The translations under genes were made by a program, and so were the position numbers. From Paracoccaceae bacterium (GTDB taxonomy: Bacteria; Pseudomonadota; Alphaproteobacteria; Rhodobacterales; Rhodobacteraceae), in assembly GCA_006226775.1 (NCBI GenBank), contig SBGD01000083.1, positions 21,586 through 85,585 of the forward strand: DNA of 64,000 nt. Reading direction: 5' to 3'. Numbering within the stretch: position 1 is the stretch's first letter; each line of letters begins with the position of its first letter. The notes beneath the pieces were generated by a model. That model was given only the letters and a program-made list of their open reading frames with translations. It made no database searches and was not told the origin of the DNA. Shown piece after piece: positions 1 to 64,000 of the stretch.

Positions 1-163
1 CTGGCGGCGACATAGGCCCCCGGACGCCCGTGGCCGAGGGAGGGGGCGCGGCCCGGTCCCCTGATCCTTTGAGGCCACGATCTCGTCTCGCCGCCCCTCC
101 GCGGCCTTTGCGCCCCTGCGGCGCCTTGCTATGCTGCCGCCAGACCCGGGGTGGAGGACCACG

Positions 164-706
164 ATGCAAAGGGCCGATTTCAAGCGACCGGACGGCATCC
201 TGCTGGCCGGGATGGGCGTTCTGATCCTGGCCGCGGCGGTCGTCGGGCTGGGCATGGCGGTCTTCATGATCCGCGACGCGGATCTCAAGACCAACCTTCT
301 GATCCTGCTGGGCTTTTGCGGCGCCTGCGCGCTGGGCTACGGCTTTCTCAACGCCTGGCGCGTGCCGATGCTCTCGGTGCGGCCCGATGCGCTGGTCATT
401 CCCACCTTCTTCGGCACCCGGCGGATCGACCTCGGCCCCGGCCATCCGCTGGGCGAATTCCTCGCCGTGTCGCAGCGCTCAAACCGCACCGCCGGCACCA
501 TCGAGGGCAACAAGTTCGTGCATTTCCAGACGCTTGACGGGCAAGGCGCGCTGACCGAACTGGTGGCGCTGCACCGTGACGCGCCGCAGATCCCCGAGAT
601 CCGCCGCGCCTTGCAACAGGTGACCGGGCTGACGATCGAAACCCTCCGGCAGGACCCCGCGTCGCGCAAGGTCCGGCCCGATATCGCCCATTGGCGGGTG
701 CGCTGA
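164..706 (+). CDS. Hypothetical membrane protein (two TM segments, PH-like tail)
   Basis: Product of 180 aa. Two hydrophobic segments (about residues 12-36 and 44-66) are followed by a soluble domain that begins MLSVRPDALVIP and has alternating strands and a C-terminal helix, like small bacterial PH-type membrane proteins. I do not recognise a named family. The start at 164 was chosen over the ORF-track start (131) because a GGAGG lies about 7 nt upstream. The gene converges on the ratA-like gene. The first 163 bases of the window hold no gene that I can support. Confidence 0.7.
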   Translation: MQRADFKRPDGILLAGMGVLILAAAVVGLGMAVFMIRDADLKTNLLILLGFCGACALGYGFLNAWRVPMLSVRPDALVIPTFFGTRRIDLGPGHPLGEFLAVSQRSNRTAGTIEGNKFVHFQTLDGQGALTELVALHRDAPQIPEIRRALQQVTGLTIETLRQDPASRKVRPDIAHWRVR

Positions 707-752
707 CACCTGCGCCGCGGCACGAAGACGACCGGCACCGGGCGGAGGAGTG

Positions 753-1202
753 CTACCCGTAAAGCGCCCTGGCGCGGGTCTCGAAGGCGCGCACGATCCG
801 CTGCATCGCCTCGTTGAAGACCACGCCGATGATCTTGCGCAGGATGGCATTGCGGAACTCGAAATCCACGAAGAACGAGACATCGCAGCCGCCATCCGCG
901 GCCTCGGCAAAGGCCCAGTTGCTCTTCATGTACCTGAACGGCCCGTCGAGATACTCGGTGTCGATCTTCATCGCCTCCGGCCAGAGCACGACACGGCTGC
1001 CAAAGCGTTCGCGGAACACCTTGAACGAGATCACCAGGTCCGCCTCCATCACCGTGGCGCCATCGGGGCGCGGGGTCTCGCTGCGGATCCGTGCCGCGGC
1101 GCACCAGGGCAGGAATTCCGGGTAGCGGCCCACGTCCGCCACCAGGTCGTACATCTGTTGTGCGGTATAAGGCAGGTGGCGGGTTTCGGAATGGGTTGGC
1201 AT
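753..1202 (-). CDS. RatA/COQ10-family START-domain protein
   Basis: 149 aa, the usual length for the SRPBCC (START-like) polyketide-cyclase family that holds bacterial RatA and mitochondrial COQ10. It shows the family N-terminus ([25 protein letters not shown]) and the C-terminal helix ending [11 protein letters not shown]. Members bind a hydrophobic ligand in a helix-grip fold. COQ10 supports ubiquinone function, while RatA was described as a toxin acting on 50S subunits; the two roles cannot be separated from sequence. It is divergent from hpt across a gap of about 70 bp. Confidence 0.85.
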
Positions 1203-1275
1203 GAGCGCCCTGATTTGTCATGACTTCGCGGGGGCCCATGTCGCCCTTCAGGCCAAGGAATGCAAGGGGTGGCCC

Positions 1276-1818
1276 ATGTCAGAGCGTCCATATGTCATCG
1301 ACCAGATGATCTCGGCCAAGACCATCGCGGCGCGAATCGAGGAGCTCTGCACCGAGATCCGCCGCGAATTCGCCGATACCGAGAAGCTGGTGGTGGTGGG
1401 GCTGTTGCGCGGCTCCTTCGTCTTCATCGCCGATCTGGTGCGCGAGCTGGACATGCCGGTCGAGGTCGATTTCATCGAGGCCTCCTCCTATGGCAGCGCC
1501 ATGGTCTCGAGCCGCGAGGTGCGCATCCTCAAGGATCTGCGCGGCGCCATCGAGAGCCGCGACGTGCTGGTGGTCGAGGATATCGTCGACACCGGCCACA
1601 CGCTGAGCCATGTGACCTCGCTGCTGAAATCGCGCCATCCGGCCAAGCTGAAGACCATCGCGCTGCTCGACAAGCCGTCGCGGCGCGAGGTCGATTTCAA
1701 GGCCGATTGGGTGGGCTTCTCGATCCCCGACGAATTCGTCGTCGGCTACGGCATCGACTACGCCCAGCGCAACCGCAACCTGCCCTATATCGGCAAGGTG
1801 CGCTTCGTCGAGGAATAG
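1276..1818 (+). CDS. hpt: Hypoxanthine phosphoribosyltransferase
   Basis: 180 aa cytosolic purine-salvage enzyme that transfers the phosphoribosyl group of PRPP to hypoxanthine or guanine. The PRPP-binding signature [14 protein letters not shown] is complete, and the flanking LLRGSFVF and DFIEASSYG segments are typical of type I phosphoribosyltransferases of the Hpt group. The ATG at 1276 is preceded by AAGGGG at 6 nt and gives the normal family length; the longer ORF-track start would add 25 non-conserved residues. It is followed after 17 nt by a small membrane-protein gene, so the two are probably co-transcribed. Confidence 0.93.
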
Positions 1819-1835
1819 ACCCGGGAGGGCAGCGC

Positions 1836-2012
1836 ATGAACTGGCTCGTCCGCATGGCGCTCTGGGCCCGGCGTCCGCCCTCGGCGCGCCGGGTGATACT
1901 GGTTCTCGGCGTGATCGCCCTGTGCCTGGCGCTCTATGCCATCGAGCGCTGGGTCGGCTGGCCCGAGGCGCTGACCGCCGAGCGGTTGCGCTGGGGCGGT
2001 CCGCGGCGGTGA
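1836..2012 (+). CDS. Small single-pass membrane protein downstream of hpt
   Basis: 58 aa protein, too short for the ORF track as its own entry. A basic amphipathic N-terminus (MNWLVRMALWARRPPSARR) is followed by one TM helix (VILVLGVIALCLALYAIERW) and a short tail. A good ribosome-binding site (GGGAGGGC) lies 5-6 nt before the ATG. Position directly behind hpt suggests an operon. Function unknown. I believe similar small proteins follow hpt in other Rhodobacterales, but that is recollection and not shown here. Confidence 0.7.
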   Translation: MNWLVRMALWARRPPSARRVILVLGVIALCLALYAIERWVGWPEALTAERLRWGGPRR

Positions 2013-2142
2013 CTTCGGGGCCGGTGCGGGACATGTGCTTGTGCGCACCGAACCTGGGGTTTTGCGGACCAAGTGTGACGCCACGCACTTTACGGAGCGT
2101 CCTGCCCCCAAGTCTCTCACAAAGATTGCGAAGCGACACCCC

Positions 2143-2173
2143 TTGACCGTTTCGTGACTGGACGCCCTATCTC
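2143..2173 (+). promoter_or_regulatory. CueR/HmrR-type promoter (19-bp spacer) of a decayed copper locus
   Basis: TTGACC and TATCTC are separated by 19 bp. That over-long spacer is the hallmark of promoters untwisted by MerR-family activators such as CueR/HmrR. A weak dyad (CGT...ACG) lies in the spacer. It stands just upstream of the copper-transporter remnant and the broken cueR, as expected for a copA promoter. The dyad is degenerate, so it may no longer function. Confidence 0.5.
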
Positions 2174-2203
2174 CCGGGCCCGACCCGGCACAGCCCCCAG
2201 CCT

Positions 2204-2321
2204 TTGACTGTCGAAATCGACAACATGACCTGCGGTGCCCGATCTGCAGGAGACCCGCGTCAACCTCGCCAATCAGTCCGCGAGGCCCACCGCCGCGGCC
2301 CCGGCCCCGGGAGGCCTCGGC
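2204..2321 (+). pseudogene. Remnant of a copper P-type ATPase HMA domain (copA-like)
   Basis: One frame reads TVEIDNMTCGARS, matching the beta strand and metal-binding loop of a heavy-metal-associated domain (normally MTCxxC, here without the second Cys). About 30 nt on, a different frame reads LQETRVNLANQSAR, matching the later part of the same fold (the VNLA..SAR motif of CopA HMA domains). The two halves are joined out of frame and the rest of the ATPase is absent. Read as the residue of a large deletion between copA and cueR. Family match is by eye only. Confidence 0.5.
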
Positions 2322-2725
2322 ATGTATATCGGCGACGTGGCGAAACGCGCGGAACTGCTGCCCAAGACCATCCGCTCCTACGAGGAGATCGGCCTGATCA
2401 CGCCCCTGCGCGACACCAACGGCCACCGCGCCTTTCGCGACAGCGACCTGCACAGGCTGATCTTTCCGGGCTGATCTTTCCGGGCCGCGCGCGGACCCTG
2501 GGCTTTGCGATCGCGGATTGCCGCGCCCTGCCGGCACTCTGGAAGGACAAGGATCGCGTCTCGGCCGCTGTGCGCCGCATCGCGCGGCAGTATCTGGACG
2601 AGATCGACCGCAAGATCGCCGCCCTGAGCCGGAGGCGCGACACGGCCTCGCCCCTTGTCGCCACCTGCGCGGACGACGACCGGCCCGATTGCCCGATCCT
2701 GACGCAACTCTCGGCCGATGGCTGA
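2322..2725 (+). pseudogene. cueR: Frameshifted MerR-family copper regulator (cueR/hmrR-like)
   Basis: From the ATG at 2322 (GGGAGG upstream) the frame encodes MYIGDVAKRAELLPKTIRSYEEIGL, a MerR-type winged helix, then stops at LIFPG. The next frame continues exactly where the family should: RARTLGFAIADCRALPALWKDKDR, the dimerisation helix, and a C-terminal metal-binding segment CADDDRPDCP typical of CueR/HmrR. The break is a perfect tandem duplication of the 14-mer CTGATCTTTCCGGG; removing one copy restores one continuous ORF of about 130 codons. A sequencing artefact is possible, but the neighbouring copA remnant supports real decay. Confidence 0.8.
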
Positions 2726-2838
2726 GCCGGCGCAGGCAAGCGCGCTTGACAATCCCTAGTCTTTCAGTCAACTTAATTTCGAGACCCAGCCATCCCCTGT
2801 CGGACAGCCCGGTTCCCCCTATCGAAAGGAGTTTGACA

Positions 2839-2982
2839 ATGGCTGGATCCCCGTCCCGATCGCCGGGCGTGACCCTTGTGCCCCCGCCCTGGACCGACGC
2901 GCTTCACAGCGCCCTCGGGGCCTTTCACCCCGCCCATCTCAACCCGGTGACCCTGATCGACTGCCCGGAGCCCCGCCGATGA
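2839..2982 (+). CDS. Small ORF translationally coupled to hemP
   Basis: 47 aa (MAGSPSRSPGVTLVPPPWTD...), with AAAGGAG about 7 nt before the ATG. It ends with an ATGA overlap with hemP, which argues that it is translated. No recognised domain. Upstream there is a TTGACA element (about 2747) followed by an imperfect TGAC...GTCA dyad that could be an iron-responsive operator, but I cannot assign it to Fur, Irr or RirA. Confidence 0.5.
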   Translation: MAGSPSRSPGVTLVPPPWTDALHSALGAFHPAHLNPVTLIDCPEPRR

Positions 2983-3155
2983 ACGCCATTGCCCACCCTC
3001 TCGCGCTTGACCGCGCCAGTGAAGCGACCAGCCCGGATCCTGCCTATGACGCCCGGATGCTGGTGGGGCGCGATGCCACCGCGCGCATCGTGCTGGACAG
3101 CAAGATCTACACCCTGCGCATAACCAGGGCCGGCAAGCTGATCCTCACCAAGTAA
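2979..3155 (+). CDS. hemP: Hemin uptake protein HemP
   Basis: 58 aa protein missed by the ORF track because of its size. The C-terminal half, ARIVLDSKIYTLRITRAGKLILTK, is the diagnostic HemP motif, with the invariant TRxGKLILTK end. HemP is a small cytoplasmic protein linked to heme-uptake operons and, in some proteobacteria, to activation of the heme receptor gene. No heme receptor or ABC transporter lies in this window, so hemP is detached from its usual partners. It overlaps the preceding ORF by ATGA. Confidence 0.85.
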   Translation: MNAIAHPLALDRASEATSPDPAYDARMLVGRDATARIVLDSKIYTLRITRAGKLILTK

Positions 3156-3224
3156 GCCCGCCCGCTGCTGCGGCTTGACCTCGCCGCCCGCCTGCCCTCT
3201 CCTGCGCCGCAGGAGGAGACTGGC

Positions 3225-4220
3225 ATGGAGAGGATCACCGATCTCGGCACCGCCCCCGATGGCAAACCGTTCCGCGGCATCGCCATCGGCGGGCCGGACC
3301 TGTCGGCGCGGGTGCTGACCTTCGGCGCCGCCTTGCAGGATCTGCGGCTGGCCGGCCATGCGCCGCCGCTGGTGCTGGGCTATGCCGAGCCGCGCGGGTA
3401 TTTCGACAATCCGCACAAGCTCGGCGCCGTGGTCGGCCGCTGCGCCAACCGGATCGCCGGCGGGCAGTTCACGCTGGACGGCCGGACCCATAGGCTCGAC
3501 CGCAACGACGGCGGCGTGCAGACCCTGCACGGCGGTGCCGACGGGGTCCAGAACAAGAGCTGGGACCTGGCGGATCACGGCCCCGGCCATGTCAGCCTCG
3601 GGCTGCATCTGCCGGGTGGCCACATGGGCTTTCCCGGCGCGCTGGACCTGCTGTGTACCTACCGCGTGGCAGGTGCCGCGCTGGAGATCGAACTGCAGGC
3701 CCGGACCGATGCGCCGACCTACTGCAACCTCACCAACCACAGTTATTTCACCCTGACCGGCGCGCCGACGACCCGGGGCCACCGGCTGCGGATTGCTGCC
3801 GAGGAGGTGCTGGAGCTCGACGCGCGGATGATCCCCACCGGGCGGCCTGTGCCGGTGGCGGGCACGGGGCTGGACTTCCGCCGCCCCGCCGCGCCGGAGG
3901 TGCCGCTCGATCACAACTTCTGCCTCGCCGAGACCCGGCGCGCGCTGACCCCGGTGGCGGTGCTGGAGGCCGCGGGGCTGAGCATGACGCTTTCGACCAC
4001 CGAGCCGGGGTTGCAGGTCTACGATGGCCGCGCGCTGGACCGCACCGGCCAGGCCGGGCTATGCGGCGGGACACATGGCCCGCACGCCGGCATCGCGCTC
4101 GAGCCCCAGGCCTGGCCCGATGCCCCCAATCAGCCCTGGTCGGCCCAGGCCCTGCTGCGCCCGGGCGAGACCTATCGGCACCTGACCCGGCTGGCATTCT
4201 CGCGCCCCGCCTCAAGCTGA
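3225..4220 (+). CDS. galM: Aldose 1-epimerase (galactose mutarotase family)
   Basis: 331 aa, normal family length. Interconverts the alpha and beta anomers of aldohexoses. Visible motifs are GRCANRIAGGQFTLDG and LHGG near the N-terminus, MGFPGALDL, the catalytic His segment TNHSYFTL, DHNFCL, and the catalytic Glu in ALEPQAWPDAPNQ near the C-terminus. AGGAGGAG lies 8 nt before the ATG. It is a single gene; no other sugar gene is adjacent, so the physiological sugar is not evident. Twin-hairpin repeats follow immediately downstream. Confidence 0.9.
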   Translation: MERITDLGTAPDGKPFRGIAIGGPDLSARVLTFGAALQDLRLAGHAPPLVLGYAEPRGYFDNPHKLGAVVGRCANRIAGGQFTLDGRTHRLDRNDGGVQTLHGGADGVQNKSWDLADHGPGHVSLGLHLPGGHMGFPGALDLLCTYRVAGAALEIELQARTDAPTYCNLTNHSYFTLTGAPTTRGHRLRIAAEEVLELDARMIPTGRPVPVAGTGLDFRRPAAPEVPLDHNFCLAETRRALTPVAVLEAAGLSMTLSTTEPGLQVYDGRALDRTGQAGLCGGTHGPHAGIALEPQAWPDAPNQPWSAQALLRPGETYRHLTRLAFSRPASS

Positions 4221-4292
4221 GCGCGCCCGCAACAAGGCGACCGCCCTCCGACCCCGCCGGGCGTCTCGCACCCCGCCCCAAACCGGGCGCGC

Positions 4293-4334
4293 CCGATCCG
4301 TCAACGGATCGGCACCGATCCATCAATGGATCGG
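4293..4334. repeat. Twin-hairpin repeat, copy 1
   Basis: Two adjacent 20-nt palindromes, CCGATCCGTCAACGGATCGG and CCGATCCATCAATGGATCGG, separated by 2 nt. Each folds into a 9-bp stem with a 2-nt CA loop. Member of a five-copy family in this window. Confidence 0.92.
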
Positions 4335-4408
4335 CCCCCCGCCCGCAACAAACCCACCGCCCTCCGCCCCCACCGGGTGTCTTGCGCTCCGCCCCAAACC
4401 GGGCGCAC

Positions 4409-4450
4409 CCGATCCGTCAACGGATCGGTACCGATCCATCAATGGATCGG
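4409..4450. repeat. Twin-hairpin repeat, copy 2
   Basis: Identical palindromes to copy 1 with TA instead of CA between the hairpins. It lies 116 bp downstream, as part of the tandem duplication and directly ahead of the Asp-box gene. Confidence 0.92.
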
Positions 4451-4532
4451 CCCTGCGCCCGCAACGAATCCGTTCGGCGCGCCCCGATCCCGTGTTATTC
4501 TGACTGCGGAACGATCAGCCCAGAGGTGCCCC

Positions 4533-5696
4533 ATGTCCTCCAGAACCCTTCTCGTCGGAACCACCAAGGGCGCCTTCCTGCTCGGCGTCCCCGACAACGG
4601 TGCCGCTTGGGCGCTGCGCGGCCCGTTCTGCGACGGCTGGACCATCAACCACATGGCAGGCGACCCCACCACCGGCACGCTCTGGGCGGCGGGCGGCAAC
4701 GACTGGCTGGGCGCCGGCGTCTGGACCTCGCAGGACGAGGGCGCCAGCTGGAGCCTTGCCAAGCTCTCCAACGGCGAGTTCGACGACTGGCTGGCCAACG
4801 ACCCCGAGATGGCCCGGCAATTCGGCATCGAGGCCGCGCCGCCCGCGCCCTTCGGCAAGGATCTCGCGGCGATCTGGTCGCTGCACCACGCCCACGGCAG
4901 GCTCTATGCCGGGGCCAAGCCGGCCACGCTGCTGGTCTCCACCGACAACGGCGCAAGCTGGGAGAAGCTGCCCGCGCTCACCGACCATCCTTCCGCGGCG
5001 GACTGGCAGCCCGGCGCCGCCGGCCTGACCCTGCATACCATCGTCACCGATCCCGGCGATCCCGCGAAGCTCTGGCTCGCCATTTCCGCCGCCGGGGTCT
5101 TTGCCAGCGAGGACGGCGGCGCCAGCTGGGAGCGGCGCAATCGCCGCGACAATGCGCCCTGCGACGGGCTGCACGCCCATCCCGCCGCGGGCACCGCCGA
5201 CGAGACCGGGCATTGCGTGCACAACATGGTCCGCGCCCGGGGCGCCTCCGGCACCGACCTGCTCTACCAGCAGAACCACCACGGGGTGTACCGCTCCGAG
5301 GATGGCGGGCGCAGCTGGCATGACATCACCGCCGGCCTGCCCTCGACCTTCGGCTTTCCCATCGCCGTCCACCCCGAAGACAGCCGCACCCTCTGGACCC
5401 TGCCGCTCAATGGCGATTCCTGCGGCCGCTACCCGCCCGAAGCCTCCGCCGCGGTGTGGAAATCCCGTGACGGCGGCGAGACCTGGGCGCGCAAGCAGGA
5501 CGGCCTGCCCACCGAGAACTGCTTTTTCACCGTCTTGCGCCAGGCCATGGCGACCGATACCGCCGCCCCCGCCGGGGTCTATTTCGGCACCAATTCCGGC
5601 TCGGTCTTCGCCAGCCGCGACGAGGGCGAAAGCTGGTCCGAGGTCGCGCGCCACCTGCCCACGGTGCTGAGCGTCGAGGTGCTGGAGCGCGCCTGA
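4533..5696 (+). CDS. Sialidase-like Asp-box (BNR) beta-propeller protein
   Basis: 387 aa. At least six Asp-box motifs (S/T-x-D-x-G-x-[ST]-W) are visible: SQDEGASW, STDNGASW, SEDGGASW, SEDGGRSW, SRDGGETW and SRDEGESW, spread along the whole length as in a six- or seven-bladed propeller of the WD40/YVTN/BNR superfamily (exo-sialidase-like, Vps10-like). There is no signal peptide, so it is probably cytosolic and unlikely to be a true sialidase; Asp-boxes are structural. The ATG at 4533 has GAGGTG upstream. Function unknown; in this family such proteins are often only called glycosyl hydrolase. Confidence 0.85.
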   Translation: MSSRTLLVGTTKGAFLLGVPDNGAAWALRGPFCDGWTINHMAGDPTTGTLWAAGGNDWLGAGVWTSQDEGASWSLAKLSNGEFDDWLANDPEMARQFGIEAAPPAPFGKDLAAIWSLHHAHGRLYAGAKPATLLVSTDNGASWEKLPALTDHPSAADWQPGAAGLTLHTIVTDPGDPAKLWLAISAAGVFASEDGGASWERRNRRDNAPCDGLHAHPAAGTADETGHCVHNMVRARGASGTDLLYQQNHHGVYRSEDGGRSWHDITAGLPSTFGFPIAVHPEDSRTLWTLPLNGDSCGRYPPEASAAVWKSRDGGETWARKQDGLPTENCFFTVLRQAMATDTAAPAGVYFGTNSGSVFASRDEGESWSEVARHLPTVLSVEVLERA

Positions 5697-5796
5697 GCCA
5701 CCGTCCGCCGCAGCGACAGGCCGCCGCATCCGGTTGCACAAGTTCCCGCCAAGGGCTTTACTGCCCGCAACTTTCTCCCAACAGATCGAGGCGGCC

Positions 5797-6951
5797 ATGA
5801 CATCCGACACCTATCAGGACATCCGCGACGGCATCCGCGCGCTCTGCGCCCAGTTCCCGCCCGAATACCACCGCGAGGTCGATGCAGACCGCGGCTATCC
5901 GGCGGCCTTCGTCGATGCGCTCACCCGCGAAGGCTGGATGGCCGCGCTGATCCCCGAGGAGTACGGCGGCTCGGGCCTTGGCCTGACCGAAGCCTCGGTC
6001 ATCATGGAGGAAATCAACCGCGCGGGCGGCAATTCCGGCGCCTGCCACGGCCAGATGTACAACATGAACACGCTGGTGCGGCACGGCTCCGAAGCCCAGC
6101 GCCAGCAAATCCTGCCCAAGCTCGCCAGCGGCGAACTGCGCCTGCAGAGCATGGGCGTGACCGAGCCCACCACCGGCACCGATACCACCAAGATCAAGAC
6201 CACCGCGGTGAAACGCGGCGACCGCTACGTGATCAATGGCCAGAAGGTCTGGATCTCCCGCGTCCAGCATTCCGACCTGATGATCCTGCTGGCCCGCACC
6301 ACGCCCCTGGCCGAGGTGAAGAAGAAATCCGAGGGCCTGTCGATCTTCCTTGTCGACATCAAGGAGGCGATGAAGACCGGCATGGAGGTCAAACCCATCG
6401 CCAACATGGTCAACCACGAGACCAACGAGTTGTTCTTCGACAATCTCGAGATCCCCGAGGAGAACCTGATCGGCGAAGAGGGCAAAGGCTTCAAGTACAT
6501 CCTCACCGGGCTCAACGCCGAACGCACGCTGATTGCCTCGGAATGCATCGGCGATGGCTACTGGTTCACCGACCGGGTGACCGAATATGCCAAGGACCGC
6601 GTGGTCTTTGGCCGCCCCATCGGCCAGAATCAGGGCGTGCAGTTTCCCATCGCCGAGGCCTTCATCGAGGTCGAGGCCGCCAACCTGATGCGCTGGAAGG
6701 CCTGCGCGCTCTATGACGCGGGCCAGCCCTGCGGCGCCGAGGCCAACATGGCGAAATACCTCGCAGCCAAAGCCTCCTGGGAAGCCGCCAATGCCTGCAT
6801 CCAGTTCCACGGCGGCTTCGGCTTTGCCGCGGAATACGATGTCGAGCGCAAGTTCCGCGAGACCCGGCTCTACCAGGTGGCGCCGATCTCGACCAACCTG
6901 ATCCTGTCCTACGTGGCCGAACATGTGCTCGGCCTGCCGAGGTCCTTCTGA
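5797..6951 (+). CDS. Acyl-CoA dehydrogenase family flavoprotein
   Basis: 384 aa, full-length FAD enzyme introducing an alpha-beta double bond into an acyl-CoA. The FAD/substrate signature MGVTEPTTGTDTTKIKT and the C-terminal FHGGFGFAAEYDVERKFRETRLYQ are clear. The catalytic Glu found in most members (EGT segment near the C-terminus) is replaced by VAPISTN, but a Glu stands at residue 242 in LNAERTLIASE, the position used by isovaleryl- and long-chain acyl-CoA dehydrogenases. The start at 5797 trims 21 non-conserved residues from the ORF. It overlaps the next gene by TGATG, so it is translationally coupled. Confidence 0.9.
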   Translation: MTSDTYQDIRDGIRALCAQFPPEYHREVDADRGYPAAFVDALTREGWMAALIPEEYGGSGLGLTEASVIMEEINRAGGNSGACHGQMYNMNTLVRHGSEAQRQQILPKLASGELRLQSMGVTEPTTGTDTTKIKTTAVKRGDRYVINGQKVWISRVQHSDLMILLARTTPLAEVKKKSEGLSIFLVDIKEAMKTGMEVKPIANMVNHETNELFFDNLEIPEENLIGEEGKGFKYILTGLNAERTLIASECIGDGYWFTDRVTEYAKDRVVFGRPIGQNQGVQFPIAEAFIEVEAANLMRWKACALYDAGQPCGAEANMAKYLAAKASWEAANACIQFHGGFGFAAEYDVERKFRETRLYQVAPISTNLILSYVAEHVLGLPRSF

Positions 6952-8045
6952 TGCTGCCGCTCGAAGGCCTGACCGTCGTCGCGCTGGAACAGGCGGTCGC
7001 GGCGCCCTTCGCCTCGTCGCGGCTTGCCGATGCCGGGGCGAAGGTGATCAAGATCGAACGCCCGGGCGGCGATTTCGCCCGCGGCTACGACGATGTGGCG
7101 GCGGGACAATCGAGCTATTTCGTCTGGCTCAACCGCGGCAAGGAGACCGAGACCCTCGACCTGACCACCGCCCCCGGCAAGGCGCGGCTGGAGGCGCTGA
7201 TCGAGGGCGCCGACGTGCTGATCCAGAACCTCAAGCCCGGCGCCTTTGCCCGGCTGGGGTTCGCGCTTGAGCGGCTGCACGACGCCTATCCCCGGCTGAT
7301 CTCCTGCTCGATCTCCGGCTATGGCGAGGAGGGCCCCCTCTCTGACCGCAAGGCCTATGACCTGCTGATCCAGGCCGAATCCGGCCTCTGCTCGATCACC
7401 GGCGGGCCGTCCGAGCCTGCCCGCGTCGGCGTCTCCATCGTCGATATCGCCACCGGCGCCACCGCCCATGCGGCGATCCTCGAAGCGCTGATCCGGCGCG
7501 GCATCAACGGCGAAGGCGCGCGGCTTTCGCTGTCGATGTTCGACGTCATGGCCGATTGGCTGACCGTGCCGCTGCTGAACCACGAAGGCGGCAAGAGCCC
7601 GAAACGCATCGGTCTCGCCCATCCGTCGATCTCGCCCTACGGGGTGTTCCAGCCGAAATCCGGCCCGCCGATCCTGATCTCGATCCAGTCCGACCGCGAA
7701 TGGCGACTGCTGGCGCGCGACTTCATCGGCGACGAAAGCCTCGGGACGGACCCGCGTTTCGCCACCAACGTGGCCCGCGTCGCCAACCGCGCCGAGACCG
7801 ACGCCCTCGTCGCCGCAGCCTTTGCCCGGCTGGAGGGCGATGCGGCGATTGCCGCCCTCACCCGCGCCGATATCGCCCTGGCCAGCGTCAACGACATGGC
7901 GGGCCTCGCCGCTCATCCGCACCTGCGCCGCATCACCGTCGAGAGCCCGGGCGGCCCGGTCTCCTACCCCGCGCCCGGCGCGCGCTGGCTGGAGGCGCCG
8001 CGCCACTACGGGCCGGTGCCCGCGCTGAAGGACCCCGAAACATGA
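6951..8045 (+). CDS. CaiB/BaiF-family (class III) CoA transferase
   Basis: 364 aa, standard length for the family that moves CoA between carboxylic acids through a covalent Asp-CoA ester. Visible are the N-terminal GLTVVALEQAVAAPFASSRLADAGAKVIKIE, NRGKE, the VLIQNLKPGAFARLG segment, ISCSISGYGEEGPLSDR and the catalytic-Asp region KAYDLLIQAESG. First and last codons overlap its neighbours (TGATG and ATGA). Between a dehydrogenase and a dehydratase it probably activates or moves CoA on a short, possibly branched dicarboxylic acid; the substrate is not identified. Confidence 0.9.
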   Translation: MLPLEGLTVVALEQAVAAPFASSRLADAGAKVIKIERPGGDFARGYDDVAAGQSSYFVWLNRGKETETLDLTTAPGKARLEALIEGADVLIQNLKPGAFARLGFALERLHDAYPRLISCSISGYGEEGPLSDRKAYDLLIQAESGLCSITGGPSEPARVGVSIVDIATGATAHAAILEALIRRGINGEGARLSLSMFDVMADWLTVPLLNHEGGKSPKRIGLAHPSISPYGVFQPKSGPPILISIQSDREWRLLARDFIGDESLGTDPRFATNVARVANRAETDALVAAAFARLEGDAAIAALTRADIALASVNDMAGLAAHPHLRRITVESPGGPVSYPAPGARWLEAPRHYGPVPALKDPET

Positions 8046-8872
8046 CGCTCGATATCGCGCACCTGCGTAGCTGGATCGGCCGCGAAGAGACCGACAGCGA
8101 AGTGCTGACCGAGACCAGGGCGCGCCAGTTCAACGCCACGCTCGACCGCACCTCGCCCACCGCGCCGGGCGCCGAGGCGCCGCTGCTGATCCACCTCTGC
8201 CTCGCCCAACCGATCGCGCCGATGTCGGCGCTGGGCCGCGACGGCCACCCGGCGCTGGGCGGCTTCCTGCCGCCGGTGCCCCTGCCGCGCCGGATGTGGG
8301 CCGGCGGCGCCTTCACCTTCCACGCGCCGATCCGCATCGGCGCCACCGTTTCCCGGCGCTCCACCATCACCGATGTCCAGGTCAAGCAGGGCCGCACCGG
8401 CGCGCTCTGTTTCGTCACCGTCACCCACGAGGTCACCAGCGACGGCACGGCGGCACTCACCGAACGCCAGGACATCGTCTACCGCGAGGCCACGGCAGCG
8501 GCGAAATCCGAGCCCCCCGCAGCACCGCCGGGCGCGCATCGCCGCAGCCTAACGCCCACGCCGACCCTGCTCTTTCGCTACTCCGCGCTCACCTTCAATG
8601 GCCACCGCATCCACTACGACAGGCCTTTCGCCACCGGTGTCGAAGGCTATCCCGGCCTCATCGTCCATGGCCCCTTGCAGGCCACGCTGCTCTGTCACCA
8701 TGCGCAGGAGATCCGGGGACGACCGCCGAAGCACTTCCGCTTCCGCAGTCTCTCGCCGCTCTACGACGACGCCGATGTCACGCTGAACGCCGAGGACACG
8801 CCCGGGGGCCTGCGCCTCTGGACCGCCCGTCCCGACGGCCCGGTCGCAATGGAGGCCACCGCGGCGTTCTGA
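8042..8872 (+). CDS. FAS1-like (HTD2/MaoC-type) acyl-CoA dehydratase/hydratase
   Basis: 276 aa double-hot-dog protein. The N-terminal half carries the FAS1-like dehydratase region (LGGFLPPVPLPRRMWAGGAFTFHAPIRIG). The C-terminal half has the MaoC-type catalytic stretch FRYSALTFNGHRIHYDRPFA and GLIVHGPLQATLL. This architecture includes HTD2 3-hydroxyacyl-thioester dehydratases, mesaconyl-C4-CoA hydratase and itaconyl-CoA hydratase. It starts at the ATGA overlap with the CoA transferase. With its two partners it forms a complete dehydrogenate, transfer-CoA, hydrate module. Confidence 0.85.
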   Translation: MTLDIAHLRSWIGREETDSEVLTETRARQFNATLDRTSPTAPGAEAPLLIHLCLAQPIAPMSALGRDGHPALGGFLPPVPLPRRMWAGGAFTFHAPIRIGATVSRRSTITDVQVKQGRTGALCFVTVTHEVTSDGTAALTERQDIVYREATAAAKSEPPAAPPGAHRRSLTPTPTLLFRYSALTFNGHRIHYDRPFATGVEGYPGLIVHGPLQATLLCHHAQEIRGRPPKHFRFRSLSPLYDDADVTLNAEDTPGGLRLWTARPDGPVAMEATAAF

Positions 8873-8881
8873 GCCCGCCCG

Positions 8882-8942
8882 CCCCGGACCTGATCCGGGG
8901 CCTCCACGTCAACCCATGAGGTCCCGGATCAGGTCCGGGACG
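8882..8942. repeat. REP-like paired palindrome
   Basis: CCCCGGACCTGATCCGGGG is followed after about 16 nt by an inverted copy (GTCCCGGATCAGGTCCGGGAC); each arm is itself a hairpin and the two arms pair with each other. It lies between two convergent genes and may act as a terminator. Same family as the elements at 23218, 38850, 45519 and 58215. Confidence 0.85.
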
Positions 8943-8984
8943 CGGTGGGGCAAGCGGCAACCGCCGGGTCGGGACGCCTGCCGC

Positions 8985-10670
8985 TCACACCTCGTCAGGG
9001 AAATGCTTCATCACCAGCCGGATCGGGTTCGGCGCCGCCTGGCCCAACCCGCAGATCGAAGCATCCGCCATCGCCTGGCAGACCTCCTCCAGCAGCCCCT
9101 GGTCCCAGTGCTTGGCCTGCATCAGCTTGACCGCCTTCTCGCAGCCCACCCGGCAGGGCGTGCATTGCCCGCAGCTTTCGTCCTCGAAGAACCGCAGCAT
9201 GTTGAGCGCCGCGTCGCGCGCCGAATCCTGGTCCGACAGCACAACCACCGCCGCCGAGCCGATGAAGCTGTCGTGTGGCTGCAAGGTGTCGAAATCCAGC
9301 GGCAGATCCGCCATGGTCGCGGGCAGCAGCCCCGAGGAGGGCCCGCCCGGCTGATAGGCCTTGAAGACATGGCCGTCGCGCATCCCGCCCGCCGCGTCGA
9401 TGATGTCGGTGATCGTCGAGCCCGCCGGCAACAGATGCACCCCGGGGTTTTTCACCCGCCCGGAGACCGAATAGGAGCGCAGCCCCTTGCGGCCATTCTT
9501 CTCGACCCCCGAGAGGATCTCCGGCCCCTCGCGGCAGACCTTCGCCACCCAGTGCAGCGTCTCGACATTATGCACCAGCGTGGGCCGGCCAAAGACGCCG
9601 ACCTGCGCCACATAGGGCGGACGGTGCCGCGGAATGCCGCGCTTGCCCTCGATCGATTCGATCATCGCGCTCTCTTCGCCGCAGATATAGGCCCCGGCCC
9701 CGCGCCGCAGGTCGATGTAGCCCTTACCCACAAGACCTTCGCCTTCCAGAGCCTTGATTTCGCGTCGCAAAATCTCCAGCACCGCAGGATACTCGTCGCG
9801 CATGTAGATGAAACAGGTCTCGGCCTCGACCGCCCAGGCCGCAATCAGCATTCCTTCAAGGAAAACATGCGGTTCCCGCTCGAGGTGAAAGCGATCCTTG
9901 AAGGTACCCGGCTCGCCCTCATCACCATTCACCGCGAGATAGCGCGGGCCCTCTTCCGCGCGCACGAAGCCCCATTTCTTGCCCGAGGGAAAGCCCGCGC
10001 CGCCAAGCCCGCGCAGGCCCGAGGCCAGCACCTTGTCCTGCACCGCCTCCCAGTCGCCCTCCGCGCGCAAAGCCTCGAGCACGGTATAGCCGCCACCCTC
10101 ACGATAGGCTGCAAACCCCTGGTAATCCGGGATTTTCGGATGGGTGTCCCCGGCGTAAATCGCCGCCTTCACCTTGGCCACATCGGCGTGATCGATATGG
10201 TTGTGCCCCAGTTCCAGCACCGGCGCGGTATCGCAGCGCCCCATGCAGGGCGCGCGCAGCACCCGCACCTGCGCGGGGTCGAGCCCCTCGCTCAGCGCTT
10301 CGCGCAATTGCTCGGCCCCGGCCAATTCGCACGACAGCGAGTCGCAGACCCGGATGGTCAGCGCGGGCGGCGGGGTGTCGCCTTCGCGCAGGGGGTCGAA
10401 ATGGGCGTAGAATGTCGCCACCTCCCAGACCTCGGCCATGGGCAGGCGCATCTCTTCGCAAAGCGCGCGCAGGTGGCGCGCCGCAAGATGGCCGTGCGCG
10501 TGCTGGATCAGGTGCAGGAACTCGATCAGCAGGTCGCGGCGCCGCGGACGGTCGCCCAGCAGCGCACGAACCTCCTCCAGCGCACCATCCTCGAACTGGC
10601 GGCCTTTCGGCGTGTGGCGGCCCTTGCCCTTGCCGGATTTCCAGACGCCCTTGCGTTCGTCGAGTGCCAT
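8985..10670 (-). CDS. Fused NuoE-NuoF flavoprotein (formate dehydrogenase beta-type diaphorase subunit)
   Basis: 561 aa. Residues about 30-150 form a NuoE/FdsG thioredoxin-like [2Fe-2S] domain (CDSLSCELAG, then CMGRCDTAP). The rest is NuoF/FdsB: NADH/FMN-binding GLRGLGGAGFPSGKKWGF, GDEGEPGTFKDR, GAYICGEESAMIESIEGKRG, and a C-terminal [4Fe-4S] motif CGQCTPC. Such gamma-beta fusions serve as the NAD-reducing subunit of Mo/W formate dehydrogenases (FDH1 type). The catalytic alpha subunit is not in this window on either side, so the gene is an orphan here. The start at 10670 has GAGGAGG; the longer ORF start lacks one. Confidence 0.85.
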   Translation of the reverse strand: MALDERKGVWKSGKGKGRHTPKGRQFEDGALEEVRALLGDRPRRRDLLIEFLHLIQHAHGHLAARHLRALCEEMRLPMAEVWEVATFYAHFDPLREGDTPPPALTIRVCDSLSCELAGAEQLREALSEGLDPAQVRVLRAPCMGRCDTAPVLELGHNHIDHADVAKVKAAIYAGDTHPKIPDYQGFAAYREGGGYTVLEALRAEGDWEAVQDKVLASGLRGLGGAGFPSGKKWGFVRAEEGPRYLAVNGDEGEPGTFKDRFHLEREPHVFLEGMLIAAWAVEAETCFIYMRDEYPAVLEILRREIKALEGEGLVGKGYIDLRRGAGAYICGEESAMIESIEGKRGIPRHRPPYVAQVGVFGRPTLVHNVETLHWVAKVCREGPEILSGVEKNGRKGLRSYSVSGRVKNPGVHLLPAGSTITDIIDAAGGMRDGHVFKAYQPGGPSSGLLPATMADLPLDFDTLQPHDSFIGSAAVVVLSDQDSARDAALNMLRFFEDESCGQCTPCRVGCEKAVKLMQAKHWDQGLLEEVCQAMADASICGLGQAAPNPIRLVMKHFPDEV

Positions 10671-10848
10671 GTCGGGTTCCTCCTCAATTGGCCGCGACAT
10701 TAGGCGGCGCACGTGCCGGGTGCGAGGCCAAATGCGACGCCCGGCGCGCCAATCGCGTTGCATCCCGTGCCGATCTGTCGCCGATTTGCCCTATCGGAAA
10801 CCAAATCTTAGCTTATGCACCCTACGACTCAGGACAAGAGAGCTTCAA

Positions 10849-11868
10849 GTGATCCGTTTTGCCGCCGCCACACTTGCCCCTGTCGTGCTGCTCGCGCTCG
10901 GCGCGTTGAGCGGCGGGTTCTGGATCTGGGCGGCGCTGGGCTACATGACGCTGCTGGTCTTCGGGCTGGACCGGTTGCGCGCGCTGGCCGCCCCCGGCGA
11001 TCCGGGGGCCGAGTTTCCCGCGGGCACGGGGCTGTCGCTGGCGCTCGGGCTGCTGCATTTTCCACTGCTGGCGCTGGCGGTCTGGCTGGTGGCGGGGGAA
11101 AGCGGCGCGCCCTGGCCGGCGCGGTTGGCGGGGTTTTTCGCCTTCGGGCTGTTCTTCGGCCAGGTGAGCAACTCGAACGCGCACGAGTTGATCCACCGCG
11201 CCGACCGCAACCTGCGGCGGCTGGGCGTGGCGGTCTATGCCTCGGTGCTCTATGGCCACCATGCCTCGGCCCATCGGCTGGTGCATCACGTGCATGTGGC
11301 CACCCGCAAGGACCCCAATTCGCCGCGCCCGGGCGAAAGCTACTACCGTTTCGCCCTGCGCGCCCTGCGCGGCGAATACCGCGCCGGCAAGGCGGCCGAA
11401 ACCGCGCGCCGCCAGGGCCGCCGCAGGACCGGGCTGCATCCCTACAGGGTCCATGCGCTGATCAGCCTGGCCAGCCTGACCTCGGCGGCGCTGATCGGCG
11501 GGCTGGCGGGGGTGGGCGCACTGGTGGCGCTTGCCGTCTATGCGCAGGCGCAACTTCTGGTGTCGGATTACGTCCAGCACTACGGGCTGACCCGCGCCCT
11601 CGATGCCGCGGGCAAGCCCGAGCCCTGCGGCCCGCAGCACAGCTGGAACGCGCCGCATTGGTATTCCTCGGCGCTGATGCTGAACGCGCCGCGCCATTCC
11701 GATCACCACATCCGCCCCGGGGTCGAGTATCCCGGGCTGAAACTGAGCGAGGACGACATGCCGATCCTGCCCCATTCGCTGCCGGTGATGGCGCTGATCG
11801 CGCTCTGGCCGCGCCGGTGGCGGGCGCTGATGGACCCGCGCGCGGCGCGCTGGCAAGGCCCCGCCTGA
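10849..11868 (+). CDS. alkB: AlkB-type membrane di-iron alkane 1-monooxygenase
   Basis: 339 aa integral membrane hydroxylase. The three His clusters of the AlkB/XylM/desaturase superfamily are present: NAHELIHR, HRLVHHVHVATRKD, and NAPRHSDHHIRPG, with several hydrophobic TM pairs (N-terminal LAPVVLLALGALSG... and ALGLLHFPLLALAVWLV). Members hydroxylate the terminal carbon of n-alkanes using rubredoxin as electron donor; no rubredoxin is nearby. The start is GTG at 10849 after a weak GAGAG site; the ORF-track start runs into the divergent gene. It is divergent from the NuoEF-like gene across about 180 bp. Confidence 0.88.
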   Translation: MIRFAAATLAPVVLLALGALSGGFWIWAALGYMTLLVFGLDRLRALAAPGDPGAEFPAGTGLSLALGLLHFPLLALAVWLVAGESGAPWPARLAGFFAFGLFFGQVSNSNAHELIHRADRNLRRLGVAVYASVLYGHHASAHRLVHHVHVATRKDPNSPRPGESYYRFALRALRGEYRAGKAAETARRQGRRRTGLHPYRVHALISLASLTSAALIGGLAGVGALVALAVYAQAQLLVSDYVQHYGLTRALDAAGKPEPCGPQHSWNAPHWYSSALMLNAPRHSDHHIRPGVEYPGLKLSEDDMPILPHSLPVMALIALWPRRWRALMDPRAARWQGPA

Positions 11869-11929
11869 TGCCCCGCCCCCGCGGATTTGTGACTTGCCCC
11901 CCGGGGCGCGCATCTGCCAGAGTTGCGCC

Positions 11930-12349
11930 ATGATCAGACATTGCCGGTTTTCACTGGGCCTGTTTTCGCTGGCCGCCCTCGTCCTCACCGCCCCCGCCGC
12001 GCTGGCCCAGATGTCGGCGGCGGAATTCGAGTCCTATGTCACCGGAAAGACGCTCTATTTCGGCTCGAACGGGCGCGAATACGGGGTCGAGGAATACCGC
12101 GCGGATCGCCGCGTGCGCTGGTCCTTCCTCGACGGGCGCTGCCGCGACGGCATCTGGTACGAGGACGATCGCGGCATGATCTGCTTCGTCTACGAGGACA
12201 CCCCCGACCCGCAATGCTGGACCTTCCGGCGCAGCCCCGGCGGCGGGTTGCTGGCGCGGTTCGAGGATGACCCCGAAGGCACGCTGCTCTACGAGGCCAA
12301 CCAGAACGAAGAGCCGATGATGTGCCTCGGTCCCGAGATCGGCGTCTGA
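11930..12349 (+). CDS. Hypothetical secreted protein
   Basis: 139 aa with a clear Sec signal peptide (RFSLGLFSLAALVLTAPAALA, cleavage near residue 27). The mature part is acidic with several Trp and Tyr and four Cys (DGRCRDG, MICF, QCW, MCLG), suggesting a small disulfide-bonded periplasmic domain. I do not recognise a characterised family. The start at 11930 sits right before the signal peptide. It lies convergent to the hydrolase gene. Confidence 0.7.
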   Translation: MIRHCRFSLGLFSLAALVLTAPAALAQMSAAEFESYVTGKTLYFGSNGREYGVEEYRADRRVRWSFLDGRCRDGIWYEDDRGMICFVYEDTPDPQCWTFRRSPGGGLLARFEDDPEGTLLYEANQNEEPMMCLGPEIGV

Positions 12350-12380
12350 GCGGCGCTTTTATCCAAGCCTTGCCAGGCGC

Positions 12381-13133
12381 TTAGCCCTGCGCCCGCCGGA
12401 TGACCGTGGCGATGGCCTCGGCAATCATCGGCAGGCAGTCGGGCGCGGAAAAGCTGTGATCGGCACCTTTCAGCAAGCTCAGCGCCATGTCGGGGCACTC
12501 CGCGTGATCGAGCAGGCGCAGGGCGGTGTCGCGGCTGACGGCATTGTCCTCGGTCCCCTGCAGGCAGCGCACCGGGAAGGGCAGGTTCAGGGCCGAGCGC
12601 AGCACGAGGTGCTTGCGCCCGTCCTCGATCAACCGGCGGGTGACGCGGTAGGGTTCGCCATAGTCCGAGGGCATGTCGTAGTAGCCCTGCTCGGTGACCT
12701 GCGCCTTTTGCGCCTCGGTGAAGCCGGCCCAGAAGCCGTCTTCGGTGAAATCCGGCGCCGCGGCGATGGTGACAAGGCCCGCGACCGTCCCGAGCCTTTG
12801 GCACATCAGCAGCGCGATCCAGCCGCCCATGGACGAGCCCACCAACACCAGCGGCCCGTCGCAGGTGGCGCGGATCACCGCCTCGGCATCCTCGGCCCAG
12901 TCGCCGATGCAGCCCTCCTCGAAGGCGCCGGAGCTTGCGCCATGGCCGGAGTAGTCGAACCGCAGGAAGGCGCGGCCCTCGGCCCGGCAGTGGTCTTCCA
13001 GCCAGATGGCCTTGGTGCCCGTCATGTCGGACTTGTAGCCGCCGAGGAAGACGACGGTGGGGCCCGTGCCATCGGTCTTGTGATAGGCGATGCGGCGGTT
13101 GCTGGGGGTGTCGAGGGTTTGCGGCGTGGTCAT
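12381..13133 (-). CDS. Alpha/beta hydrolase (carboxylesterase-like)
   Basis: 250 aa single-domain alpha/beta hydrolase. The nucleophile elbow GSSMGG, an oxyanion-loop region VVFLGGYKSDM, FRFDYSGHGASSG, an acid-residue strand RCLQGTEDNAV and the catalytic His in LKGADHSFS are all present. Similar proteins act as short-chain esterases or acyl thioesterases. The start at 13133 was preferred over the 500-codon ORF because the family N-terminus (NRRIAYHKTDG) follows it. Separated by 92 bp from the MFS gene upstream on the same strand. Confidence 0.85.
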   Translation of the reverse strand: MTTPQTLDTPSNRRIAYHKTDGTGPTVVFLGGYKSDMTGTKAIWLEDHCRAEGRAFLRFDYSGHGASSGAFEEGCIGDWAEDAEAVIRATCDGPLVLVGSSMGGWIALLMCQRLGTVAGLVTIAAAPDFTEDGFWAGFTEAQKAQVTEQGYYDMPSDYGEPYRVTRRLIEDGRKHLVLRSALNLPFPVRCLQGTEDNAVSRDTALRLLDHAECPDMALSLLKGADHSFSAPDCLPMIAEAIATVIRRAQG

Positions 13134-13225
13134 GGCGGCTCCGGTTCTGGTCGGCGCGATATTGGCCGGGGTCGCGGCCAAGCGCAACGGCAGCCGTGCG
13201 TCGCGCTTGAGGCCGCCGGCCCGGC

Positions 13226-14467
13226 TCAGGCGTCCTGCTCCACTTCGTCGAGGCCCAGCGCCACCACGCTGGCCCCGAGGCAAAGCCCGGCGAACCCGAT
13301 CAGCGCCGCCGAGGGCCCGATCAGGGCCGCCGCCCCGCCCAGCGCGCCCGCCACCAGCAAGAGCGTGCCAATCGCGGTATTGGCCAGCGCGGCATAACTC
13401 GCGCGCTTGTCCTCGGGCGACATGTCCACCAGGTAGGTCGAGCGGCCCTGGCGCACCCCGTGATAGGCCAGCATCAGGATGAAAAGCGCCAGCGGGATCG
13501 CCCAGAGGGTCTGGGCGAGGCCCAGCGCCGCCGCGCCGACCGCGCCCAGCATGGCCACGGCGCCGATCAGCCCGGTGAGGATCAGCACCCGGCGGCTGGA
13601 GCGGTCGGCCAGCCGGCCCCAGAGGTAGGAGCTGAGAAACGAGGCGGCGGCCGAAACCAGCACCAGCACCCCCAGCCGGTCGAGCGCGAGGCCACCCGAG
13701 CGGCTGGCCAGCAGCACCAGGTAGGGCGGCGCCAGCGCGGTCGGCACCAGCATCCCGCGCACGAGGATGAAGCGCTGCAATTGACCGTCCTGCCAGAGCG
13801 GCGAAAGATCGGGGCGGGTGTCCTTTTCGGGCCTGCTCGGCTCTTCCTCGAGACGCGCCAGCACCGCCGCGGCCAGCACCCACAGACAGGCGGCCAGCGC
13901 GATGGCCGCGATCACCGCCGCCTCGTTGCGCAGCACCCCGGCCAGCAGCAACAGCCCCAGCAGGATCACCCCCGCCGAGGCGACGCTGCCCGCCGCGCCG
14001 GTGACGCTGCCGCGGCGCGATTTGCCGATGGTCTTGCCCAGGATGTCCTTGTAGCTGACCGAACAGGCGGCGCGCGACAGCGCCAGCCCGGCCAGCGCGC
14101 CGCAGATCGCAACCCCCGCCGCCCGGCCCTCCAGCGTCAGCGCCACCAGCACGATCAGCGCGGCGAACGCGCCCTGCCCCAGCGCGCCCGCGACCCAGAA
14201 GGTCTTGCGCAGGCGCATCCGGCGCAGCCAGCCCGACAGCAGGATCTGCGGCAAGAGCGCCCCGGCCTCGCGGATCGGCACCAGCAGCCCCACCAGCGCC
14301 GCGGGCACCCCCAGCGAGGTGGCAAGCCAGGACAGGATCAGCTTGGGATCGATCAGCCCGTCAGACAGTTTCGAGGCGGTCAGCGCAAGGATGTGACGCA
14401 TGCCGTTGCGGGCCTCGCGGGCATCGGTGGGCGCACCGGAAATGCGGGTGAACAGGTGGGTGGACAA
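13226..14467 (-). CDS. Major facilitator superfamily transporter
   Basis: 413 aa, 12 hydrophobic segments expected. The cytosolic loop after TM2 (GWLRRMRLRKTFWVAG) and the equivalent in the second half (SYLWGRLADRSSRRVLIL) match the duplicated MFS motif A. Substrate unknown. The start codon is TTG, supported by GGGGAG 8 nt upstream; a later ATG (MRHILALTASKL) is the alternative. A twin-hairpin repeat lies between it and the divergent thrS. Confidence 0.8.
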   Translation of the reverse strand: MSTHLFTRISGAPTDAREARNGMRHILALTASKLSDGLIDPKLILSWLATSLGVPAALVGLLVPIREAGALLPQILLSGWLRRMRLRKTFWVAGALGQGAFAALIVLVALTLEGRAAGVAICGALAGLALSRAACSVSYKDILGKTIGKSRRGSVTGAAGSVASAGVILLGLLLLAGVLRNEAAVIAAIALAACLWVLAAAVLARLEEEPSRPEKDTRPDLSPLWQDGQLQRFILVRGMLVPTALAPPYLVLLASRSGGLALDRLGVLVLVSAAASFLSSYLWGRLADRSSRRVLILTGLIGAVAMLGAVGAAALGLAQTLWAIPLALFILMLAYHGVRQGRSTYLVDMSPEDKRASYAALANTAIGTLLLVAGALGGAAALIGPSAALIGFAGLCLGASVVALGLDEVEQDA

Positions 14468-14537
14468 GTGGCGGGCTCCCCGTGGCGTGATGCAGCAACG
14501 ATAGGGCGCGGGCGGGCGGGATCAATTCGGGCGGGCA

Positions 14538-14579
14538 CCGATCTGTCAACAGATCGGCACCGATCCATCGATGGATCGG
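14538..14579. repeat. Twin-hairpin repeat, copy 3
   Basis: CCGATCTGTCAACAGATCGG then CCGATCCATCGATGGATCGG, 2 nt apart. In the first hairpin a C-to-T change in one arm is matched by G-to-A in the other relative to copies 1 and 2, keeping the stem. It sits 100 bp before thrS. Confidence 0.92.
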
Positions 14580-14678
14580 CCCCCGGGGGTTGACACGCGC
14601 CGCCCCGCGCGCGAAGGGAAGCGACCACATACCCGCAACCGGGCGTTCTGTAGGCGCCAAACCGACGAGGAGGCCGAT

Positions 14679-16691
14679 ATGGCACAAATCTCCCTGACTT
14701 TTCCCGACGGCAATTCCCGCTCTTTCGAGGCGGGTGTCACCCCTGCGGATGTGGCCTCCGAGATCTCGAAATCGCTCGCCAAGAAGGCCATTTCGGCCAA
14801 TGTGAACGGCGCGCATTGGGATCTGCAGTGGCCCATCGTTGAAGATGCGCAGATCGCCATCAACACCATGAAGGACGATGCCCCGGCGCTGGAACTGATC
14901 CGCCATGACCTTGCCCATATCATGGCCCGCGCGGTGCAGGAGATCTGGCCCGACGTGAAGGTCACCATCGGCCCGGTGATCGAGAACGGCTGGTACTACG
15001 ATTTCGACCGGCAGGAGCCTTTCACGCCCGAGGATCTGGGCGAGATCGAAAAGAAGATGCGCGAGATCATCAACAAGCGCGACGCGGTGCGCACCGAGGT
15101 CTGGGACCGCGACCGGGCAATCGCGCATTACGAGGCCAATGGCGAGCCCTACAAGGTGGAACTGATCAACGCGATCCCCGACGATGGCCAGCCGATCCGC
15201 ATGTACTGGCACGGCGACTGGCAGGATCTCTGCCGCGGCCCGCACCTGCAGCATACCGGCCAGGTGCCCGCCGATGCCTTCAAGCTGATGCGCGTCTCGG
15301 GCGCCTATTGGCGCGGGGACAGCAGGAACGCCCAGTTGCAGCGGATCTACGGCGTGGCCTTCCAGAACAAGGAAGACCTGCGCAAGTATCTCAACTTCCT
15401 CGAAGAGGCCGAGAAGCGCGATCACCGCCGCCTGGGCCGCGAGATGGACCTGTTTCACATGCAGGAGGAAGCCCCGGGCCAGGTGTTCTGGCACCCCAAC
15501 GGCTGGACAATCTACACCCAGCTTCAGGACTACATGCGCCGCAAGCAGCGCGCCGGCGGGTACAAGGAGATCAACACGCCGCAGGTGGTCGACCGCAAGC
15601 TCTGGGAGGCCTCGGGCCACTGGGAGAAATACCAGCACCACATGTTCCTCGTCGAGGTGGATGAAAGCCGCGATGGCGAAAACGACGATGCGGCGGTCAA
15701 GGACAAATCCCAGACCCGGATCAATGCGCTGAAACCGATGAACTGCCCCTGCCATGTGCAGGTCTTCAACCAGGGGCTGAAATCCTATCGCGACCTGCCC
15801 TTGCGGCTGGCCGAGTTCGGGTCCTGCGCGCGGTTCGAGCCGTCGGGCGCGCTGCACGGCATCATGCGGGTGCGCGGCTTTACCCAGGACGATGCGCATA
15901 TCTTCTGCACCGAGGCGCAGATCCAGGAGGAATGCGCGCGCTTCATCGATTTCCTCGCCAATATCTATGAAGAGCTGGGCTTTCCCGAATTCGAGATCAA
16001 GTTCGCCACCCGCCCGGAAAAGCGCGTCGGCTCCGATGAAAGCTGGGACTATGTCGAGGGCGCGCTGGAAAGCGCCATCAAGGCGGTGGGCCGCGACTAT
16101 ACGCTCGAGCCCGGCGATGGCGCCTTTTACGGCCCCAAGCTCGACTTCTACCTGACCGACGCGATCGGCCGGGTCTGGCAATGCGGCACCTTCCAGGTCG
16201 ATCCGAACCTGCCCGAGCGGTTGGGGGCGACTTACATCGGCGCGGATGGCGACAAGCACCGGCCCTTCATGCTGCACCGCGCCTGCCTTGGCAGCTTCGA
16301 GCGGTTCGTCGGCATCCTGATCGAGAACTGGGAAGGCAAGCTGCCCTTCTGGCTGGCGCCGCGGCAGGTGGTGGTGGCCTCGATCGTCTCGGATGCCGAT
16401 GATTATGTCGCCGAGGTGGTCAGCGCTTTGCAGGCGCGCGGCGTGCGGGCCGAGGCGGATGTGCGCAACGAGAAGATCAACTACAAGGTGCGCGAGCATT
16501 CGATGGGCAAGGTCCCGGTGATCCTCGCCATCGGCGCGCGCGAGGTCGAGGAACGGACGGTCACCGTGCGGCGGCTGGGCCAGAAACAGACCCAGGTGGT
16601 GGCGCTGGACGCGATCCTGGCCGAGCTGGGCCAGGGTGCCCTGCCCCCGGATCTGGGCGGTCCGGGTGCGGCGGATGCGGATGCGGCCTGA
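14679..16691 (+). CDS. thrS: Threonyl-tRNA synthetase
   Basis: 670 aa. An N-terminal TGS domain ([20 protein letters not shown]), the second additional editing domain with [24 protein letters not shown] and CRGPHL, the class II catalytic core ([45 protein letters not shown]) and the C-terminal anticodon-binding domain (VVVASI...[18 protein letters not shown]). It charges tRNA-Thr and clears mis-charged serine. The ATG at 14679 has GAGGAGG. It is monocistronic, closed by a strong hairpin terminator 100 bp downstream. Confidence 0.97.
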
Positions 16692-16702
16692 GCCGCGCGG
16701 GA

Positions 16703-16773
16703 TTGTAACATCCTGCCGATACGGCGTGATCGGGCGCAGGTTTCGGTCGAATGCTGCGCGACGGTTGTAACAT
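16703..16773 (+). promoter_or_regulatory. Direct repeat TTGTAACATYC, two copies 62 bp apart
   Basis: TTGTAACAT occurs at 16703 and 16765 in the gap between thrS and the bufferin operon, each followed by CC/TCC. Both lie upstream of the thrS terminator hairpin, so they could be promoter elements (-35 of an alternative sigma factor) or regulator half-sites. No matching -10 could be assigned with confidence. Confidence 0.4.
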
Positions 16774-16792
16774 TCCAGCGCGGCAAGGTTAC

Positions 16793-16824
16793 GGGGTGGC
16801 GGAGAGGAACCGCCACCCCTTTCT
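16793..16824 (+). terminator. Rho-independent terminator of thrS
   Basis: Perfect 10-bp stem GGGGTGGCGG / CCGCCACCCC with a 7-nt loop, followed by TTTCT. The T-run is short but the stem is very stable. Confidence 0.75.
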
Positions 16825-16920
16825 GATTCCAAACGGTTTTTTCATGTTTCGTGCCGGGGCGGCCTCACGGGCGGCTGACAGGCGATTACGCATCCGTGAT
16901 CAACGGCTCTGTGAAGTGCT

Positions 16921-16980
16921 TTGGTCCGCACCGCCAGCCTACTCTCGGTATAGCCGCCGCAGGGGCGGTTCAAGGACCAA
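16921..16980 (+). promoter_or_regulatory. Nested inverted repeats in the bufA leader
   Basis: TTGGTCC (16921) pairs with GGACCAA (16974), and inside it ACCGCC (16930) pairs with GGCGGT (16964), giving a 60-nt stem structure that ends 34 nt before the bufA start. It could be a 5'-UTR control element or an attenuator. It is not a tRNA: there is no T or D arm and the length is wrong. Confidence 0.4.
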
Positions 16981-17014
16981 CCACTTGAGATCAAAGACCA
17001 AAAGGGATGTAGAA

Positions 17015-17320
17015 ATGTCGAATATGATGAAGACCTTTGCCGTGGCCGGCGCCGTTGCCGCCGCTCTTGCCGCCCAGACCACCACCGCCAGCGCGCAGGA
17101 AAAGGAAAAATGCTACGGCGTGTCGATGGCCGGCGAAAACGATTGCGCCGCGGGCCCCGGCACCACCTGCGCCGGCACCTCGAAAGTCGATTACCAGGGC
17201 AATGCCTGGACGCTGGTGGACGCCGGCACCTGCACCGAGATCGAGCTTCCCGAGATGGCCGACGGATCGGCGCGCATGGGCTCGCTCGAGCCGCTCGAGC
17301 GCGACCTGCCGGCAAGCTGA
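17015..17320 (+). CDS. bufA1: Bufferin (DUF2282) metallophore precursor BufA1
   Basis: 101 aa precursor of a periplasmic metal-binding RiPP. A Sec signal peptide (cleavage near TTASA-like TTTASA|Q, residue 27) leads into the family core with four Cys: [18 protein letters not shown] and GTC (residues 33, 44, 52, 73). In the bufferin family the core Cys are modified by BufB/BufC, and the mature peptide sequesters copper or zinc. About 25 residues follow the last Cys, ending [20 protein letters not shown] is 8 nt upstream. First gene of bufA-B-C-D. Confidence 0.9.
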
Positions 17321-17371
17321 ACCGGCCCCGGGTGGGCAGCGCTGCCCACCCTCCGCAGGAGGGGACAGCAC

Positions 17372-18253
17372 ATGCTGGATGACAACCGACCGTCTCACGG
17401 CCTGCCCGCCGCGCCGGGCGTGGGCTACAAGCCGCAGCACTACGCCGAGATCATCGCCGATGCCGCGCCGGTGGCCTGGCTCGAGATCCATGCCGAGAAT
17501 TACATGGGCGACGGCGGACGCCCCCTGGCGCAGCTGCGCGCGCTGTCGGAGCGGTTTGCCATCTCGGTGCACGGGGTCGGCCTGTCGATCGGCGGCGAAG
17601 GCCCGCTGGACGCCGGGCACCTGTCGCGGCTGAAACACCTCTGCGACTGGCTGCACCCGGCCAGTTTCTCCGAGCACCTGGCCTGGTCGAGCCATGACAG
17701 CCAGTTTCTCAACGACCTGCTGCCGCTGCCCTATACCGATGCCACCCTGCGGCGCGTCTGCGCTCACATCGACGAGGTGCAGGATGTCACCGGGCGGCAG
17801 ATGCTGCTGGAAAACCCCTCCTCCTACCTGGCCTTTGCCGAGAGCACCTGGGACGAGCCCGCCTTTCTGGACGAGGTCGCGCGGCGCACCGGCTGCGGGT
17901 TGCTGCTGGATGTGAACAATGTCTTCGTCTCGGCCACCAACCTCGGGTTTTCGCCGCAGGCCTATATCGAGGCCTTCCCGCTGGCCCGGGTGGGCGAGAT
18001 CCACCTCGGCGGCCATGACGAGGATGAAGACGATCATGGCGCGCCGCTCTTGGTCGACAGCCATGGGCGCGCGGTGGTCGATCCGGTCTGGGCGCTGCTG
18101 GACCATACGCTGGCGCGGTCCGGGCCGAAGCCGCTCTTGATCGAATGGGACAATGACGTGCCAGGCTGGCCGGTGCTGCGCGCCGAGGCGCGGCGCGCGC
18201 AGGACGCGCTGGCCCGGGTGCCCGCCCGGGTGCCCGCCCGGATACCCGCATGA
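17372..18253 (+). CDS. bufB: Bufferin maturation enzyme BufB (DUF692, MbnB-like)
   Basis: 293 aa TIM-barrel iron enzyme of the DUF692/MNIO family, which includes MbnB of methanobactin synthesis. Likely metal ligands are visible in [45 protein letters not shown] and [13 protein letters not shown]. Family members oxidise cysteine in the precursor peptide. AGGAGGGG lies 8 nt before the ATG. The C-terminus has a [14 protein letters not shown] run caused by a short GTGCCCGCCCGG repeat. It overlaps bufC by ATGA. Confidence 0.92.
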
Positions 18254-18999
18254 CCCGCCAGGCCGAGTTCCGCGGCGCGCTTCTGGACGCGGCGGCGCCG
18301 CGCCCGGCGGGCCTCGTGGATGGCCAGGGCCGACCCGCCGGGCGGCGCTATGACGTCTATCGCAACAATATCGCGACCTCGCTGGGCGAGGCGCTGGCCA
18401 CGGGCTTTCCGGCGGTGGCAAAGCTCCTGGGCGCGGAGAATTTCAAGGCCCTCGCCGCGCTCTACCTGCGCGCCGCGCCGCCCGACAGCCCGCGAATGAT
18501 GCTCTATGGCGCGGGGTTCGGTGACTTCCTCGAGGGTATCGCACAATTGCGGAAATACCCCTATCTCGGCGATGTGGCGCGGCTGGAATACGCCCTGCGC
18601 GAAAGCTATCACGCCGGCGACGCAGCCGCCCTGCCCGCCACGGCGCTGGCCATTGCCCCCGAGGCGCTTCTGGCGGCGCGGCTGGGGCTCGCGCCCTCGG
18701 TGCGGCTGATCCGCTCGCGCCACCCGGTGGTCTCGATCTGGGCCTGGAACATGGCGGGCGGCGCAAAACCCGCGGGCGGCGCCGAGGACGCGCTGATCCT
18801 GCGGGCAGAGTTCGCCCCGGTGCCGCAGGTGCTGGCGCCGGGGGGCCACGAGTTCCTCTCGGCCCTGCGGCGGGGCGAGACGCTGGGCACGGCCTATGAC
18901 GCCGCGCTGGCCCGGGCGGCGGAGTTCGACCTGTCGCCGCTGCTGGCGTGCCTGCTGGCGGGAAATGCACTGACCGAATGGAAGGAAGAAAGCCCATGA
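18250..18999 (+). CDS. bufC: Bufferin maturation partner BufC (DUF2063/HvfC)
   Basis: 249 aa. The N-terminal helical domain reads [11 protein letters not shown]...[30 protein letters not shown], the HvfC/BufC signature (VYRNNv, L..a.P...lvG). The C-terminal half resembles the RRE-like partner domain of MNIO systems. It binds BufB and presents the precursor. ATGA overlaps on both sides show tight coupling in bufBCD. Confidence 0.9.
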
Positions 19000-19559
19000 C
19001 CGCGCTGGTGACCCTGCATGACATAATTTTCGAGGCGGTGGAGCGGAGCTTGAGCGGCTTGATCCCCCTGCTGGCGCGGTTCGTTTTCGCGGCGGTGCTG
19101 CTGGTCTATTTCTGGCACTCGGCGCTGACCAAGCTGGGCGACGGGATCCTCGGCTTTTTGAAACCCTCGACCGGCGCCTATGCGCAGATCTTCCCGAAAG
19201 CGATGGAAGCGGTGAGCTATGACGTGAGCCAGTTGTCGGTGTTTCACTGGCTGGTGGTCGTGGCGGGCACCTGGGCGGAGTTTCTCCTGCCGCTGCTGAT
19301 CGTCATCGGGCTGGCCACGCGGCTGGCGGCGCTGGGGATGATCGGCTTTGTCGTGGTGCAGAGCCTCACCGATCTCTACGGCCATGGCGGCATCGCCCAT
19401 CCCGAAACGCTGGGCGCCTGGTTCGACCGGGTGCCGGATGCGGCGATCCTCGATCAGCGGGCCTTCTGGATCTTCCTGCTGGCGGTGCCGGTGATCCGCG
19501 GCGCGGGTGTGCTGTCGCTGGACCGGATCCTCAGCCGCGCGGTGCTGGGCCGTCCGTAG
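18996..19559 (+). CDS. bufD: DoxX-family membrane protein BufD
   Basis: 187 aa with four TM segments (LIPLLARFVFAAVLLVYFW, LSVFHWLVVVAGTWAEFLLPLLIVIGL, LAALGMIGFVVVQSLTDLYG, FWIFLLAVPVIRGAGVL). The arrangement and the WAEFLLPLLIVIGLATRLAAL stretch are DoxX/SURF4-like. DoxX proteins commonly close DUF2282-DUF692-DUF2063 operons; the role is unknown, perhaps redox supply in the membrane. The start at the ATGA overlap with bufC was chosen over the longer ORF. Confidence 0.88.
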   Translation: MTALVTLHDIIFEAVERSLSGLIPLLARFVFAAVLLVYFWHSALTKLGDGILGFLKPSTGAYAQIFPKAMEAVSYDVSQLSVFHWLVVVAGTWAEFLLPLLIVIGLATRLAALGMIGFVVVQSLTDLYGHGGIAHPETLGAWFDRVPDAAILDQRAFWIFLLAVPVIRGAGVLSLDRILSRAVLGRP

Positions 19560-19638
19560 GAGGCCTGAGTGGGTCAGTCGCAAGAAAGGCCGGGGGGTCG
19601 GCGAAGGCAGACAAGCCGACACCAGGGGCACCGGCGCG

Positions 19639-20061
19639 CTATCCGCGCAGCGCCTGCTTCAGCACCGTGTCGACATCCTTGATCAGTGGCAAGGCCCCGG
19701 CCAGCACATCCTCGATGGCCACCCAGCGCACCTCCGCCGCATCGTCACAGGCCGCCAGCACACCCTGCGGATCGCGGCAGCGCACCGCCACCAGCAGGTA
19801 GTGATAAAGCAGCGCCCCGCCCGGATCGAAGGCGATCGCATCCAGATGCATCAGCGTCTCGGCGGGGGTGGCGGCCAGGCAGGTTTCTTCCAGCAATTCG
19901 CGCGCGGCAGCGGCATGGGCGGTTTCGCCCGGCTCCACATGGCCGCCGGGATAGCCCCAGAGCCCGGCATTGGGCTTGTCGGCCCCGCGCAGCGCCAGCA
20001 GCACCCGACCCGCGTCGATCACCACCGCAAGCGCGCCGAGACGGGGCCAGTCCGCGCCCAT
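19639..20061 (-). CDS. NUDIX hydrolase
   Basis: 140 aa. The Nudix box GGHVEPGETAHAAAARELLEETC is intact apart from spacing variation (G x5 E x7 REuxEE). The N-terminal VVIDAGRVLLALRGADKPNAGLWGYPGG resembles ADP-ribose or nucleotide-sugar pyrophosphatases. Substrate not predictable. It is 4 bp from the upstream membrane-protein gene, so they form an operon. Confidence 0.88.
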   Translation of the reverse strand: MGADWPRLGALAVVIDAGRVLLALRGADKPNAGLWGYPGGHVEPGETAHAAAARELLEETCLAATPAETLMHLDAIAFDPGGALLYHYLLVAVRCRDPQGVLAACDDAAEVRWVAIEDVLAGALPLIKDVDTVLKQALRG

Positions 20062-20065
20062 CGGC

Positions 20066-20434
20066 TCAGAAATGCGCCTTGGGCTCATCCGGCTTGCCCG
20101 CGGCCAGCGCGAGCAGACCGCCGAGCCCGGTGAAGGCGATGGGAAACATCGTGCCGACGTTGAAGCCATAGGCGGCATACATCAACCCGCAGGCCAGCAG
20201 CATCGCCACCCCGCCCCAAAGCGCGCGGGCCTTGGCCATGGCGCCGCCGGCAATCGCCAGAAGCGGCGCCAGCACGGCGGCGGTGCGGATCAATTCGACA
20301 TTGCCGACCTGATACGCCAGGCCCTCGATCTCGCCATAGCGCTGGATCGCCTCGGTATAGCCGTAGCTGAAGACCCCCACGATCATCGCGATCACCCCGC
20401 CAATCACCCCGAGGGTCAGTGCTGCATTGCGCAT
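20066..20434 (-). CDS. Small tetra-spanning membrane protein
   Basis: 122 aa with four TM helices (ALTLGVIGGVIAMIVGVFSYGY, TAAVLAPLLAIAGGAM, LWGGVAMLLACGLMYAAYGF, MFPIAFTGLGGLLALAAG). AAGGAGG lies 8 nt upstream. The pattern resembles DUF4064-like membrane proteins, but I am not certain. Probably co-transcribed with the NUDIX gene. Confidence 0.7.
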   Translation of the reverse strand: MRNAALTLGVIGGVIAMIVGVFSYGYTEAIQRYGEIEGLAYQVGNVELIRTAAVLAPLLAIAGGAMAKARALWGGVAMLLACGLMYAAYGFNVGTMFPIAFTGLGGLLALAAGKPDEPKAHF

Positions 20435-20515
20435 GGCGCGCCTCCTTTGCTCCGGATCTCACCTAGGGGTTCGGGCCCGGGGATCCAAGACGGGAAAACC
20501 GCCGGAAATTCCCCG

Positions 20516-20830
20516 TCAGACCCCAAGCGCGGCCTGCACCTGCTTGTCCCAGCCGAGGTAGAGCGCATCGCCGTGCGCGATCAGCGGGCGTTTCATCAGC
20601 GTCGGATGAGCCTTGAGCAGCGAAAGCGGCGGCGCGGCGCGCGCCTCGGTGGACAACTCGCGCCAGGTGGTCGAGCGGGTGTTGATCGTCCGCGCGCCGA
20701 ACCGCTCGAGCGCGGCCCTCAGCACCGCCTCGGGGACGCCCTGGGTGCGGACATCGACGAATTCCGCATCTTCCAGCTGTTTCAATGCCTTGCGGCAGGT
20801 GTCGCAGTTCTTCAGCCCGTAAAGACGCAT
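20516..20830 (-). CDS. ArsC/Spx-family reductase-like protein
   Basis: 104 aa thioredoxin-fold protein. MRLYGLKNCDTCRKALKQLE carries the CxxC motif of the YffB/Spx/ArsC group, and the C-terminal TLMKRPLIAHGDALYLGWD matches the family xxxKRP motif. Chromosomal copies of this type are usually YffB-like (glutathione-linked) and not true arsenate reductases. GAGG precedes the chosen ATG. Confidence 0.88.
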   Translation of the reverse strand: MRLYGLKNCDTCRKALKQLEDAEFVDVRTQGVPEAVLRAALERFGARTINTRSTTWRELSTEARAAPPLSLLKAHPTLMKRPLIAHGDALYLGWDKQVQAALGV

Positions 20831-21063
20831 GTGTTCCTCGAAAATGCAGCGGTGTTGACCTGCGCAAGATACCACCCAATTGCCGCCGGGCCAGAGCGAT
20901 ATGCTTGATTTCTCGCGCATCCGTGCAATCCTTGGCCGGCGCCACGCCGTCGATCCGCCCGGTGCGCGCCGGGGGGCCTTGCCCGCCGGGATGAAAGACA
21001 GATGCGGCGCAAAGACCCGGACCCGCAGGGGGGTCCGGCACGACAAGTGAAGGAGACGCGGAC

Positions 21064-21270
21064 ATGCCGACAGGCACCGTGAAGTGGTTCAACACCACGA
21101 AAGGCTATGGTTTCATCGAACCCAGCGAGGGCGGCAAGGACGTATTCGTCCATATTTCAGCCGTGCAACAGTCCAATCTGACCGGGTTGGCCGACAATCA
21201 GAAGGTGGAGTACGAATTGCGGGAAGGCCGCGATGGGCGGCAGATGGCAGCCGACCTGAAATTGCTCTGA
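21064..21270 (+). CDS. cspA: Cold-shock-domain protein
   Basis: 68 aa OB-fold RNA/DNA-binding protein. RNP motifs KGYGFIEP and DVFVHIS are present in MPTGTVKWFNTTKGYGFIEP. RBS GAAGGAGA lies 8 nt upstream. The 230-bp gap before it holds the divergent promoters for this gene and the ArsC-like gene. Confidence 0.95.
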   Translation: MPTGTVKWFNTTKGYGFIEPSEGGKDVFVHISAVQQSNLTGLADNQKVEYELREGRDGRQMAADLKLL

Positions 21271-21279
21271 CCTGTCCGG

Positions 21280-21340
21280 GGCGAGGAAAGCCCGCAAGGG
21301 CTTGAGGAGCGGCTCCTCGGCCCTTGCGGGCCTCCTCGCC
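21280..21340. terminator. Bidirectional hairpin between cspA and the metR-like gene
   Basis: A 12-bp perfect stem GCCCGCAAGGGC / GCCCTTGCGGGC (21290-21331), extended outward by GGCGAGGA / TCCTCGCC and inward by GAGGAGC/GCTCCTC. It separates convergent genes. No clear T-run, so termination may rely on the stem or on Rho. Confidence 0.65.
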
Positions 21341-22246
21341 TCAGGCCGCCTGCAGCCGCGCCGCCTCGGTCCGGGCGAGCGCGATCAGGTCCTGCATGTA
21401 GGGTTTGTCCAGATCGTCGCTGCGGGTGGCGGCAAACAGCGTGCGCGTCAGGCCCTTGGCGGTCAGCGGCCGGGTCACGTAGTCGGAATTGTACTTCACC
21501 TCGCGCACCACCCAGTCGGGCAGCACCGCAACCCCGCGGTTCGAGGCCACCAGCAGCAGGATCACCGCCGTCAGCTCCGCCTGGCGCACCGCGGCGGGTT
21601 CCACCCGCGCGGGGATCAGCAACTGGCTGAAGACATCCAGCCGCGTGCGTTCCACCGGGTAGGTGATCAGCGTCTGGCCGCGGAAATCCTGCGCCTCGAC
21701 AAAGGGTTTCGCCGCCAGCGGATGATCCTTGGAGGCCACGAAGACCGGCGCGTAATCAAAGAGTTCGGTGAAATCGACGCCGGCCAGGTCCTCGGGATCG
21801 GAGGAGACGACGAGGTCGACCTCCTCCTTCTGCAGCGCCGGCAGCGCGTCGAAGGCCAGCCCGGGGCGGATGTCGACATCGACATCGGGCCAGGACTTGC
21901 GGAAGGCCTCCAGCACCGGAAAGAGCCATTCGAAACAGGCGTGGCATTCGATGGCGATGTGCAGCCGCCCGGATTTGCCGTCGCGCAGGCCGGTGAACTC
22001 GGCCTGAAGCGCCTCGATCTCGGGCAGGATCTTCTCGGCGGTGCGCAAAAGGCGCATCCCGGCGGCGGAAAGCTTCATCGGCTTGGAGCGGCGCACGAAG
22101 AGCTCGACCCCCGCCTGATCCTCCAACCCCTTGATCTGATGCGACAAGGCGGATTGGGTGATATTGAGCTGGTCGGCCGCCTTGCCCAGGCCGCCGGCCT
22201 CGTGGATCGCCTTGATCGTGCGCAGGTGGCGGAACTCGATATGCAT
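21341..22246 (-). CDS. metR: LysR-type regulator, MetR-like
   Basis: 301 aa. The N-terminal winged helix MHIEFRHLRTIKAIHEAGGLGKAADQLNITQSALSHQIKGLE closely follows MetR. The effector domain contains HIAIECHACFEWLFPVLEAF, a segment typical of MetR, which senses homocysteine. It lies divergent from metF, as expected for a regulator of methionine and C1 metabolism. Start 22246 trims 26 residues from the ORF. Confidence 0.85.
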   Translation of the reverse strand: MHIEFRHLRTIKAIHEAGGLGKAADQLNITQSALSHQIKGLEDQAGVELFVRRSKPMKLSAAGMRLLRTAEKILPEIEALQAEFTGLRDGKSGRLHIAIECHACFEWLFPVLEAFRKSWPDVDVDIRPGLAFDALPALQKEEVDLVVSSDPEDLAGVDFTELFDYAPVFVASKDHPLAAKPFVEAQDFRGQTLITYPVERTRLDVFSQLLIPARVEPAAVRQAELTAVILLLVASNRGVAVLPDWVVREVKYNSDYVTRPLTAKGLTRTLFAATRSDDLDKPYMQDLIALARTEAARLQAA

Positions 22247-22274
22247 GCGCGCCTCATGATGGTGATGAAAACTA

Positions 22275-22287
22275 TGAGTTTGTCTCA
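22275..22287. promoter_or_regulatory. Putative MetR operator in the metR-metF intergenic region
   Basis: TGAGTTTGTCTCA is a 4-5-4 inverted repeat, close to the enterobacterial MetR box TGAA-N5-TTCA. It lies between the divergent starts of metR and metF. Confidence 0.5.
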
Positions 22288-22335
22288 CAATGCCGCATTT
22301 GCGACAAGGTGGAAACGCTGACACGAGGAATCACC

Positions 22336-23202
22336 ATGACTGTCCCCGCCGTATCCTTCGAATTCTTCCCGCCGCGCGATCTGGAAGCCTCGTTCCGGCT
22401 CTGGGACACCGTCCAGGTTCTGGCCCCGCTGGCGCCGCGCTTCGTCTCGGTGACCTATGGCGCGGGCGGCACCACGCGCGAGCTGACCCGCGACGCGGTC
22501 TCGACGCTGCACAAGTCCAGCGGATTGCAGGTGGCGGCGCATCTGACCTGCGTCAATGCCAGCCGCGAGGAAACCCTTGGCATTGCGGCCGATTTCGCCA
22601 AGGCCGGGGTGCGCGACATCGTTGCCCTGCGCGGCGATCCGCCGAAGGGCGCTGCGGGGTTCGAGGCCCATCCGCAAGGCTTCCGCGACAGTTGCGAGCT
22701 GATTGCCGCGCTGAAGGAGGCCGGCGATTTCACCATCCGCGTCGGCGCCTATCCCGACAAGCACCCCGAGGCGGCGGACGACCAGGCCGATGTCGACTGG
22801 CTCAAGCGCAAGATCGACGCCGGCGCCGACGAGGCGCTGACCCAGTTCTTCTTCGAGGCCGAGACCTTCCTGCGATTCCGCGACCGCTGCGTGAAGGCCG
22901 GCATCGAGGCGCCGATCACCCCGGGCATCCTGCCGATCGAGAACTGGAAGGGCATCCGCAAGTTCGCCCTGGGCTGCGGCACGCCGATCCCGGCCTGGCT
23001 GGACGAGGCCTTTGACAAGGCCGCGCGCGACGGGCGCGAGGACCTGCTGGCCACCGCGCTCTGCACCGAGATGTGCGACACGCTGGTCTCGGAAGGGGTC
23101 GACAGCCTGCATTTCTACACGCTGAACCGGCCGGAACTGACCCGCGACGTCTGTTTCGCGCTGGGGGTGACGCCGAAGGTGCGGCTGGAGAACGTCGCCT
23201 GA
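22336..23202 (+). CDS. metF: 5,10-methylenetetrahydrofolate reductase
   Basis: 288 aa FAD TIM-barrel enzyme making 5-methyl-THF for methionine synthesis. Motifs: VSFEFFPPRD, VSVTYGAGGTTRE, HLTCVNAS, IVALRGDPPKG, TQFFFEAETFLRFRDRC and PGILPIENW. The ATG at 22336 follows GAGGAAT at 6 nt. Divergent from metR. Confidence 0.95.
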   Translation: MTVPAVSFEFFPPRDLEASFRLWDTVQVLAPLAPRFVSVTYGAGGTTRELTRDAVSTLHKSSGLQVAAHLTCVNASREETLGIAADFAKAGVRDIVALRGDPPKGAAGFEAHPQGFRDSCELIAALKEAGDFTIRVGAYPDKHPEAADDQADVDWLKRKIDAGADEALTQFFFEAETFLRFRDRCVKAGIEAPITPGILPIENWKGIRKFALGCGTPIPAWLDEAFDKAARDGREDLLATALCTEMCDTLVSEGVDSLHFYTLNRPELTRDVCFALGVTPKVRLENVA

Positions 23203-23217
23203 ACAAGGCGCTGCGCC

Positions 23218-23284
23218 GTCCCGGACGTGATCCGGGACCTCCCGGCTGACCCGCGGTGCCGAGGTCCCGGATCACGTCCGGGAC
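23218..23284. repeat. REP-like paired palindrome
   Basis: Two 24-nt arms, perfect inverted copies of each other, built on GTCCCGGACGTGATCCGGGAC and separated by about 19 nt. Between convergent metF and lpd. Confidence 0.88.
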
Positions 23285-23314
23285 GCGAAACTTAAAACGG
23301 CGGTCGCAAGGAAA

Positions 23315-23352
23315 AAGGACCGGGCGCGAACCCGGTCCTTCTTCTGTTTTCA
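23315..23352. terminator. Bidirectional Rho-independent terminator (metF / pdh operon)
   Basis: AAGGACCGGG / CCCGGTCCTT 10-bp stem with a 6-nt loop. The plus strand continues CTTCTGTTTT; on the minus strand the stem ends in a run of five T. Confidence 0.8.
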
Positions 23353-23363
23353 GATAGGCACAT

Positions 23364-25109
23364 CTACTTCTTTTTCTTCTTCGGCGGCATCAGGTCGGTG
23401 ATCGTGCCTTCGTACATCTCGGCGGCGAAGTTCACCGTTTCCGACAGCGTCGGGTGCGGGTGGATGGTATGGCCGAGGTCGACCGCATCCGCCCCCATCT
23501 CGATGGCCAGCGCCACTTCCGAGATCAGGTCGCCCGCGTTGGTGCCGACGATCAGCCCGCCGATGATCCGATCATCCTCGGGATCGAAGAGCAGCTTGGT
23601 GATGCCCTCCGAGCGCGCATTGGACAGCGCCTTGCCCGAGGCCGCCCAGGGAAAAACGCCCTTCTCGTAGGTGATGCCGCGGGCCTTGGCCTCGGTCTCG
23701 GTGATGCCGGCCCAGGCGACCTCGGGGTCGGTATAGGCCACCGAGGGGATCAGCCGCGCGTCGAAGAAGCGCTTGTGCCCGGCACAGACCTCGGCCGCGA
23801 CCTTGCCCTCGTGCACCGCCTTGTGTGCCAGCATCGGCTGGCCGACCACGTCGCCGATGGCGAAGATGTGGTTGACGCCGGTGCGCTGCTGGCCGTCGAC
23901 GGCGATGAAGCCGCGGTCGTCGACCGCGACACCGGCCTTTTCGGCGTCGATCAGCTTGCCATTGGGCTTGCGGCCCACGGCGACGAGGATCTTGTCGAAG
24001 GTGTCGGTCGTGGTCTCGCCCTTGTCATCCTCGAAGGTGACCTTCAGCCCCTTCTTCTGGGCCTCGACGGCGGTGACCTTGGTCTTGAGCAGGATGTTCT
24101 CGTAACGGCCCTCGATGCGTTTGTGCAGGGGTTTGACGATGTCCTTGTCGGCGCCGGGGATGATCTGGTCCATCAGTTCGACCACGGTGATCTTGGACCC
24201 CAGCGCGTCGTAGACACAGGCCATTTCCAAGCCGATGATGCCGCCGCCCAGGACCAGCATCCGTTTCGGGATGTCTTTCAGTTCCAGCGCGCCGGTACTG
24301 TCGATCACCCGCTCGTCGTCATGCGGGATGAAGGGCAGGTTCACCGGCTCGGAGCCCGCGGCGATGATGCACTGGTCGAAGCTGACGGTTTTCTTGCCCT
24401 CGTCGCCCTCGACCTCGATCATGTTGGGGCCGGTGAAGCGGCCATAGCCCTGCACCACCTCGACCTTGCGGCCTTTGGAGAGGCCCTTCAGACCGCCGGT
24501 CAACTGGCCCACGACGCCGTCCTTGAAGGCGCGCAATTCGTCGAGGTCGATCTTGGGTTTCGAGAAGCTGATGCCGTGCGAGCCCATCTCCTCGGCGTCG
24601 GTGATCACCTTGGCGACGTGCAGCAGCGCCTTGGAGGGGATGCAGCCGACGTTGAGGCAGACCCCGCCGAGGGTGGGGTATTTCTCGATCAGCACCACCT
24701 TCTTGCCAAGGTCGGCGGCGCGGAAGGCGGCGGTATAGCCGCCGGGGCCGGAGCCCAGCACGACGACTTCGCCGTGGATGTCGCCCTTGCCGGTGGCGGA
24801 TCCGGTGGCGGCGACGGATTTCGGGGCCTCGGCGGGGGCCTCTTCGGCCCCTTTCGGCGCCTCATCGGCGGTGCCGCCCTCGGCGCCCTCGATCACCATG
24901 ATGACCGTGCCTTCGGAAACCTTGTCGCCTTCGGCAACCTTGATCTCCTTGATCGTGCCCGCCGCGGGGCTGGGCACTTCCATGGTGGCCTTGTCCGACT
25001 CGAGCTCGAGCAGCGGGTCTTCCTCGGCGACGGTATCGCCCACGGAGACCAGGATCGAGACGACCGGCACGTCGGAGAAATCACCGATATCGGGTACTTT
25101 GATGTCCAT
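23364..25109 (-). CDS. lpdA: Dihydrolipoyl dehydrogenase (E3) with N-terminal lipoyl domain
   Basis: 581 aa. Residues 1-80 form a biotinyl-lipoyl domain with the lipoylation motif ESDKATMEVP. From about residue 115 follows the FAD/NAD disulfide oxidoreductase: GSGPGGYTAAFRAADLG, the redox-active GGVCLNVGCIPSKALLH, and the C-terminal HPTLSE. It regenerates lipoamide of the pyruvate dehydrogenase complex, reducing NAD. The lipoyl domain is nearly identical to that of the adjacent E2. The start at 25109 has GGAGAAAA. Third gene of aceE-aceF-lpdA; gap 11 nt. Confidence 0.95.
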   Translation of the reverse strand: MDIKVPDIGDFSDVPVVSILVSVGDTVAEEDPLLELESDKATMEVPSPAAGTIKEIKVAEGDKVSEGTVIMVIEGAEGGTADEAPKGAEEAPAEAPKSVAATGSATGKGDIHGEVVVLGSGPGGYTAAFRAADLGKKVVLIEKYPTLGGVCLNVGCIPSKALLHVAKVITDAEEMGSHGISFSKPKIDLDELRAFKDGVVGQLTGGLKGLSKGRKVEVVQGYGRFTGPNMIEVEGDEGKKTVSFDQCIIAAGSEPVNLPFIPHDDERVIDSTGALELKDIPKRMLVLGGGIIGLEMACVYDALGSKITVVELMDQIIPGADKDIVKPLHKRIEGRYENILLKTKVTAVEAQKKGLKVTFEDDKGETTTDTFDKILVAVGRKPNGKLIDAEKAGVAVDDRGFIAVDGQQRTGVNHIFAIGDVVGQPMLAHKAVHEGKVAAEVCAGHKRFFDARLIPSVAYTDPEVAWAGITETEAKARGITYEKGVFPWAASGKALSNARSEGITKLLFDPEDDRIIGGLIVGTNAGDLISEVALAIEMGADAVDLGHTIHPHPTLSETVNFAAEMYEGTITDLMPPKKKKK

Positions 25110-25120
25110 AGATTTTCTCC

Positions 25121-26389
25121 TTACCACATCAGCTTGCGCATGTCGCCGAGCAGGGTCTTGAGCGTCACGACAAAGCGTGCGGCCAGGGCCCCGTCGATGG
25201 CGCGGTGGTCATAGGAAAGCGACAGGGGCTGCATCAGGCGCGGCACGAAGTCCTCGCCGTTCCAGACCGGGGCCATCTTGGACCGGGTGAGGCCGAGGAT
25301 CGCCACTTCCGGCGCATTGACGATCGGCGTGAAGGAGGTGCCGCCGATGCCGCCGAGCGACGAGATGGTGAAGGTGGCGCCCTGCATGTCGGGGCCTTTC
25401 AACTCGCCATTGCGGGCCTTGGCCGAGAGGTCCATGAGATCCTTGGAGATCTCGACCAGACCCTTGCGGTCGGCATCCTTGATCACCGGCACCATCAGGC
25501 CATTGGGCGTGTCCGCCGCGAAACCGATGTTGTAGTAATCCTTCTTGATCAGCTTGTCGCCGTCCGGGTGGATCGAGGAGTTCACTTCCCAGTGCTGTTT
25601 CAGCGCCGAGACGCTGGCCTTGATGACGAAGGACAGAAGGGTGACACGGTAGCCCTCGTCCTTGGCCTGGGTGTCCATCTCCTTGCGGTACTTGTCGAGA
25701 TCGGTGATGTCGGCCTCGTCCTGGTGGGTGACATGCGGCACGTTGAGCCAGGAGCGGTGCAGCGCGGGGCCCGAGATCTTCTTGATCCGGGGCATTTCCA
25801 CGTCTTCGACCGGGCCGAACTTCGAGAAGTCGACCTTGGGGATCGGCGGGATGCCCATGCCGCCCCCTGCTGCGGCGCCGCCAGCCGCCGCCACCGGGGC
25901 GGAAGAGGCCTTGAGGTACTTGGTCACGTCCTCGCGCAGGATGCGGCCCTTGCGACCGGTGCCGTTGATCTTGCTCAGGTCGATGTCAAGCTGGCGGGCA
26001 AAGGCGCGCACCGAGGGCGAGGCATGGGCCTTGCCGAAACCGGCGTCGGTGACGGCGGCTGGCGCCGCCGCAGGTGCCGCGGCAGGCGCTTCCGCCTGCT
26101 TGGGCGCCTCGGCCTTGGCTTCTTCCCTGGGCGCGGCGTCACCCGATCCCGCGGCCTCGCCTTCGAGCACCACGATCAGCGTGCCTTCCGAGACCTTGTC
26201 GCCTTCGGCGACCTTGATCTCCTTGACGACGCCGGCGGCGGGCGACGGCACTTCCATCGTCGCCTTGTCGCTCTCGAGCTCGAGCAGCGGGTCCTCTTCG
26301 GCCACGGTATCCCCCACCGCGACCAGGATCGAGACGACGGGGACATCGGAAAAATCGCCGATATCGGGGACGTTCACTTCAATTGCCAT
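25121..26389 (-). CDS. aceF: Pyruvate dehydrogenase E2, dihydrolipoamide acetyltransferase
   Basis: 422 aa. One lipoyl domain (residues 1-80, ESDKATMEVP), an Ala-Pro-Glu linker, a peripheral-subunit binding domain (SPSVRAFARQLDIDLSKINGTG) and the catalytic domain with SYDHRAIDGA. Transfers acetyl from lipoamide to CoA and forms the core of the complex. A single lipoyl domain contrasts with the three of E. coli AceF. It starts 20 nt after the aceE stop. Confidence 0.95.
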   Translation of the reverse strand: MAIEVNVPDIGDFSDVPVVSILVAVGDTVAEEDPLLELESDKATMEVPSPAAGVVKEIKVAEGDKVSEGTLIVVLEGEAAGSGDAAPREEAKAEAPKQAEAPAAAPAAAPAAVTDAGFGKAHASPSVRAFARQLDIDLSKINGTGRKGRILREDVTKYLKASSAPVAAAGGAAAGGGMGIPPIPKVDFSKFGPVEDVEMPRIKKISGPALHRSWLNVPHVTHQDEADITDLDKYRKEMDTQAKDEGYRVTLLSFVIKASVSALKQHWEVNSSIHPDGDKLIKKDYYNIGFAADTPNGLMVPVIKDADRKGLVEISKDLMDLSAKARNGELKGPDMQGATFTISSLGGIGGTSFTPIVNAPEVAILGLTRSKMAPVWNGEDFVPRLMQPLSLSYDHRAIDGALAARFVVTLKTLLGDMRKLMW

Positions 26390-26409
26390 GTTCTGTTCCT
26401 CCTTCCCGC

Positions 26410-29064
26410 TCACACCAGGCGCGGGTTCGGCTTGTCGCCGTCAATGTCGTATTTCTTGAGCGCTTTCTGCAGGTCCGCCTTGGAGATCGCCCCCTCGCGG
26501 TGCAGGTCGACCATGGCCGCCGCGGCGATGTGGTTGGCATCGACCTCGAAGAACCGGCGCAGGTTGACCCGGCTGTCCGAACGCCCGAAGCCGTCGGTGC
26601 CCAGAACCGTGTAGCGGTTCGGAACGGCGGCGCGGATCTGTTCGGCGTAGTTCTTCATGTAGTCGGTGGCGGCGATGATCGGCCCCGTCGCCTTGGACAA
26701 CTGCCTGGTGACAAAGGGTTCCTTCGGATCCTCCAGCGGGTTGAGACGGTTCCAGCGCTCGCAGTCCTGCATGTCGCGGGCCAGCTCGTTCAGGCTGGGC
26801 GCCGACCAGATGTCGGATGTGACGCCGAAGTCTTCCTTGAGCATTTCCGCCGCCTTCATGGCCTGCACCAGGATGGTGCCCGAGCCCAGCAGGTTGACGT
26901 GTTTCTTGCCCGGCTTGTCGGTCTTCGAGAAGCGGTAGAGCCCCTTGATGATGTCCTCCTCGACGCCCATGGGCATGTCGGGGTGGGTGTAGTTCTCGTT
27001 CATCAGGGTGATGTAGAAATAGACGTCTTCCTGGTCGGCGAACATCCGTTTCAGACCGTTGTGCACGATCACCGCGACCTCGTAGCTGAAGGTCGGGTCA
27101 TAGGTGATGCAGTTGGGGATGGTGCCGGCCAGGATATGGCTGTGGCCGTCCTGGTGCTGAAGCCCCTCGCCGTTCAGCGTGGTGCGCCCGGCGGTGCCGC
27201 CCAGCATGAAGCCGCGCGAGCGGCTGTCGCCCGCCGCCCAGGCCAGGTCGCCGATCCGCTGGAACCCGAACATCGAGTAGTAGATGTAGAACGGGATCAT
27301 CGTCTCGCCGTGGTTGGAATAGGAGGTCGCCGCGGCGATCCAGCTTGCCATGGCGCCGGCCTCGTTGATGCCTTCCTGAAGCACCTGGCCGCTCTCGGAT
27401 TCCTTGTAATAGGACATCTGATCGCGGTCTTCCGGCGTGTAGAGCTGGCCCAGCGGGTTGTAGATGCCGACCGAGCGGAACAGCCCTTCCATGCCGAAGG
27501 TGCGCGATTCATCGGGCACGATCGGCACCACGTTCTTGCCGATCTTCTTGTCGCGCAACAGCGTGGTCAGGATGCGGACAAAGACCATGGTGGTGGAAAT
27601 CTCGCGCTCTCCGGTGCCCTGCAACTGGCCCTTGAAGGCGTCGAGACCGGGGATTTCCAGCGCCGGCGCATCGGTGTAGCGCTTGGGAAACTCGCCGCCC
27701 AATTCCTTGCGGCGGTCGGCCAGGTAGGCCTTCTGCGAGTTGTTGAGCGACACGAACGGCGCCTTGGGCAGGTCCTCGTCGCTGACCGGGATCTCGAAGC
27801 GGTCGCGGAAGGCGCGCAGCTGGTCCTCGGCCAGTTTCTTCTGCTGGTGCGAGGTATTCATGCCCTCGCCGCCGGTGCCCATGCCATAGCCCTTGACCGT
27901 CTTGATCAACAGGCAGGTCGGCTGGCCCTTGGTGTCGGTGGCCTTCTTGAAGGCGGTATAGACCTTCTGCGGATCGTGGCCGCCGCGGCGCAGCGCCCAG
28001 ATCTGATCGTCGGTCCAGTCCTCGACCAGCGCCGCCGTTTCCGGGTATTTGCCGAAGAAATGCTTGCGGATATAGGCGCCGTCGCGCGACTTGAAGGTCT
28101 GGTAATCGCCGTCGACGGTCTCTTCCATCAACTGGCGCAACATGCCGGAGGTGTCCTTCTCCAGCAATTCGTCCCAGCCCTTGCCCCAGAGCAGCTTGAT
28201 GACGTTCCAGCCCGAGCCGCGGAAGCCGCCTTCGAGTTCCTGGATGATCTTGCTGTTGCCGCGCACCGGCCCGTCAAGCCGCTGCAGGTTGCAGTTGATG
28301 ACGAAGATCAGGTTGTCGAGGTTCTCGCGCGCGGCCAGGTCGATGGCGCCGCGGCTTTCCGGCTCGTCCATCTCGCCATCGCCGAGGAAGCACCAGACCT
28401 TGCGGTCGCCCATGTCGATATGGCCGCGGTTGTGCATGTATTTCATGAACCGCGCCTGGTAGATCGCCATCAGCGGGCCCAGACCCATCGAAACGGTCGG
28501 GAACTGCCAGTAGTCGGGCATCAGCCAGGGGTGCGGATAGGACGACAGCCCGCCGCCGTCCACTTCGGAACGGAAGTTCTCAAGCTGCTCGGCGCTGATC
28601 CGGCCTTCCATGAAGCTGCGCGCATAGATGCCGGGGATCACATGGCCCTGGAAGAACACCAGGTCGCCGCCGTGGACCGCCGACTTGGCGCGCCAGAAAT
28701 GGTTGAGACCAATGTCGTACATCGCCGCGGACGAGGCGAAGGAGGCGATATGGCCACCGTATTCGCTGCTTTCCTTGTTGCGGCGCACGACGATGGCCAT
28801 GGCGTTCCAGCGGTTGATGGTGCGGATGCGCCATTCCATCTCCATGTCGCCGGGAATGTCGTGCTGATCGTCGACCGGAATGGTGTTCTGATACGGCGTG
28901 GTGGCGCTGAAGGGCAGCGTGGCACCGGCGGCGCGGGCCTGTTGCACCGCCTTGTCCAGAAGGAAATGCGCCCGGTTGGCACCGTCGCGCTCGATCACGT
29001 CCTGGACGGCGTCCTGCCATTCCTGGGATTCGATCGGATCGATGTCTTGGGATTGGTCTTTCAT
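26410..29064 (-). CDS. aceE: Pyruvate dehydrogenase E1, homodimeric AceE type
   Basis: 884 aa, the length of single-chain AceE enzymes (not the alpha/beta heterodimer). The thiamine-diphosphate motif is visible as GDGEMDEPES...NLIFVINCN, with the preceding GHIDMGDRKVWCFLGDG; the N-terminus reads ESQEWQDAVQDVIERDG. Decarboxylates pyruvate and acetylates the lipoyl group of E2. RBS GAGGACAC. Its upstream region (420 bp) is unusually AT-rich for the window and holds a perfect palindrome. Confidence 0.96.
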   Translation of the reverse strand: MKDQSQDIDPIESQEWQDAVQDVIERDGANRAHFLLDKAVQQARAAGATLPFSATTPYQNTIPVDDQHDIPGDMEMEWRIRTINRWNAMAIVVRRNKESSEYGGHIASFASSAAMYDIGLNHFWRAKSAVHGGDLVFFQGHVIPGIYARSFMEGRISAEQLENFRSEVDGGGLSSYPHPWLMPDYWQFPTVSMGLGPLMAIYQARFMKYMHNRGHIDMGDRKVWCFLGDGEMDEPESRGAIDLAARENLDNLIFVINCNLQRLDGPVRGNSKIIQELEGGFRGSGWNVIKLLWGKGWDELLEKDTSGMLRQLMEETVDGDYQTFKSRDGAYIRKHFFGKYPETAALVEDWTDDQIWALRRGGHDPQKVYTAFKKATDTKGQPTCLLIKTVKGYGMGTGGEGMNTSHQQKKLAEDQLRAFRDRFEIPVSDEDLPKAPFVSLNNSQKAYLADRRKELGGEFPKRYTDAPALEIPGLDAFKGQLQGTGEREISTTMVFVRILTTLLRDKKIGKNVVPIVPDESRTFGMEGLFRSVGIYNPLGQLYTPEDRDQMSYYKESESGQVLQEGINEAGAMASWIAAATSYSNHGETMIPFYIYYSMFGFQRIGDLAWAAGDSRSRGFMLGGTAGRTTLNGEGLQHQDGHSHILAGTIPNCITYDPTFSYEVAVIVHNGLKRMFADQEDVYFYITLMNENYTHPDMPMGVEEDIIKGLYRFSKTDKPGKKHVNLLGSGTILVQAMKAAEMLKEDFGVTSDIWSAPSLNELARDMQDCERWNRLNPLEDPKEPFVTRQLSKATGPIIAATDYMKNYAEQIRAAVPNRYTVLGTDGFGRSDSRVNLRRFFEVDANHIAAAAMVDLHREGAISKADLQKALKKYDIDGDKPNPRLV

Positions 29065-29232
29065 GTGTCCTCTTCCCTTTTCGTCCCTTTTTTGCGCGGA
29101 CCATCGCGCGATTGTTCAGCACTAAACCAAATTTCGCGGCGGTGCTGTGTACACCCTGGTTGCCGCGACTTCCAGTCGGCTCGTTTTACTCGGGGAGGCA
29201 CTAGCACAAGAGCAAGTCACTACGTACACATG

Positions 29233-29266
29233 TCGGCGCATAGCCCACATGCATTCGGCGCATAGC
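29233..29266. repeat. 12-bp direct repeat upstream of aceE
   Basis: TCGGCGCATAGC occurs at 29233 and 29255, spaced 22 bp (two helical turns). It lies next to the palindrome at 29269, so it may be part of the same control region. Confidence 0.6.
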
Positions 29267-29268
29267 AA

Positions 29269-29288
29269 ATGGTTTAATGTTAAACCAT
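29269..29288. promoter_or_regulatory. Perfect palindrome ATGGTTTAATGTTAAACCAT, candidate operator of aceE
   Basis: Two 9-bp arms around a 2-bp centre, in an AT-rich island about 205 bp before the aceE start. A further TAAACCA half-site lies at about 29124. GntR-type regulators such as PdhR use palindromes with TGGT/ACCA arms, but this exact site is not one I recognise. The remainder of 29065-29486 has no gene. Confidence 0.5.
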
Positions 29289-29486
29289 CGGCGACTCGCG
29301 CTATCTCCTCCCTCTCGCTGGGATGAGCCTAGCACTAAAAAAGAGAAACGGAAAACCCCGTATCTTTGAGCATCTTACCGGCGGACTAGTCGGCATTTGT
29401 CATGCGGCGGGGGCTTTGATCGGGGCGCGTTTCGTGGGACACTGGGGGTGATCCCCAGGGCCCCGGCCCGGTGACCGGAGGACAGG

Positions 29487-31154
29487 ATGCTGCGGCAGTT
29501 TTTCATGGTTACAACGGTCCTTGCGCTTGGCGCCGCGCCGCTTGGCGCCATGACCCGGGCCGAAATCCGCGACCGGGTCTTCGTCTCGGCCCAGCGCGCC
29601 CAGGCCTCCTCGGCCGGCCAGGCGCTGGCCCAGGCGGCCGGGCGGATCGCGGCCGGCACCGCCGGGCTCGAGGCGCTTTTGCGCGAACAGCAGGACATTT
29701 CCGAGGCCATCGTCAAGCAAAGGGAATCGCTGGCCGCCCATGCCGCCCAGCCCGGCGCCCGGGCCGAGGCGGCGATTGCCGGGCTCCAGACCCAGATCGA
29801 ACTGGGACGCAACCGGCTGGGCGAGCTCGACCGGCGGCTGACCGCGGAATTCCCCGAGTTCCGCGAGCTGACCAACCCCGCCCCGCTCTCGATCGCCGAG
29901 GTGCAGGCGCTGCTGCGGCCGGGCGAGGCGCTGGTGATGACCCTGACCGACGACAGCTTTCTCTACACCTGGGCGGTCTCGCCCGGCGCCAGCGCCTGGA
30001 CCCGGGTCGAGGTCGAGAAGAGCGATGTCGCCGCCATGGTGCAGGGGCTGCGCGCGCAATTGCGGGTCGAGCAGGACAACCGCGCCGGCATGGCGCTGAA
30101 CCGTGACCGGCCCGCCGGGCGGATCGCCGGCTTCGACCGCAGCGCGGCGCATCTGATCTACCAGCACACGCTGGCACCGCTCGAGCCGGTGATCGGCGGG
30201 GCCACGCACCTGATGGTGGTCTTCGACGGGCCGCTGACCTCGCTGCCCCCGGCGGTGCTGGTGGCCAGCCCGCCCGAGGGCGACGACACCTCGCCCCAGG
30301 CGCTGCGCGCGACCGACTGGCTGCTCAAGCGCCACGCGCTGACCACCCTGCCCAATGTCTCGGCCCTGCGCGCCCTGCGCCAGGTCGCGCGGCCGCGGAT
30401 CGAGGAGGCCGGCGCGCCCAGCTTCGTGGGCTTCGGCGATCCGCTTCTCGGCTACCGGCTGGCGGCCGAGGACGGTGCGCCAGCGCCGGAGGAGGGTCAG
30501 GTCGTCACCCGCGGCATCTACGAGGATGTCCGCCAGGTCGCCGACCTTGCGCCGCTGCCCAATACCGCCAAGGAATTGCGCCGGCTGGCCGCCACCATGG
30601 GCGTAGGTCCCGAAAGCGTGCATCTTGCCCGCGCCGCCACCGAGACCGCGGTCAAGACCCTCGACATGAGCCGCGCCGACGTGGTGGCCTTTGCCACCCA
30701 CGGGCTTCTGGCCGATGGTCTGCCGGGGCTGACCGAACCGGCGCTGGTCTTCACCCCGCCGGATGTGCCCTCGGCCGAGGATGACGCGCTGCTGACCGCC
30801 TCGGAAGCGGCACAGCTGAAACTCTCCGCCGACCTGGTGATCCTCTCGGCCTGCGATACCGCCGGGTCGGACGGCACCCCGGGGGCCGAGGGTCTGTCGG
30901 GGCTGGCGCGCGCCTTCATCTATGCCGGGGCGCGGGCCATCCTGGTGTCGCACTGGCCGGTGGACGATTACGCCGCCTCGGTGCTGACCACCGGAATGCT
31001 CGATCGGATGTATGCCGATGATGCGCGCGGCCGGTCCGAGGCGCTGCGGCAATCGGCGCTGGATATCCTGGCCGATACCAGCGAGGACCGCTTTGCCCAT
31101 CCGCGGATCTGGGCGCCCTTCGTGGTGGTCGGCGAAGGCGGGCCGGACAGCTGA
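29487..31154 (+). CDS. Secreted CHAT-domain (caspase-like) protease
   Basis: 555 aa. A Sec signal peptide (MLRQFFMVTTVLALGAAPLGA) is followed by a heptad-rich helical region (about 25-120) and a C-terminal CHAT domain from about residue 190. The clan CD dyad is intact: His405 in AFATHGLLADG and Cys456 in LILSACDTAGSDG-type context (VILSACDTA). The end (ILVSHWPVDDYAASVLTTGM) is also CHAT-typical. Most known CHAT proteins (TPR-CHAT, separase-like) are cytosolic, so export is unusual. Convergent with a secreted TPR protein; first gene of the hydrolase island. Confidence 0.9.
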   Translation: MLRQFFMVTTVLALGAAPLGAMTRAEIRDRVFVSAQRAQASSAGQALAQAAGRIAAGTAGLEALLREQQDISEAIVKQRESLAAHAAQPGARAEAAIAGLQTQIELGRNRLGELDRRLTAEFPEFRELTNPAPLSIAEVQALLRPGEALVMTLTDDSFLYTWAVSPGASAWTRVEVEKSDVAAMVQGLRAQLRVEQDNRAGMALNRDRPAGRIAGFDRSAAHLIYQHTLAPLEPVIGGATHLMVVFDGPLTSLPPAVLVASPPEGDDTSPQALRATDWLLKRHALTTLPNVSALRALRQVARPRIEEAGAPSFVGFGDPLLGYRLAAEDGAPAPEEGQVVTRGIYEDVRQVADLAPLPNTAKELRRLAATMGVGPESVHLARAATETAVKTLDMSRADVVAFATHGLLADGLPGLTEPALVFTPPDVPSAEDDALLTASEAAQLKLSADLVILSACDTAGSDGTPGAEGLSGLARAFIYAGARAILVSHWPVDDYAASVLTTGMLDRMYADDARGRSEALRQSALDILADTSEDRFAHPRIWAPFVVVGEGGPDS

Positions 31155-31170
31155 GCGCCGCCCTGCCCCG

Positions 31171-31215
31171 ATCAGCCTTCCGGCCCGGTCAGCCTTCCGG
31201 CCCGGTCAGCCTTCG
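31171..31215. repeat. 18-bp tandem repeat at the CHAT/TPR convergent junction
   Basis: CAGCCTTCCGGCCCGGT is repeated twice and then partially; the last copy contains the stop codon of the TPR gene. Probably slippage-generated. Confidence 0.75.
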
Positions 31216-33881
31216 GGCGGCAGGGTCTGGGCGTAATCCCAGCCCATCAGCGCCTCCCAATCGGCGCGTTCGCGAAAGCCCGTGGGGTCGATGCCGCTGG
31301 CGCCCGCGGCGGCGCGGATCGAGTCCAGCCACTCGGTATAGATGTCGTTGCTTTCCATCATCGCCGCAAAGCCCGGCTCGGGCGCGTCGTTCCAGTAATT
31401 GGCGATGGCGCGCGACCACAGGACATTCGAGCGCTCCATCTGCCAGTCGACCTCGGGCGCGTCCATCTCGGCCTCGGCGGCATCCAGCGTGGCAAGGATA
31501 TCGGGCAATTCGGCGAAATTTGCCTGGAAATCGGCCTTGATCCGCAAGAGCACCACCCGGTCGAGCGGCATGATCCGGCGGTAGATCGCCGGGTCGTCGA
31601 GCACGCTGTCGAGGAATTCGGTCGCCTTCTGGGCATTGTCGGTGCGGGCGTAGAGCGTCTGGGCGGTCACCCGGAACAGCTCTCCGATCAGGTTGGGCCG
31701 GGCGGTGAGCGGATCGACCGAGGCCAGCGCCTCCTGCGCCAGCAGGTGCGCCTCGTTGGTCTGGCCCATGATGCGCAGAAGATCGGCCTGCCGGGCGAGG
31801 ATATAGGCGATCTCGTCGCGCCGGTGATAGGGGGTGGCGCGCATGGTCTCGACGCATTTGCGCAGCCAGAACAGCGAGTCCTCGGTATTGCCGCGCCAGC
31901 CATGGGCATTGGCCAGGGCAAACTGCGTCGAGGACAGGAAGGAATGCCCATCCGGCACCGACTGGCCGATCGAGGTGACCAGCGTGCCCAGTTCCACCAG
32001 TGCTTCGTCCGAGAACACGCCCTTGCGCGAATTCATCGTGCGCACCAGCCGCAGGTAGTCGCGCGCCAGCGACATGCCGGGATAGCTGTCCAGCACGCCC
32101 ATGGTCTCCTGCATCAGCCGGTTGTTGTCGTCCTCGGCCATGAAGCCGAAGGCCATCTCCATGATCACCGTGGCGGCATAGATGTCCCACATCCCCTTGT
32201 CGCGGCCCGGATCGTAATCGGCGAACCAGGCCTCCAGGATGGGCCGCATCTCGGTCATCTCGTCGCGGCGGAAGTGGTAGAAGGCCAGAAGCGCGCGGTA
32301 CATGCTGCGTTCGTCCGGGCGCATCGAGCCCTCGCGGGCGCGCAGCCGGTCGAGCGCGCCGCGGGCGGTGTCGGGCTCGTGCCCGGTGCCCCAGACCTTT
32401 GCGATCACCTCGATCATGTCGAAGATCAGCGCATTGGCGGGGATGTCATGGCCCAGCGTGGTGCGCGCGGCGCGGCGGGCCTCGGCCAGTTCGCCCAGGC
32501 CCGCGTCGTAGGATCCGATCAGCGACAGGTAAAGCGCGCGGTTGATCCGGTAGGCGAGGCTCTCGGCCTTGCCCTCGTCGCGGTAGCGCGCCAGCAGCGC
32601 GTCGAGCGCCAGGTAATTGCCCTCGAAGAACAATCGCACCACGTCCTTGCCATCGGGGGCCAGGTCGAACTGGATGGCGTCGATCGCGCCAAGCTCGGAG
32701 GCGAAGGCGAAATCGGCCATGCCGGGATGGGCCAGGTCGATGGACTGGCGCGCGCGCTGGGCCAGTTCGTGGTTGGCGCGGTCGACCCGGCGCACCTCGG
32801 CATAGGTTTCGCGATACAGCCGCTGCGCCTCGTCGGTCCAGCCCAGCGCCTCGGCGATCTCGGCCTGCTCGAGCAGGAACCGCGCGATCTGATGCGGGTC
32901 GGTGCCGGTCTGGCGGGCCAGCGCCACCTCGTCCTCGAACCATTGATAGCCGGCCTCGGGGCTTTCGCCATAGCGCAGCACGAGGCCGAGGAAGACGATG
33001 TTGTTGTCGAGGTCGAGCCCGGTGATCCCGGCCTCGCGGTAATAGGCGTATTCCTTGCGCAGATAGTCGATGGCGGTGGCGTAGTCGCCCTTCTGCGCCA
33101 GCAGCAGGCCGAGGTAGCCGCGAAACCCGGCCAGGCGGCGCAGCGGCATGTCCTCGGCGGCCTCGGTGGCGGCGACGAGGTTGCGGGCGCGGCGGATCGC
33201 CCGGTCGAGGTCGTCGTCGCGCAATTCGTCCGAGTTGATGTCGCGGTATTCCAGGATCAGCGCCTGTTCCAGCGTCACCGGCCAGTCGCTGCTCCAGTTG
33301 CGCTGGAACTCGGCGGTAAGCGCGTCCTCGTCCTCGAGGTCGAGGTCCGAGGCGATCATGGCGAGGTGAAACAGCGCCAGCCCGTAGGTCTCGAAAAGTT
33401 CGCGCCGGTCGCGGGCGATCCCGACCACGTTGCGCAGGATCACCTCGGCCTCGAGCTCGCGGCCCTGCATCCGCAGCGCGCCGGCCTGCAGCGCGCTGGC
33501 GCGCAGCCGGTAGGGATGGTCGGGATAGCCGTCGGCCATCAGGCCGGTGGCCACGGAGGAGGCAAAGCGGATCACCTCGCGCCAGTCGCGCTGGTGGTAG
33601 TAATAGATCGCCTGCCCGAGGTTGGGGTAGTGATGCGCCAGCGTCGGATAGGAGGTCTCGAAGGTGATGTCGTTGAGCTGGTCGAGCAGCTTGATCGCCG
33701 CCTCCATCTCGCCGCGGCGGACCATGCGGATGCCGCGGTCGATGCCCTCGATGATCTCGTTCGGGGTCGGCAGGCCGGGCGCGGGCGGCGTGTCGCCGGG
33801 ATCGGTCTGCGCCGGCGCGCCGGTGGCCAGCGCGACAAGCAGGGGCGTGATCAGGCCGAGACGGGGCTTGCGGCGGGTCAT
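31206..33881 (-). CDS. Secreted TPR-repeat protein
   Basis: 891 aa. A twin-basic start and hydrophobic segment (MTRRKPRLGLITPLLVALATGAPAQ) give a Sec signal peptide with cleavage near residue 25. The remainder is almost wholly helical repeats with TPR-like spacing, for example AEILRNVVGIARDRRELFETYGLALFHLA-type units, RLAGFRGYLGLLLAQKGDYATAIDYLRKEY, and ARFLLEQAEIAEALGWTDEAQRLYRETY. No catalytic motif. Likely a large periplasmic scaffold. Own transcription unit, because a terminator separates it from the trypsin-like gene upstream. Confidence 0.8.
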   Translation of the reverse strand: MTRRKPRLGLITPLLVALATGAPAQTDPGDTPPAPGLPTPNEIIEGIDRGIRMVRRGEMEAAIKLLDQLNDITFETSYPTLAHHYPNLGQAIYYYHQRDWREVIRFASSVATGLMADGYPDHPYRLRASALQAGALRMQGRELEAEVILRNVVGIARDRRELFETYGLALFHLAMIASDLDLEDEDALTAEFQRNWSSDWPVTLEQALILEYRDINSDELRDDDLDRAIRRARNLVAATEAAEDMPLRRLAGFRGYLGLLLAQKGDYATAIDYLRKEYAYYREAGITGLDLDNNIVFLGLVLRYGESPEAGYQWFEDEVALARQTGTDPHQIARFLLEQAEIAEALGWTDEAQRLYRETYAEVRRVDRANHELAQRARQSIDLAHPGMADFAFASELGAIDAIQFDLAPDGKDVVRLFFEGNYLALDALLARYRDEGKAESLAYRINRALYLSLIGSYDAGLGELAEARRAARTTLGHDIPANALIFDMIEVIAKVWGTGHEPDTARGALDRLRAREGSMRPDERSMYRALLAFYHFRRDEMTEMRPILEAWFADYDPGRDKGMWDIYAATVIMEMAFGFMAEDDNNRLMQETMGVLDSYPGMSLARDYLRLVRTMNSRKGVFSDEALVELGTLVTSIGQSVPDGHSFLSSTQFALANAHGWRGNTEDSLFWLRKCVETMRATPYHRRDEIAYILARQADLLRIMGQTNEAHLLAQEALASVDPLTARPNLIGELFRVTAQTLYARTDNAQKATEFLDSVLDDPAIYRRIMPLDRVVLLRIKADFQANFAELPDILATLDAAEAEMDAPEVDWQMERSNVLWSRAIANYWNDAPEPGFAAMMESNDIYTEWLDSIRAAAGASGIDPTGFRERADWEALMGWDYAQTLPPEG

Positions 33882-33940
33882 TGGGTGATCTCCTGCGGGA
33901 ACCGGGGTTCGCGGGTCCGCGGTGCGCCGGCACGGGCGCG

Positions 33941-33974
33941 AAAAAGCCGGGCCAGAACAAGGCTGGCCCGGCTT
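33941..33974 (-). terminator. Rho-independent terminator of the patatin-caspase-trypsin operon
   Basis: An 11-bp perfect stem AGCCGGGCCAG / CTGGCCCGGCT with a 7-nt loop; on the minus strand it ends in TTTTT. It closes the operon 30 bp after the trypsin-like stop. Confidence 0.88.
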
Positions 33975-34003
33975 GCGATCTGCGTAGGGCGCCCCAGGGC
34001 CGT

Positions 34004-35077
34004 CTAGTTCGTGCTGACGGTCTGGTTCAGCCAGGGCACGAATTTCGACGCCTTGGTATAGACCGAGAACAGCGCGTCTTCGGCACAGGTGGTCGAGCCG
34101 TCGCTGACCAGGCCCCAGCTCACCACGCCGGCCTGGATGTAGCTGCCGTCGTTCAGCGGTACCACCAGCGGGCCGCCAGAGTCACCCTGGCACGAGGTCT
34201 TGCCGCCCTCGAAGGTGCCCGAGCACAGCATGTTGGGCGACAGCGGCAGCGGCGCGCGCGACAGCAGTTCGGTCCAGACCTCCTCGGTCTGCTGGTTGTC
34301 GAGCGCCAGCACGCTGGCCGCCTCGATGATGCGCGGCGCGGCAAAGCCCATGCGGGCCTCCATCATCGCATTGTTGCAGGCGTCGCGCGACAGGATCTGG
34401 ATCTCGGCCTGCATCATCACGTCGGTGCGCTTGGCGCCATTGACCAGGCCCCAGCCGGTGACGATGGTCGGCACGCCCTGGTTGTCGATCTGTTCGCCGA
34501 AATCCTCGTTCGGGACATTGATCGTCTGGTAGGCGACCGAAGGCTTCTGCGCCAGCTTGATCAGCGCGATGTCGTTGTCGAAGAGCCGGGTGTCATATTC
34601 CGGGTGGCGGTAGACACCGGCCACCTGCACCCGCTCGCCCTGGCCCTCGGCGATGGTATTGGTGCCGACCAGCACGTCGAACTGGCCCGGCTGAAGCTGG
34701 AAGAAGCCGCCCTCGCCGTCATCCATGTAGACGCAATGCGCCGCGGTCAGCACCCAGGTGTCGAGCACCATCGAGCCGCCGCAGAACTGGGCGTCGGGGG
34801 TCGTCGGCTGGCCGCCGACCATCAGCGCCACCTGCCAGGGCCAGGCGCCGTTCTCGGCCACCTCGCCGCCGACCACGCGGTCGCCCGCGGCCTCGGCTGC
34901 GGCCATCTGCTCTTCGAGCATCTTTTCCTTGGCGTCGGACTTGGCAAAGGCAAAGGGGTTTGCCTTGTCGGGATCGGTCTTCATCTCGGCGGCCGGCATG
35001 TCCTGCGCCAGGGCCGCGCCCGACAGGGCCATCAGCCCGGCAAGGGCCGCGGACAGAAGTGTCTTTTGGTAGGTCAT
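34004..35077 (-). CDS. Secreted trypsin-like serine protease zymogen (S1A)
   Basis: 357 aa. Signal peptide (cleavage after AALA, residue 24), an acidic pro-region to residue 67, then a chymotrypsin-fold domain beginning DR|VVGGEVAENGAWPW, a trypsinogen-style activation site. Triad: His114 (TAAHC), Asp169 (DNDIALIKL), Ser300 (CQGDSGGP). The S1-pocket residue equivalent to Asp189 of trypsin is Thr294 (KTSCQGDSGG), so cleavage after Lys/Arg is not expected. Cys pairs typical of S1A are present. Start 35077 has AGGAAAA; the longer ORF start adds 9 residues. Last gene of patatin-caspase-trypsin. Confidence 0.92.
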   Translation of the reverse strand: MTYQKTLLSAALAGLMALSGAALAQDMPAAEMKTDPDKANPFAFAKSDAKEKMLEEQMAAAEAAGDRVVGGEVAENGAWPWQVALMVGGQPTTPDAQFCGGSMVLDTWVLTAAHCVYMDDGEGGFFQLQPGQFDVLVGTNTIAEGQGERVQVAGVYRHPEYDTRLFDNDIALIKLAQKPSVAYQTINVPNEDFGEQIDNQGVPTIVTGWGLVNGAKRTDVMMQAEIQILSRDACNNAMMEARMGFAAPRIIEAASVLALDNQQTEEVWTELLSRAPLPLSPNMLCSGTFEGGKTSCQGDSGGPLVVPLNDGSYIQAGVVSWGLVSDGSTTCAEDALFSVYTKASKFVPWLNQTVSTN

Positions 35078-35146
35078 GACAATTTTCCTATGTTTGCTCA
35101 TCAATTGTCGAGGGTTGCAGTTCAGAACCGGGAAAAGCGAAAACGT

Positions 35147-37159
35147 TCAATCCGGCTCCAGTTTGATCGAAAACCGCGTCACTTCCAAGGTCGACATGGC
35201 GCCGGGAAGCGAAAGGTTCCGGGTGGCGGCATCCGGCAGGGTGGCCTGCAGAAGCCATGAGGCCGCGCCGGGGGTGCCTTGCGGCACGTCGCGCGTCGGC
35301 ACCGGATCGGCCAGCGCGGTCAGCACGGTGCGCGGCGCCTTGTCCCTGGCGGGAACGGCGAGCACGAGGATCTCTTCGAGGCCGTTGCGCTGCGCGGGGT
35401 TCTGGATCAGCAGCCCGGCCTCGATCCGCTCGTCAAAGCCCACGCGGTTGGACAGGCCTTCCTCGGGCCAGATCGCGGTGATGGCATTGTCGGCGTCGAT
35501 ATAGAGCACGGTCACGTCGCGCGGCGTGCGGGTGGCATTGTGGACGCTCAGCCAGAGCTGGTCGCAATGGGTGACGGTCACGGTCTTGGTGACGGTCTGC
35601 TGCGCGCCCGCCGCGCCCTCGGCACAGGTGGCATCGCCGCGCACCGGGACATGGCTCAATTCGTACTTCGGGCCAAAGCCCGGCAGGGCGAACCCGGTCT
35701 TGCCCGAGGAGACCTGGCTGACCGCCTGGCGCAGCCGCAGGGTGCGGGCGGCGCGATCGAGGAACGCCAGCACGTCCTCCGCCGCGGCGACACGCGGCGC
35801 GCTGCCCGGCCCTGCACCGTCGATCACCCCGTCGCGCCCGGCCAGCGCCAGCGCGCCGCCGGTCAGCACGAGGGTGACATCGGCGGGACCGTCGGTCCAT
35901 TCGACGCCATCGGGGGCGGCGGCTTGTTTCAGCCGGTCGATCTCGGCCACAAGCGCGCCGTAATCGGCATCATCGGCCAGCACCGGCCCGGCCAGGCGCA
36001 CCGGCGCGGGCCGACCCGGCGTTTTCAGCCGCGCAAAGCCCTTGCCCGGCAGGCCGGTGTCCGATTGCAGGCTGGCCGAGGTCGGCTTGACGGCACTCAC
36101 CGTCGCCTCGGCGATCACCTCGCCGCCGGCGCTGGCGGAGATCTCGTAGACCGCGCCGATCTGCACGCCCTGAAGGCTGCCCGATTGCAGCTTGCCGCCC
36201 TCGAGCCGCAGCACCGGCGGGGTCGGCTCGGACTGGCCCAGCACCGAGGCCTCGAGCAGCGTGCCCTCGGCATCGGGGGTCTGGGTGGCGGGGGAATTGG
36301 CGTTCATCTCGGCCATGGTCTTTTGCAGCACATCGGCCCAGGTCAGCGCCGCGCCGCTTTCCAGCGCCGAGGTCACCGTGCGGGTGAAATCGCCGTACCA
36401 ATTGGCATCGTCGGAGGGATCGCCCATCGGGTATTCGAAGGCGCGCTGGTTCTGCTGGGCCGCGTAGAGAAAGACGAAATCGCCGGTCAGGGGCTGCGCG
36501 GGCGGGGCGTCGCCGGTGGCTTCGGGCATCTCGTCGGGCATGGCCAGCAGCGCCGGCGCGATATAGCGCGCCACCGGGGCGGCGGGGTCATTGGGCAGGG
36601 CACGAAAGCCGGTCTCGGAATGGCAGGCATCGAGCATGGCGACAAGCTGCGCGCCGGTGTCGAGGATGGCCTGCATCTTGGGCGTCATCTCGTCGTCGAT
36701 GATGGCGTTCTCCACCGTGCCGGCAGCGCCCGACCAGCCCCTGGCATCGGCGGGCAGGAAGATCTCGTCGAAGCCGCCCTGTTCGTCGCCGTTCATGTCG
36801 GGCATCTGGGTGCCGTGGCCGGAGAAATAGAACACCGCATGGGTCTCGGCCGAAGAGGTTGCCGCCAGCGCATCGAGCCCCGCCATGATCGCCGCGCGGG
36901 TCGGCGCGCCGGCATTGGCGACGCCCTCGGGCAGCGGCGCATCCGGCGCGGCCAGCACCACGATGTCGGCGGCTTTCGCGCCCCGGGCAATCAGCGCGCG
37001 GGCCATCAGGCCCACGTCATTGGCCGGGCCGCGCAGGTCGGCGTCGAGGTAGTGGTAATCCGACACGCCCACCAGCAGCGCGCGGATCTCGGCGCGGGCC
37101 GGGGCGCCGAGGGCGCAGGCAAGGGCGAGGCAGGAGATATGGGTCAGGCGTTTTGTCAT
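35147..37159 (-). CDS. Secreted caspase-like protease (peptidase C14) with DUF4384-like tail, paralogue A
   Basis: 670 aa from this start. A Sec signal peptide (MTKRLTHISCLALACALGAPARA) precedes the p20-like caspase domain: RALLVGVSDY, LRGPANDV, catalytic His115 in FYFSGHGTQMP, DEIFLPAD, and Cys179 in MLDACHSETG. The C-terminal third (QLWLSVHNATRTPRDVTVLYIDADNAITAIWP...) is a beta-rich DUF4384-like domain. An alternative start at 37225 overlaps the patatin stop by ATGA and adds 22 residues before the signal peptide; it shows translational coupling even if the later ATG is used. Confidence 0.9.
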   Translation of the reverse strand: MTKRLTHISCLALACALGAPARAEIRALLVGVSDYHYLDADLRGPANDVGLMARALIARGAKAADIVVLAAPDAPLPEGVANAGAPTRAAIMAGLDALAATSSAETHAVFYFSGHGTQMPDMNGDEQGGFDEIFLPADARGWSGAAGTVENAIIDDEMTPKMQAILDTGAQLVAMLDACHSETGFRALPNDPAAPVARYIAPALLAMPDEMPEATGDAPPAQPLTGDFVFLYAAQQNQRAFEYPMGDPSDDANWYGDFTRTVTSALESGAALTWADVLQKTMAEMNANSPATQTPDAEGTLLEASVLGQSEPTPPVLRLEGGKLQSGSLQGVQIGAVYEISASAGGEVIAEATVSAVKPTSASLQSDTGLPGKGFARLKTPGRPAPVRLAGPVLADDADYGALVAEIDRLKQAAAPDGVEWTDGPADVTLVLTGGALALAGRDGVIDGAGPGSAPRVAAAEDVLAFLDRAARTLRLRQAVSQVSSGKTGFALPGFGPKYELSHVPVRGDATCAEGAAGAQQTVTKTVTVTHCDQLWLSVHNATRTPRDVTVLYIDADNAITAIWPEEGLSNRVGFDERIEAGLLIQNPAQRNGLEEILVLAVPARDKAPRTVLTALADPVPTRDVPQGTPGAASWLLQATLPDAATRNLSLPGAMSTLEVTRFSIKLEPD

Positions 37160-37221
37160 GGCGTCAATCTTGCCGCTGAGGGCCTTTGCTTCAAGCATCC
37201 CTGCCCCGCTGAATACATTTG

Positions 37222-38682
37222 TCATTCTTTCCTGATCGGCGCGATGCGCCGCGGTGCCGGGCCGGTGCCGGTCCGGGCAAGCTGCGGATCGGTCTCGATA
37301 TATCCCGCCGCGCGCAGGAAGCCCTGGACCTGGGCATTGCCGCGGGTGGAAAGCCGCCCGGCCTCGATCGCCATGTCCACCTGCTCTGGCTCCAGCCGCA
37401 GCCGCGTGGGGATGCGGTCCAGCGCATTGCGCATCTCGTCGGGCAGCCCGCGAAAGCTCACCTGCCCCACGAAGAACTTCACGTCGCGGCAATCCCAGCC
37501 GGTGAGGGTGCCGCGCAACCGTCGCACCTCCGCCAGGCTCAGGGCGCAGCGATACTCGACCAGGTCGCCCTCCCAATCGGCCAGTTGCAGGCGCATGGCG
37601 TCATAGCCCGCGCGCGAGGCCGCCCCCATCGAGGAATTGGCAATCGACAGCGCCAGTTGCACGCCGCCCGGGCCCTGCAGCTTCCGGGTCCAGGCCAGGT
37701 CGCGGTTGGTGGCGGCATCGGCGACAAGGAAGAGCACCCGTTTCAGCTTGACCGCCTGTTCGGGGTCGAGCGGCGCATAGGGGTGTTCGGCCCGGGCGCG
37801 CTCCACCGCGAGGCCGGTGGTGCCGAAATTGTCGGTGATGCCGCCGTCGAGCAGCTTGAGGTATTTGACACCTTCGCCGCTGGCATAGCTTTCCAGCGCC
37901 TCGGCATGGGCGACCATGGCCGCTGTCGCCTCGGGGTTGTGGCGCGCGGCGGTCAGCCAGTCGGGCTCGGAATAGGCGCAATTGCCATGCGCCTCGAGCA
38001 CGATGGGGGAGAAGACCAGCGGAAAGGCGGCCGAGGCCGCGACCGCATCGGAGATCGGAAAGCGCGAGAGATCGGAGCAGAGCGCATCGAAGGTCTCGGC
38101 GCTGAAGAGGAACGTGACCTTGTTGGCGATGTCGGTGGCATTGATCCAGGTCTTGATCTTCGAGCGTTTCGCCAGGTCGCCGAAGGTGGCGCCCTTGAAC
38201 AGGGTCTCGTCGAGATGGCGCCCGAAGGTCTGCCGCCCATTGGCCCCGCCCGAGAGCCCGCGCGCCAGCACCACAGGGTTGAGCGGCGAATTGGCCATGT
38301 AGCGCTCACCATCGGTGAGCAGGTAGGTTTCGCGGTAGCCGTCGAGGGCGCCCGGGCCGAAAAGCCCGAAATGCGCCGCGGTGACCGAGCCGCCCGAGAC
38401 GCCGGTGACCAGCCGCACATCGGACAGCACGCCGTGGGAGTTCCGGCCGGAGCGCGAGAGCGCGCGCAATTCCTCCAGCACGCCATGGGCAAAGGCCGAG
38501 GCACGCATCCCGCCGCCGGAGAAGGCGAGCCCGACATAGACCTCGCCCGAGGCCTCGGGATCGACCGCGTCGAAGGGGGCGTTGCGCCCCTCTTGCAACG
38601 CCAGATTGAGCGGCGCGTTTACCGCGGCGCAGCCGGCCAGCAGCACAGCCAGCAGGAACGCCGCAACCCCCCTTGGGTTCAT
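37222..38682 (-). CDS. Patatin-like phospholipase lipoprotein
   Basis: 486 aa. Lipoprotein signal with lipobox LLAGC (Cys18; Ala at +2 suggests outer-membrane sorting). The patatin core is intact: oxyanion loop FSGGGMRASAFAHG, nucleophile Ser96 in TGVSGGS, and the dyad Asp279 in LLDGGITDN. Such enzymes release fatty acids from phospholipids. First gene of an operon with caspase A and the trypsin-like protease. No partner secretion system is seen. Its location on the envelope fits the exported nature of its neighbours. Confidence 0.92.
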   Translation of the reverse strand: MNPRGVAAFLLAVLLAGCAAVNAPLNLALQEGRNAPFDAVDPEASGEVYVGLAFSGGGMRASAFAHGVLEELRALSRSGRNSHGVLSDVRLVTGVSGGSVTAAHFGLFGPGALDGYRETYLLTDGERYMANSPLNPVVLARGLSGGANGRQTFGRHLDETLFKGATFGDLAKRSKIKTWINATDIANKVTFLFSAETFDALCSDLSRFPISDAVAASAAFPLVFSPIVLEAHGNCAYSEPDWLTAARHNPEATAAMVAHAEALESYASGEGVKYLKLLDGGITDNFGTTGLAVERARAEHPYAPLDPEQAVKLKRVLFLVADAATNRDLAWTRKLQGPGGVQLALSIANSSMGAASRAGYDAMRLQLADWEGDLVEYRCALSLAEVRRLRGTLTGWDCRDVKFFVGQVSFRGLPDEMRNALDRIPTRLRLEPEQVDMAIEAGRLSTRGNAQVQGFLRAAGYIETDPQLARTGTGPAPRRIAPIRKE

Positions 38683-38849
38683 GAAATTCGCTCACGAATC
38701 AATTGATTGCGGGTCAAGCTTAAAGGTTGTGCGGATTAATGCCAGTGTCGTCGCGGGGATTCCGCGGCAAACCGGTCGCGTGGTCCCGGGCAAGGCGGCG
38801 CAGGCGCGATGTGGCGCTCTCGCGCGGGCCTTGCCGAAGGGGCGCCGTC

Positions 38850-39085
38850 ACCCCGGACTTGATCCGGGGTCTCACCGCGAGGGCCATGAGATCCCGGGTC
38901 AAGCCCGGGATGACGGATGGGGCGGGAGGGCCGCCGGGAGATCCCGGGTCAGGCCCGGGATGACGGATGGGGCGGGAGGGCTTCCGTCGGGAGATCCCGG
39001 GTCAAGCCCGGGATAACGGATGGAACGGGAGGCACCGTCGGGAGATCCCGGGTCAGGCCCGGGATGATGGCGGGAACGGGAGGGT
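38850..39085. repeat. REP-like element with a four-unit tandem array
   Basis: CCCCGGACTTGATCCGGGG is followed by four copies of GAGATCCCGGGTCARGCCCGGGAT-type palindromes starting at 38888, 38938, 38991 and 39042 (spacing 50-53 bp), with conserved linkers around GACGGATGGGGCGGGAG. It fills the gap between the histidine-kinase and patatin genes; the remaining 38683-38849 shows no gene. Confidence 0.88.
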
Positions 39086-39103
39086 ACCGTCCCGGTCCCC
39101 GGC

Positions 39104-40465
39104 TCAGCCCTCCAGCTTGGGAAAGGCGATGGCCACGGCAAAGCCCTGCGCCCGGCGTGGCAGGTCGAGCTTGGCGCCATGGCGCGCGGCAATCGCGCGC
39201 ACCAGTGCCAGGCCCAGCCCGTGGCCCGGGCGGTCGCGGTCGCGTTCGGCGCGGGTGAAGCGCTCGAAGAGGTCGGCGCGGATCTCGTCGGGCACGCCCG
39301 GTCCGGTGTCGGCGATCTCGAGCACATGCCGCCCGCCGCCGTCGCGCAGCGTCAGGGTGATCGTGTCACCGGGGTTGCAGAACTTGATCGCATTGTCGAG
39401 CAGGTTGGAAATCATCTGCGCCAGCAGCGACCGGTCGCCAAGGATGCTCAGCCCCGCTTCGGCGTCAAAGCGGCAGGTCAGGTCGTTTTCCTCGGCCAGC
39501 GGATCGTAGAGGTCGAAGACCTCCTGCGCCACGACGCCCAGGTCGAGCGGCACCAGCCCCGGGCGCTGCCCCTGCTCGGCCAGCGCGCCGGAGATGTCCA
39601 GGAGCGCGTCGAAGATCCGCACCGTGGCTTTCAGCTCGGCGCGGATCTCCTCGACCAGCGCGGGCTGGCCTTCGAGCTTGTCGAGCTTTTGCTGGATGCG
39701 GTTGAGCGGGGTGCGCAGCTCATGGGCGATGGCGTCCGACAGCCGGTTGGTGGCGGCGTTGAGGTTCTGGATGCGGTCGAGCATGGAATGCACATGTTCC
39801 TCGAGCGCGCCGAATTCATCCGGCGTGCGCGCGCCCGGCAGGCGCGCGGCCAGGTCGCCCCCGGCCACCCGGTCGGCCAGGTCGTTGACCGCATCGATCC
39901 GGCGCAGCACGAGGCGCGAGACGAAACCGCCGGTCACCGCCGCAAGGCCCAGCAGCGCCAGCGCCATCCACAGAATCGTGCCGCGCATCTCGGCCAGGGT
40001 ATCGGCGGTCAGCGCATTGCCCCGCGCCACCAGCAGTGGAAAGCCGCCGGGCAGGACGCGGGCGACGCCGTTGTACTCCAGCCCGGTGCCGGGCATGGTG
40101 AAGACCCGGGGTGCCGCCTCGGTCACGCCGCCGGCCATGGCGGGCAGGCCCTCGGGCCAGTCGTCGAGATTGCCGGCCAGGGTCTGGCCCTCGCGGTTCT
40201 GCAAGAGGTAAAGCGCCTGGCCCTGCCCGGTCTGCGCGGCGCGGTCGGCGATGGCCTGGCGCAGGGCGGGAATGCGGCGCTGGTCGTAGAGCTCGGCGAA
40301 ACTGTCGATGTCGGACTTGAGGATCTGCACCTCCTGGCGCTCCAGCGCCGTGGCCGCGGTGCGGTATTGCACCGCCATGGCCAGAAGGGCGGCCAAGAGG
40401 ATCAGGCCGGCAATGGCAAGCGTCAGGCGCAGGCTTGCAGAGCGCGCCAGACGCACCGATTTCAT
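39104..40465 (-). CDS. Sensor histidine kinase
   Basis: 453 aa. TM1 about residues 13-33, a periplasmic sensor region to about 160, TM2 about 163-185, HAMP (RRIDAVNDLADRVAGGDL), HisKA with phospho-acceptor His248 in AIAHELRTPLNR, and HATPase motifs DNAIKFCNPGD, DTGPGVP and GHGLGLALV. Its start overlaps the response-regulator stop (ATGA). Together with the PDZ protease upstream it forms a three-gene operon inside the hydrolase island, so it probably senses an envelope signal. Confidence 0.93.
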   Translation of the reverse strand: MKSVRLARSASLRLTLAIAGLILLAALLAMAVQYRTAATALERQEVQILKSDIDSFAELYDQRRIPALRQAIADRAAQTGQGQALYLLQNREGQTLAGNLDDWPEGLPAMAGGVTEAAPRVFTMPGTGLEYNGVARVLPGGFPLLVARGNALTADTLAEMRGTILWMALALLGLAAVTGGFVSRLVLRRIDAVNDLADRVAGGDLAARLPGARTPDEFGALEEHVHSMLDRIQNLNAATNRLSDAIAHELRTPLNRIQQKLDKLEGQPALVEEIRAELKATVRIFDALLDISGALAEQGQRPGLVPLDLGVVAQEVFDLYDPLAEENDLTCRFDAEAGLSILGDRSLLAQMISNLLDNAIKFCNPGDTITLTLRDGGGRHVLEIADTGPGVPDEIRADLFERFTRAERDRDRPGHGLGLALVRAIAARHGAKLDLPRRAQGFAVAIAFPKLEG

Positions 40466-41223
40466 GCGCCCCCCCGACCGGGATCGCGCGTCGGCTCGAA
40501 GACATAGCCTTCGCCGCGCGCGGTATGGATCACCGCGCGCCCGGCGGCGGTTTCCAGCTTGCGGCGCAGACGCCCGACATGGACGTCGACGACATTGGTC
40601 TGCGGGTCGAAATGCAGGTTCCAGACGTGTTCCAGAAGCTGCATCCGGGTCACCACCTGGCCTGCGTTGCGGGCGAAATAGGTGATCAGCTCGAATTCCT
40701 TGGGGCTGACGGCGACGTGGTCGTTCTTGACGTGCACGGTGCGGGCCTTCATGCGGATCTCGAGATCGCCAAAGGCGATCAGGTCGTTGTCGAGCACCGT
40801 CATCTCGGCCCGGCGCAGGAGCGCGCGCAGCCTCGCGCGCAGTTCCTCGGGATCGAAGGGCTTGGCGAGGTAATCGTCGGCGCCCTTCTCCAGCCCCTCG
40901 ATCTTGTTGGCGGCGCGGCCCAGCGCGCTGACCACCAGGATCAGCGCGGTCGAGCCGCCGGCGCGGATCTTGGCAATCGCGTCCACGCCGTCGCCGCCGG
41001 GCAGCATCCGGTCGAAGATCACCACCGCGAAATCGGCCAGCCCGGCGGCGGTCACCCCGTCGTCGAAGCTGCGCATGACGATGGGCTCGCAGCCCAGGTC
41101 GGAGGCGGCCTCGGCCATGGCGCGGGCGGCGGCCTTGTCATCCTCGACGATCAGGATGCGGCGGGGTTTCTCGGTCGCCTGTTCGGCGCGGGGCTGGTCC
41201 AAAATTTCTGCCTCTATGCTCAT
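40462..41223 (-). CDS. OmpR-family response regulator
   Basis: 253 aa. Receiver domain with acidic pair EDD (residues 27-29), phospho-acceptor Asp71 in VVIFDRMLPGGDG and the Lys in YLAKPF, then an OmpR/PhoB winged helix (VSPKEFELITYFARNAGQVVTRMQLLEHVW, NVVDVHVGRLRRKLE). There is a 20-residue N-terminal extension before the receiver. RBS GGAGGCAGAG. It lies 13 nt after the PDZ-protease gene and overlaps the kinase gene. Confidence 0.95.
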   Translation of the reverse strand: MSIEAEILDQPRAEQATEKPRRILIVEDDKAAARAMAEAASDLGCEPIVMRSFDDGVTAAGLADFAVVIFDRMLPGGDGVDAIAKIRAGGSTALILVVSALGRAANKIEGLEKGADDYLAKPFDPEELRARLRALLRRAEMTVLDNDLIAFGDLEIRMKARTVHVKNDHVAVSPKEFELITYFARNAGQVVTRMQLLEHVWNLHFDPQTNVVDVHVGRLRRKLETAAGRAVIHTARGEGYVFEPTRDPGRGGA

Positions 41224-41236
41224 CTCTGCCTCCAGA

Positions 41237-42565
41237 TCAAAGGGTAATGACCGCGGGGTCAAGCACAACCGCCCCGCTGATCGGGCGCATCCGCTGTTCG
41301 TTGGAAAACGGGTCGAACACCACGTGCCGCGTCTGCCCGCCCGGGGCACGCACCAGAAGCACCACCGGGCCGTCGATCTCGGGCCAGACAAAGCCGCGCT
41401 CGGCCACGGGGATGCCGTCGATGGTCAGGATCTCGTCGCCCACCGACAACCCGGCCAGGTAGGCGGGGCTGGTCGGTACGATGCCGGTCACCCGGCGGCC
41501 CTTGATGACGACGCCCAGCTCCTTCATCGAGGTGCAGCGCGCGACCGGCGCCAGCGCCGGGGCCAGCCTGTGGGCGCCGGCGGAGATCATGCCGCTGTCG
41601 GAGACCTCGTAGCTCAGCACCACCTCGATCCGCGCGCCCTTGCGCAGCAGCGTGGCGCTGTTGCGGGCCTCGGTGCGCGCATCGATCAGCAGCGCGAAAT
41701 CGCCCTCGCGGCGGATCGGCGTGCCGTCGATGGCCAGGATCACGTCGCCGGCGCGGATGCCCGCGCTGTCGGCGGCGCCGCCCGGCATGACGTAATCGAC
41801 CAGCAGGCCCTGGCCTTCCTCGATCCCCAGCGCCTCGGCGATCATGCCGTCCACCGGGCGCAGGCGCAGTCCCAGCACCGGGATGTCATTGAGCGTGCCG
41901 TCCTGCACATCGGCCAGAAGCTGCACCGGCAGCGCATAGGAGAGCCCGACGTAGAAGCGGCTCGCCTCGGCCAGTTCGGCATTGATGCCGATCAGCCGCC
42001 CCTGGGCATCGACCAGCGCGCCGCCCGAAGAGCCTGCGTTGATCGCCGCGTCGTGCTGGACCAGGAAGACCGGGATCGCCGGGTCGACCTGCCGTCCGCG
42101 CGACGAGATGATGCCGGCGGTCACGGTCTGGTCGGCCTCGAAGGGCGCGCCGATGGCATAGACCGGCTCGCCCACCCGCAGCGCGGTCAGCCGCGGGGCC
42201 AGCCCCTCGCCCATCACCGCCTCGGCCAGCTTGACAAAGGCCACGTCGCGCGCGCCGTCGAGGATCACCACCTCGGCCATCACCTCGAAGCCATAGGCGT
42301 TTCGCAGCCGCACCTTGCGGCGTTCGCCCACCACATGCGCCGCGGTCACCGCAAAGCGCCCGTCGCGCCAGAGCACGGCGGAGCCCAGGAACCGCCGGTC
42401 GCGGTCGGCGGCGGCCACCACCAGCGTGGCCTGCATCGCCCGCTCAAGCGCGTCGGGATCGGGGCCGCATTGCGCCTCGGCCCGGCCGGTGGCCAGCGCG
42501 AGGGAAAGAAGGGACAGGATCGGCACGACAAAGCGCATCTGCCGGGGTTTTCGGGGGCGTCGCAT
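41237..42565 (-). CDS. Exported trypsin-fold protease with two PDZ domains (HtrA/Deg-like)
   Basis: 442 aa. Signal peptide (FVVPILSLLSLALATGRAEA), then a Deg-like protease: His77 in FAVTAAHVVG, Asp107 in ILDGARDVAFVKL, Ser180 in NAGSSGGAL. PDZ1 about 225-310 (GLLVDYVMPGGAADSAGIRAGD) and a shorter PDZ2 about 345-420 (GIVPTSPAYLAGLSVGDEIL). Deg proteases degrade or clip misfolded envelope proteins, often in signal cascades. Leads an operon with the response regulator and kinase. RBS AGGAG; divergent from the small exported protein and caspase B. Confidence 0.92.
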   Translation of the reverse strand: MRRPRKPRQMRFVVPILSLLSLALATGRAEAQCGPDPDALERAMQATLVVAAADRDRRFLGSAVLWRDGRFAVTAAHVVGERRKVRLRNAYGFEVMAEVVILDGARDVAFVKLAEAVMGEGLAPRLTALRVGEPVYAIGAPFEADQTVTAGIISSRGRQVDPAIPVFLVQHDAAINAGSSGGALVDAQGRLIGINAELAEASRFYVGLSYALPVQLLADVQDGTLNDIPVLGLRLRPVDGMIAEALGIEEGQGLLVDYVMPGGAADSAGIRAGDVILAIDGTPIRREGDFALLIDARTEARNSATLLRKGARIEVVLSYEVSDSGMISAGAHRLAPALAPVARCTSMKELGVVIKGRRVTGIVPTSPAYLAGLSVGDEILTIDGIPVAERGFVWPEIDGPVVLLVRAPGGQTRHVVFDPFSNEQRMRPISGAVVLDPAVITL

Positions 42566-42730
42566 GTTGGTCTCCTGCGAATTTCGCTGTTGGACCCAAG
42601 CTAGGCACGCGCAGGCCAGGAGGCACATGAAAAGACCCGTTAAGTGCTGGAATGCCACAACAAACCCTTTGAAATACCGGGCCGCACCCGCAATATCGGC
42701 TGAAGACATTTCCGATCCGGAGTTTCCGAC

Positions 42731-43369
42731 ATGATCCGTTTTCTCGCCTCGACCGCCCTTGCGCTGGGGCTTTGCGCCAGCCCGGCGCTGGCCCAACGCA
42801 GCGCCGCGCAGACCCTCGCGCTCTCGGCCGAGCTCTACCTCGAAGGGGTCGAACGGCACGATCCGCTGCTGCTGCTGGCCGCCGCCAAGCTGCGCAAGTC
42901 GGTGGCGATGACCCGGGTCGAGCGGGTGCCCGACAGCGACATGCCGCCGCCCGATGACGCCGAACCCGCCGAGCCCATCGGCTGGCAGGAGATCCTCGAT
43001 GCCGCGGTGGCCATGGCGCCCGAGGACGAGATCCTCGCCGGGCTGGCCGAGGACATCCGCGCCGAAAGCGCGCGCGGGGTGAAAAGCGGCCAGGTCTATT
43101 CGATCACCTCGATCCGCCACGGCGGCACCGACACCTATCCGGCACTGACCTACCGCGCCGGGGAATATGCCGATGTCTATGTCGAGGGCAGCGGCGAGGC
43201 CGATCTCAACCTCTTTGTCTATGACACCCAAGGGCGGCTGGTCTGTTCCGATACCGCGATCTCGGCGATTGCCCATTGCGGCTGGACCCCCTCGACCGAG
43301 GCCGGTTTCGTGATCGTCGTGCGCAACAAGGGGCGCGGCTCCTCGGGCTATTCCCTGATCACCAACTGA
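42731..43369 (+). CDS. Small secreted protein with PPC-like C-terminal domain
   Basis: 212 aa. Signal peptide ending SPALA|Q (residue 21). A helical N-terminal part is followed by a beta domain (ALTYRAGEYADVYVEGSGEADLNLFVYDTQGRLVCSD...GFVIVVRNKGRGSSGYSLITN) that resembles bacterial pre-peptidase C-terminal domains, which often accompany secreted proteases. GGAG lies 9 nt upstream. Ten bases before caspase B, so co-transcribed; possibly a chaperone, substrate or inhibitor of that protease (inference). Confidence 0.8.
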   Translation: MIRFLASTALALGLCASPALAQRSAAQTLALSAELYLEGVERHDPLLLLAAAKLRKSVAMTRVERVPDSDMPPPDDAEPAEPIGWQEILDAAVAMAPEDEILAGLAEDIRAESARGVKSGQVYSITSIRHGGTDTYPALTYRAGEYADVYVEGSGEADLNLFVYDTQGRLVCSDTAISAIAHCGWTPSTEAGFVIVVRNKGRGSSGYSLITN

Positions 43370-43379
43370 GGAGTCCGTC

Positions 43380-45491
43380 ATGCGGAAAACCGTAAGTGCG
43401 CTGGCCCTGCTGGCCTTTCTGTCGCCCGGAGCGGCCCTCGCGCGCGAGGCCCATGCGCTGCTTATCGGGGCCTCGACCTATCCGGCGCTGGATGAGCGGT
43501 TCTGGCTGAAGGGCCCGGCCAATGACGTCGACCTGGTGGCGAGATACCTCGAGTCGAACCCGGCGATGCCGTTCGACAGCGACAATATCACCGTGCTGGC
43601 CGATGGGCTGGCGGGGCACGAGGCGCCGACGCTGGCGGCGATCCGCGCGGGCTTTGCCGCACTGGCCGAAGAGGTCGAGGCCGGGGATTTCGTCTACCTG
43701 CATTTCTCGGGCCATGGCTCGCAGATGCCGGCCGCCGATCCGGCCTCGGAACTGGACGGGCTCGACGAGATCTTCCTGCCGGTGGATATCGGCCCCTGGG
43801 AGGATACGGTGGGCCAGGTGCAAAACGCGCTGGTCGATGACGAGATCGGCGCGATGATCGACGCCATTCGCGCCAGGGGGGCGGATGTCTGGGTGGTCTT
43901 CGACAGCTGCCATTCCGGCACCGCCACCCGCGCCGCGCCCAGTGACGAGGAGGTGCGGATGCGGCAACTGCCCCCGGGCGCGCTGCGCATTCCCTCGGCG
44001 GCCATGGCCGATGCCGAGAGCCGCTCGCGCGCCCTGCCCGATCCGCGCGCCCGGGCCGAGGCGCCGGTGGTCCCGGCGCCCGAAGGGGGCGAGATGGGCA
44101 AGCTGGTGGCCTTCTTCGCCGCCCAGACCAACGAGACCACGCCGGAGCAGAACATGCCCAGGGGCAAGGCCGACCGGCGCTTGCAGGGGGTCTTTACCTA
44201 TACGCTCTTCGAGACTTTGGCCGAACGCCCCGGCATCACCTATCGGCAGTTGGGCCAGGAGGTGCTGCGCAAATACGGAACCCAGAACCTGGCGCGCACC
44301 ACGCCATTGTTCGAAGGCGACCTGGACCTGCCGGTCTTTGGCCGCACCCCGGGCGACCGCATCCTGCAATGGGGCGCGCGGCGCCAGGGCGATGCGCTGC
44401 GCCTCGATGCCGGGCAGTTGCACGGGTTGAGCGCGGGCACCGACCTTCTGCTGCTGGCCTCGCCCGCCGACAATGACGAGGCGGCGCTGGCGCGTTTCAC
44501 CGTGGACGAGGTCACGACCTTTTCCGCCACGGCCAGCGGCGATTTCGACCTCGACGCCCTGCCCCCCGGCGCGGTGCTGCGCAAGGTGGGCACGGCGATC
44601 GACCTGTCGCTGACCGTCGCCCTGCCTGCGCCGGGCTCGGCCCCGGCGGCGGCCTTCGACGCGGCCCTCGAGGTGATCCGGCAGGAGGGGCTGGCCGGCC
44701 CGCGCATCCGCTTCGTGCCGGCGGGGGATGCCTCGGCGGACCTGCGGCTGGCGGTCTTCGACGACAGCCCGCGGCCCGATGCGCTGTGGTTCATGTCGGC
44801 GGCGGGGATCGTGGATGTGAGCGAGCTTGCCGACATCCCCTCGGTCGCCACCGGCGACAAGACGCCCACCGAACTGGCCGAGGTGGTGGCCGACAACCTG
44901 GTCCGGATGGCGCGGGCGATCAACCTGATGAAGGTGGGCGCGGCGACGGCGGCGGCCAGCGCGGTGCAGGTCGAGGCGCGGATGGTGCGCGGCCGCTTCG
45001 ACGGCGACAGCGGCACGGTGCCGCCAGAGACCCGGGTGGCCTTTTCCGGCGCCAATGTGCCGAAGGTCGTGCCGGACGACACCATCGGGCTGCGGCTGAC
45101 CAATACCACCGACGGGCCGGTGGATTTCAACATCCTCTACGTCGGCTCGGATTTCTCGATCTCCTTCATGGACAATGGCCGGATGCAGCCCGGCGACACG
45201 CTGGACGAGGATTACATCCTGATCACCGATGCCTCCTTCGGGCGCGAGCGGGTGATCGTGGTCTTCTCGCCCGCCGAACCGCAATCGGCGGTCGAGGACC
45301 TGTCGTTCCTGACCCAGGACGCGGTCGAGCGGACCCGCGCGGCAACCGCACGGCAAGGTCTGAAAGGGCTGCTGGACGAGGCCGGCTTCGGCCAGACGAC
45401 CCGCGCCGCGATCTCGCTGTCGCGCAAGAAGAAGACCCCGGACCCGGTGCCGCTTTTCGTGCAGTTCGAGCTGGAGACGGTGCGGCCCTGA
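43380..45491 (+). CDS. Secreted caspase-like protease (peptidase C14) with DUF4384-like tail, paralogue B
   Basis: 703 aa. Signal peptide (MRKTVSALALLAFLSPGAALA), caspase domain with HALLIGASTY, LKGPANDVDL, catalytic His112 in LHFSGHGSQMP, DEIFLPVD and Cys177 in VFDSCHSGTATR. A middle linker is followed by a C-terminal beta domain (GLRLTNTTDGPVDFNILYVGSDFSISFMDNG...) equivalent to that of paralogue A. The shared motifs show that the two arose by duplication. RBS GAGGAG at 6 nt. It stands in the divergent operon opposite the PDZ-protease/two-component genes. Confidence 0.92.
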   Translation: MRKTVSALALLAFLSPGAALAREAHALLIGASTYPALDERFWLKGPANDVDLVARYLESNPAMPFDSDNITVLADGLAGHEAPTLAAIRAGFAALAEEVEAGDFVYLHFSGHGSQMPAADPASELDGLDEIFLPVDIGPWEDTVGQVQNALVDDEIGAMIDAIRARGADVWVVFDSCHSGTATRAAPSDEEVRMRQLPPGALRIPSAAMADAESRSRALPDPRARAEAPVVPAPEGGEMGKLVAFFAAQTNETTPEQNMPRGKADRRLQGVFTYTLFETLAERPGITYRQLGQEVLRKYGTQNLARTTPLFEGDLDLPVFGRTPGDRILQWGARRQGDALRLDAGQLHGLSAGTDLLLLASPADNDEAALARFTVDEVTTFSATASGDFDLDALPPGAVLRKVGTAIDLSLTVALPAPGSAPAAAFDAALEVIRQEGLAGPRIRFVPAGDASADLRLAVFDDSPRPDALWFMSAAGIVDVSELADIPSVATGDKTPTELAEVVADNLVRMARAINLMKVGAATAAASAVQVEARMVRGRFDGDSGTVPPETRVAFSGANVPKVVPDDTIGLRLTNTTDGPVDFNILYVGSDFSISFMDNGRMQPGDTLDEDYILITDASFGRERVIVVFSPAEPQSAVEDLSFLTQDAVERTRAATARQGLKGLLDEAGFGQTTRAAISLSRKKKTPDPVPLFVQFELETVRP

Positions 45492-45518
45492 GGGACACGG
45501 GCGGTTTCGTGCCACCCC

Positions 45519-45583
45519 GTCCCGGACCCCGCTCCGGGACCTCGCCGCCTGCCGGACGAGAGGCCCCGGATCAGGTCCGGGGC
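45519..45583. repeat. REP-like paired palindrome
   Basis: GTCCCGGACCCCGCTCCGGGAC and an inverted partner GGCCCCGGATCAGGTCCGGGGC flank a short spacer. It follows caspase B and may end its transcript. Confidence 0.8.
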
Positions 45584-45660
45584 TGCGGAGCGCGCGGTTT
45601 TTTCCCGTGGTGCCCGGAGGGCGGGCCAGGACAGCGCATCTTGAAAGATCGTGCGAAGAA

Positions 45661-45680
45661 GTGTATATCCAAATGCACAT
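45661..45680. promoter_or_regulatory. Candidate autoregulatory operator of the Phd-Doc pair
   Basis: GTGTATATCCAAATGCACAT contains near-inverted arms GTGTAT / ATGCAC (5 of 6 pair) about 20 bp upstream of the antitoxin start. Phd antitoxins repress their own promoters through such dyads; this is inference. Confidence 0.35.
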
Positions 45681-45700
45681 TCCTGAACACGGAGCCGACC

Positions 45701-45952
45701 ATGGTCAGCCGCATCCACACCCGCAACATCTGCACCATGACCGAATTGCGCGAACCGCAGAAGGTCTTCGACCACGCGGGCGGCAAGCCGGTGGCGATCA
45801 TGAAGAACTCGAAATGCGTCGGCTACCTCGTGCCCGAAGAGGCCACGCTGGACGGCGAGCCGCGCTATGCCTCGATGGATGAAGTCATGGCCGCGGTCGA
45901 GGAAACCCGCCAACAGGCTGCGCCGGTGCTCGACTATCTCAAGGACAAATGA
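45701..45952 (+). CDS. Phd/YefM-type antitoxin
   Basis: 83 aa. The N-terminal half (ICTMTELREPQKVFDHAGGKPVAIMKNSKCVGYLVPEE) has the Phd/YefM DNA-binding fold pattern, and the C-terminal tail (MDEVMAAVEETRQQAAPVLDYLKDK) is the region that would neutralise the toxin. GGAG lies 8 nt upstream. The stop overlaps the toxin start by ATGA. Confidence 0.82.
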   Translation: MVSRIHTRNICTMTELREPQKVFDHAGGKPVAIMKNSKCVGYLVPEEATLDGEPRYASMDEVMAAVEETRQQAAPVLDYLKDK

Positions 45953-46323
45953 GTTTCCTGCTGCTGAGTCCCGATCAGGTCGAGGCGCTGCATGACATGG
46001 TGCTGAACCCTGGCGAATTGCCTGGACGCGCGCTGGACAAGTCGCTGGAAGGCGCCCTGTCGCGCGTCGACAACCGGTTGATCTACGGGCTGATCGAGGA
46101 TGTCTTCGACCTGGCCGCGGCCTATGCCACGGCGGTCGCCACCGGCCATTGCTTCAACGATGGCAACAAGCGGACGGCCTATCGCACCATGGTCGTCTGC
46201 CTGAAGCTGAACGGCGTCACCATCACGCATGAGACGCACGACATCGGCAACCGCATCATCCTGCTGGCCCAGGGCCATCTGCCCGAGGCCGATTTCGCCG
46301 ACTGGCTGCGCAGCAGGGCATAG
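45949..46323 (+). CDS. doc: Doc-family (Fic fold) toxin
   Basis: 124 aa, the size of Doc. The Fic motif HCFNDGNKRTAYR (His67-Arg75) matches the Doc form HxFx[ND][AG]NKR. Doc phosphorylates elongation factor Tu and stops translation; Fic relatives AMPylate. It forms an antitoxin-toxin pair with the preceding gene, a typical stabilisation or abortive-infection module. Confidence 0.88.
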   Translation: MSFLLLSPDQVEALHDMVLNPGELPGRALDKSLEGALSRVDNRLIYGLIEDVFDLAAAYATAVATGHCFNDGNKRTAYRTMVVCLKLNGVTITHETHDIGNRIILLAQGHLPEADFADWLRSRA

Positions 46324-46336
46324 GGCCGCCCCCATC

Positions 46337-47215
46337 TCACCCCAGCACATCCCGCCAGGAATGCTCCGGCTGAAAGCCCAGCATCCGCTTGGCCTTGGCG
46401 TTGCAATACATCGTCTCGTTGCCCGCCATCTCGCGCTTGACCGGAACGCCCGGGTAATAGCGCGCGCGCACCTCGGCATTGGACAACCCCACCGAGAGAT
46501 CGTCGTTCGAGACGTTGAAGACCTCGTAGCCCAGCCCGTCGGTCTCAAGGCACTTTTCGACCATCTGCCCCAGATCGCGCACGTCGATATAGGCAAAGAT
46601 ATTGCGCCGCCGCAGGTCGGGATTGTCGAGGAAAGCCGGGAAGTCGCGGGCGTATTCGTCCGGAGTGATCACGTTGTTGATGCGCAGCCCGTAGATGTCG
46701 ATGCCTGAGCGCGCCTGGAACGACCTGCCACAGGCCTCGTTGCAGACCTTGGACATGGCGTAGCTGTCGTGCGGCACCACCGGATGACCTTCGTCCACCG
46801 GGATGTAGTCGGGCTGTTTCTCGCCCTGGGCAAAGCAGATGCCATAGGTGGTCTCGGATGAGGCGAAGATCACCTTGGGAATGCCCAGTTTCACCGCCAC
46901 TTCCATCACGTTGTAGGTCGATTGGGTGTTGACGCGGAAGGTCTCGTTGTCGGGCCGGATCAGGATGCGGGCCAGCGCCGCGAAATGCACCACCGCGTCG
47001 AACTTGGGCTTTTCCGGCAGGTCCAGCTCGTCGAACCAGCAATAGCCCGAGAGCGCGTTGAACACCTGGCCGCTTTCGGTCAGGTCGATCGACTGGTTGT
47101 CCGGCTCCTGCGGCGCGGCGAGATCGAGGTTGAGCACCCTGTGGCCGCGCGCCCGCAGCCATGGCACGATGTGGCGCCCGGCCTTGCCGGTGCCGCCGGT
47201 GAACGCGATGCGCAT
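46337..47215 (-). CDS. NAD(P)-dependent epimerase/dehydratase (extended SDR)
   Basis: 292 aa. Rossmann motif FTGGTGKAGRHI (TGxxGxxG-like), VVHFAAL, FASSETTYG and the catalytic YAMSK (Tyr-x-x-x-Lys). It resembles uronate dehydrogenase or UDP-sugar epimerase relatives; substrate not determined. RBS GGAGGAG. Twin-hairpin repeats separate it from parE. Confidence 0.85.
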   Translation of the reverse strand: MRIAFTGGTGKAGRHIVPWLRARGHRVLNLDLAAPQEPDNQSIDLTESGQVFNALSGYCWFDELDLPEKPKFDAVVHFAALARILIRPDNETFRVNTQSTYNVMEVAVKLGIPKVIFASSETTYGICFAQGEKQPDYIPVDEGHPVVPHDSYAMSKVCNEACGRSFQARSGIDIYGLRINNVITPDEYARDFPAFLDNPDLRRRNIFAYIDVRDLGQMVEKCLETDGLGYEVFNVSNDDLSVGLSNAEVRARYYPGVPVKREMAGNETMYCNAKAKRMLGFQPEHSWRDVLG

Positions 47216-47287
47216 GGGCCACTCCTCCTTTTGCAACCTTGCGGCGGATCATGGGGATTTGCGCGCGATGCACAAGGGGCGCCGGCG

Positions 47288-47330
47288 CCGATCCGTCAAC
47301 GGATCGGTCCTGATCCATCGATGGATCAGG
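47288..47330. repeat. Twin-hairpin repeat, copy 4
   Basis: First hairpin CCGATCCGTCAACGGATCGG; second CTGATCCATCGATGGATCAG with paired C-to-T and G-to-A changes in its stem relative to copies 1-3, extended by one CG pair. In the divergent gap before parE. Confidence 0.92.
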
Positions 47331-47389
47331 ACCCCACGCGGCATCGTCCCGCCCCTCTTCCGGAAAGACAGGCGACCCTCGGCGCCACC

Positions 47390-47431
47390 CCGATCCGTCA
47401 ACGGATCGGCACTGATCCATCGATGGATCAG
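47390..47431. repeat. Twin-hairpin repeat, copy 5
   Basis: Same pair of hairpins as copy 4, about 100 bp further on, so the element is again present as a close pair. Confidence 0.92.
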
Positions 47432-47518
47432 CCCCCGCGCGGCTTATCCACACCCTTTCCGAAGCCCCTGCCCTCTGCCATAATGCCCCGCAATCAAGAG
47501 CAACAAAGAGCAGCGGTC

Positions 47519-49477
47519 ATGGCAGACGATCTCCTCACTCCGGTGAACACTTCCGATTACGACGCCTCGCATATCGAGGTTCTCGAAGGGCTCGAGCCGG
47601 TGCGCAAACGCCCCGGCATGTATATCGGCGGCACCGATGAACGCGCGCTGCACCACCTTGTGGCCGAAGTGCTCGACAACTCGATGGACGAGGCCGTCGC
47701 CGGCCATGCCAACCGCATCGAGGTGGAACTGCACGACGACTACGCCATCACCATCCGCGACAATGGCCGCGGCATCCCGATCGACCCGCACCCGAAATTC
47801 CCCGAAAAGTCGGCGCTCGAGGTCATACTTTGCACGCTGCACGCCGGCGGCAAGTTCTCGGGCGACGCCTACGAGACCTCCGGCGGCTTGCACGGCGTCG
47901 GCGCCTCGGTGGTCAATGCGCTGTCGGACTCCATGGTGGTCCAGGTCGCCCGCAACAAGGAGCTTTACGAGCAGCGCTTTTCCCGCGGCATCCCGCTGGG
48001 CCCGGTCAAGAAGGTCGGCGCGGCGCCCAACCGCCGCGGCACCTCCGTGACCTTCCACGCCGACGAGGAGATCTTTCACAAGCACCGCTTCAAGCCCGCC
48101 CGCCTGCTCAAGATGGTGCGCTCCAAGGCCTATCTCTTCTCTGGCGTCGAGATCCGCTGGAAGTCCGCCATCGACGACGGCGAGACGCCCACCGAGGCCA
48201 CCTTCCACTTCCCCGGCGGGCTGGCCGATTACCTGACCGAGACCCTGGGCACGGCCTCGACCTATGCCGACAAACCCTTCGCCGGGCTGGTGGATTTCCG
48301 CGAGAAATTCAACACCCCGGGCAAGGTCGAATGGGCGATCAACTGGACGCCCGCGCGCGACGGTTTCATCCAGTCCTATTGCAACACCGTGCCCACCCCC
48401 GAGGGCGGCACCCATGAGGCCGGCTTCTGGGCCGCGATCCTCAAGGGCATCCGCGCCTATGGCGAATTGTCCAACAACCGCAAGGCGGCGCAGATCACCC
48501 GCGACGACCTGATCACCGGCGGCTGCGCGCTTGTCTCGTGCTTCATCCGCGAGCCGGAATTCGTCGGCCAGACCAAGGACCGGCTGGCCACCACCGAGGC
48601 CGCGCGCCTGGTGGAAAGCGCCGTGCGCGACCATTTCGACCACTGGCTGACCTCCGACACCAAGAGCGCCGGCGCGATCCTCGATTTCCTCGTGCTGCGC
48701 GCCGAGGAACGGCTGAAACGGCGCCAGGAGAAGGAGACCGCCCGCAAGTCGGCCACCAAGAAGCTGCGCCTGCCCGGCAAGCTGGTGGATTGCTCGGCCA
48801 CCTCGCGCGAGGGCACGGAGCTCTTCATCGTCGAGGGCGATTCGGCCGGCGGATCGGCCAAGATGGCGCGCGATCGCAAGACCCAGGCGCTGCTGCCGCT
48901 GCGCGGCAAGATCCTCAACGTGCTGGGGGCGGCCTCCTCCAAGCTGGGCTCGAACGCCGAGATCTCGGATCTCTCGCAGGCGCTTGGCGTGGGTCTCGGC
49001 TCGCGCTTTGCCATCGACGATCTGCGCTACGAGAAGATCATCATCATGACCGACGCCGATGTCGACGGCGCGCATATCGCGGCGCTCCTGATGACCTTCT
49101 TCTTCACCCAGATGCGGCCGCTGATCGACAATGGCCACCTCTACCTTGCCTGCCCGCCCCTGTTCCGGCTGACCCAGGGGGCGAAGCGGGTCTATTGCCT
49201 CGACGAGGCCGAGCGCGATCTCTGGCTCGAGAAGGGTCTGGGCGGCAAGGGGCAGATCGCGGTGTCGCGCTTCAAGGGTCTGGGCGAGATGGACGCGAAG
49301 GATCTCAAGGACACCACGATGAACCCGGCGACCCGGAAACTGATCCGGGTGTCGATCGACGAGGACGAGCCGGGCGAGACCGGGGATCTCGTGGAGCGGC
49401 TGATGGGCAAGAAGCCGGAGAAACGCTTCGAGTATATCCAGGAGAATGCGAGGTTTGTTGAGGAGTTGGATGTTTAG
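47519..49477 (+). CDS. parE: DNA topoisomerase IV subunit B
   Basis: 652 aa. GHKL ATPase motifs VLDNSMDEAVAG, DNGRGIP and SGGLHGVGASVVNAL, then the TOPRIM motif FIVEGDSAGGSA and DADVDGAHIAALLMTFFF. The length and the QALL-PLRGKILNV / RFKGLGEMDA region favour ParE over GyrB, which would be about 800 aa. With ParC it decatenates replicated chromosomes. The ATG at 47519 was chosen; an upstream in-frame ATG (47483) would add 12 residues. Confidence 0.93.
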   Translation: MADDLLTPVNTSDYDASHIEVLEGLEPVRKRPGMYIGGTDERALHHLVAEVLDNSMDEAVAGHANRIEVELHDDYAITIRDNGRGIPIDPHPKFPEKSALEVILCTLHAGGKFSGDAYETSGGLHGVGASVVNALSDSMVVQVARNKELYEQRFSRGIPLGPVKKVGAAPNRRGTSVTFHADEEIFHKHRFKPARLLKMVRSKAYLFSGVEIRWKSAIDDGETPTEATFHFPGGLADYLTETLGTASTYADKPFAGLVDFREKFNTPGKVEWAINWTPARDGFIQSYCNTVPTPEGGTHEAGFWAAILKGIRAYGELSNNRKAAQITRDDLITGGCALVSCFIREPEFVGQTKDRLATTEAARLVESAVRDHFDHWLTSDTKSAGAILDFLVLRAEERLKRRQEKETARKSATKKLRLPGKLVDCSATSREGTELFIVEGDSAGGSAKMARDRKTQALLPLRGKILNVLGAASSKLGSNAEISDLSQALGVGLGSRFAIDDLRYEKIIIMTDADVDGAHIAALLMTFFFTQMRPLIDNGHLYLACPPLFRLTQGAKRVYCLDEAERDLWLEKGLGGKGQIAVSRFKGLGEMDAKDLKDTTMNPATRKLIRVSIDEDEPGETGDLVERLMGKKPEKRFEYIQENARFVEELDV

Positions 49478-49489
49478 ACTAGAAATGAA

Positions 49490-49996
49490 ATGGAAAGCCT
49501 AACGAGCTTATTCACCTCGATTAGCAACTTCGCACCGCGTGCCGCATGGACCGCCTTTCTGGCATCCGGCGCTCTGATTTTCGCACCAGCTAGTTGGCTA
49601 GAATTATTGGGCGTTCTCTCTTTTCAAGAAGATTTCAAAGGGTTGTTTGGCATTATCTTCTTGATATCCGCGGCAAGCTGTTTCGTGCAGACGACCAATA
49701 TCGCATCTAAAAAATTGAAGAAAAGTTGGGATAAAATTTTATACAGACGAGTTACACTACATTTTTTGAAGCACCTAACTCAGGAAGAAAAGACTTGTTT
49801 GCGCGAGTTTATTGAACGCGATACGTCAACTATTTCACTACCCTACAATCATGGAGTAGCTGGCTCGTTGGAAGCCAAAAATATAATCTTCCGATCTTCC
49901 AACGTGTCTACGCACTTCACGAGTTTTCCATACACTCTGCAACCTGTCGCACAAAACCTCATCAAACAAAACCCACATTTAATTTTGGCTGACTGA
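49490..49996 (+). CDS. SieB-like superinfection-exclusion family protein (AT-rich)
   Basis: 168 aa. Two TM segments (about 18-37 and 50-67, GLFGIIFLISAASCFVQT) are followed by a cytosolic domain whose pattern LTQEEKTCLREFIERDTSTISLP...GVAGSLEAKNIIF and terminal FPYTLQPVAQNLIKQNPHLI matches the superinfection exclusion protein B family as I know it. G+C is near 42 percent in a window of about two thirds G+C, and codon use is unlike its neighbours (AAA, ATA, TTT), so it was probably acquired by transfer. It starts 12 nt after parE; RBS weak. Confidence 0.65.
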   Translation: MESLTSLFTSISNFAPRAAWTAFLASGALIFAPASWLELLGVLSFQEDFKGLFGIIFLISAASCFVQTTNIASKKLKKSWDKILYRRVTLHFLKHLTQEEKTCLREFIERDTSTISLPYNHGVAGSLEAKNIIFRSSNVSTHFTSFPYTLQPVAQNLIKQNPHLILAD

Positions 49997-50028
49997 ACGA
50001 AAACTCAAGGCAGTATATCCCGACGCAA

Positions 50029-50171
50029 GCCGGGCCAGCGCCTGCCCGCGGGATGGCGCTGCAACGGGGATGCTGCGCGCTTTATGCCGGCCACGTCCGG
50101 GCGAGCTCCGAGCGAGGCACCAAGCCCAGCCAAAGCGCCAGCCCGGTGGGGCGGGCAGGCGCTGGCCCGGC
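50029..50171. repeat. Perfect 21-bp inverted repeat around 101 bp
   Basis: The arm GCCGGGCCAGCGCCTGCCCG(C) at 50029 recurs inverted at 50151-50171. A shorter inner pair (TGGCGCT / AGCGCCA) extends the stem. No coding potential inside; MITE-like remnant or structured RNA are both possible. It lies just after the foreign SieB-like gene. Confidence 0.8.
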
Positions 50172-50236
50172 GGCCTTCGGCCTTGTTCCGGGCCGGGATC
50201 AGCCGACGCGACGGCCTGTGTCCGAAAGCGCCCTCC

Positions 50237-50482
50237 TCAGCCGTCGCAGGCGCATCCCGGCCCGACCCTGCAGGACTTGGTGCGCGAAATGCAGGAATTC
50301 CCGCAGGCTTTGCCTTTGCGGCAGGTCTTGCAGCAGGATTGATAGGTCCGCGTCGCGGACTGCAACACCTCGATCCTGAGCAGCAAAGACCCCGGATCGA
50401 CAAGAGTCTTTTTCGGCGCATCGGCCAGAAGAAGCCCCGGGGCGGCAAGCATGAAAAAGACTGCAGCCAATAAACGTTTCAT
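50237..50482 (-). CDS. Small secreted cysteine-rich protein
   Basis: 81 aa. Signal peptide MKRLLAAVFFMLAAPGLLLA, then a short spacer and a C-terminal motif CCKTCRKGKACGNSCISR, followed by KSCRVGPGCACDG: eight Cys in 33 residues. I recall this CxxC..CG..CI...C..GPGCACD pattern from uncharacterised proteobacterial proteins; a metal-binding or disulfide knot is plausible. Function unknown. Confidence 0.75.
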   Translation of the reverse strand: MKRLLAAVFFMLAAPGLLLADAPKKTLVDPGSLLLRIEVLQSATRTYQSCCKTCRKGKACGNSCISRTKSCRVGPGCACDG

Positions 50483-50762
50483 GATTTCACCGGAAATAGC
50501 GCCACCCGGACCAGGCTACGCCGATCTTCACGATTCGTTAACGATATTCAGGTATCGGGCCGCGGCCCAACCGGACTCAAATCAAATCTCTTGCCGGACA
50601 CATGGCGCAGGCGTAGATTGCGACCCGCAGGCCAAGGGTGCGACTCACCCGCCCTGCCGCCTCCCATGGATCATCGCCCCGTCGCAGCGGGCAACCCTGA
50701 TCGCCTGACGATGCGACTGCTCGTGGCGATCCCCGCCACGGGACCTTCCCCGGAGATCCCCC

Positions 50763-50891
50763 ATGTCCAAGCAGAAAAACCGCGGCAACAAAGAAGCCAA
50801 GAAACCGAAACAGGAAAAGCCCAAGGTGCTGGCCACCGCCAATTCCAACCTCGGCAAACCGCTCAATATCGGCGGCAAGAAAACCAAGTGA
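50763..50891 (+). CDS. Small basic Lys-rich protein
   Basis: 42 aa (MSKQKNRGNKEAKKPKQEKP...NIGGKKTK), too short for the ORF track. GGAG lies 7 nt upstream of the ATG and codon use is regular. Highly basic, probably nucleic-acid or ribosome associated; no function known. A CGTGGCG/CGCCACG hairpin sits just before its RBS. The rest of 50483-50762 shows no gene. Confidence 0.6.
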   Translation: MSKQKNRGNKEAKKPKQEKPKVLATANSNLGKPLNIGGKKTK

Positions 50892-51430
50892 CGCGCGAGG
50901 CGCCGGGCGGGATCAGCCATGAGCGACCCGCTCCGGGGCCGAAGTGTCCGGTGGCCGCCCTGGCCGGGCCGCTCCAGGGGTGCGCCCCGGGGGCGGATCA
51001 CTCATCGCGTCGTCGTGATCCAGGCGCCCTGGCGCAAGCGCGCAAAGCCGCAATCGGGACCTATCCGGAAGGATAGGCCCGTTGCCGCAGGTCTGACAAT
51101 GATGCGAGGCGCGCGGGATCGTTGCCGGATCCTGCGCGGCGCGTGATGCGTATTGCCCGGAGGTTCTGGCGGCGATACGCAACATTGCCTGCGTGAGGAC
51201 GGCGCGGCAGTGGTCGGGTGCGGTTTTTCGGTCGGAGCAAGGAAGGGGCGCTGCCCCTCGGCCTGCGGCCTCACCCCGGAGTTTACCGGGCAAGATGAAG
51301 CACAAGCGCCGCGTCGGGGCCAGGGGGCGCAAGGATCCGGTGGGTCTGGCCCTCAAACAGACGACCCCCGCCGGGTGGGCCGACGGGGGGTCTTGCGATC
51401 CGGGCGGACCGCCATCGTTGTTCGTGAAGC
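50892..51430. other. Intergenic stretch without a supported gene
   Basis: 540 bp between the small basic ORF and rpmB. Several ORF-track entries cover it, but none has a convincing start, RBS or domain. GACCCCC / GGGGGTC arms at about 51364-51394 could form the rpmB terminator on the minus strand, though T-rich sequence after it is weak. I see nothing else. Confidence 0.5.
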
Positions 51431-51721
51431 TTACGCCTCGGCGGCTTGGGCTTTCAGGATCTCTTTCTTGACCTTCAGCGCGCCGTCGGACAGTTCGGCG
51501 TCCTTGGCCTTGGCCAGGAACTTGTCCAGCCCGCCGCGGTGATCGACCGAGCGCAGGGCCGAGGTCGAGATCCGCAGCTTGATGCCGCGCTGCAGGGTTT
51601 CGGACTGCAGCGTCACGTCGTTCAGGTTGGGCAGGAAACGACGTCGGGTCTTGTTGTTGGCGTGGCTGACATTGTTGCCAGTCATCGGGCCTTTTCCGGT
51701 CAGTTCGCAGCGGCGCGCCAT
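51431..51721 (-). CDS. rpmB: 50S ribosomal protein L28
   Basis: 96 aa. [41 protein letters not shown] is the complete L28 signature, with [20 protein letters not shown] at the C-terminal half. Structural protein of the large subunit. GAGGATG lies before the ATG at 51721; the longer ORF start is not needed. Confidence 0.97.
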
Positions 51722-51853
51722 GGGATCATCCTCGTCTGTGGTGCGGGACAAAGGACCCCTTGGCCCGCAGGCGCCCCGCAAATATCAAAGGGCGCCGCTT
51801 AGGCCGCGCCCGGAATCTGGTTCGCAGGCTATTACGCGGGGACGGGGCGGCCG

Positions 51854-52681
51854 TCAAGGGGCTGTCTGGCCGGGGCTGGCGCTTTGGCCGCTTGTTTGCG
51901 CCTGCAACTGCGCGGCGCGGCGCAGGGCCTCGTCGGCCAGCGCGCCGTGGCCGGTCTTGCGCGCGCGCTGGGCCAGGTGGCGCCAGTATTTCACGCTCTG
52001 GCGCCGCGCGTTGCGGTGCAGCATCAACACCCGGCGCAGCGGCACCTCCGCCTTGGTCAGCTGCGCCTGCAACTTGCCGAAGCGCCCGGCCTCGCCCAGC
52101 ACGCCGGTGGCCGGGTGGCCGCCCGCCGCCAAGCGCGCGAGGCGCAGCGCCGGAAAGGCCGCCTGGATCAGGCGGGCATTGCCCAGGTCGAGCGGGCGGA
52201 AGGGATCTGCCAGGATCACCCCCGAGAGATCGGTGCCGCGGCGCGCCAGGTCGCCGAGATCGGCATCGAAGCCCGCGGCGCAATCGCGGTAGCGGCGGTC
52301 GAAGGGCACATGCGCGGGCGCGATGGAATATTGCGGCGAGACGGCAATGACCTGGGCCAGCCGCAGCGCGGCGGCAAAGCGGAACACCGCGTAGCCGCCC
52401 ATGGAAAAGCCCATGGCGCAGGCGTGATCGAAGCCCCGGGCGAAATCCGCCAACACGGATTCCAGCGCCTCGGTCTCGGCATTGATGTACCAGTCGTTCC
52501 AGCGCGCCTGCAGATGCAGGTGGGTCATGCCCTTGCCGGTGAAGCTGCGCACCGGGCGGGGATCGGCGAAAGCTCCGGGCGTGTCGAGCCGCTGGCGGAA
52601 GCTGACGAAAAGCCGGCGCTGCCCGGGGTTGAACACGCTGGCGCGGATCAGATCGCCGTCGAACAGCCGCGCGGGCCTCAT
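51854..52681 (-). CDS. Alpha/beta-hydrolase-like protein coupled to meaB
   Basis: 275 aa. A nucleophile-elbow-like GFSMGGYAVFRFAAAL at about residues 92-107 and the flanking VIAVSPQYSIAP strand suggest an alpha/beta hydrolase fold. The catalytic acid and His are not obvious, and the C-terminal part is helical and Arg-rich. It starts by an ATGA overlap with meaB, so the two are translated together. Function unknown. Confidence 0.65.
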   Translation of the reverse strand: MRPARLFDGDLIRASVFNPGQRRLFVSFRQRLDTPGAFADPRPVRSFTGKGMTHLHLQARWNDWYINAETEALESVLADFARGFDHACAMGFSMGGYAVFRFAAALRLAQVIAVSPQYSIAPAHVPFDRRYRDCAAGFDADLGDLARRGTDLSGVILADPFRPLDLGNARLIQAAFPALRLARLAAGGHPATGVLGEAGRFGKLQAQLTKAEVPLRRVLMLHRNARRQSVKYWRHLAQRARKTGHGALADEALRRAAQLQAQTSGQSASPGQTAP

Positions 52682-53655
52682 TGGTCGAGGTGCCTGTCCA
52701 GCATGTGCTGCGCCGCGCGCGCCGGGGTGGTCGCGCCCGAGGCGACCTCGTCGGAGAGCCGCGCCATGGCCGCGCGCGCTTCGGGCCGCTCGAGCCGGGC
52801 CAGCAGCGCCTGGCGGACCTCCTCGGCGAACCAGTAGCGCGCCTGGGCGGCGCGGCGGGCGTCGAAATGCCCGGTCTCGCGGCGCCAGTCGACCAGCGCC
52901 TGCATCTCGTCCCAGGCCTTTTCCAGCCCCTGCTCTTCCAGCGCCGAGACGGTCAGCGCCTTGGGAAAGCCCTCCGGGTCCTGCGGCCGCTTGCGCAAGA
53001 GCCGCAGCGCCCCGGCGTAGTCCGAGCGGGTGCGCATCGCGGCGGGCTTGAGATCGCCATCGGCCTTGTTGACGAGGATCAGGTCGGCCATCTCCATGAT
53101 GCCGCGCTTTACGCCCTGCAACTCGTCGCCCCCCGCAGGCGCCAGCAGCAGCACGAAGAGATCCGACATCTCGGCCACCACGGTTTCCGACTGGCCCACC
53201 CCCACGGTCTCGATCAGCACCACGTCGAAGCCCGCCGCCTCGCAGAGCGCCACGGCTTCGCGGGTGCGCCGCGCCACGCCGCCCAGGTGGGTCTGGCTGG
53301 GCGAGGGCCGGATGAAGGCGCCCGGATCGCGGCTGAGTTGCTCCATCCGCGTCTTGTCACCGAGGATCGACCCGCCCGAGCGCGCCGAGGAGGGATCGAC
53401 CGCCAGCACCGCCACCTTCAGCCCGCGGCCCGTGAGCATCAGCCCGAAGCTCTCGATGAAGGTGGATTTGCCCACGCCGGGCGTGCCCGAAAGCCCGATG
53501 CGCAGCGCCTGCCGCCCGGCCTTGCGCAGCGCCTCCATCAACTCGGTGGCCAAGGCGCGGTGATCCTCGCGGCCGCTTTCGATCAGCGTGATGGCCCGGG
53601 CCAGGGCCCGCCGCTCGCCCCGCGTCACCCGCTCTGCAAGACCGGAAATGTCCAT
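52678..53655 (-). CDS. meaB: Methylmalonyl-CoA mutase-associated GTPase
   Basis: 325 aa G3E-family GTPase. Walker A GTPGVGKST, VLAVDPSSARSGGSILGDKTRM, the switch region ETVGVGQSE and NKADGD are all typical of MeaB. It gates cobalamin loading and protects methylmalonyl-CoA or ethylmalonyl-CoA mutase. The mutase itself is not in the window. RBS GAGGTGAGG before the chosen ATG. Confidence 0.95.
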   Translation of the reverse strand: MDISGLAERVTRGERRALARAITLIESGREDHRALATELMEALRKAGRQALRIGLSGTPGVGKSTFIESFGLMLTGRGLKVAVLAVDPSSARSGGSILGDKTRMEQLSRDPGAFIRPSPSQTHLGGVARRTREAVALCEAAGFDVVLIETVGVGQSETVVAEMSDLFVLLLAPAGGDELQGVKRGIMEMADLILVNKADGDLKPAAMRTRSDYAGALRLLRKRPQDPEGFPKALTVSALEEQGLEKAWDEMQALVDWRRETGHFDARRAAQARYWFAEEVRQALLARLERPEARAAMARLSDEVASGATTPARAAQHMLDRHLDQ

Positions 53656-53834
53656 CTGTGCCCTCACCTCGCTTCACCGGCGTGTTTCCGCACAGCCACG
53701 GCCCGCCTTTGGGCGGTCTGCCGCGTGCCGCCACGCCGCGTCCCTGCCCGGTCTGGCTTTTTCTGCACGCCGCTGGCTCTGTAGTCCAGAGCATCGGGCC
53801 GATTCCCCGATCCGGAACCAGGAACCAGCACCAG

Positions 53835-54548
53835 ATGAGGCGGCAACTTTTCGCCACCGGCCTGAGCTTCGGGCTCATGGTCAGCCAGGCATGTGCGGCG
53901 CAGCCGGTGCAGGACGCGGGCCGATTCGACGTGTTCTTCGCCGGGCTAAAAGCGGGCGAAGTGCAGTACAGCCTCGAGCAGGAGGCCGGGCGCTACAGCG
54001 CCACCGGCCGGGTGAAGGCCTCGGGCCTTGTCGCCGCCTTTGCCGATTTCGCCCTGCGCGCCGAGGTGAGCGGCGCGGTCGCGGGCCCCACCCTCGCCCC
54101 CCGACGCTATGCCGCCACCCTCGGCAAGGAGGGCGCCCGCAAGGAGCGGGTCATCGACTGGTCCGGCGCCCTGCCGAGGCTGGAGAGTAGCGAGGCGCCG
54201 GGGACGCACTGGGCCGATCCGGGGCTGCAGGGCGATGCGCTCGATCCCCTGACCGCGTTCTGGCTGCTGGTGCGGGACCGTCAGGGCGCCGATCCCTGCA
54301 GCCTTGAGCTGCGCTATTTCGATGGCGCGCGGCGGGTGCGGCTGGTCACCGGCGCGCCGCGCCCGGTGGACAAGGGCATGGCCTGCTCGGGCGATTACAT
54401 CCGCGAGGACGGCTTTGCCGAGACCGCCGCCGACAGCGCGCCCGCCGACCGCTTTACCCTGATCTACCGGCCCAGGGACAGGCATTGGAAGTTGGCGCGG
54501 ATCGAGATCGACACGCGGCGCGGCCCGGCCCTGCTGATCCGCCGCTGA
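53835..54548 (+). CDS. DUF3108 periplasmic protein
   Basis: 237 aa. Signal peptide MRRQLFATGLSFGLMVSQACA, then a beta-rich domain with FDVFFAGLKAGEVQYSLEQEAGRYSATGRVKASGL, the typical opening of DUF3108 proteins, and a matching C-terminal strand pattern (RHWKLARIEIDTRRGPALLIRR). Probably periplasmic; function unknown. A weak RBS; start chosen for the signal peptide. Confidence 0.78.
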   Translation: MRRQLFATGLSFGLMVSQACAAQPVQDAGRFDVFFAGLKAGEVQYSLEQEAGRYSATGRVKASGLVAAFADFALRAEVSGAVAGPTLAPRRYAATLGKEGARKERVIDWSGALPRLESSEAPGTHWADPGLQGDALDPLTAFWLLVRDRQGADPCSLELRYFDGARRVRLVTGAPRPVDKGMACSGDYIREDGFAETAADSAPADRFTLIYRPRDRHWKLARIEIDTRRGPALLIRR

Positions 54549-54599
54549 GCGGTGAAAAGCGCCGTGGACGCGCGCCGCGGGCTGGGCGATAAGACTCCC

Positions 54600-57092
54600 G
54601 TGACGACACCTGCGCCCCTTCCCATCGACGATGCGCTGCCGGATGTGCTGGCGGCGGTGCGGGCCCATGGCCGCGTCGTGCTGCAGGCGCCGCCGGGCGC
54701 GGGCAAGACGACGCGGGTGCCGCTGGCCCTGCTCGAGGCCGGCGTGATCCGCGGCCGGATCGTGATGCTGGAGCCGCGGCGGCTGGCCGCGCGGGCGGCG
54801 GCCGAGCGGATGGCCGACACCCTGGGCGAGCCTGTGGGCGCGCGCATCGGCTACCGCATCCGCGGCGAGTCCAGGACCTCGCGCGGGACAAGGATCGAGG
54901 TGGTGACCGAGGGTATCCTCACCCGGATGATCCAGTCCGACCCCGAGCTTTCCGGGGTGGGCGCGGTGATCTTCGACGAATTTCATGAACGATCCCTGAA
55001 CGCCGATCTCGGGTTGGCGCTCTGTCTCGAGATCGCCGGTGCCCTGCGCGACGACCTCTGCCTCGTGGTGATGTCGGCCACGCTCGATGCCGCGCCGGTG
55101 GCCGCGCTGATGGGCGATGCCCCGGTGGTGACCTCGCAAGGGCGCGCCTTTCCGGTCGAGACCCGCTGGCTCGACAGGCCGCCGCCGCCGCGCCAGCGCC
55201 TGGCCGAGACCTGCGCCGAGCTGGTGGAGCGCGCAGTGCGCGAGACGACCGGCGGCGTGCTGGTCTTCCTGCCCGGCGAGGGCGAGATCCGCCGCTGCCA
55301 GGGGTTGCTCCAGGGCCGCCTGCCGGGGGACTGCCGCCTCCATCCGCTCTACGGCGCCCTGCCCTTTGCCCGCCAGCGCGCGGCGATCCGGCCCGAGGCG
55401 GAGGGGCGCAAGGTGGTGCTGGCCACCTCCATCGCCGAGACCTCGCTGACCATCGAGGATATCCGCGTGGTGGTCGATGCCGGCCGGGCGCGGCGCGCGC
55501 GCTTCGATCCGGGATCGGGCATGTCGCGGCTGGTGACCGAGCGGGTGAGCCGCGCCGAGGCCACGCAAAGGGCGGGGCGCGCGGGCCGGGTGGCGGAGGG
55601 CACCTGCTACCGGATGTGGACCCGCGGCGAGGACGGCGCCCTGCCCGCCTTTGCCCCGGCCGAGATCGAGGTGGCCGACCTGGCCGGGCTGGCGCTGGAA
55701 CTGGCGCTCTGGGGCGGCACGGTCGAGGCGATGCCGCTGCTGACCCCGCCCAACCCCGGCGGCTGGGCCGAGGCGCAGGCGCTGCTGCGGATGCTGGGCG
55801 CGCTGGATGCGGGCAACCGGATCACCGCCCATGGGCGGGTGCTGGCCGGCCTGCCGCTGCATCCGCGGCTGGCGCATATGCTGGCGCTGGCCGGGCCCGG
55901 GGCGGCGGTGCTGGCCGCGCTACTGGCCGACCGCGATCCCTTGCGCGGCGCGCCTGTGGACCTGACCCTGCGGCTGGACGCACTGCGCGACCCGGCGGGG
56001 TTCGGCGCCCGCCACGGCGGCGAGATCCACCGCCCAGCCCTCGACCGCATCGGGCAGGAGGCGAAACGGCTGGCCCGGCAGGCGAAGACCGCCCGCAAGG
56101 GCGTGATGAGCCTCGCCCCCGACAGCGCCCCCGACCAGGCCCCGACCGCCGCGCAGATGGCCGCGCTGGCCTACCCCGACCGGATCGGCCAGCGCCGCAA
56201 GGGCGATGCCCCGCGCTACGTGCTGACCGGCGGCAAGGGCGCGGTGATGGACCCCGCCGATCCGCTGGCCGGGCAAAGGCTGATCGTGGTCACCGACACC
56301 GACGGCAACCCGCGCGAAGCCCGCATCCGCCATGCCATCGCCATCACCGAGGGCGAGGTCCGCGCGCTCTTTGCCGAGAGCCTCGCCTGGCACGATACCT
56401 GCGCCTGGTCCCGGCGCGAGCGGCGCGTCGTGGCCCGCCAGCAGGAACGCCTCGGCCAGATCATCCTGCAGGACCGGATCTGGAAGGATGCCCCCGCCGA
56501 GGCCATCTCCCGCGCCATGCTGGACGGGGTGCGCGAACTGGGCCTGCTGCCCTCGACGCGCGCCGCCCGGCTCATCGCCCGGATTCGCGTCGCCCGGGCC
56601 GGCGGGCTGGACCTGCCGGATGTCTCGGAGGCGGCGCTGATCGACTCTTTGGAGGACTGGCTGCTGCCCTTTCTCGACGGCGTGAAGACCGCCGATCACT
56701 GGAAGGGCTTCGACATCCACGACGCGCTTCTGGCGCGGCTCGACTGGAACCAGCAGCAGGCGCTGGCCCGCGCGGTGCCGGCCAGCTTCACCACCCCGCT
56801 CGGCCGCAAGATCCCGATCGACTATTCCGGCGAGCACCCGGAGATCACCCTGCGCCTGCAGGAGATGTTCGGCCAGACCGAGCATCCGACCGTCGCCGGC
56901 CAGCCGCTGCGCGTGACCCTGCTGTCGCCCGCCCAGCGCCCGGTGCAGACCACGCTGGACATCCCCGGGTTCTGGGACAGCTCCTACGCCGATGTCCGCC
57001 GCGACATGCGCGGCCGCTATCCCCGCCACCCCTGGCCAGAAGACCCGCGCGAGGCCGACCCGACCCTGCGCGTGAAACGCCGCGGAACCTGA
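54600..57092 (+). CDS. hrpB: ATP-dependent helicase HrpB
   Basis: 830 aa DEAH/RHA RNA-helicase family. Walker A QAPPGAGKTTRVPL, DEFH (motif II DEFHERSLNADLG), SATL, motif V/VI ATSIAETSLTIEDIRVVVDAG and QRAGRAGRVAEG, and the HrpB C-terminal region (KIPIDYSGEHPEITLRLQEMFG). The GTG at 54600 fits the family start (TTPAPLPIDDALPDVL); a GTG at 54552 would add 16 residues. Role in bacteria uncertain. Confidence 0.92.
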   Translation: MTTPAPLPIDDALPDVLAAVRAHGRVVLQAPPGAGKTTRVPLALLEAGVIRGRIVMLEPRRLAARAAAERMADTLGEPVGARIGYRIRGESRTSRGTRIEVVTEGILTRMIQSDPELSGVGAVIFDEFHERSLNADLGLALCLEIAGALRDDLCLVVMSATLDAAPVAALMGDAPVVTSQGRAFPVETRWLDRPPPPRQRLAETCAELVERAVRETTGGVLVFLPGEGEIRRCQGLLQGRLPGDCRLHPLYGALPFARQRAAIRPEAEGRKVVLATSIAETSLTIEDIRVVVDAGRARRARFDPGSGMSRLVTERVSRAEATQRAGRAGRVAEGTCYRMWTRGEDGALPAFAPAEIEVADLAGLALELALWGGTVEAMPLLTPPNPGGWAEAQALLRMLGALDAGNRITAHGRVLAGLPLHPRLAHMLALAGPGAAVLAALLADRDPLRGAPVDLTLRLDALRDPAGFGARHGGEIHRPALDRIGQEAKRLARQAKTARKGVMSLAPDSAPDQAPTAAQMAALAYPDRIGQRRKGDAPRYVLTGGKGAVMDPADPLAGQRLIVVTDTDGNPREARIRHAIAITEGEVRALFAESLAWHDTCAWSRRERRVVARQQERLGQIILQDRIWKDAPAEAISRAMLDGVRELGLLPSTRAARLIARIRVARAGGLDLPDVSEAALIDSLEDWLLPFLDGVKTADHWKGFDIHDALLARLDWNQQQALARAVPASFTTPLGRKIPIDYSGEHPEITLRLQEMFGQTEHPTVAGQPLRVTLLSPAQRPVQTTLDIPGFWDSSYADVRRDMRGRYPRHPWPEDPREADPTLRVKRRGT

Positions 57093-57118
57093 CGGCATTC
57101 GCCCGGCACCGCCATGCC

Positions 57119-57173
57119 TCGTAGGCCGGGCTTCAGCCCGGCGACCGTCCTGCCGGGCTGAAGCCCGGCCTGC
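57119..57173. repeat. Paired GCCGGGCTTCAGCCCGGC palindromes
   Basis: Two 18-nt palindromes (57125 and 57152), inverted relative to each other, between convergent hrpB and the TetR gene. A different family from the CCGGATC elements. Confidence 0.85.
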
Positions 57174-57209
57174 ATCATCGCCTCCAAGACCCGCTTCGGG
57201 CCAGCCCGG

Positions 57210-57797
57210 TCACGCCCCCACGGCGCGGCGCACCATGTCCCAGTACATCGTCTGCACCTCGTCCAGCGACAACCTCCCGCCGGGGCGGTACCAGGTGTTC
57301 ACGCCGTTCAGCATGGCAATCACCGCCAGCGTGGCGATCTTGAGATCGGGCACCTCGAAGACCCCCGCCGCCACACCGTCGCGCAGGATGTGTTCCAGCT
57401 CATCCTCGTAGGCCCGGCGCAGGCGCTCGATCACCGCGAAGTTCTCGGGCTCGAGGTTGCGCAGCTCCATGTAGGAGATGAAGATCGCATCCGGCCGCTC
57501 GACGTTGAAGCGGATGTGAAAGCGGGTGAACCTGGCCAGCCGGTCCAGCGGCGCGCCGCCCGCGCCCTCGTCGTCCCAGGCGGCGAGCAATTCGTCCATG
57601 TGCCCCTTGAGCAGCGAATAGAGCAGGCTCTGCTTGTCCGGCGTGTAGTTGTAGAGCGCCCCGGCCTGCACACCCACCTCAGCCGCGATCTGGCGCATCG
57701 AGACCGCGGCAAACCCGTGCCTGGCGAACAGCCGCAAGGCTGCGGCGCGGACCCGCGGGCCGGTGATGTCGGAATGCGAGCCTTGTGTGCGTGCCAT
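57210..57797 (-). CDS. TetR/AcrR-family regulator
   Basis: 195 aa. N-terminal HTH ALRLFARHGFAAVSMRQIAAEVGVQAGALYNY, with the ligand domain behind it (RFTRFHIRFNVERPDAIFISYMELRNLE), resembling TetR regulators of acyl-CoA metabolism. Start 57797 gives the normal length; the ORF-track start would add 49 residues. A TGAAC-N4-GTTCA palindrome lies 15 bp upstream. Confidence 0.88.
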   Translation of the reverse strand: MARTQGSHSDITGPRVRAAALRLFARHGFAAVSMRQIAAEVGVQAGALYNYTPDKQSLLYSLLKGHMDELLAAWDDEGAGGAPLDRLARFTRFHIRFNVERPDAIFISYMELRNLEPENFAVIERLRRAYEDELEHILRDGVAAGVFEVPDLKIATLAVIAMLNGVNTWYRPGGRLSLDEVQTMYWDMVRRAVGA

Positions 57798-57812
57798 GAC
57801 ACATTCTAGAAC

Positions 57813-57826
57813 TGAACGCTTGTTCA
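57813..57826. promoter_or_regulatory. Palindrome TGAACGCTTGTTCA, candidate TetR autoregulatory operator
   Basis: A perfect 5-4-5 inverted repeat 15 bp upstream of the TetR start codon, in the promoter region. Confidence 0.6.
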
Positions 57827-57897
57827 AATCAATCGCCAATCCTTGTCCTTGCCCCCGCCATGCGGCATGACAGGGGCACGCCATCTTCGGAGCCCTC

Positions 57898-58173
57898 ATG
57901 CAGTCGATCCGGTTCGCCCTCTGCCTTGCCCTTCTGGGCTGCACCCAGTTTCCGCAACTGGACGGCAGCGAAGGCCCCGAGGTCGAGGGGGCCGCCTATC
58001 CGCGGCTGCTGTCGGTCGAGGAATTGCGGGCAATCCCCGAGAGCACCACCTCGGTCGAGGTGCAGACCGCGCTGCTGGGCCGGTTGCGCGGGTTGCAAGC
58101 GCGGGTGGCGCGGCTGCGCGGGCCGGTGATCGACCGCGCGACGCGGGCCCGGATGACGCGCGGGGTGCGCTGA
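57898..58173 (+). CDS. Small putative lipoprotein
   Basis: 91 aa. MQSIRFALCLALLGCTQFPQLDG has a short lipoprotein signal with lipobox LLGC (Cys15). The mature part holds a predicted helix (VQTALLGRLRGLQARVARLRG) and no known domain. GGAG lies 7 nt upstream. Divergent from the TetR gene. Confidence 0.65.
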   Translation: MQSIRFALCLALLGCTQFPQLDGSEGPEVEGAAYPRLLSVEELRAIPESTTSVEVQTALLGRLRGLQARVARLRGPVIDRATRARMTRGVR

Positions 58174-58214
58174 ACCGGGGCCTGGGGCGGAAACCGGGCC
58201 TTGTGGTCCCGACG

Positions 58215-58280
58215 CGCCCCGGGCCTGACCCGGGGCCTCACCCTTCGCGGGCCAGGAGGCCCCGGATCGGGTCCGGGGCG
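58215..58280. repeat. REP-like paired palindrome
   Basis: CGCCCCGGGCCTGACCCGGGG and inverted partner GCCCCGGATCGGGTCCGGGGCG, each a hairpin, between the lipoprotein gene and hom. Confidence 0.82.
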
Positions 58281-58421
58281 CGGGGCGCCCGGCGGCACGG
58301 GTGTCCGGCCTCTGCTGGCGCGTGGCTTCTTTGCCGCGGGCCTGCGCTTGGGGCGTTGCGTACCGGGCGAACTGGCGATACATCGCGCTTCAATTCACAT
58401 CCCTGCCGGAGGACACCCCCC

Positions 58422-59708
58422 ATGACCACACCTTTGCGCCTCGGCATCGCGGGGCTCGGCACGGTCGGTGCCGGCACGGTCAAGATCGTCCGCCAGAAGG
58501 CGCATCTTCTGGCGGTGCGCGCCGGGCGCCCGGTCGAGATCAGCGCCGTCTCGGCGCGCAACCGCGACAAGGACCGCGGCGTCCCGCTGACCTCCTACGC
58601 CTGGGAAGACGATCCGGTGACCCTGGCCACCCGCGACGACGTCGATGTCTTCGTCGAACTGATGGGCGGCTCGGACGGGCCGGCCAAGGCGGCCACCGAG
58701 GCCGCGCTGAAGGCCGGCAAGGACGTGGTCACCGCCAACAAGGCGATGCTGGCGGTGCATGGCCAGGACCTCGCCCTGCTGGCCGAGGCCAACGGCCGGG
58801 TGCTGCGCTTCGAGGGCGCCGTCGCCGGCGGCATTCCGATCGTCAAGGCGCTCACCGAAAGCCTGGCCGGCAACGAGGTGACGCGGATCCTCGGCGTGAT
58901 GAACGGCACCTGCAACTACATCCTGACCCGGATGGAAAGCGCCGGCCTGCCCTATGACACGGTCTTCGAGGAGGCCAACCAGCTGGGCTATCTCGAGGCC
59001 GACCCCGAGCTTGACGTCGGCGGCATCGACGCCGGGCACAAGCTGGCGATCCTGGCGGCCATCGCCTTCGGCACCCAGGTCCATTTCGCCGGGGTCGAGC
59101 TTGAGGGCATCGGCAAGATCGTGATCGAGGACATCCGCGCCGCCGCCGACATGGGCTATCGCATCAAGCTCTTGGGCGTCGCCCAGATGACCGGCCGCGG
59201 GCTGGAGCAGCGCATGTCGCCCTGCCTGGTGCCCGCCACCTCGCCCCTGGGCCAGCTCGAGGGCGGCACCAACATGGTGGTGGTGGAAGGCGACAGCGTT
59301 GAGCAGATCGTGCTGCGCGGTCCCGGCGCGGGCGAAGGCCCGACCGCCAGCGCGGTGATGGGCGACGTGATGGACATTGCCCGCGGCCTGCGGGTCTCGA
59401 CCTTCGGCCAGCCCGCCGCGACGCTGACCGCAGCACAGGCGGCGCAGAGCGCCACGCCCGCCTCCTACTACCTGCGCATGAACCTCAAGGACCGGCCCGG
59501 CGCGCTGGCCAAGGTGGCCACGGTGCTGGGCGAATCGGGCATTTCGATCAACCGGATGCGGCAATACGGCCATGCCAACGAAAGCGCCCCGGTGCTGATC
59601 GTCACCCACAAGACCCAGCGCAGCGCGCTGAACGAGGCGCTCACGGCCATGGGGCGCACCGGCGTGGTACTGGGCGATCCGGTGGCGCTGAGGATCGAGA
59701 ACCTCTGA
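58422..59708 (+). CDS. hom: Homoserine dehydrogenase
   Basis: 428 aa. Rossmann motif GIAGLGTVGAGTV, the substrate-site segment MNGTCNYILTRM, EADPELDVGGIDAGHKLAILA, and a C-terminal ACT domain (YYLRMNLKDRPGALAKVATVLGESGISINRMRQYG) for amino-acid feedback. Reduces aspartate semialdehyde to homoserine for Thr and Met synthesis. RBS GGAGGA 8 nt before the ATG at 58422. Confidence 0.95.
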   Translation: MTTPLRLGIAGLGTVGAGTVKIVRQKAHLLAVRAGRPVEISAVSARNRDKDRGVPLTSYAWEDDPVTLATRDDVDVFVELMGGSDGPAKAATEAALKAGKDVVTANKAMLAVHGQDLALLAEANGRVLRFEGAVAGGIPIVKALTESLAGNEVTRILGVMNGTCNYILTRMESAGLPYDTVFEEANQLGYLEADPELDVGGIDAGHKLAILAAIAFGTQVHFAGVELEGIGKIVIEDIRAAADMGYRIKLLGVAQMTGRGLEQRMSPCLVPATSPLGQLEGGTNMVVVEGDSVEQIVLRGPGAGEGPTASAVMGDVMDIARGLRVSTFGQPAATLTAAQAAQSATPASYYLRMNLKDRPGALAKVATVLGESGISINRMRQYGHANESAPVLIVTHKTQRSALNEALTAMGRTGVVLGDPVALRIENL

Positions 59709-59750
59709 GCGGGCGGCGGGGCGACGCGCCCCGCGCCCCCTGTGTGCGGC

Positions 59751-60476
59751 TCAGCCCGTGCTTCTGATCTCGGCCTGGATGGTGTCGATGCAGGAGAACA
59801 CCACCTGCCGCCCCTCGAACCGCGCGATCCGCTCCTTCTCGAGCTTGCGGATGGTGCGCGAGATGGTCTCCGGCCCGGTGCCGATCAGCGCCGCCAGGTC
59901 CTTGCGGGCGATGGGAATTTCCAGCACATGGCCCTTGTCGATCTCGAAATGCCCGTAGTGCTTGTAAAGCGTCAGCAGCGCATGCAGCAGCCGCGAGCGG
60001 ATGCCGCGATTGAGCGCGGTGACGTAATCGTCCTCGGTCATTTCCATGTCGCGCAGGCTGCGCAGCAAAAACAGATCGCCGAGCCGTGAATTGCCGTCCA
60101 GCAGGTCGCGGATCACCGCCCGGCTGAGATAGCAGACCCGGGTAGGCTTGAGCGCCTCGGCGGAATTGCGATAGGGCTTTCGGGCCAGCAACTCCTGGTA
60201 GCCCAGCGCCTTGCCGGTATGGCTGAGACGCACCAGCGCCATTTCGCCATCCGGGTCGAGCCGGCGTTCGCCGACCAGCCCGTCGCGAATCCAGTACATG
60301 CCGTCACAGGCATCGCCCTGGTGAAAGATCACCTCGCCCGGCTCGAACAGACGGTCGCGCTTGGCGGCGGTCACCGTCTCCAGCTCGTCGTCGCTCAGGA
60401 CGCACCACTCGCCCTCAAGGTGAATCGGGCATTGCTTGCAGCTCAGGGTTGGTATAGGCCGGCCGGCTCTGGTCAT
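59751..60476 (-). CDS. Crp/Fnr-family regulator, FNR-like with cluster cysteines
   Basis: 241 aa. A cyclic-nucleotide-type beta roll (FEPGEVIFHQGDACDGMYWIRDGLV) is followed by a dimer helix and winged HTH whose recognition helix ETISRTIRKLEKE keeps the E..SR of FNR, predicting TTGAT-type sites. N-terminal Cys13, Cys16 and Cys25 plus Cys115 (TRVCYL) match the four-ligand layout of [4Fe-4S] FNR proteins. It probably senses O2 (FnrL-like). A near-consensus FNR box lies 55 bp upstream of the start. Confidence 0.82.
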   Translation of the reverse strand: MTRAGRPIPTLSCKQCPIHLEGEWCVLSDDELETVTAAKRDRLFEPGEVIFHQGDACDGMYWIRDGLVGERRLDPDGEMALVRLSHTGKALGYQELLARKPYRNSAEALKPTRVCYLSRAVIRDLLDGNSRLGDLFLLRSLRDMEMTEDDYVTALNRGIRSRLLHALLTLYKHYGHFEIDKGHVLEIPIARKDLAALIGTGPETISRTIRKLEKERIARFEGRQVVFSCIDTIQAEIRSTG

Positions 60477-60530
60477 GTTTCCAGCACTCCATCGGTTGAT
60501 GTTTCGCGGAATGTCCCGCGACCCGGTCGC

Positions 60531-60544
60531 TTGACCAATATCAA
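60531..60544. promoter_or_regulatory. FNR box TTGACCAATATCAA
   Basis: Matches TTGAY-N4-RTCAA, one base from the perfect TTGAT-N4-ATCAA palindrome. It lies between the FNR-like gene (55 bp away) and the small + strand ORF, so it could control either. Confidence 0.7.
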
Positions 60545-60608
60545 CGACGCGCCTTCGAGCCTAGCCCAAGCTTTGACGAGGGGAAAGCGCCATGACAGGG
60601 GCGTCGGC

Positions 60609-60809
60609 TTGGAAGACACTGAAACTGCAATCCTTGCTGCGGCAAATCGAATGCTTCACCGCTTCGATGACGATGCGCTGCGCCAGGTCGATCGTCGCAT
60701 CAAGGAGCTTCAGGATCAAGGCGAGATCGACGTCGCGGCCTTCTGGTGCGCGGTCCGGTCGGTGCTTGTCCGGCGGCATTTCGGCAATTGCGGCGGTCGG
60801 CGGAAATAA
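60609..60809 (+). CDS. Small helical protein (DUF6961-like), TTG start
   Basis: 66 aa read in the frame with EDTETAILAAANRMLHRFDDDALRQVDRRIKELQDQGEIDVAAFWCAVRSVLVRR, which has the alternating pattern of small alphaproteobacterial proteins of the DUF6961 kind (xxAAxxML.R.gddA...a..R..eL). The TTG start follows AGGGGC at about 7 nt; a nearby ATG at 60592 is in another, less convincing frame. A terminator follows it directly, which supports a real transcript. Function unknown. Confidence 0.5.
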   Translation: MEDTETAILAAANRMLHRFDDDALRQVDRRIKELQDQGEIDVAAFWCAVRSVLVRRHFGNCGGRRK

Positions 60810-60840
60810 TCTCATGGCCGGCGCAAATTCGTCGTTTTTT

Positions 60841-60861
60841 CCGCGCTCGGCGCGGTTTTTT
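60841..60861 (+). terminator. Rho-independent terminator
   Basis: CCGCGCTCGGCGCGG (6-bp stem, 3-nt loop) followed by six T. It ends the transcript of the small ORF, 30 bp downstream. The following 60862-61108 leads to glpX and shows no gene. Confidence 0.8.
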
Positions 60862-61108
60862 ACATTTTCCGCGCCAGTGCCGGGCCTGCGCATCGCCGCC
60901 GCGCCGGGCGAATCGCGCTGCCCGAATCGCCCCGGTGCCGGAAGGATCGGGTGGCGCGGGACTGCCACAACCGCGCGGCCGGTCGAAAGCCGCACCCCCG
61001 CCGGGGAGGCGCGGCAGGGCCCGCTCCTGTCATGCGCAAACAGCTTGCGGCCCCTTCCCGGCACGCTGTACTCATGGGCCAATTCTGCTTTGACAAAGGA
61101 ACCCAGCC

Positions 61109-62071
61109 ATGGCCCCCAAGGATTTCAATGACCGCATGCTCTCATTGGGCCTGGCCCGGGTGGCCGAACAGGCCGCCATCGCCAGCGCGAAACTGGTCGG
61201 ACGCGGCGACGAGAAGGCCGCCGACCAGGCCGCCGTCAACGCCATGCGCGACCAGCTGAACCAGCTCGACATCAAGGGCACCGTGGTGATCGGCGAAGGC
61301 GAGCGTGACGAGGCGCCGATGCTCTTCATCGGCGAAGAGGTGGGCACCGGCAATGGCCCCGAGGTCGACATCGCGCTCGACCCGCTGGAAGGCACGACGC
61401 TCACCGCCAAGGACATGCCCAATGCGCTGACCGTGATCGCCATGGGGCCGCGCGGCTCGATGCTGCATGCGCCGGATGTCTACATGGATAAGCTGGCGAT
61501 CGGGCCGGGCTTCAAGACCGGCGTGGTGACCCTGTCGATGTCGCCCTCCGAGCGGGTCTCGGCGCTGGCCTCGGCCAAGGGCTGTTCCACCGAGGACATC
61601 ACCGTCTGCGTGCTGGAGCGTCCGCGCCACGAGGAGATGATCGCCGAGTTGCGCGCCACCGGCGCCGCGATCCGGCTGATCACCGATGGCGACGTCGCCG
61701 GCGTGATGCATTGCGCCGAGCCCGAGGTCACCGGCATCGACATGTACATGGGCTCGGGCGGCGCGCCCGAGGGCGTGCTGGCCGCCGCCGCGCTGAAATG
61801 CATGGGCGGGCAGATCTTCGGCAAGTTGCTGTTTCGCAACGACGACGAGCGGGGCCGCGCCGCCAAGGCCGGGATCACCAATTTCGACCGGGTCTATACC
61901 CGCGACGACATGGTCACCGACAACGTGATCTTTGCCGCCACCGGCGTCACCGGCGGCTCGCTGCTGCCGGGGCTCAAGCGCGAACCGGGCTGGACCACCG
62001 CCGAAACCCTGCTGATGCGCTCCAAGACCGGCTCGGTCCGGCGCATGACCTATCGCAACCCGACGCCATGA
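61109..62071 (+). CDS. glpX: Class II fructose-1,6-bisphosphatase
   Basis: 320 aa. GlpX motifs VIGEGERDEAPMLFIGEEVG (metal site), DIALDPLEGTTLTAKDMPNALTVIA (DPLEGT signature) and GSGGAPEGVLAAAAL. Gluconeogenic phosphatase. AAGGAAC lies 8 nt upstream. Its stop overlaps the next short ORF by ATGA; hom, glpX and recJ are grouped. Confidence 0.95.
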   Translation: MAPKDFNDRMLSLGLARVAEQAAIASAKLVGRGDEKAADQAAVNAMRDQLNQLDIKGTVVIGEGERDEAPMLFIGEEVGTGNGPEVDIALDPLEGTTLTAKDMPNALTVIAMGPRGSMLHAPDVYMDKLAIGPGFKTGVVTLSMSPSERVSALASAKGCSTEDITVCVLERPRHEEMIAELRATGAAIRLITDGDVAGVMHCAEPEVTGIDMYMGSGGAPEGVLAAAALKCMGGQIFGKLLFRNDDERGRAAKAGITNFDRVYTRDDMVTDNVIFAATGVTGGSLLPGLKREPGWTTAETLLMRSKTGSVRRMTYRNPTP

Positions 62072-62253
62072 GCGGCGCCACGGCGCTGATCCTGCTCGAT
62101 GTCCAGCCCGGGTTTCGCGATCCGCTCCGGGATGAGCGCAACGCGGCCGGGGCGCGGGCCGGCTGGCCGATCCGCATGGCCGCCGTATCGCAGCTGCGCG
62201 GCGCATGCATCGCCGCGCGCGCGGTCGCGGACCGCCTGGAGAGGCCGCGATGA
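62068..62253 (+). pseudogene. Isochorismatase-type cysteine hydrolase remnant
   Basis: The 61-codon ORF begins MSGATALILLDVQPGFRDPLRDERN, which is the first strand and catalytic-Asp loop (DVQxGF) of isochorismatase-like cysteine hydrolases (full proteins about 180-200 aa). After about 28 residues the similarity disappears and an Arg/Ala-rich tail runs to the stop. It keeps ATGA overlaps on both sides, so it still bridges glpX and recJ translation. Confidence 0.6.
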
Positions 62254-63998
62254 GCGCCTTTCTCGGCGTCGCCTCCTCGCTGACCGGGCGCCGCTGGATC
62301 GGTCCGGGGATCGAGATGCAGCGCCAGGCGGATCTGCTGGAACAGGCCACCGCCCTGCCCCGCGCGCTGGCGCTGGTGCTGGCGCGGCGCGGCGTGGCGG
62401 CGAACGAGGCCGAGGGCTTCCTTGCGCCGAAGCTGCGCGACCTGCTGCCCGACCCGCGCGAGATGCGCGACATGGAACAGGCGGCGGCGCGGCTGCTGTC
62501 GGCGGTCAAGCGCCGCGAGCGGATCGCGATCTTTGCCGATTACGATGTCGACGGCGGATCCTCTGCCGCGCTGCTGATCGCCTGGCTGCGGCATTTCGGG
62601 CGACAGGCGACGCTCTATGTCCCCGACCGGATCGACGAAGGCTACGGCCCCAACGAGCCCGCCATGGAGGCGCTGGCGCGCGATCACGACCTGATCCTCT
62701 GCGTCGATTGCGGCACGCTCTCGCACGGGCCGATCGCGGCGGCGAAAGCGGCGGACGTGGTGGTGCTGGATCACCACCTCGGCGGTGAGACCCTGCCCGA
62801 GGCCCTGGCCGTGGTGAACCCCAACCGGCAGGACGAGGATGGCGCGCTGGGCCATCTCTGCGCCGCGGGCGTGGTGTTTCTCTGCCTCGTCGAGGCCGGG
62901 CGGCAGATCCGCACTGCGGGCGAAAAAGGCCCCGACCTCATGGCCCTGCTCGACCTCGTGGCGCTGGCCACGGTGGCCGATGTGGCGCCCCTGACCGGCG
63001 TCAACCGGGCGCTGGTGCGCCAGGGGCTGAAGATCATGGCCGAACGCCAGCGCCCCGGCCTGGTGGCGCTGGCCGATGTCGCGCGGCTCGACAGCGCCCC
63101 CGCGGCCTATCACCTGGGCTATGTCCTCGGCCCGCGGGTCAATGCCGGCGGGCGGATCGGCAAGGCCGACCTCGGCGCGCGGCTATTGTCCACCGACAAC
63201 CCTGCCGAGGCGCAGTCCATCGCCGAGCGGCTGGAGGAGCTCAACGCCGAACGCCGCGAGATCGAGGCCGCCGTGCGCGCCGCCGCCCTGGCGCAAGCCG
63301 AGGACCGCGGGCTGGAGGCGCCGCTGGTCTGGGCCGCGGGCGAAGGCTGGCATCCCGGCGTGGTCGGCATCGTCGCCTCGCGGCTGAAGGAATTGACCAA
63401 CCGCCCCGCCGTGGTGATCGGGTTCGACGGCGACGAGGGCAAGGGCTCGGGCCGCTCGGTCGCGGGGGTGGACCTTGGCGTCTCGATCCAGAAGCTGGCC
63501 GCCGAGGGTCTTCTGACCAAGGGCGGCGGGCACCGCATGGCCGCGGGCCTCAGCCTGACCCGCGAGATGCTGGAGCCCGCCATGGCGCGGCTCTCGGAGC
63601 TTCTGGCCCGCCAGGGCGCAGGCGACGCCGGCCCCGCCGACCTGCGCCTCGACGGCGCGCTGATGCCCGGCGCGGCCACCCCCGACCTCGTGACCCGGCT
63701 GGAGGAGGCCGGCCCCTACGGCGCCTCCGCCCCCGCGCCGCGCTTCGCCTTTCCCGACATGGCGATCCGTTTCGCCAAGCGCGCGGGCGAGAGCCATCTG
63801 CGGATCAGCTTTTCCGACGGCATCGTGCCGCCCATCGACGCCATCGCCTTCGGCGCCTTCGACGGGCCGCTGGGGACGGCGCTGGAAAACCACGGCGGCG
63901 CGCGCTTCCACCTGGCCGGCAAGCTCGACATCAACACCTGGGGCGGGCGCCAGAAGGTGCAGCTTCGCCTCGACGACGCCGCCCGCGCAGGGGAATGA
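62250..63998 (+). CDS. recJ: Single-stranded-DNA-specific exonuclease RecJ
   Basis: 582 aa, complete; the TGA is 2 bases from the window end. DHH-family motifs: IFADYDVDGGSSAALL, VDCGTLSHGPI, VVLDHHLGG, GYVLGPRVNAGGRIG and the DHHA1 signature KGGGHRMAAGL. 5'-3' exonuclease of recombination and mismatch repair. Starts at an ATGA overlap with the preceding remnant. Confidence 0.95.
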   Translation: MSAFLGVASSLTGRRWIGPGIEMQRQADLLEQATALPRALALVLARRGVAANEAEGFLAPKLRDLLPDPREMRDMEQAAARLLSAVKRRERIAIFADYDVDGGSSAALLIAWLRHFGRQATLYVPDRIDEGYGPNEPAMEALARDHDLILCVDCGTLSHGPIAAAKAADVVVLDHHLGGETLPEALAVVNPNRQDEDGALGHLCAAGVVFLCLVEAGRQIRTAGEKGPDLMALLDLVALATVADVAPLTGVNRALVRQGLKIMAERQRPGLVALADVARLDSAPAAYHLGYVLGPRVNAGGRIGKADLGARLLSTDNPAEAQSIAERLEELNAERREIEAAVRAAALAQAEDRGLEAPLVWAAGEGWHPGVVGIVASRLKELTNRPAVVIGFDGDEGKGSGRSVAGVDLGVSIQKLAAEGLLTKGGGHRMAAGLSLTREMLEPAMARLSELLARQGAGDAGPADLRLDGALMPGAATPDLVTRLEEAGPYGASAPAPRFAFPDMAIRFAKRAGESHLRISFSDGIVPPIDAIAFGAFDGPLGTALENHGGARFHLAGKLDINTWGGRQKVQLRLDDAARAGE

Positions 63999-64000
63999 GC

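Follow-up and report, generated by a model that had tools for sequence, protein, structure and literature searches.

Two consecutive reading frames that both resemble the copper regulator CueR, preceded by a promoter of CueR type and by pieces of the copper pump gene copA, raise the question of what kind of locus they form and whether the cell that carries them has lost CueR-controlled copper efflux. In working copies of this gene pair, Cu(I)-bound CueR remodels a promoter with a 19-bp spacer and thereby turns on the CopA pump, as is established for CueRs generally. CueR, which has two conserved cysteines for Cu(I) binding, distorts the DNA and so activates copA, cueO, and copZ (PMC7558416), and the copper genes of Rhodobacter sphaeroides are controlled by a CueR homologue according to a work cited in PMC8456105. 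The segment considered here occupies positions 2143-2725 of a 64-kb stretch of DNA, hereafter the window. Read directly, it shows three components in succession: a promoter of the CueR type, the first HMA domain of copA in two pieces that are out of frame with each other, and a split cueR. It is a decayed copA-cueR locus, and its lesions include deletions, a 14-bp duplication, and point changes. The features of the locus and its downstream neighbour hemP all lie on the plus strand.

Promoter and copA remnants

The remnant copA promoter (2143..2173) consists of TTGACC at 2143-2148 and TATCTC at 2168-2173, separated by the 19 bp characteristic of CueR-regulated promoters, as the first-pass annotation had claimed, and 24 of its 30 positions match the family consensus TTGACCTTCCAGTGACTGGAAGCCTTATCT. 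Its operator arms read GTTT/GGAC instead of TTCC/GGAA and do not form an inverted repeat; the GGAA arm, which is GGAC here, is kept in all 16 of the intact relatives' sites.

A Pfam scan of the two copA protein fragments found no HMA domain, and the search was therefore made at the DNA level, with a profile of sixteen intact copA-cueR loci from the same family and with the window excluded. This profile recovers the promoter together with the 5′ half of the first HMA domain at 2137-2234 (E 7.7e-6) and, after them as expected, cueR at 2312-2720 (E 3.2e-76), and the 16 intact loci have the same gene order; a decayed copA-cueR locus with this arrangement had already been proposed. Of the two out-of-frame HMA halves in that proposal, the 5′ piece (2204..2234, ending in ..LTVEIDNMTCG), which lacks the start codon region, is recovered by the DNA profile and by alignment, and the 3′ piece (VPDLQETRVNLANQSAR, 2235..2280, in another frame), weak by itself, by alignment to the 16 intact loci. 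Compared with these loci, the window lacks three parts of copA, namely the region of the start codon, 38 bp within the first HMA domain, and, further on, the remainder of the gene. The 38-bp deletion accounts for the two frames and for the absence of the metal motif's second cysteine. Because the distance from the promoter to the start of cueR is 179 bp in the window and 2,476-2,588 bp in the intact loci, copA has lost about 2.4 kb; the junction at which about 2.3-2.4 kb is missing lies at 2281..2321. What remains does not contain the HMA domain with an ATPase core of membrane, actuator, P, and N domains that makes up the P1B-type ATPase CopA (TIGR01511).

The split cueR and its duplication

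The N-terminal, helix-turn-helix half of cueR (2322..2474; Pfam MerR 2.6e-11, NCBIfam CueR 1.4e-9) ends in a premature TGA, and the C-terminal half (2471..2725; NCBIfam CueR 7.4e-21, Pfam MerR-DNA-bind 2.8e-11) keeps the C-x7-C metal-site motif, the two cysteines of which (TCADDDRPDCPIL) align with the motif of intact CueR. CueR is the best NCBIfam match of both halves. The frameshift between them is caused by an exact tandem duplication of CTGATCTTTCCGGG (2457..2484, copies at 2457-2470 and 2471-2484), which TRF reports at 2455-2485 with a period of 14, 2.2 copies, and 100% match; the TGA lies just past the first copy, and the second copy resumes the CueR reading in the other frame. The break by exact duplication that had been described is therefore real in this sequence. 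No other frame change occurs in cueR, which otherwise reads on, and the duplication was not found in the aligned intact cueR genes. Exact tandem duplications with a period of at least 10 number only three in the 64-kb window, the 14-bp unit among them, and ten Markov shuffles yielded none with a period of 14 or more. GGC flanks the unit at either end, consistent with an origin by slippage.

The two halves, which lie in different frames, score 38.1 and 74.5 bits and both fall short of the curated cut-off for CueR (TIGR02044, 147.4 bits), and the split cueR is a decayed CueR homologue, not a functional member of TIGR02044. When invariant columns are defined on 23 intact CueRs, the remnant breaks four of the 43 invariant and nine of the 59 near-invariant columns, including Y19S, L49P, P13L, and Y35H. 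Other members of the family break none or one of the invariant and at most four of the near-invariant columns, with the exception of one genome (G007; one and seven), and a genome from outside the family (G037) breaks four and 11, respectively. The branch of the remnant is by far the longest in the CueR tree (1.87 versus a median of 0.53). These radical changes mean that the duplication is not the only lesion of cueR; within the locus it is one among many, and the earlier list of lesions, which rightly contained the duplication frameshift, had missed the loss of most of copA, the loss of its start region, and the damage to the operator arms. A scan of genome_contigs with the N-terminal half of cueR gave a single match, of actinobacterial MerR type.

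An intact copy in the same genome

With the pair degenerate, about 2.4 kb of copA missing, and cueR frameshifted, CueR-controlled copper efflux is lost at this site, in agreement with the first-pass annotation, which had also suggested another copA elsewhere. A search of the genome found one: contig C57 carries an intact cluster of copA, cueR, copZ, and a multicopper oxidase gene. The C57 CopA is an intact protein of 835 aa with two HMA domains, and the C57 CueR (146 aa) scores above the NCBIfam curated cut-off. The two proteins are 83-88% identical to the copies in two congeners, cueR alone 86.7-88%. Since both genes are present on C57, loss at the window site does not amount to loss of CueR-controlled efflux in the cell, and the segment is an ordinary pseudogene locus.

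Compensation by a bufferin operon, which had been put forward as well, is not needed. The window does contain a complete bufferin-type operon at 17017-19559, with genes for a DUF2282 precursor, an MNIO enzyme (MbnB_TglH_ChrH), a DUF2063 protein, and DoxX. Bufferin clusters comprise a bufferin precursor (DUF2282 in the Buf1 type), an MNIO enzyme, DUF2063, and DoxX (PMC12452194), and all four components are found here at about 17.0-19.6 kb. The end of the MNIO gene carries an exact in-frame tandem duplication of a 12-bp unit (18212-18241), and another, of a 17-bp unit (TCAGCCTTCCGGCCCGG), is located at 31172-31214.

hemP and the history of the locus

Downstream of the remnant lies an intact hemP (2979..3155; Pfam hemP 4.8e-13), which serves as a synteny anchor. 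Comparison with relatives, which had been recommended as a check, places decayed and intact versions of the locus beside this gene. A congener (G001) has a cueR remnant in the same place upstream of hemP (L054 7342-7513, E 4.5e-17). It is more eroded than that in the window, with about 170 bp left, no traces of copA, and a dipeptide ABC transporter as the upstream neighbour. This remnant is 57.4% identical to the window remnant and up to 57.0% to other CueRs, so that a common origin of the two rests mainly on position. Another genus of the family (G008) has intact copA and cueR followed by hemP (L133 4156-7570) in the order and strand of the window, with hemP within about 0.4 kb of cueR, but here a cytochrome c′ gene precedes the pair and the upstream flank is unrelated to the hpt of the window. 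In three genomes (G034, G029, and G070), copA-cueR and hemP are about 5 kb apart. No cueR trace was found upstream of hemP in the congeners G002 and G003, where Fnr-type regulator-like and hemN-like genes (judged by eye; L055 and L056) occupy this position.

The family conserves the hpt gene that lies upstream of the window locus. The idea that hpt and copA were neighbours ancestrally was rejected, because none of 20 relatives has copA or cueR beside hpt, and the hpt junction is therefore private to this genome among those examined. From the eroded remnant in the congener and the intact copA-cueR-hemP of the other genus, it follows that a hemP-linked copy has been decaying within the genus; the simplest history adds a separate rearrangement that brought hpt next to it in this genome.

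The leader that precedes hemP (2733-2982; TTGACA..TCAACT..CCCAGCCATCC..GGACAGCCCGG) shows good conservation within the genus and partial conservation in G008, and a small ORF after it overlaps the start of hemP. These may represent a regulated leader with a coupled small protein; Rfam over 2000-3300 gave nothing credible, and the leader has no match there.

Taken together, the segment is almost certainly a pseudogenised version of the standard copA-cueR operon of Alphaproteobacteria, a hemP-linked second copy redundant with that on C57 and eroding within the genus. The lesions, the order of the elements, the intact paralogue, and the remnant in the sister species are observed; we infer that redundancy caused the decay, that slippage produced the duplication, and that a single ancestral copy was shared. 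The copy upstream of hemP would have become redundant with the intact pair on C57 and then have lost about 2.3-2.4 kb of copA, the start region, and the symmetry of the operator, and its cueR would have gained a slippage duplication between GGC microhomologies in addition to missense changes.

Alternative explanations

A single frame change and preserved metal-site cysteines could mean that the decay of cueR is recent, or else that the duplication arose in sequencing or assembly and cueR is in fact intact, an orphan regulator that has outlived copA. The latter is unlikely: with or without the duplication, relaxed constraint is indicated by the radical substitutions at positions conserved in CueR, by the broken operator, and by the missing pump, and an exact 14-bp tandem insertion is, to our knowledge, not a typical short-read error. 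Both halves keep long open frames, which would fit expression of the split cueR as one protein via ribosomal frameshifting, or a role of the truncated N-terminal half in DNA binding and regulation, possibly at hemP. However, reading by eye reveals no slippery heptamer at TTTCCGGGCTGA, the N-terminal half has neither the dimerisation helix nor the metal site, conserved residues are lost, and the congener remnant is even more eroded, so that such expression is scarcely credible.

Alternatively, the fragment might have arisen recently as a broken duplicate of the locus on C57, with which it shares gene order and 70% DNA identity in cueR. In the CueR tree, however, C57 falls among its congener orthologues, and the remnant is placed with another genus (G009; 94/76 support, on a long branch), to which it is 62% identical versus 57% to C57. 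The remnant is therefore not a recent copy of C57, and a recent duplication is very improbable. It is more doubtful still that the copA-cueR-hemP linkage is a copper/heme-iron regulatory connection of the family that this genus has given up, while the CueR-type promoter left behind still acts on hemP. The preferred reading, decay of an old and redundant hemP-linked copy, represents ordinary gene decay.

Comparison with known systems

The locus leaves the understanding of copper homeostasis unchanged. For annotation, the two split frames of cueR should not be counted as two genes, and the case offers a redundant metal-resistance operon at mid-decay, together with a paralogue kept intact elsewhere in the genome, a more eroded remnant in a sister species, and a syntenic intact version in another genus. 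With the CueR-regulated copA-cueR operon of Alphaproteobacteria (CopA, TIGR01511; CueR, TIGR02044), the window remnant has in common the promoter type with its 19-bp spacer, the order of copA and then cueR, and a CueR with C-x7-C. It differs in that the operator arms are mutated, copA is reduced to two HMA pieces, and cueR is frameshifted, and the locus is not functional.

Follow-up and report, generated by a model that had tools for sequence, protein, structure and literature searches.

Previous work has described large hotspots at fixed sites between core genes that hold variable defence cargo and are occupied in most genomes (PMC10250203; PMC10121019), and also hotspots that carry no mobile elements and show raised recombination at the flanking core genes (PMC5635113). 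Among single phage-exclusion genes, sieB of P22 is reported to stop macromolecular synthesis (PMC10883804). The gene described here belongs to the same family and lies directly behind parE in a 64-kb stretch of Rhodobacterales DNA (the window). From our comparisons we conclude that the 3' end of parE, a core gene, is an insertion slot and, across the family, a fixed core-gene address with variable cargo, which goes beyond the single-locus view of an earlier note on this DNA. Our search of open-licence papers turned up no account of such a slot at parE in Rhodobacterales. The features of the locus are collected in Table 1.

Table 1. Features of the parE–sieB locus in the window
Feature	Position	Strand	Basis
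parE (topoisomerase IV subunit B)	47519..49477	+	translation MADDLLTP...ENARFVEELDV*; homologous 3' ends of parE in related genomes
parE tail GAGGAGTTGGATGTTTAG, cassette-associated motif at the DNA level	49460..49477	+	codon counts across loci
Mini-ORF MFRLEMKWKA*	49470..49502	+	starts in parE tail and overlaps sieB start; sequence and translation
AT-rich cassette (cargo gene and short flanks)	49478..50018	+	limits of the AT-rich segment; L139 and L114, where the site is empty or nearly so
SieB-family gene	49490..49996	+	PF14163 (E=2.2e-24); hydropathy scan; alignment to relatives
Palindromic dispersed repeat at right edge of cassette	50020..50180	.	arms of 30 nt, 87% complementary

The SieB-family gene of the window

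The gene encodes 168 amino acids from an ATG start, 12 nt after the parE stop codon. The earlier note had presented it as a foreign, AT-rich gene next to parE, about 25 points lower in G+C than its surroundings, and the ORF is indeed found there on the plus strand, with a G+C content of 43.2% against 65.4% for parE, 65.2% for the next kb and 68.0% for the whole window, a drop of 22–25 points. No other 507-nt stretch of the window falls below 50% G+C and the sole AT-rich segment in a maximal-scoring scan was the SieB locus; its composition is foreign. The two transmembrane segments proposed in the same note correspond to two hydrophobic segments at approximately residues 19–46 and 47–73 in our hydropathy scan.

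Assignment to the SieB family, likewise put forward earlier, was borne out by a Pfam match to PF14163 that scored 86.2 bits (curated cut-off 26; E=2.2e-24) and spans profile positions 6–147 of 147. The same profile is matched by the SieB proteins of lambda (1e-29) and Rac (1.5e-31) and by YopH of SPbeta (3e-44); the name SieB is therefore earned by profile, although pairwise (BLAST) similarity of the window protein to lambda SieB was not significant. Judged by its sequence, the window gene genuinely belongs to the family. In its product the membrane segments lie at the N-terminus and precede a C-terminal domain, for which the single-sequence AlphaFold model (pLDDT 41) was too poor to judge; a search of solved structures gave no convincing relative.

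The product is a small SieB-family membrane protein for which an anti-phage function is plausible, probably of the exclusion or abortive-infection type. Upon infection by a sensitive phage, it would act at the inner membrane and stop macromolecular synthesis, as for P22 SieB. That this membrane protein instead serves a role unrelated to phages would fit with the lack of a PADLOC match to the window SieB and with chromosomal SieB homologues being known here from sequence alone; we nevertheless consider such a role rather unlikely, given that the founding members of the family are exclusion proteins and that the genes found in the same slot in other genomes belong largely to defence families.

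The PF14163 family is rare, with 3 of 397 genomes in a sample of the family and 8 of 395 in a sample of the order carrying a member. SieB lay at parE in two of the eight SieB-bearing genomes of the order-wide sample. The only other parE-linked SieB found, that of Roseobacter insulae (L124), is 36% identical to the window SieB. The window SieB was absent from the 60 relatives in which it was sought, including three congeners that have other genes in its place, which shows that it is not an ancestral neighbour of parE. Relatives at 24–36% identity were detected on Burkholderia and Shewanella plasmids, on an Akkermansia phage/plasmid and in SPbeta. Searches of the genome-contig and viral-contig sets with single SieB proteins gave no relatives. 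In the Akkermansia plasmid record (L038, 2846–3355), the annotated hypothetical protein is encoded on one strand and the SieB-like frame on the other, and in another Rhodobacterales genome (L213, 236–1965) a SieB gene is found directly 3' of an integrase-like gene.

A single-gene slot behind parE

The 3' ends of parE were compared between members of the family and 80 named loci of a genome collection, which together gave 92 readable loci; a few genomes were present in both sets, and overlapping loci were counted once where recognised. A locus was called AT-rich when the G+C content of the 400 nt after the parE stop codon was lower than that of parE by more than 10 points. This applied to 64 of the 92 Rhodobacteraceae/Roseobacteraceae loci, compared with 246 of 15420 windows (1.6%) elsewhere in the same loci. 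In the 60 clear cases, the AT-rich segment measured 0.49–1.36 kb (median 0.79 kb) and mostly held one ORF. Nearly every genome carries a different cargo: all-against-all comparison sorted the 64 ORFs of these 60 loci into 56 unrelated clusters.

Pfam matches among the cargo included HEPN_AbiU2 (three), SIR2 (two), RelA/SpoT, PycTM, Abi_C, AbiTii, Abi_alpha and SieB, as well as HNH, RNase_T, DUF2971 and others, with MrcB_N (McrB-N) in L077 and in L089, the latter also with HNH. To these PADLOC added PycC beside PycTM, SIR2, AbiTii and several candidate single-gene defences. Counted among the slot genes alone, most of the Pfam-typed cargo is defence-linked, and many slot genes resemble anti-phage genes. 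AbiU2 exceeded the cut-off in 5 of 101 family genomes searched, and in three of these five (G008, G016 and G071) it lay within about 1.4 kb of parE. Not every slot gene need serve defence, however, since roughly two thirds of the cargo proteins scanned had no Pfam match and a few, such as those of L099/L122, look like lipoproteins. In one locus (L108, 6536–7718) the parE slot holds a Pycsar pair (PycTM and PycC), the effector of which is able to start in the parE tail.

The earlier note had further seen the gene as lying near an inverted-repeat remnant. The inverted repeat is present (arms 50020–50049 and 50151–50180), and the hairpin that it forms folds to −116.7 kcal/mol (z −3.7) and corresponds to no known RNA family. 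It matches approximately 28 places in the window genome, however, and being thus dispersed it is not a remnant of the carrier of the SieB gene. The inspected copies, apart from those at parE and pyrG, lie in ordinary GC context, and the repeat was accordingly rejected as a cassette end or mobile-element remnant. In near-empty loci such as L139 and L114 a hairpin follows parE after 11–36 nt, and the hairpins hence look like the native right neighbour of parE and not like parts of the cassettes.

Decay of a larger element, such as a prophage or Tn7-like transposon with its attachment site in parE, down to one gene at its edge could also be imagined, since the type I-F3 CAST Tn7017 is known to use parE as an attachment site (PMC11406308) and SieB relatives are present in phages and plasmids. 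On this explanation some 60 loci would all need to have decayed to about one gene of 0.5–1.4 kb, and no transposase family was found among the cargo matches. A Tn7-type insertion downstream of parE is, moreover, not expected to alter the parE tail, which is another point against it; we regard decay as very improbable.

Copies of the inverted repeat were also used to locate other slots in the window genome. On contig C90 of this genome (L162, 2366–3118), an AT-rich ORF of 250 amino acids directly follows the pyrG stop codon and is followed by a hairpin of the same type. AT-rich DNA was found after pyrG in 6 of 17 family genomes, and the Leu codon in the pyrG tail was TTG in 6/6 of the AT-rich loci against 2/11 of the others (P=0.002). 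A second slot, weaker than that at parE, lies behind pyrG. A possible further slot was noticed in L097 (3373–4509), where an AT-rich ORF of 303 amino acids lies directly after the stop codon of a glucokinase-like gene, upstream of parE. Upstream of parE in the window itself there are two copies, 91% identical, of a 47-nt doubly palindromic repeat (47288–47334, ATCCGTCAACGGAT; 47390–47436, CTGATCCATCGATGGATCAG). An ORF of 703 amino acids at 43380–45491 has, by eye, a caspase-like start of the secreted metacaspase type, and a pair at approximately 45640–46323 resembles, again by eye, a Phd antitoxin with a Doc/Fic toxin.

The parE tail and the spread of cassettes

Cassette-bearing parE genes share a tail that is conserved at the DNA level, GAGGAGTTGGATGTTTRA, the last codons in AT-rich loci being GAGGAG-YTG-GAT-GTT-TRA. 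Asp is encoded by GAT in 64/64 AT-rich loci against 15/28 other loci, and Val by GTT in 55/64 AT-rich loci; in the rest of the 3' region of these parE genes GAT makes up 24% of the Asp and GTT 5.5% of the Val codons. The combined GATGTT tail was present in 51/60 occupied loci and in 9/31 of the remaining ones (P=2e-7); among these nine, several are weak or decayed cassettes. Third-position identity in parE is raised only over the last five or so codons (0.88 against about 0.6), and the window genome contains the motif at one site only. The motif could partly reflect shared ancestry.

In the window, the tail includes GAGGAG, which resembles a Shine-Dalgarno sequence, and at 49470 an out-of-frame ATG, from which a mini-ORF runs into the start of sieB, making translational coupling to sieB possible. 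The cargo ORF is able to start at the tail ATG in seven other loci, and cargo ORFs, which occur on either strand, are co-directional with parE in 44/60 cases (P=4e-4). Both observations would agree with a tail kept for translation, in which GAGGAG and ATG form the start region of downstream genes and selection for expression, instead of recombination, sets both position and motif. The same tail, however, stands beside minus-strand cargo, so translation is not the whole reason for the motif, and pyrG tails shift without any ATG; we find translation as the explanation quite unlikely. Co-directional cargo would be read from parE transcription.

The left junction of the cassettes is the parE stop codon itself. 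A swap at this junction is seen in two Ascidiaceihabitans genomes (L086 and L087) of about 95% identity, which are colinear up to the parE stop codon, continue with 855 and 612 nt of unrelated sequence, and then regain homology. Their parE genes differ at 52 positions within the final 500 nt, compared with 59 over the preceding 1400 nt (P=2e-6). Identity drops to 0.85–0.94 in these final 500 nt and to 0.82–0.86 in the first 400 nt rightward of the cassette. Such diverged shoulders on both sides are expected where a donor tract has been imported by homologous recombination, although the lower identity in the right flank may simply be due to less constraint. In four other, more divergent pairs no diverged shoulder was seen, and the tract signature is thus clear in one pair only.

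The exact left junction, together with a tail that is conserved at the DNA level against the codon bias of the host and a similar tail shift in pyrG, would also suit site-specific capture, in which cassettes are inserted at an att-like core in the parE 3' end (GAGGAGTTGGATGTTTRA) by a trans-acting recombinase and the incoming unit supplies the gene end. L085, a strain with tandem cassettes, has a displaced second parE 3' end of 99 nt and L139 one of 51 nt. These point in the same direction, but they are truncated at different points and are the only right-end copies of the tail core across the loci. The cassettes contain no integrase, and none was detected nearby in a limited search by homology with one clear integrase query; the tail motif was absent from viral contigs and had no convincing copy in phages or plasmids, where attP-like copies had been sought. 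Integron attC motifs (GTTRRRY/RYYYAAC) were not enriched at the cassette end (5/60 and 5/60 against 6.2 and 5.9 expected) and were discarded as an explanation. No tRNA gene that might serve as an attachment site was found near the window locus. We judge site-specific capture to be rather unlikely. Also unlikely, in our opinion, is the broader proposal that Rhodobacterales possess a cassette system not yet described, with its landing site at the 3' end of parE and, less so, at pyrG and other gene ends. In this system a trans-acting recombinase would capture single defence genes exactly at the stop codon by acting on GAGGAGTTGGATGTTTRA, and recombination would then spread them.

With neither a right-end repeat nor attC motifs, and no integrase in the limited search, swapping driven by recombination is favoured for the spread of cassettes. 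We think it likely that a probable anti-phage protein of the SieB family occupies a single-gene slot at parE, the cargo of which spreads mainly by homologous recombination. New cargo would pass between genomes chiefly through recombination in parE and the right flank, on DNA delivered by gene transfer agents or taken up in some other way, and each event would bring along the parE tail of the donor.

A fixed and easily found site at which most genomes of a major marine family each carry a single gene of their own offers a cheap route to the discovery of phage defences: about two thirds of the scanned cargo has no Pfam match, while most of the typed cargo belongs to defence families. The exactness of the left junction, together with the conservation of the parE tail, raises the testable question of how single genes are captured beside essential genes without a mobile element.

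Comparison with known systems

The SieB proteins of lambda and Rac match PF14163 over the whole model, and the window protein does so over nearly all of it. In contrast to the lambda, P22 and Rac proteins, the window protein is encoded by a lone chromosomal gene with no phage genes around it, and, unlike the lambda and P22 proteins, it contains no internal Met for an Esc-like product, for which a GTG or TTG start could still serve. YopH of SPbeta and the plasmid-borne SieB proteins of Burkholderia glumae and Shewanella baltica are 24–33% identical to the window protein over most of its length; theirs are phage or plasmid genes, however, and that of Shewanella adjoins an Abi gene.

The slot shares with the core defence hotspots, namely cDHS1/2 of P. 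aeruginosa and the defence islands of E. coli, its fixed place between core genes and its variable cargo. It differs from them in holding about one gene (median 0.79 kb) after one stop codon in many genera, where the P. aeruginosa hotspots have medians of 6–26 kb per hotspot within one species, and in its tail motif at the DNA level. Tn7017 likewise uses parE as its attachment site (PMC11406308), but it is a full transposon, whereas no transposase was found in the parE cassettes and the parE tail varies with occupancy. The cassettes resemble integron cassettes in their one-ORF structure, their size of 0.5–1.4 kb, their diverse cargo and the GC-rich hairpin often present at the end; they differ in that attC core motifs are not enriched, the hairpins are dispersed repeats, no integrase was seen and the slot is, as a rule, singly occupied.
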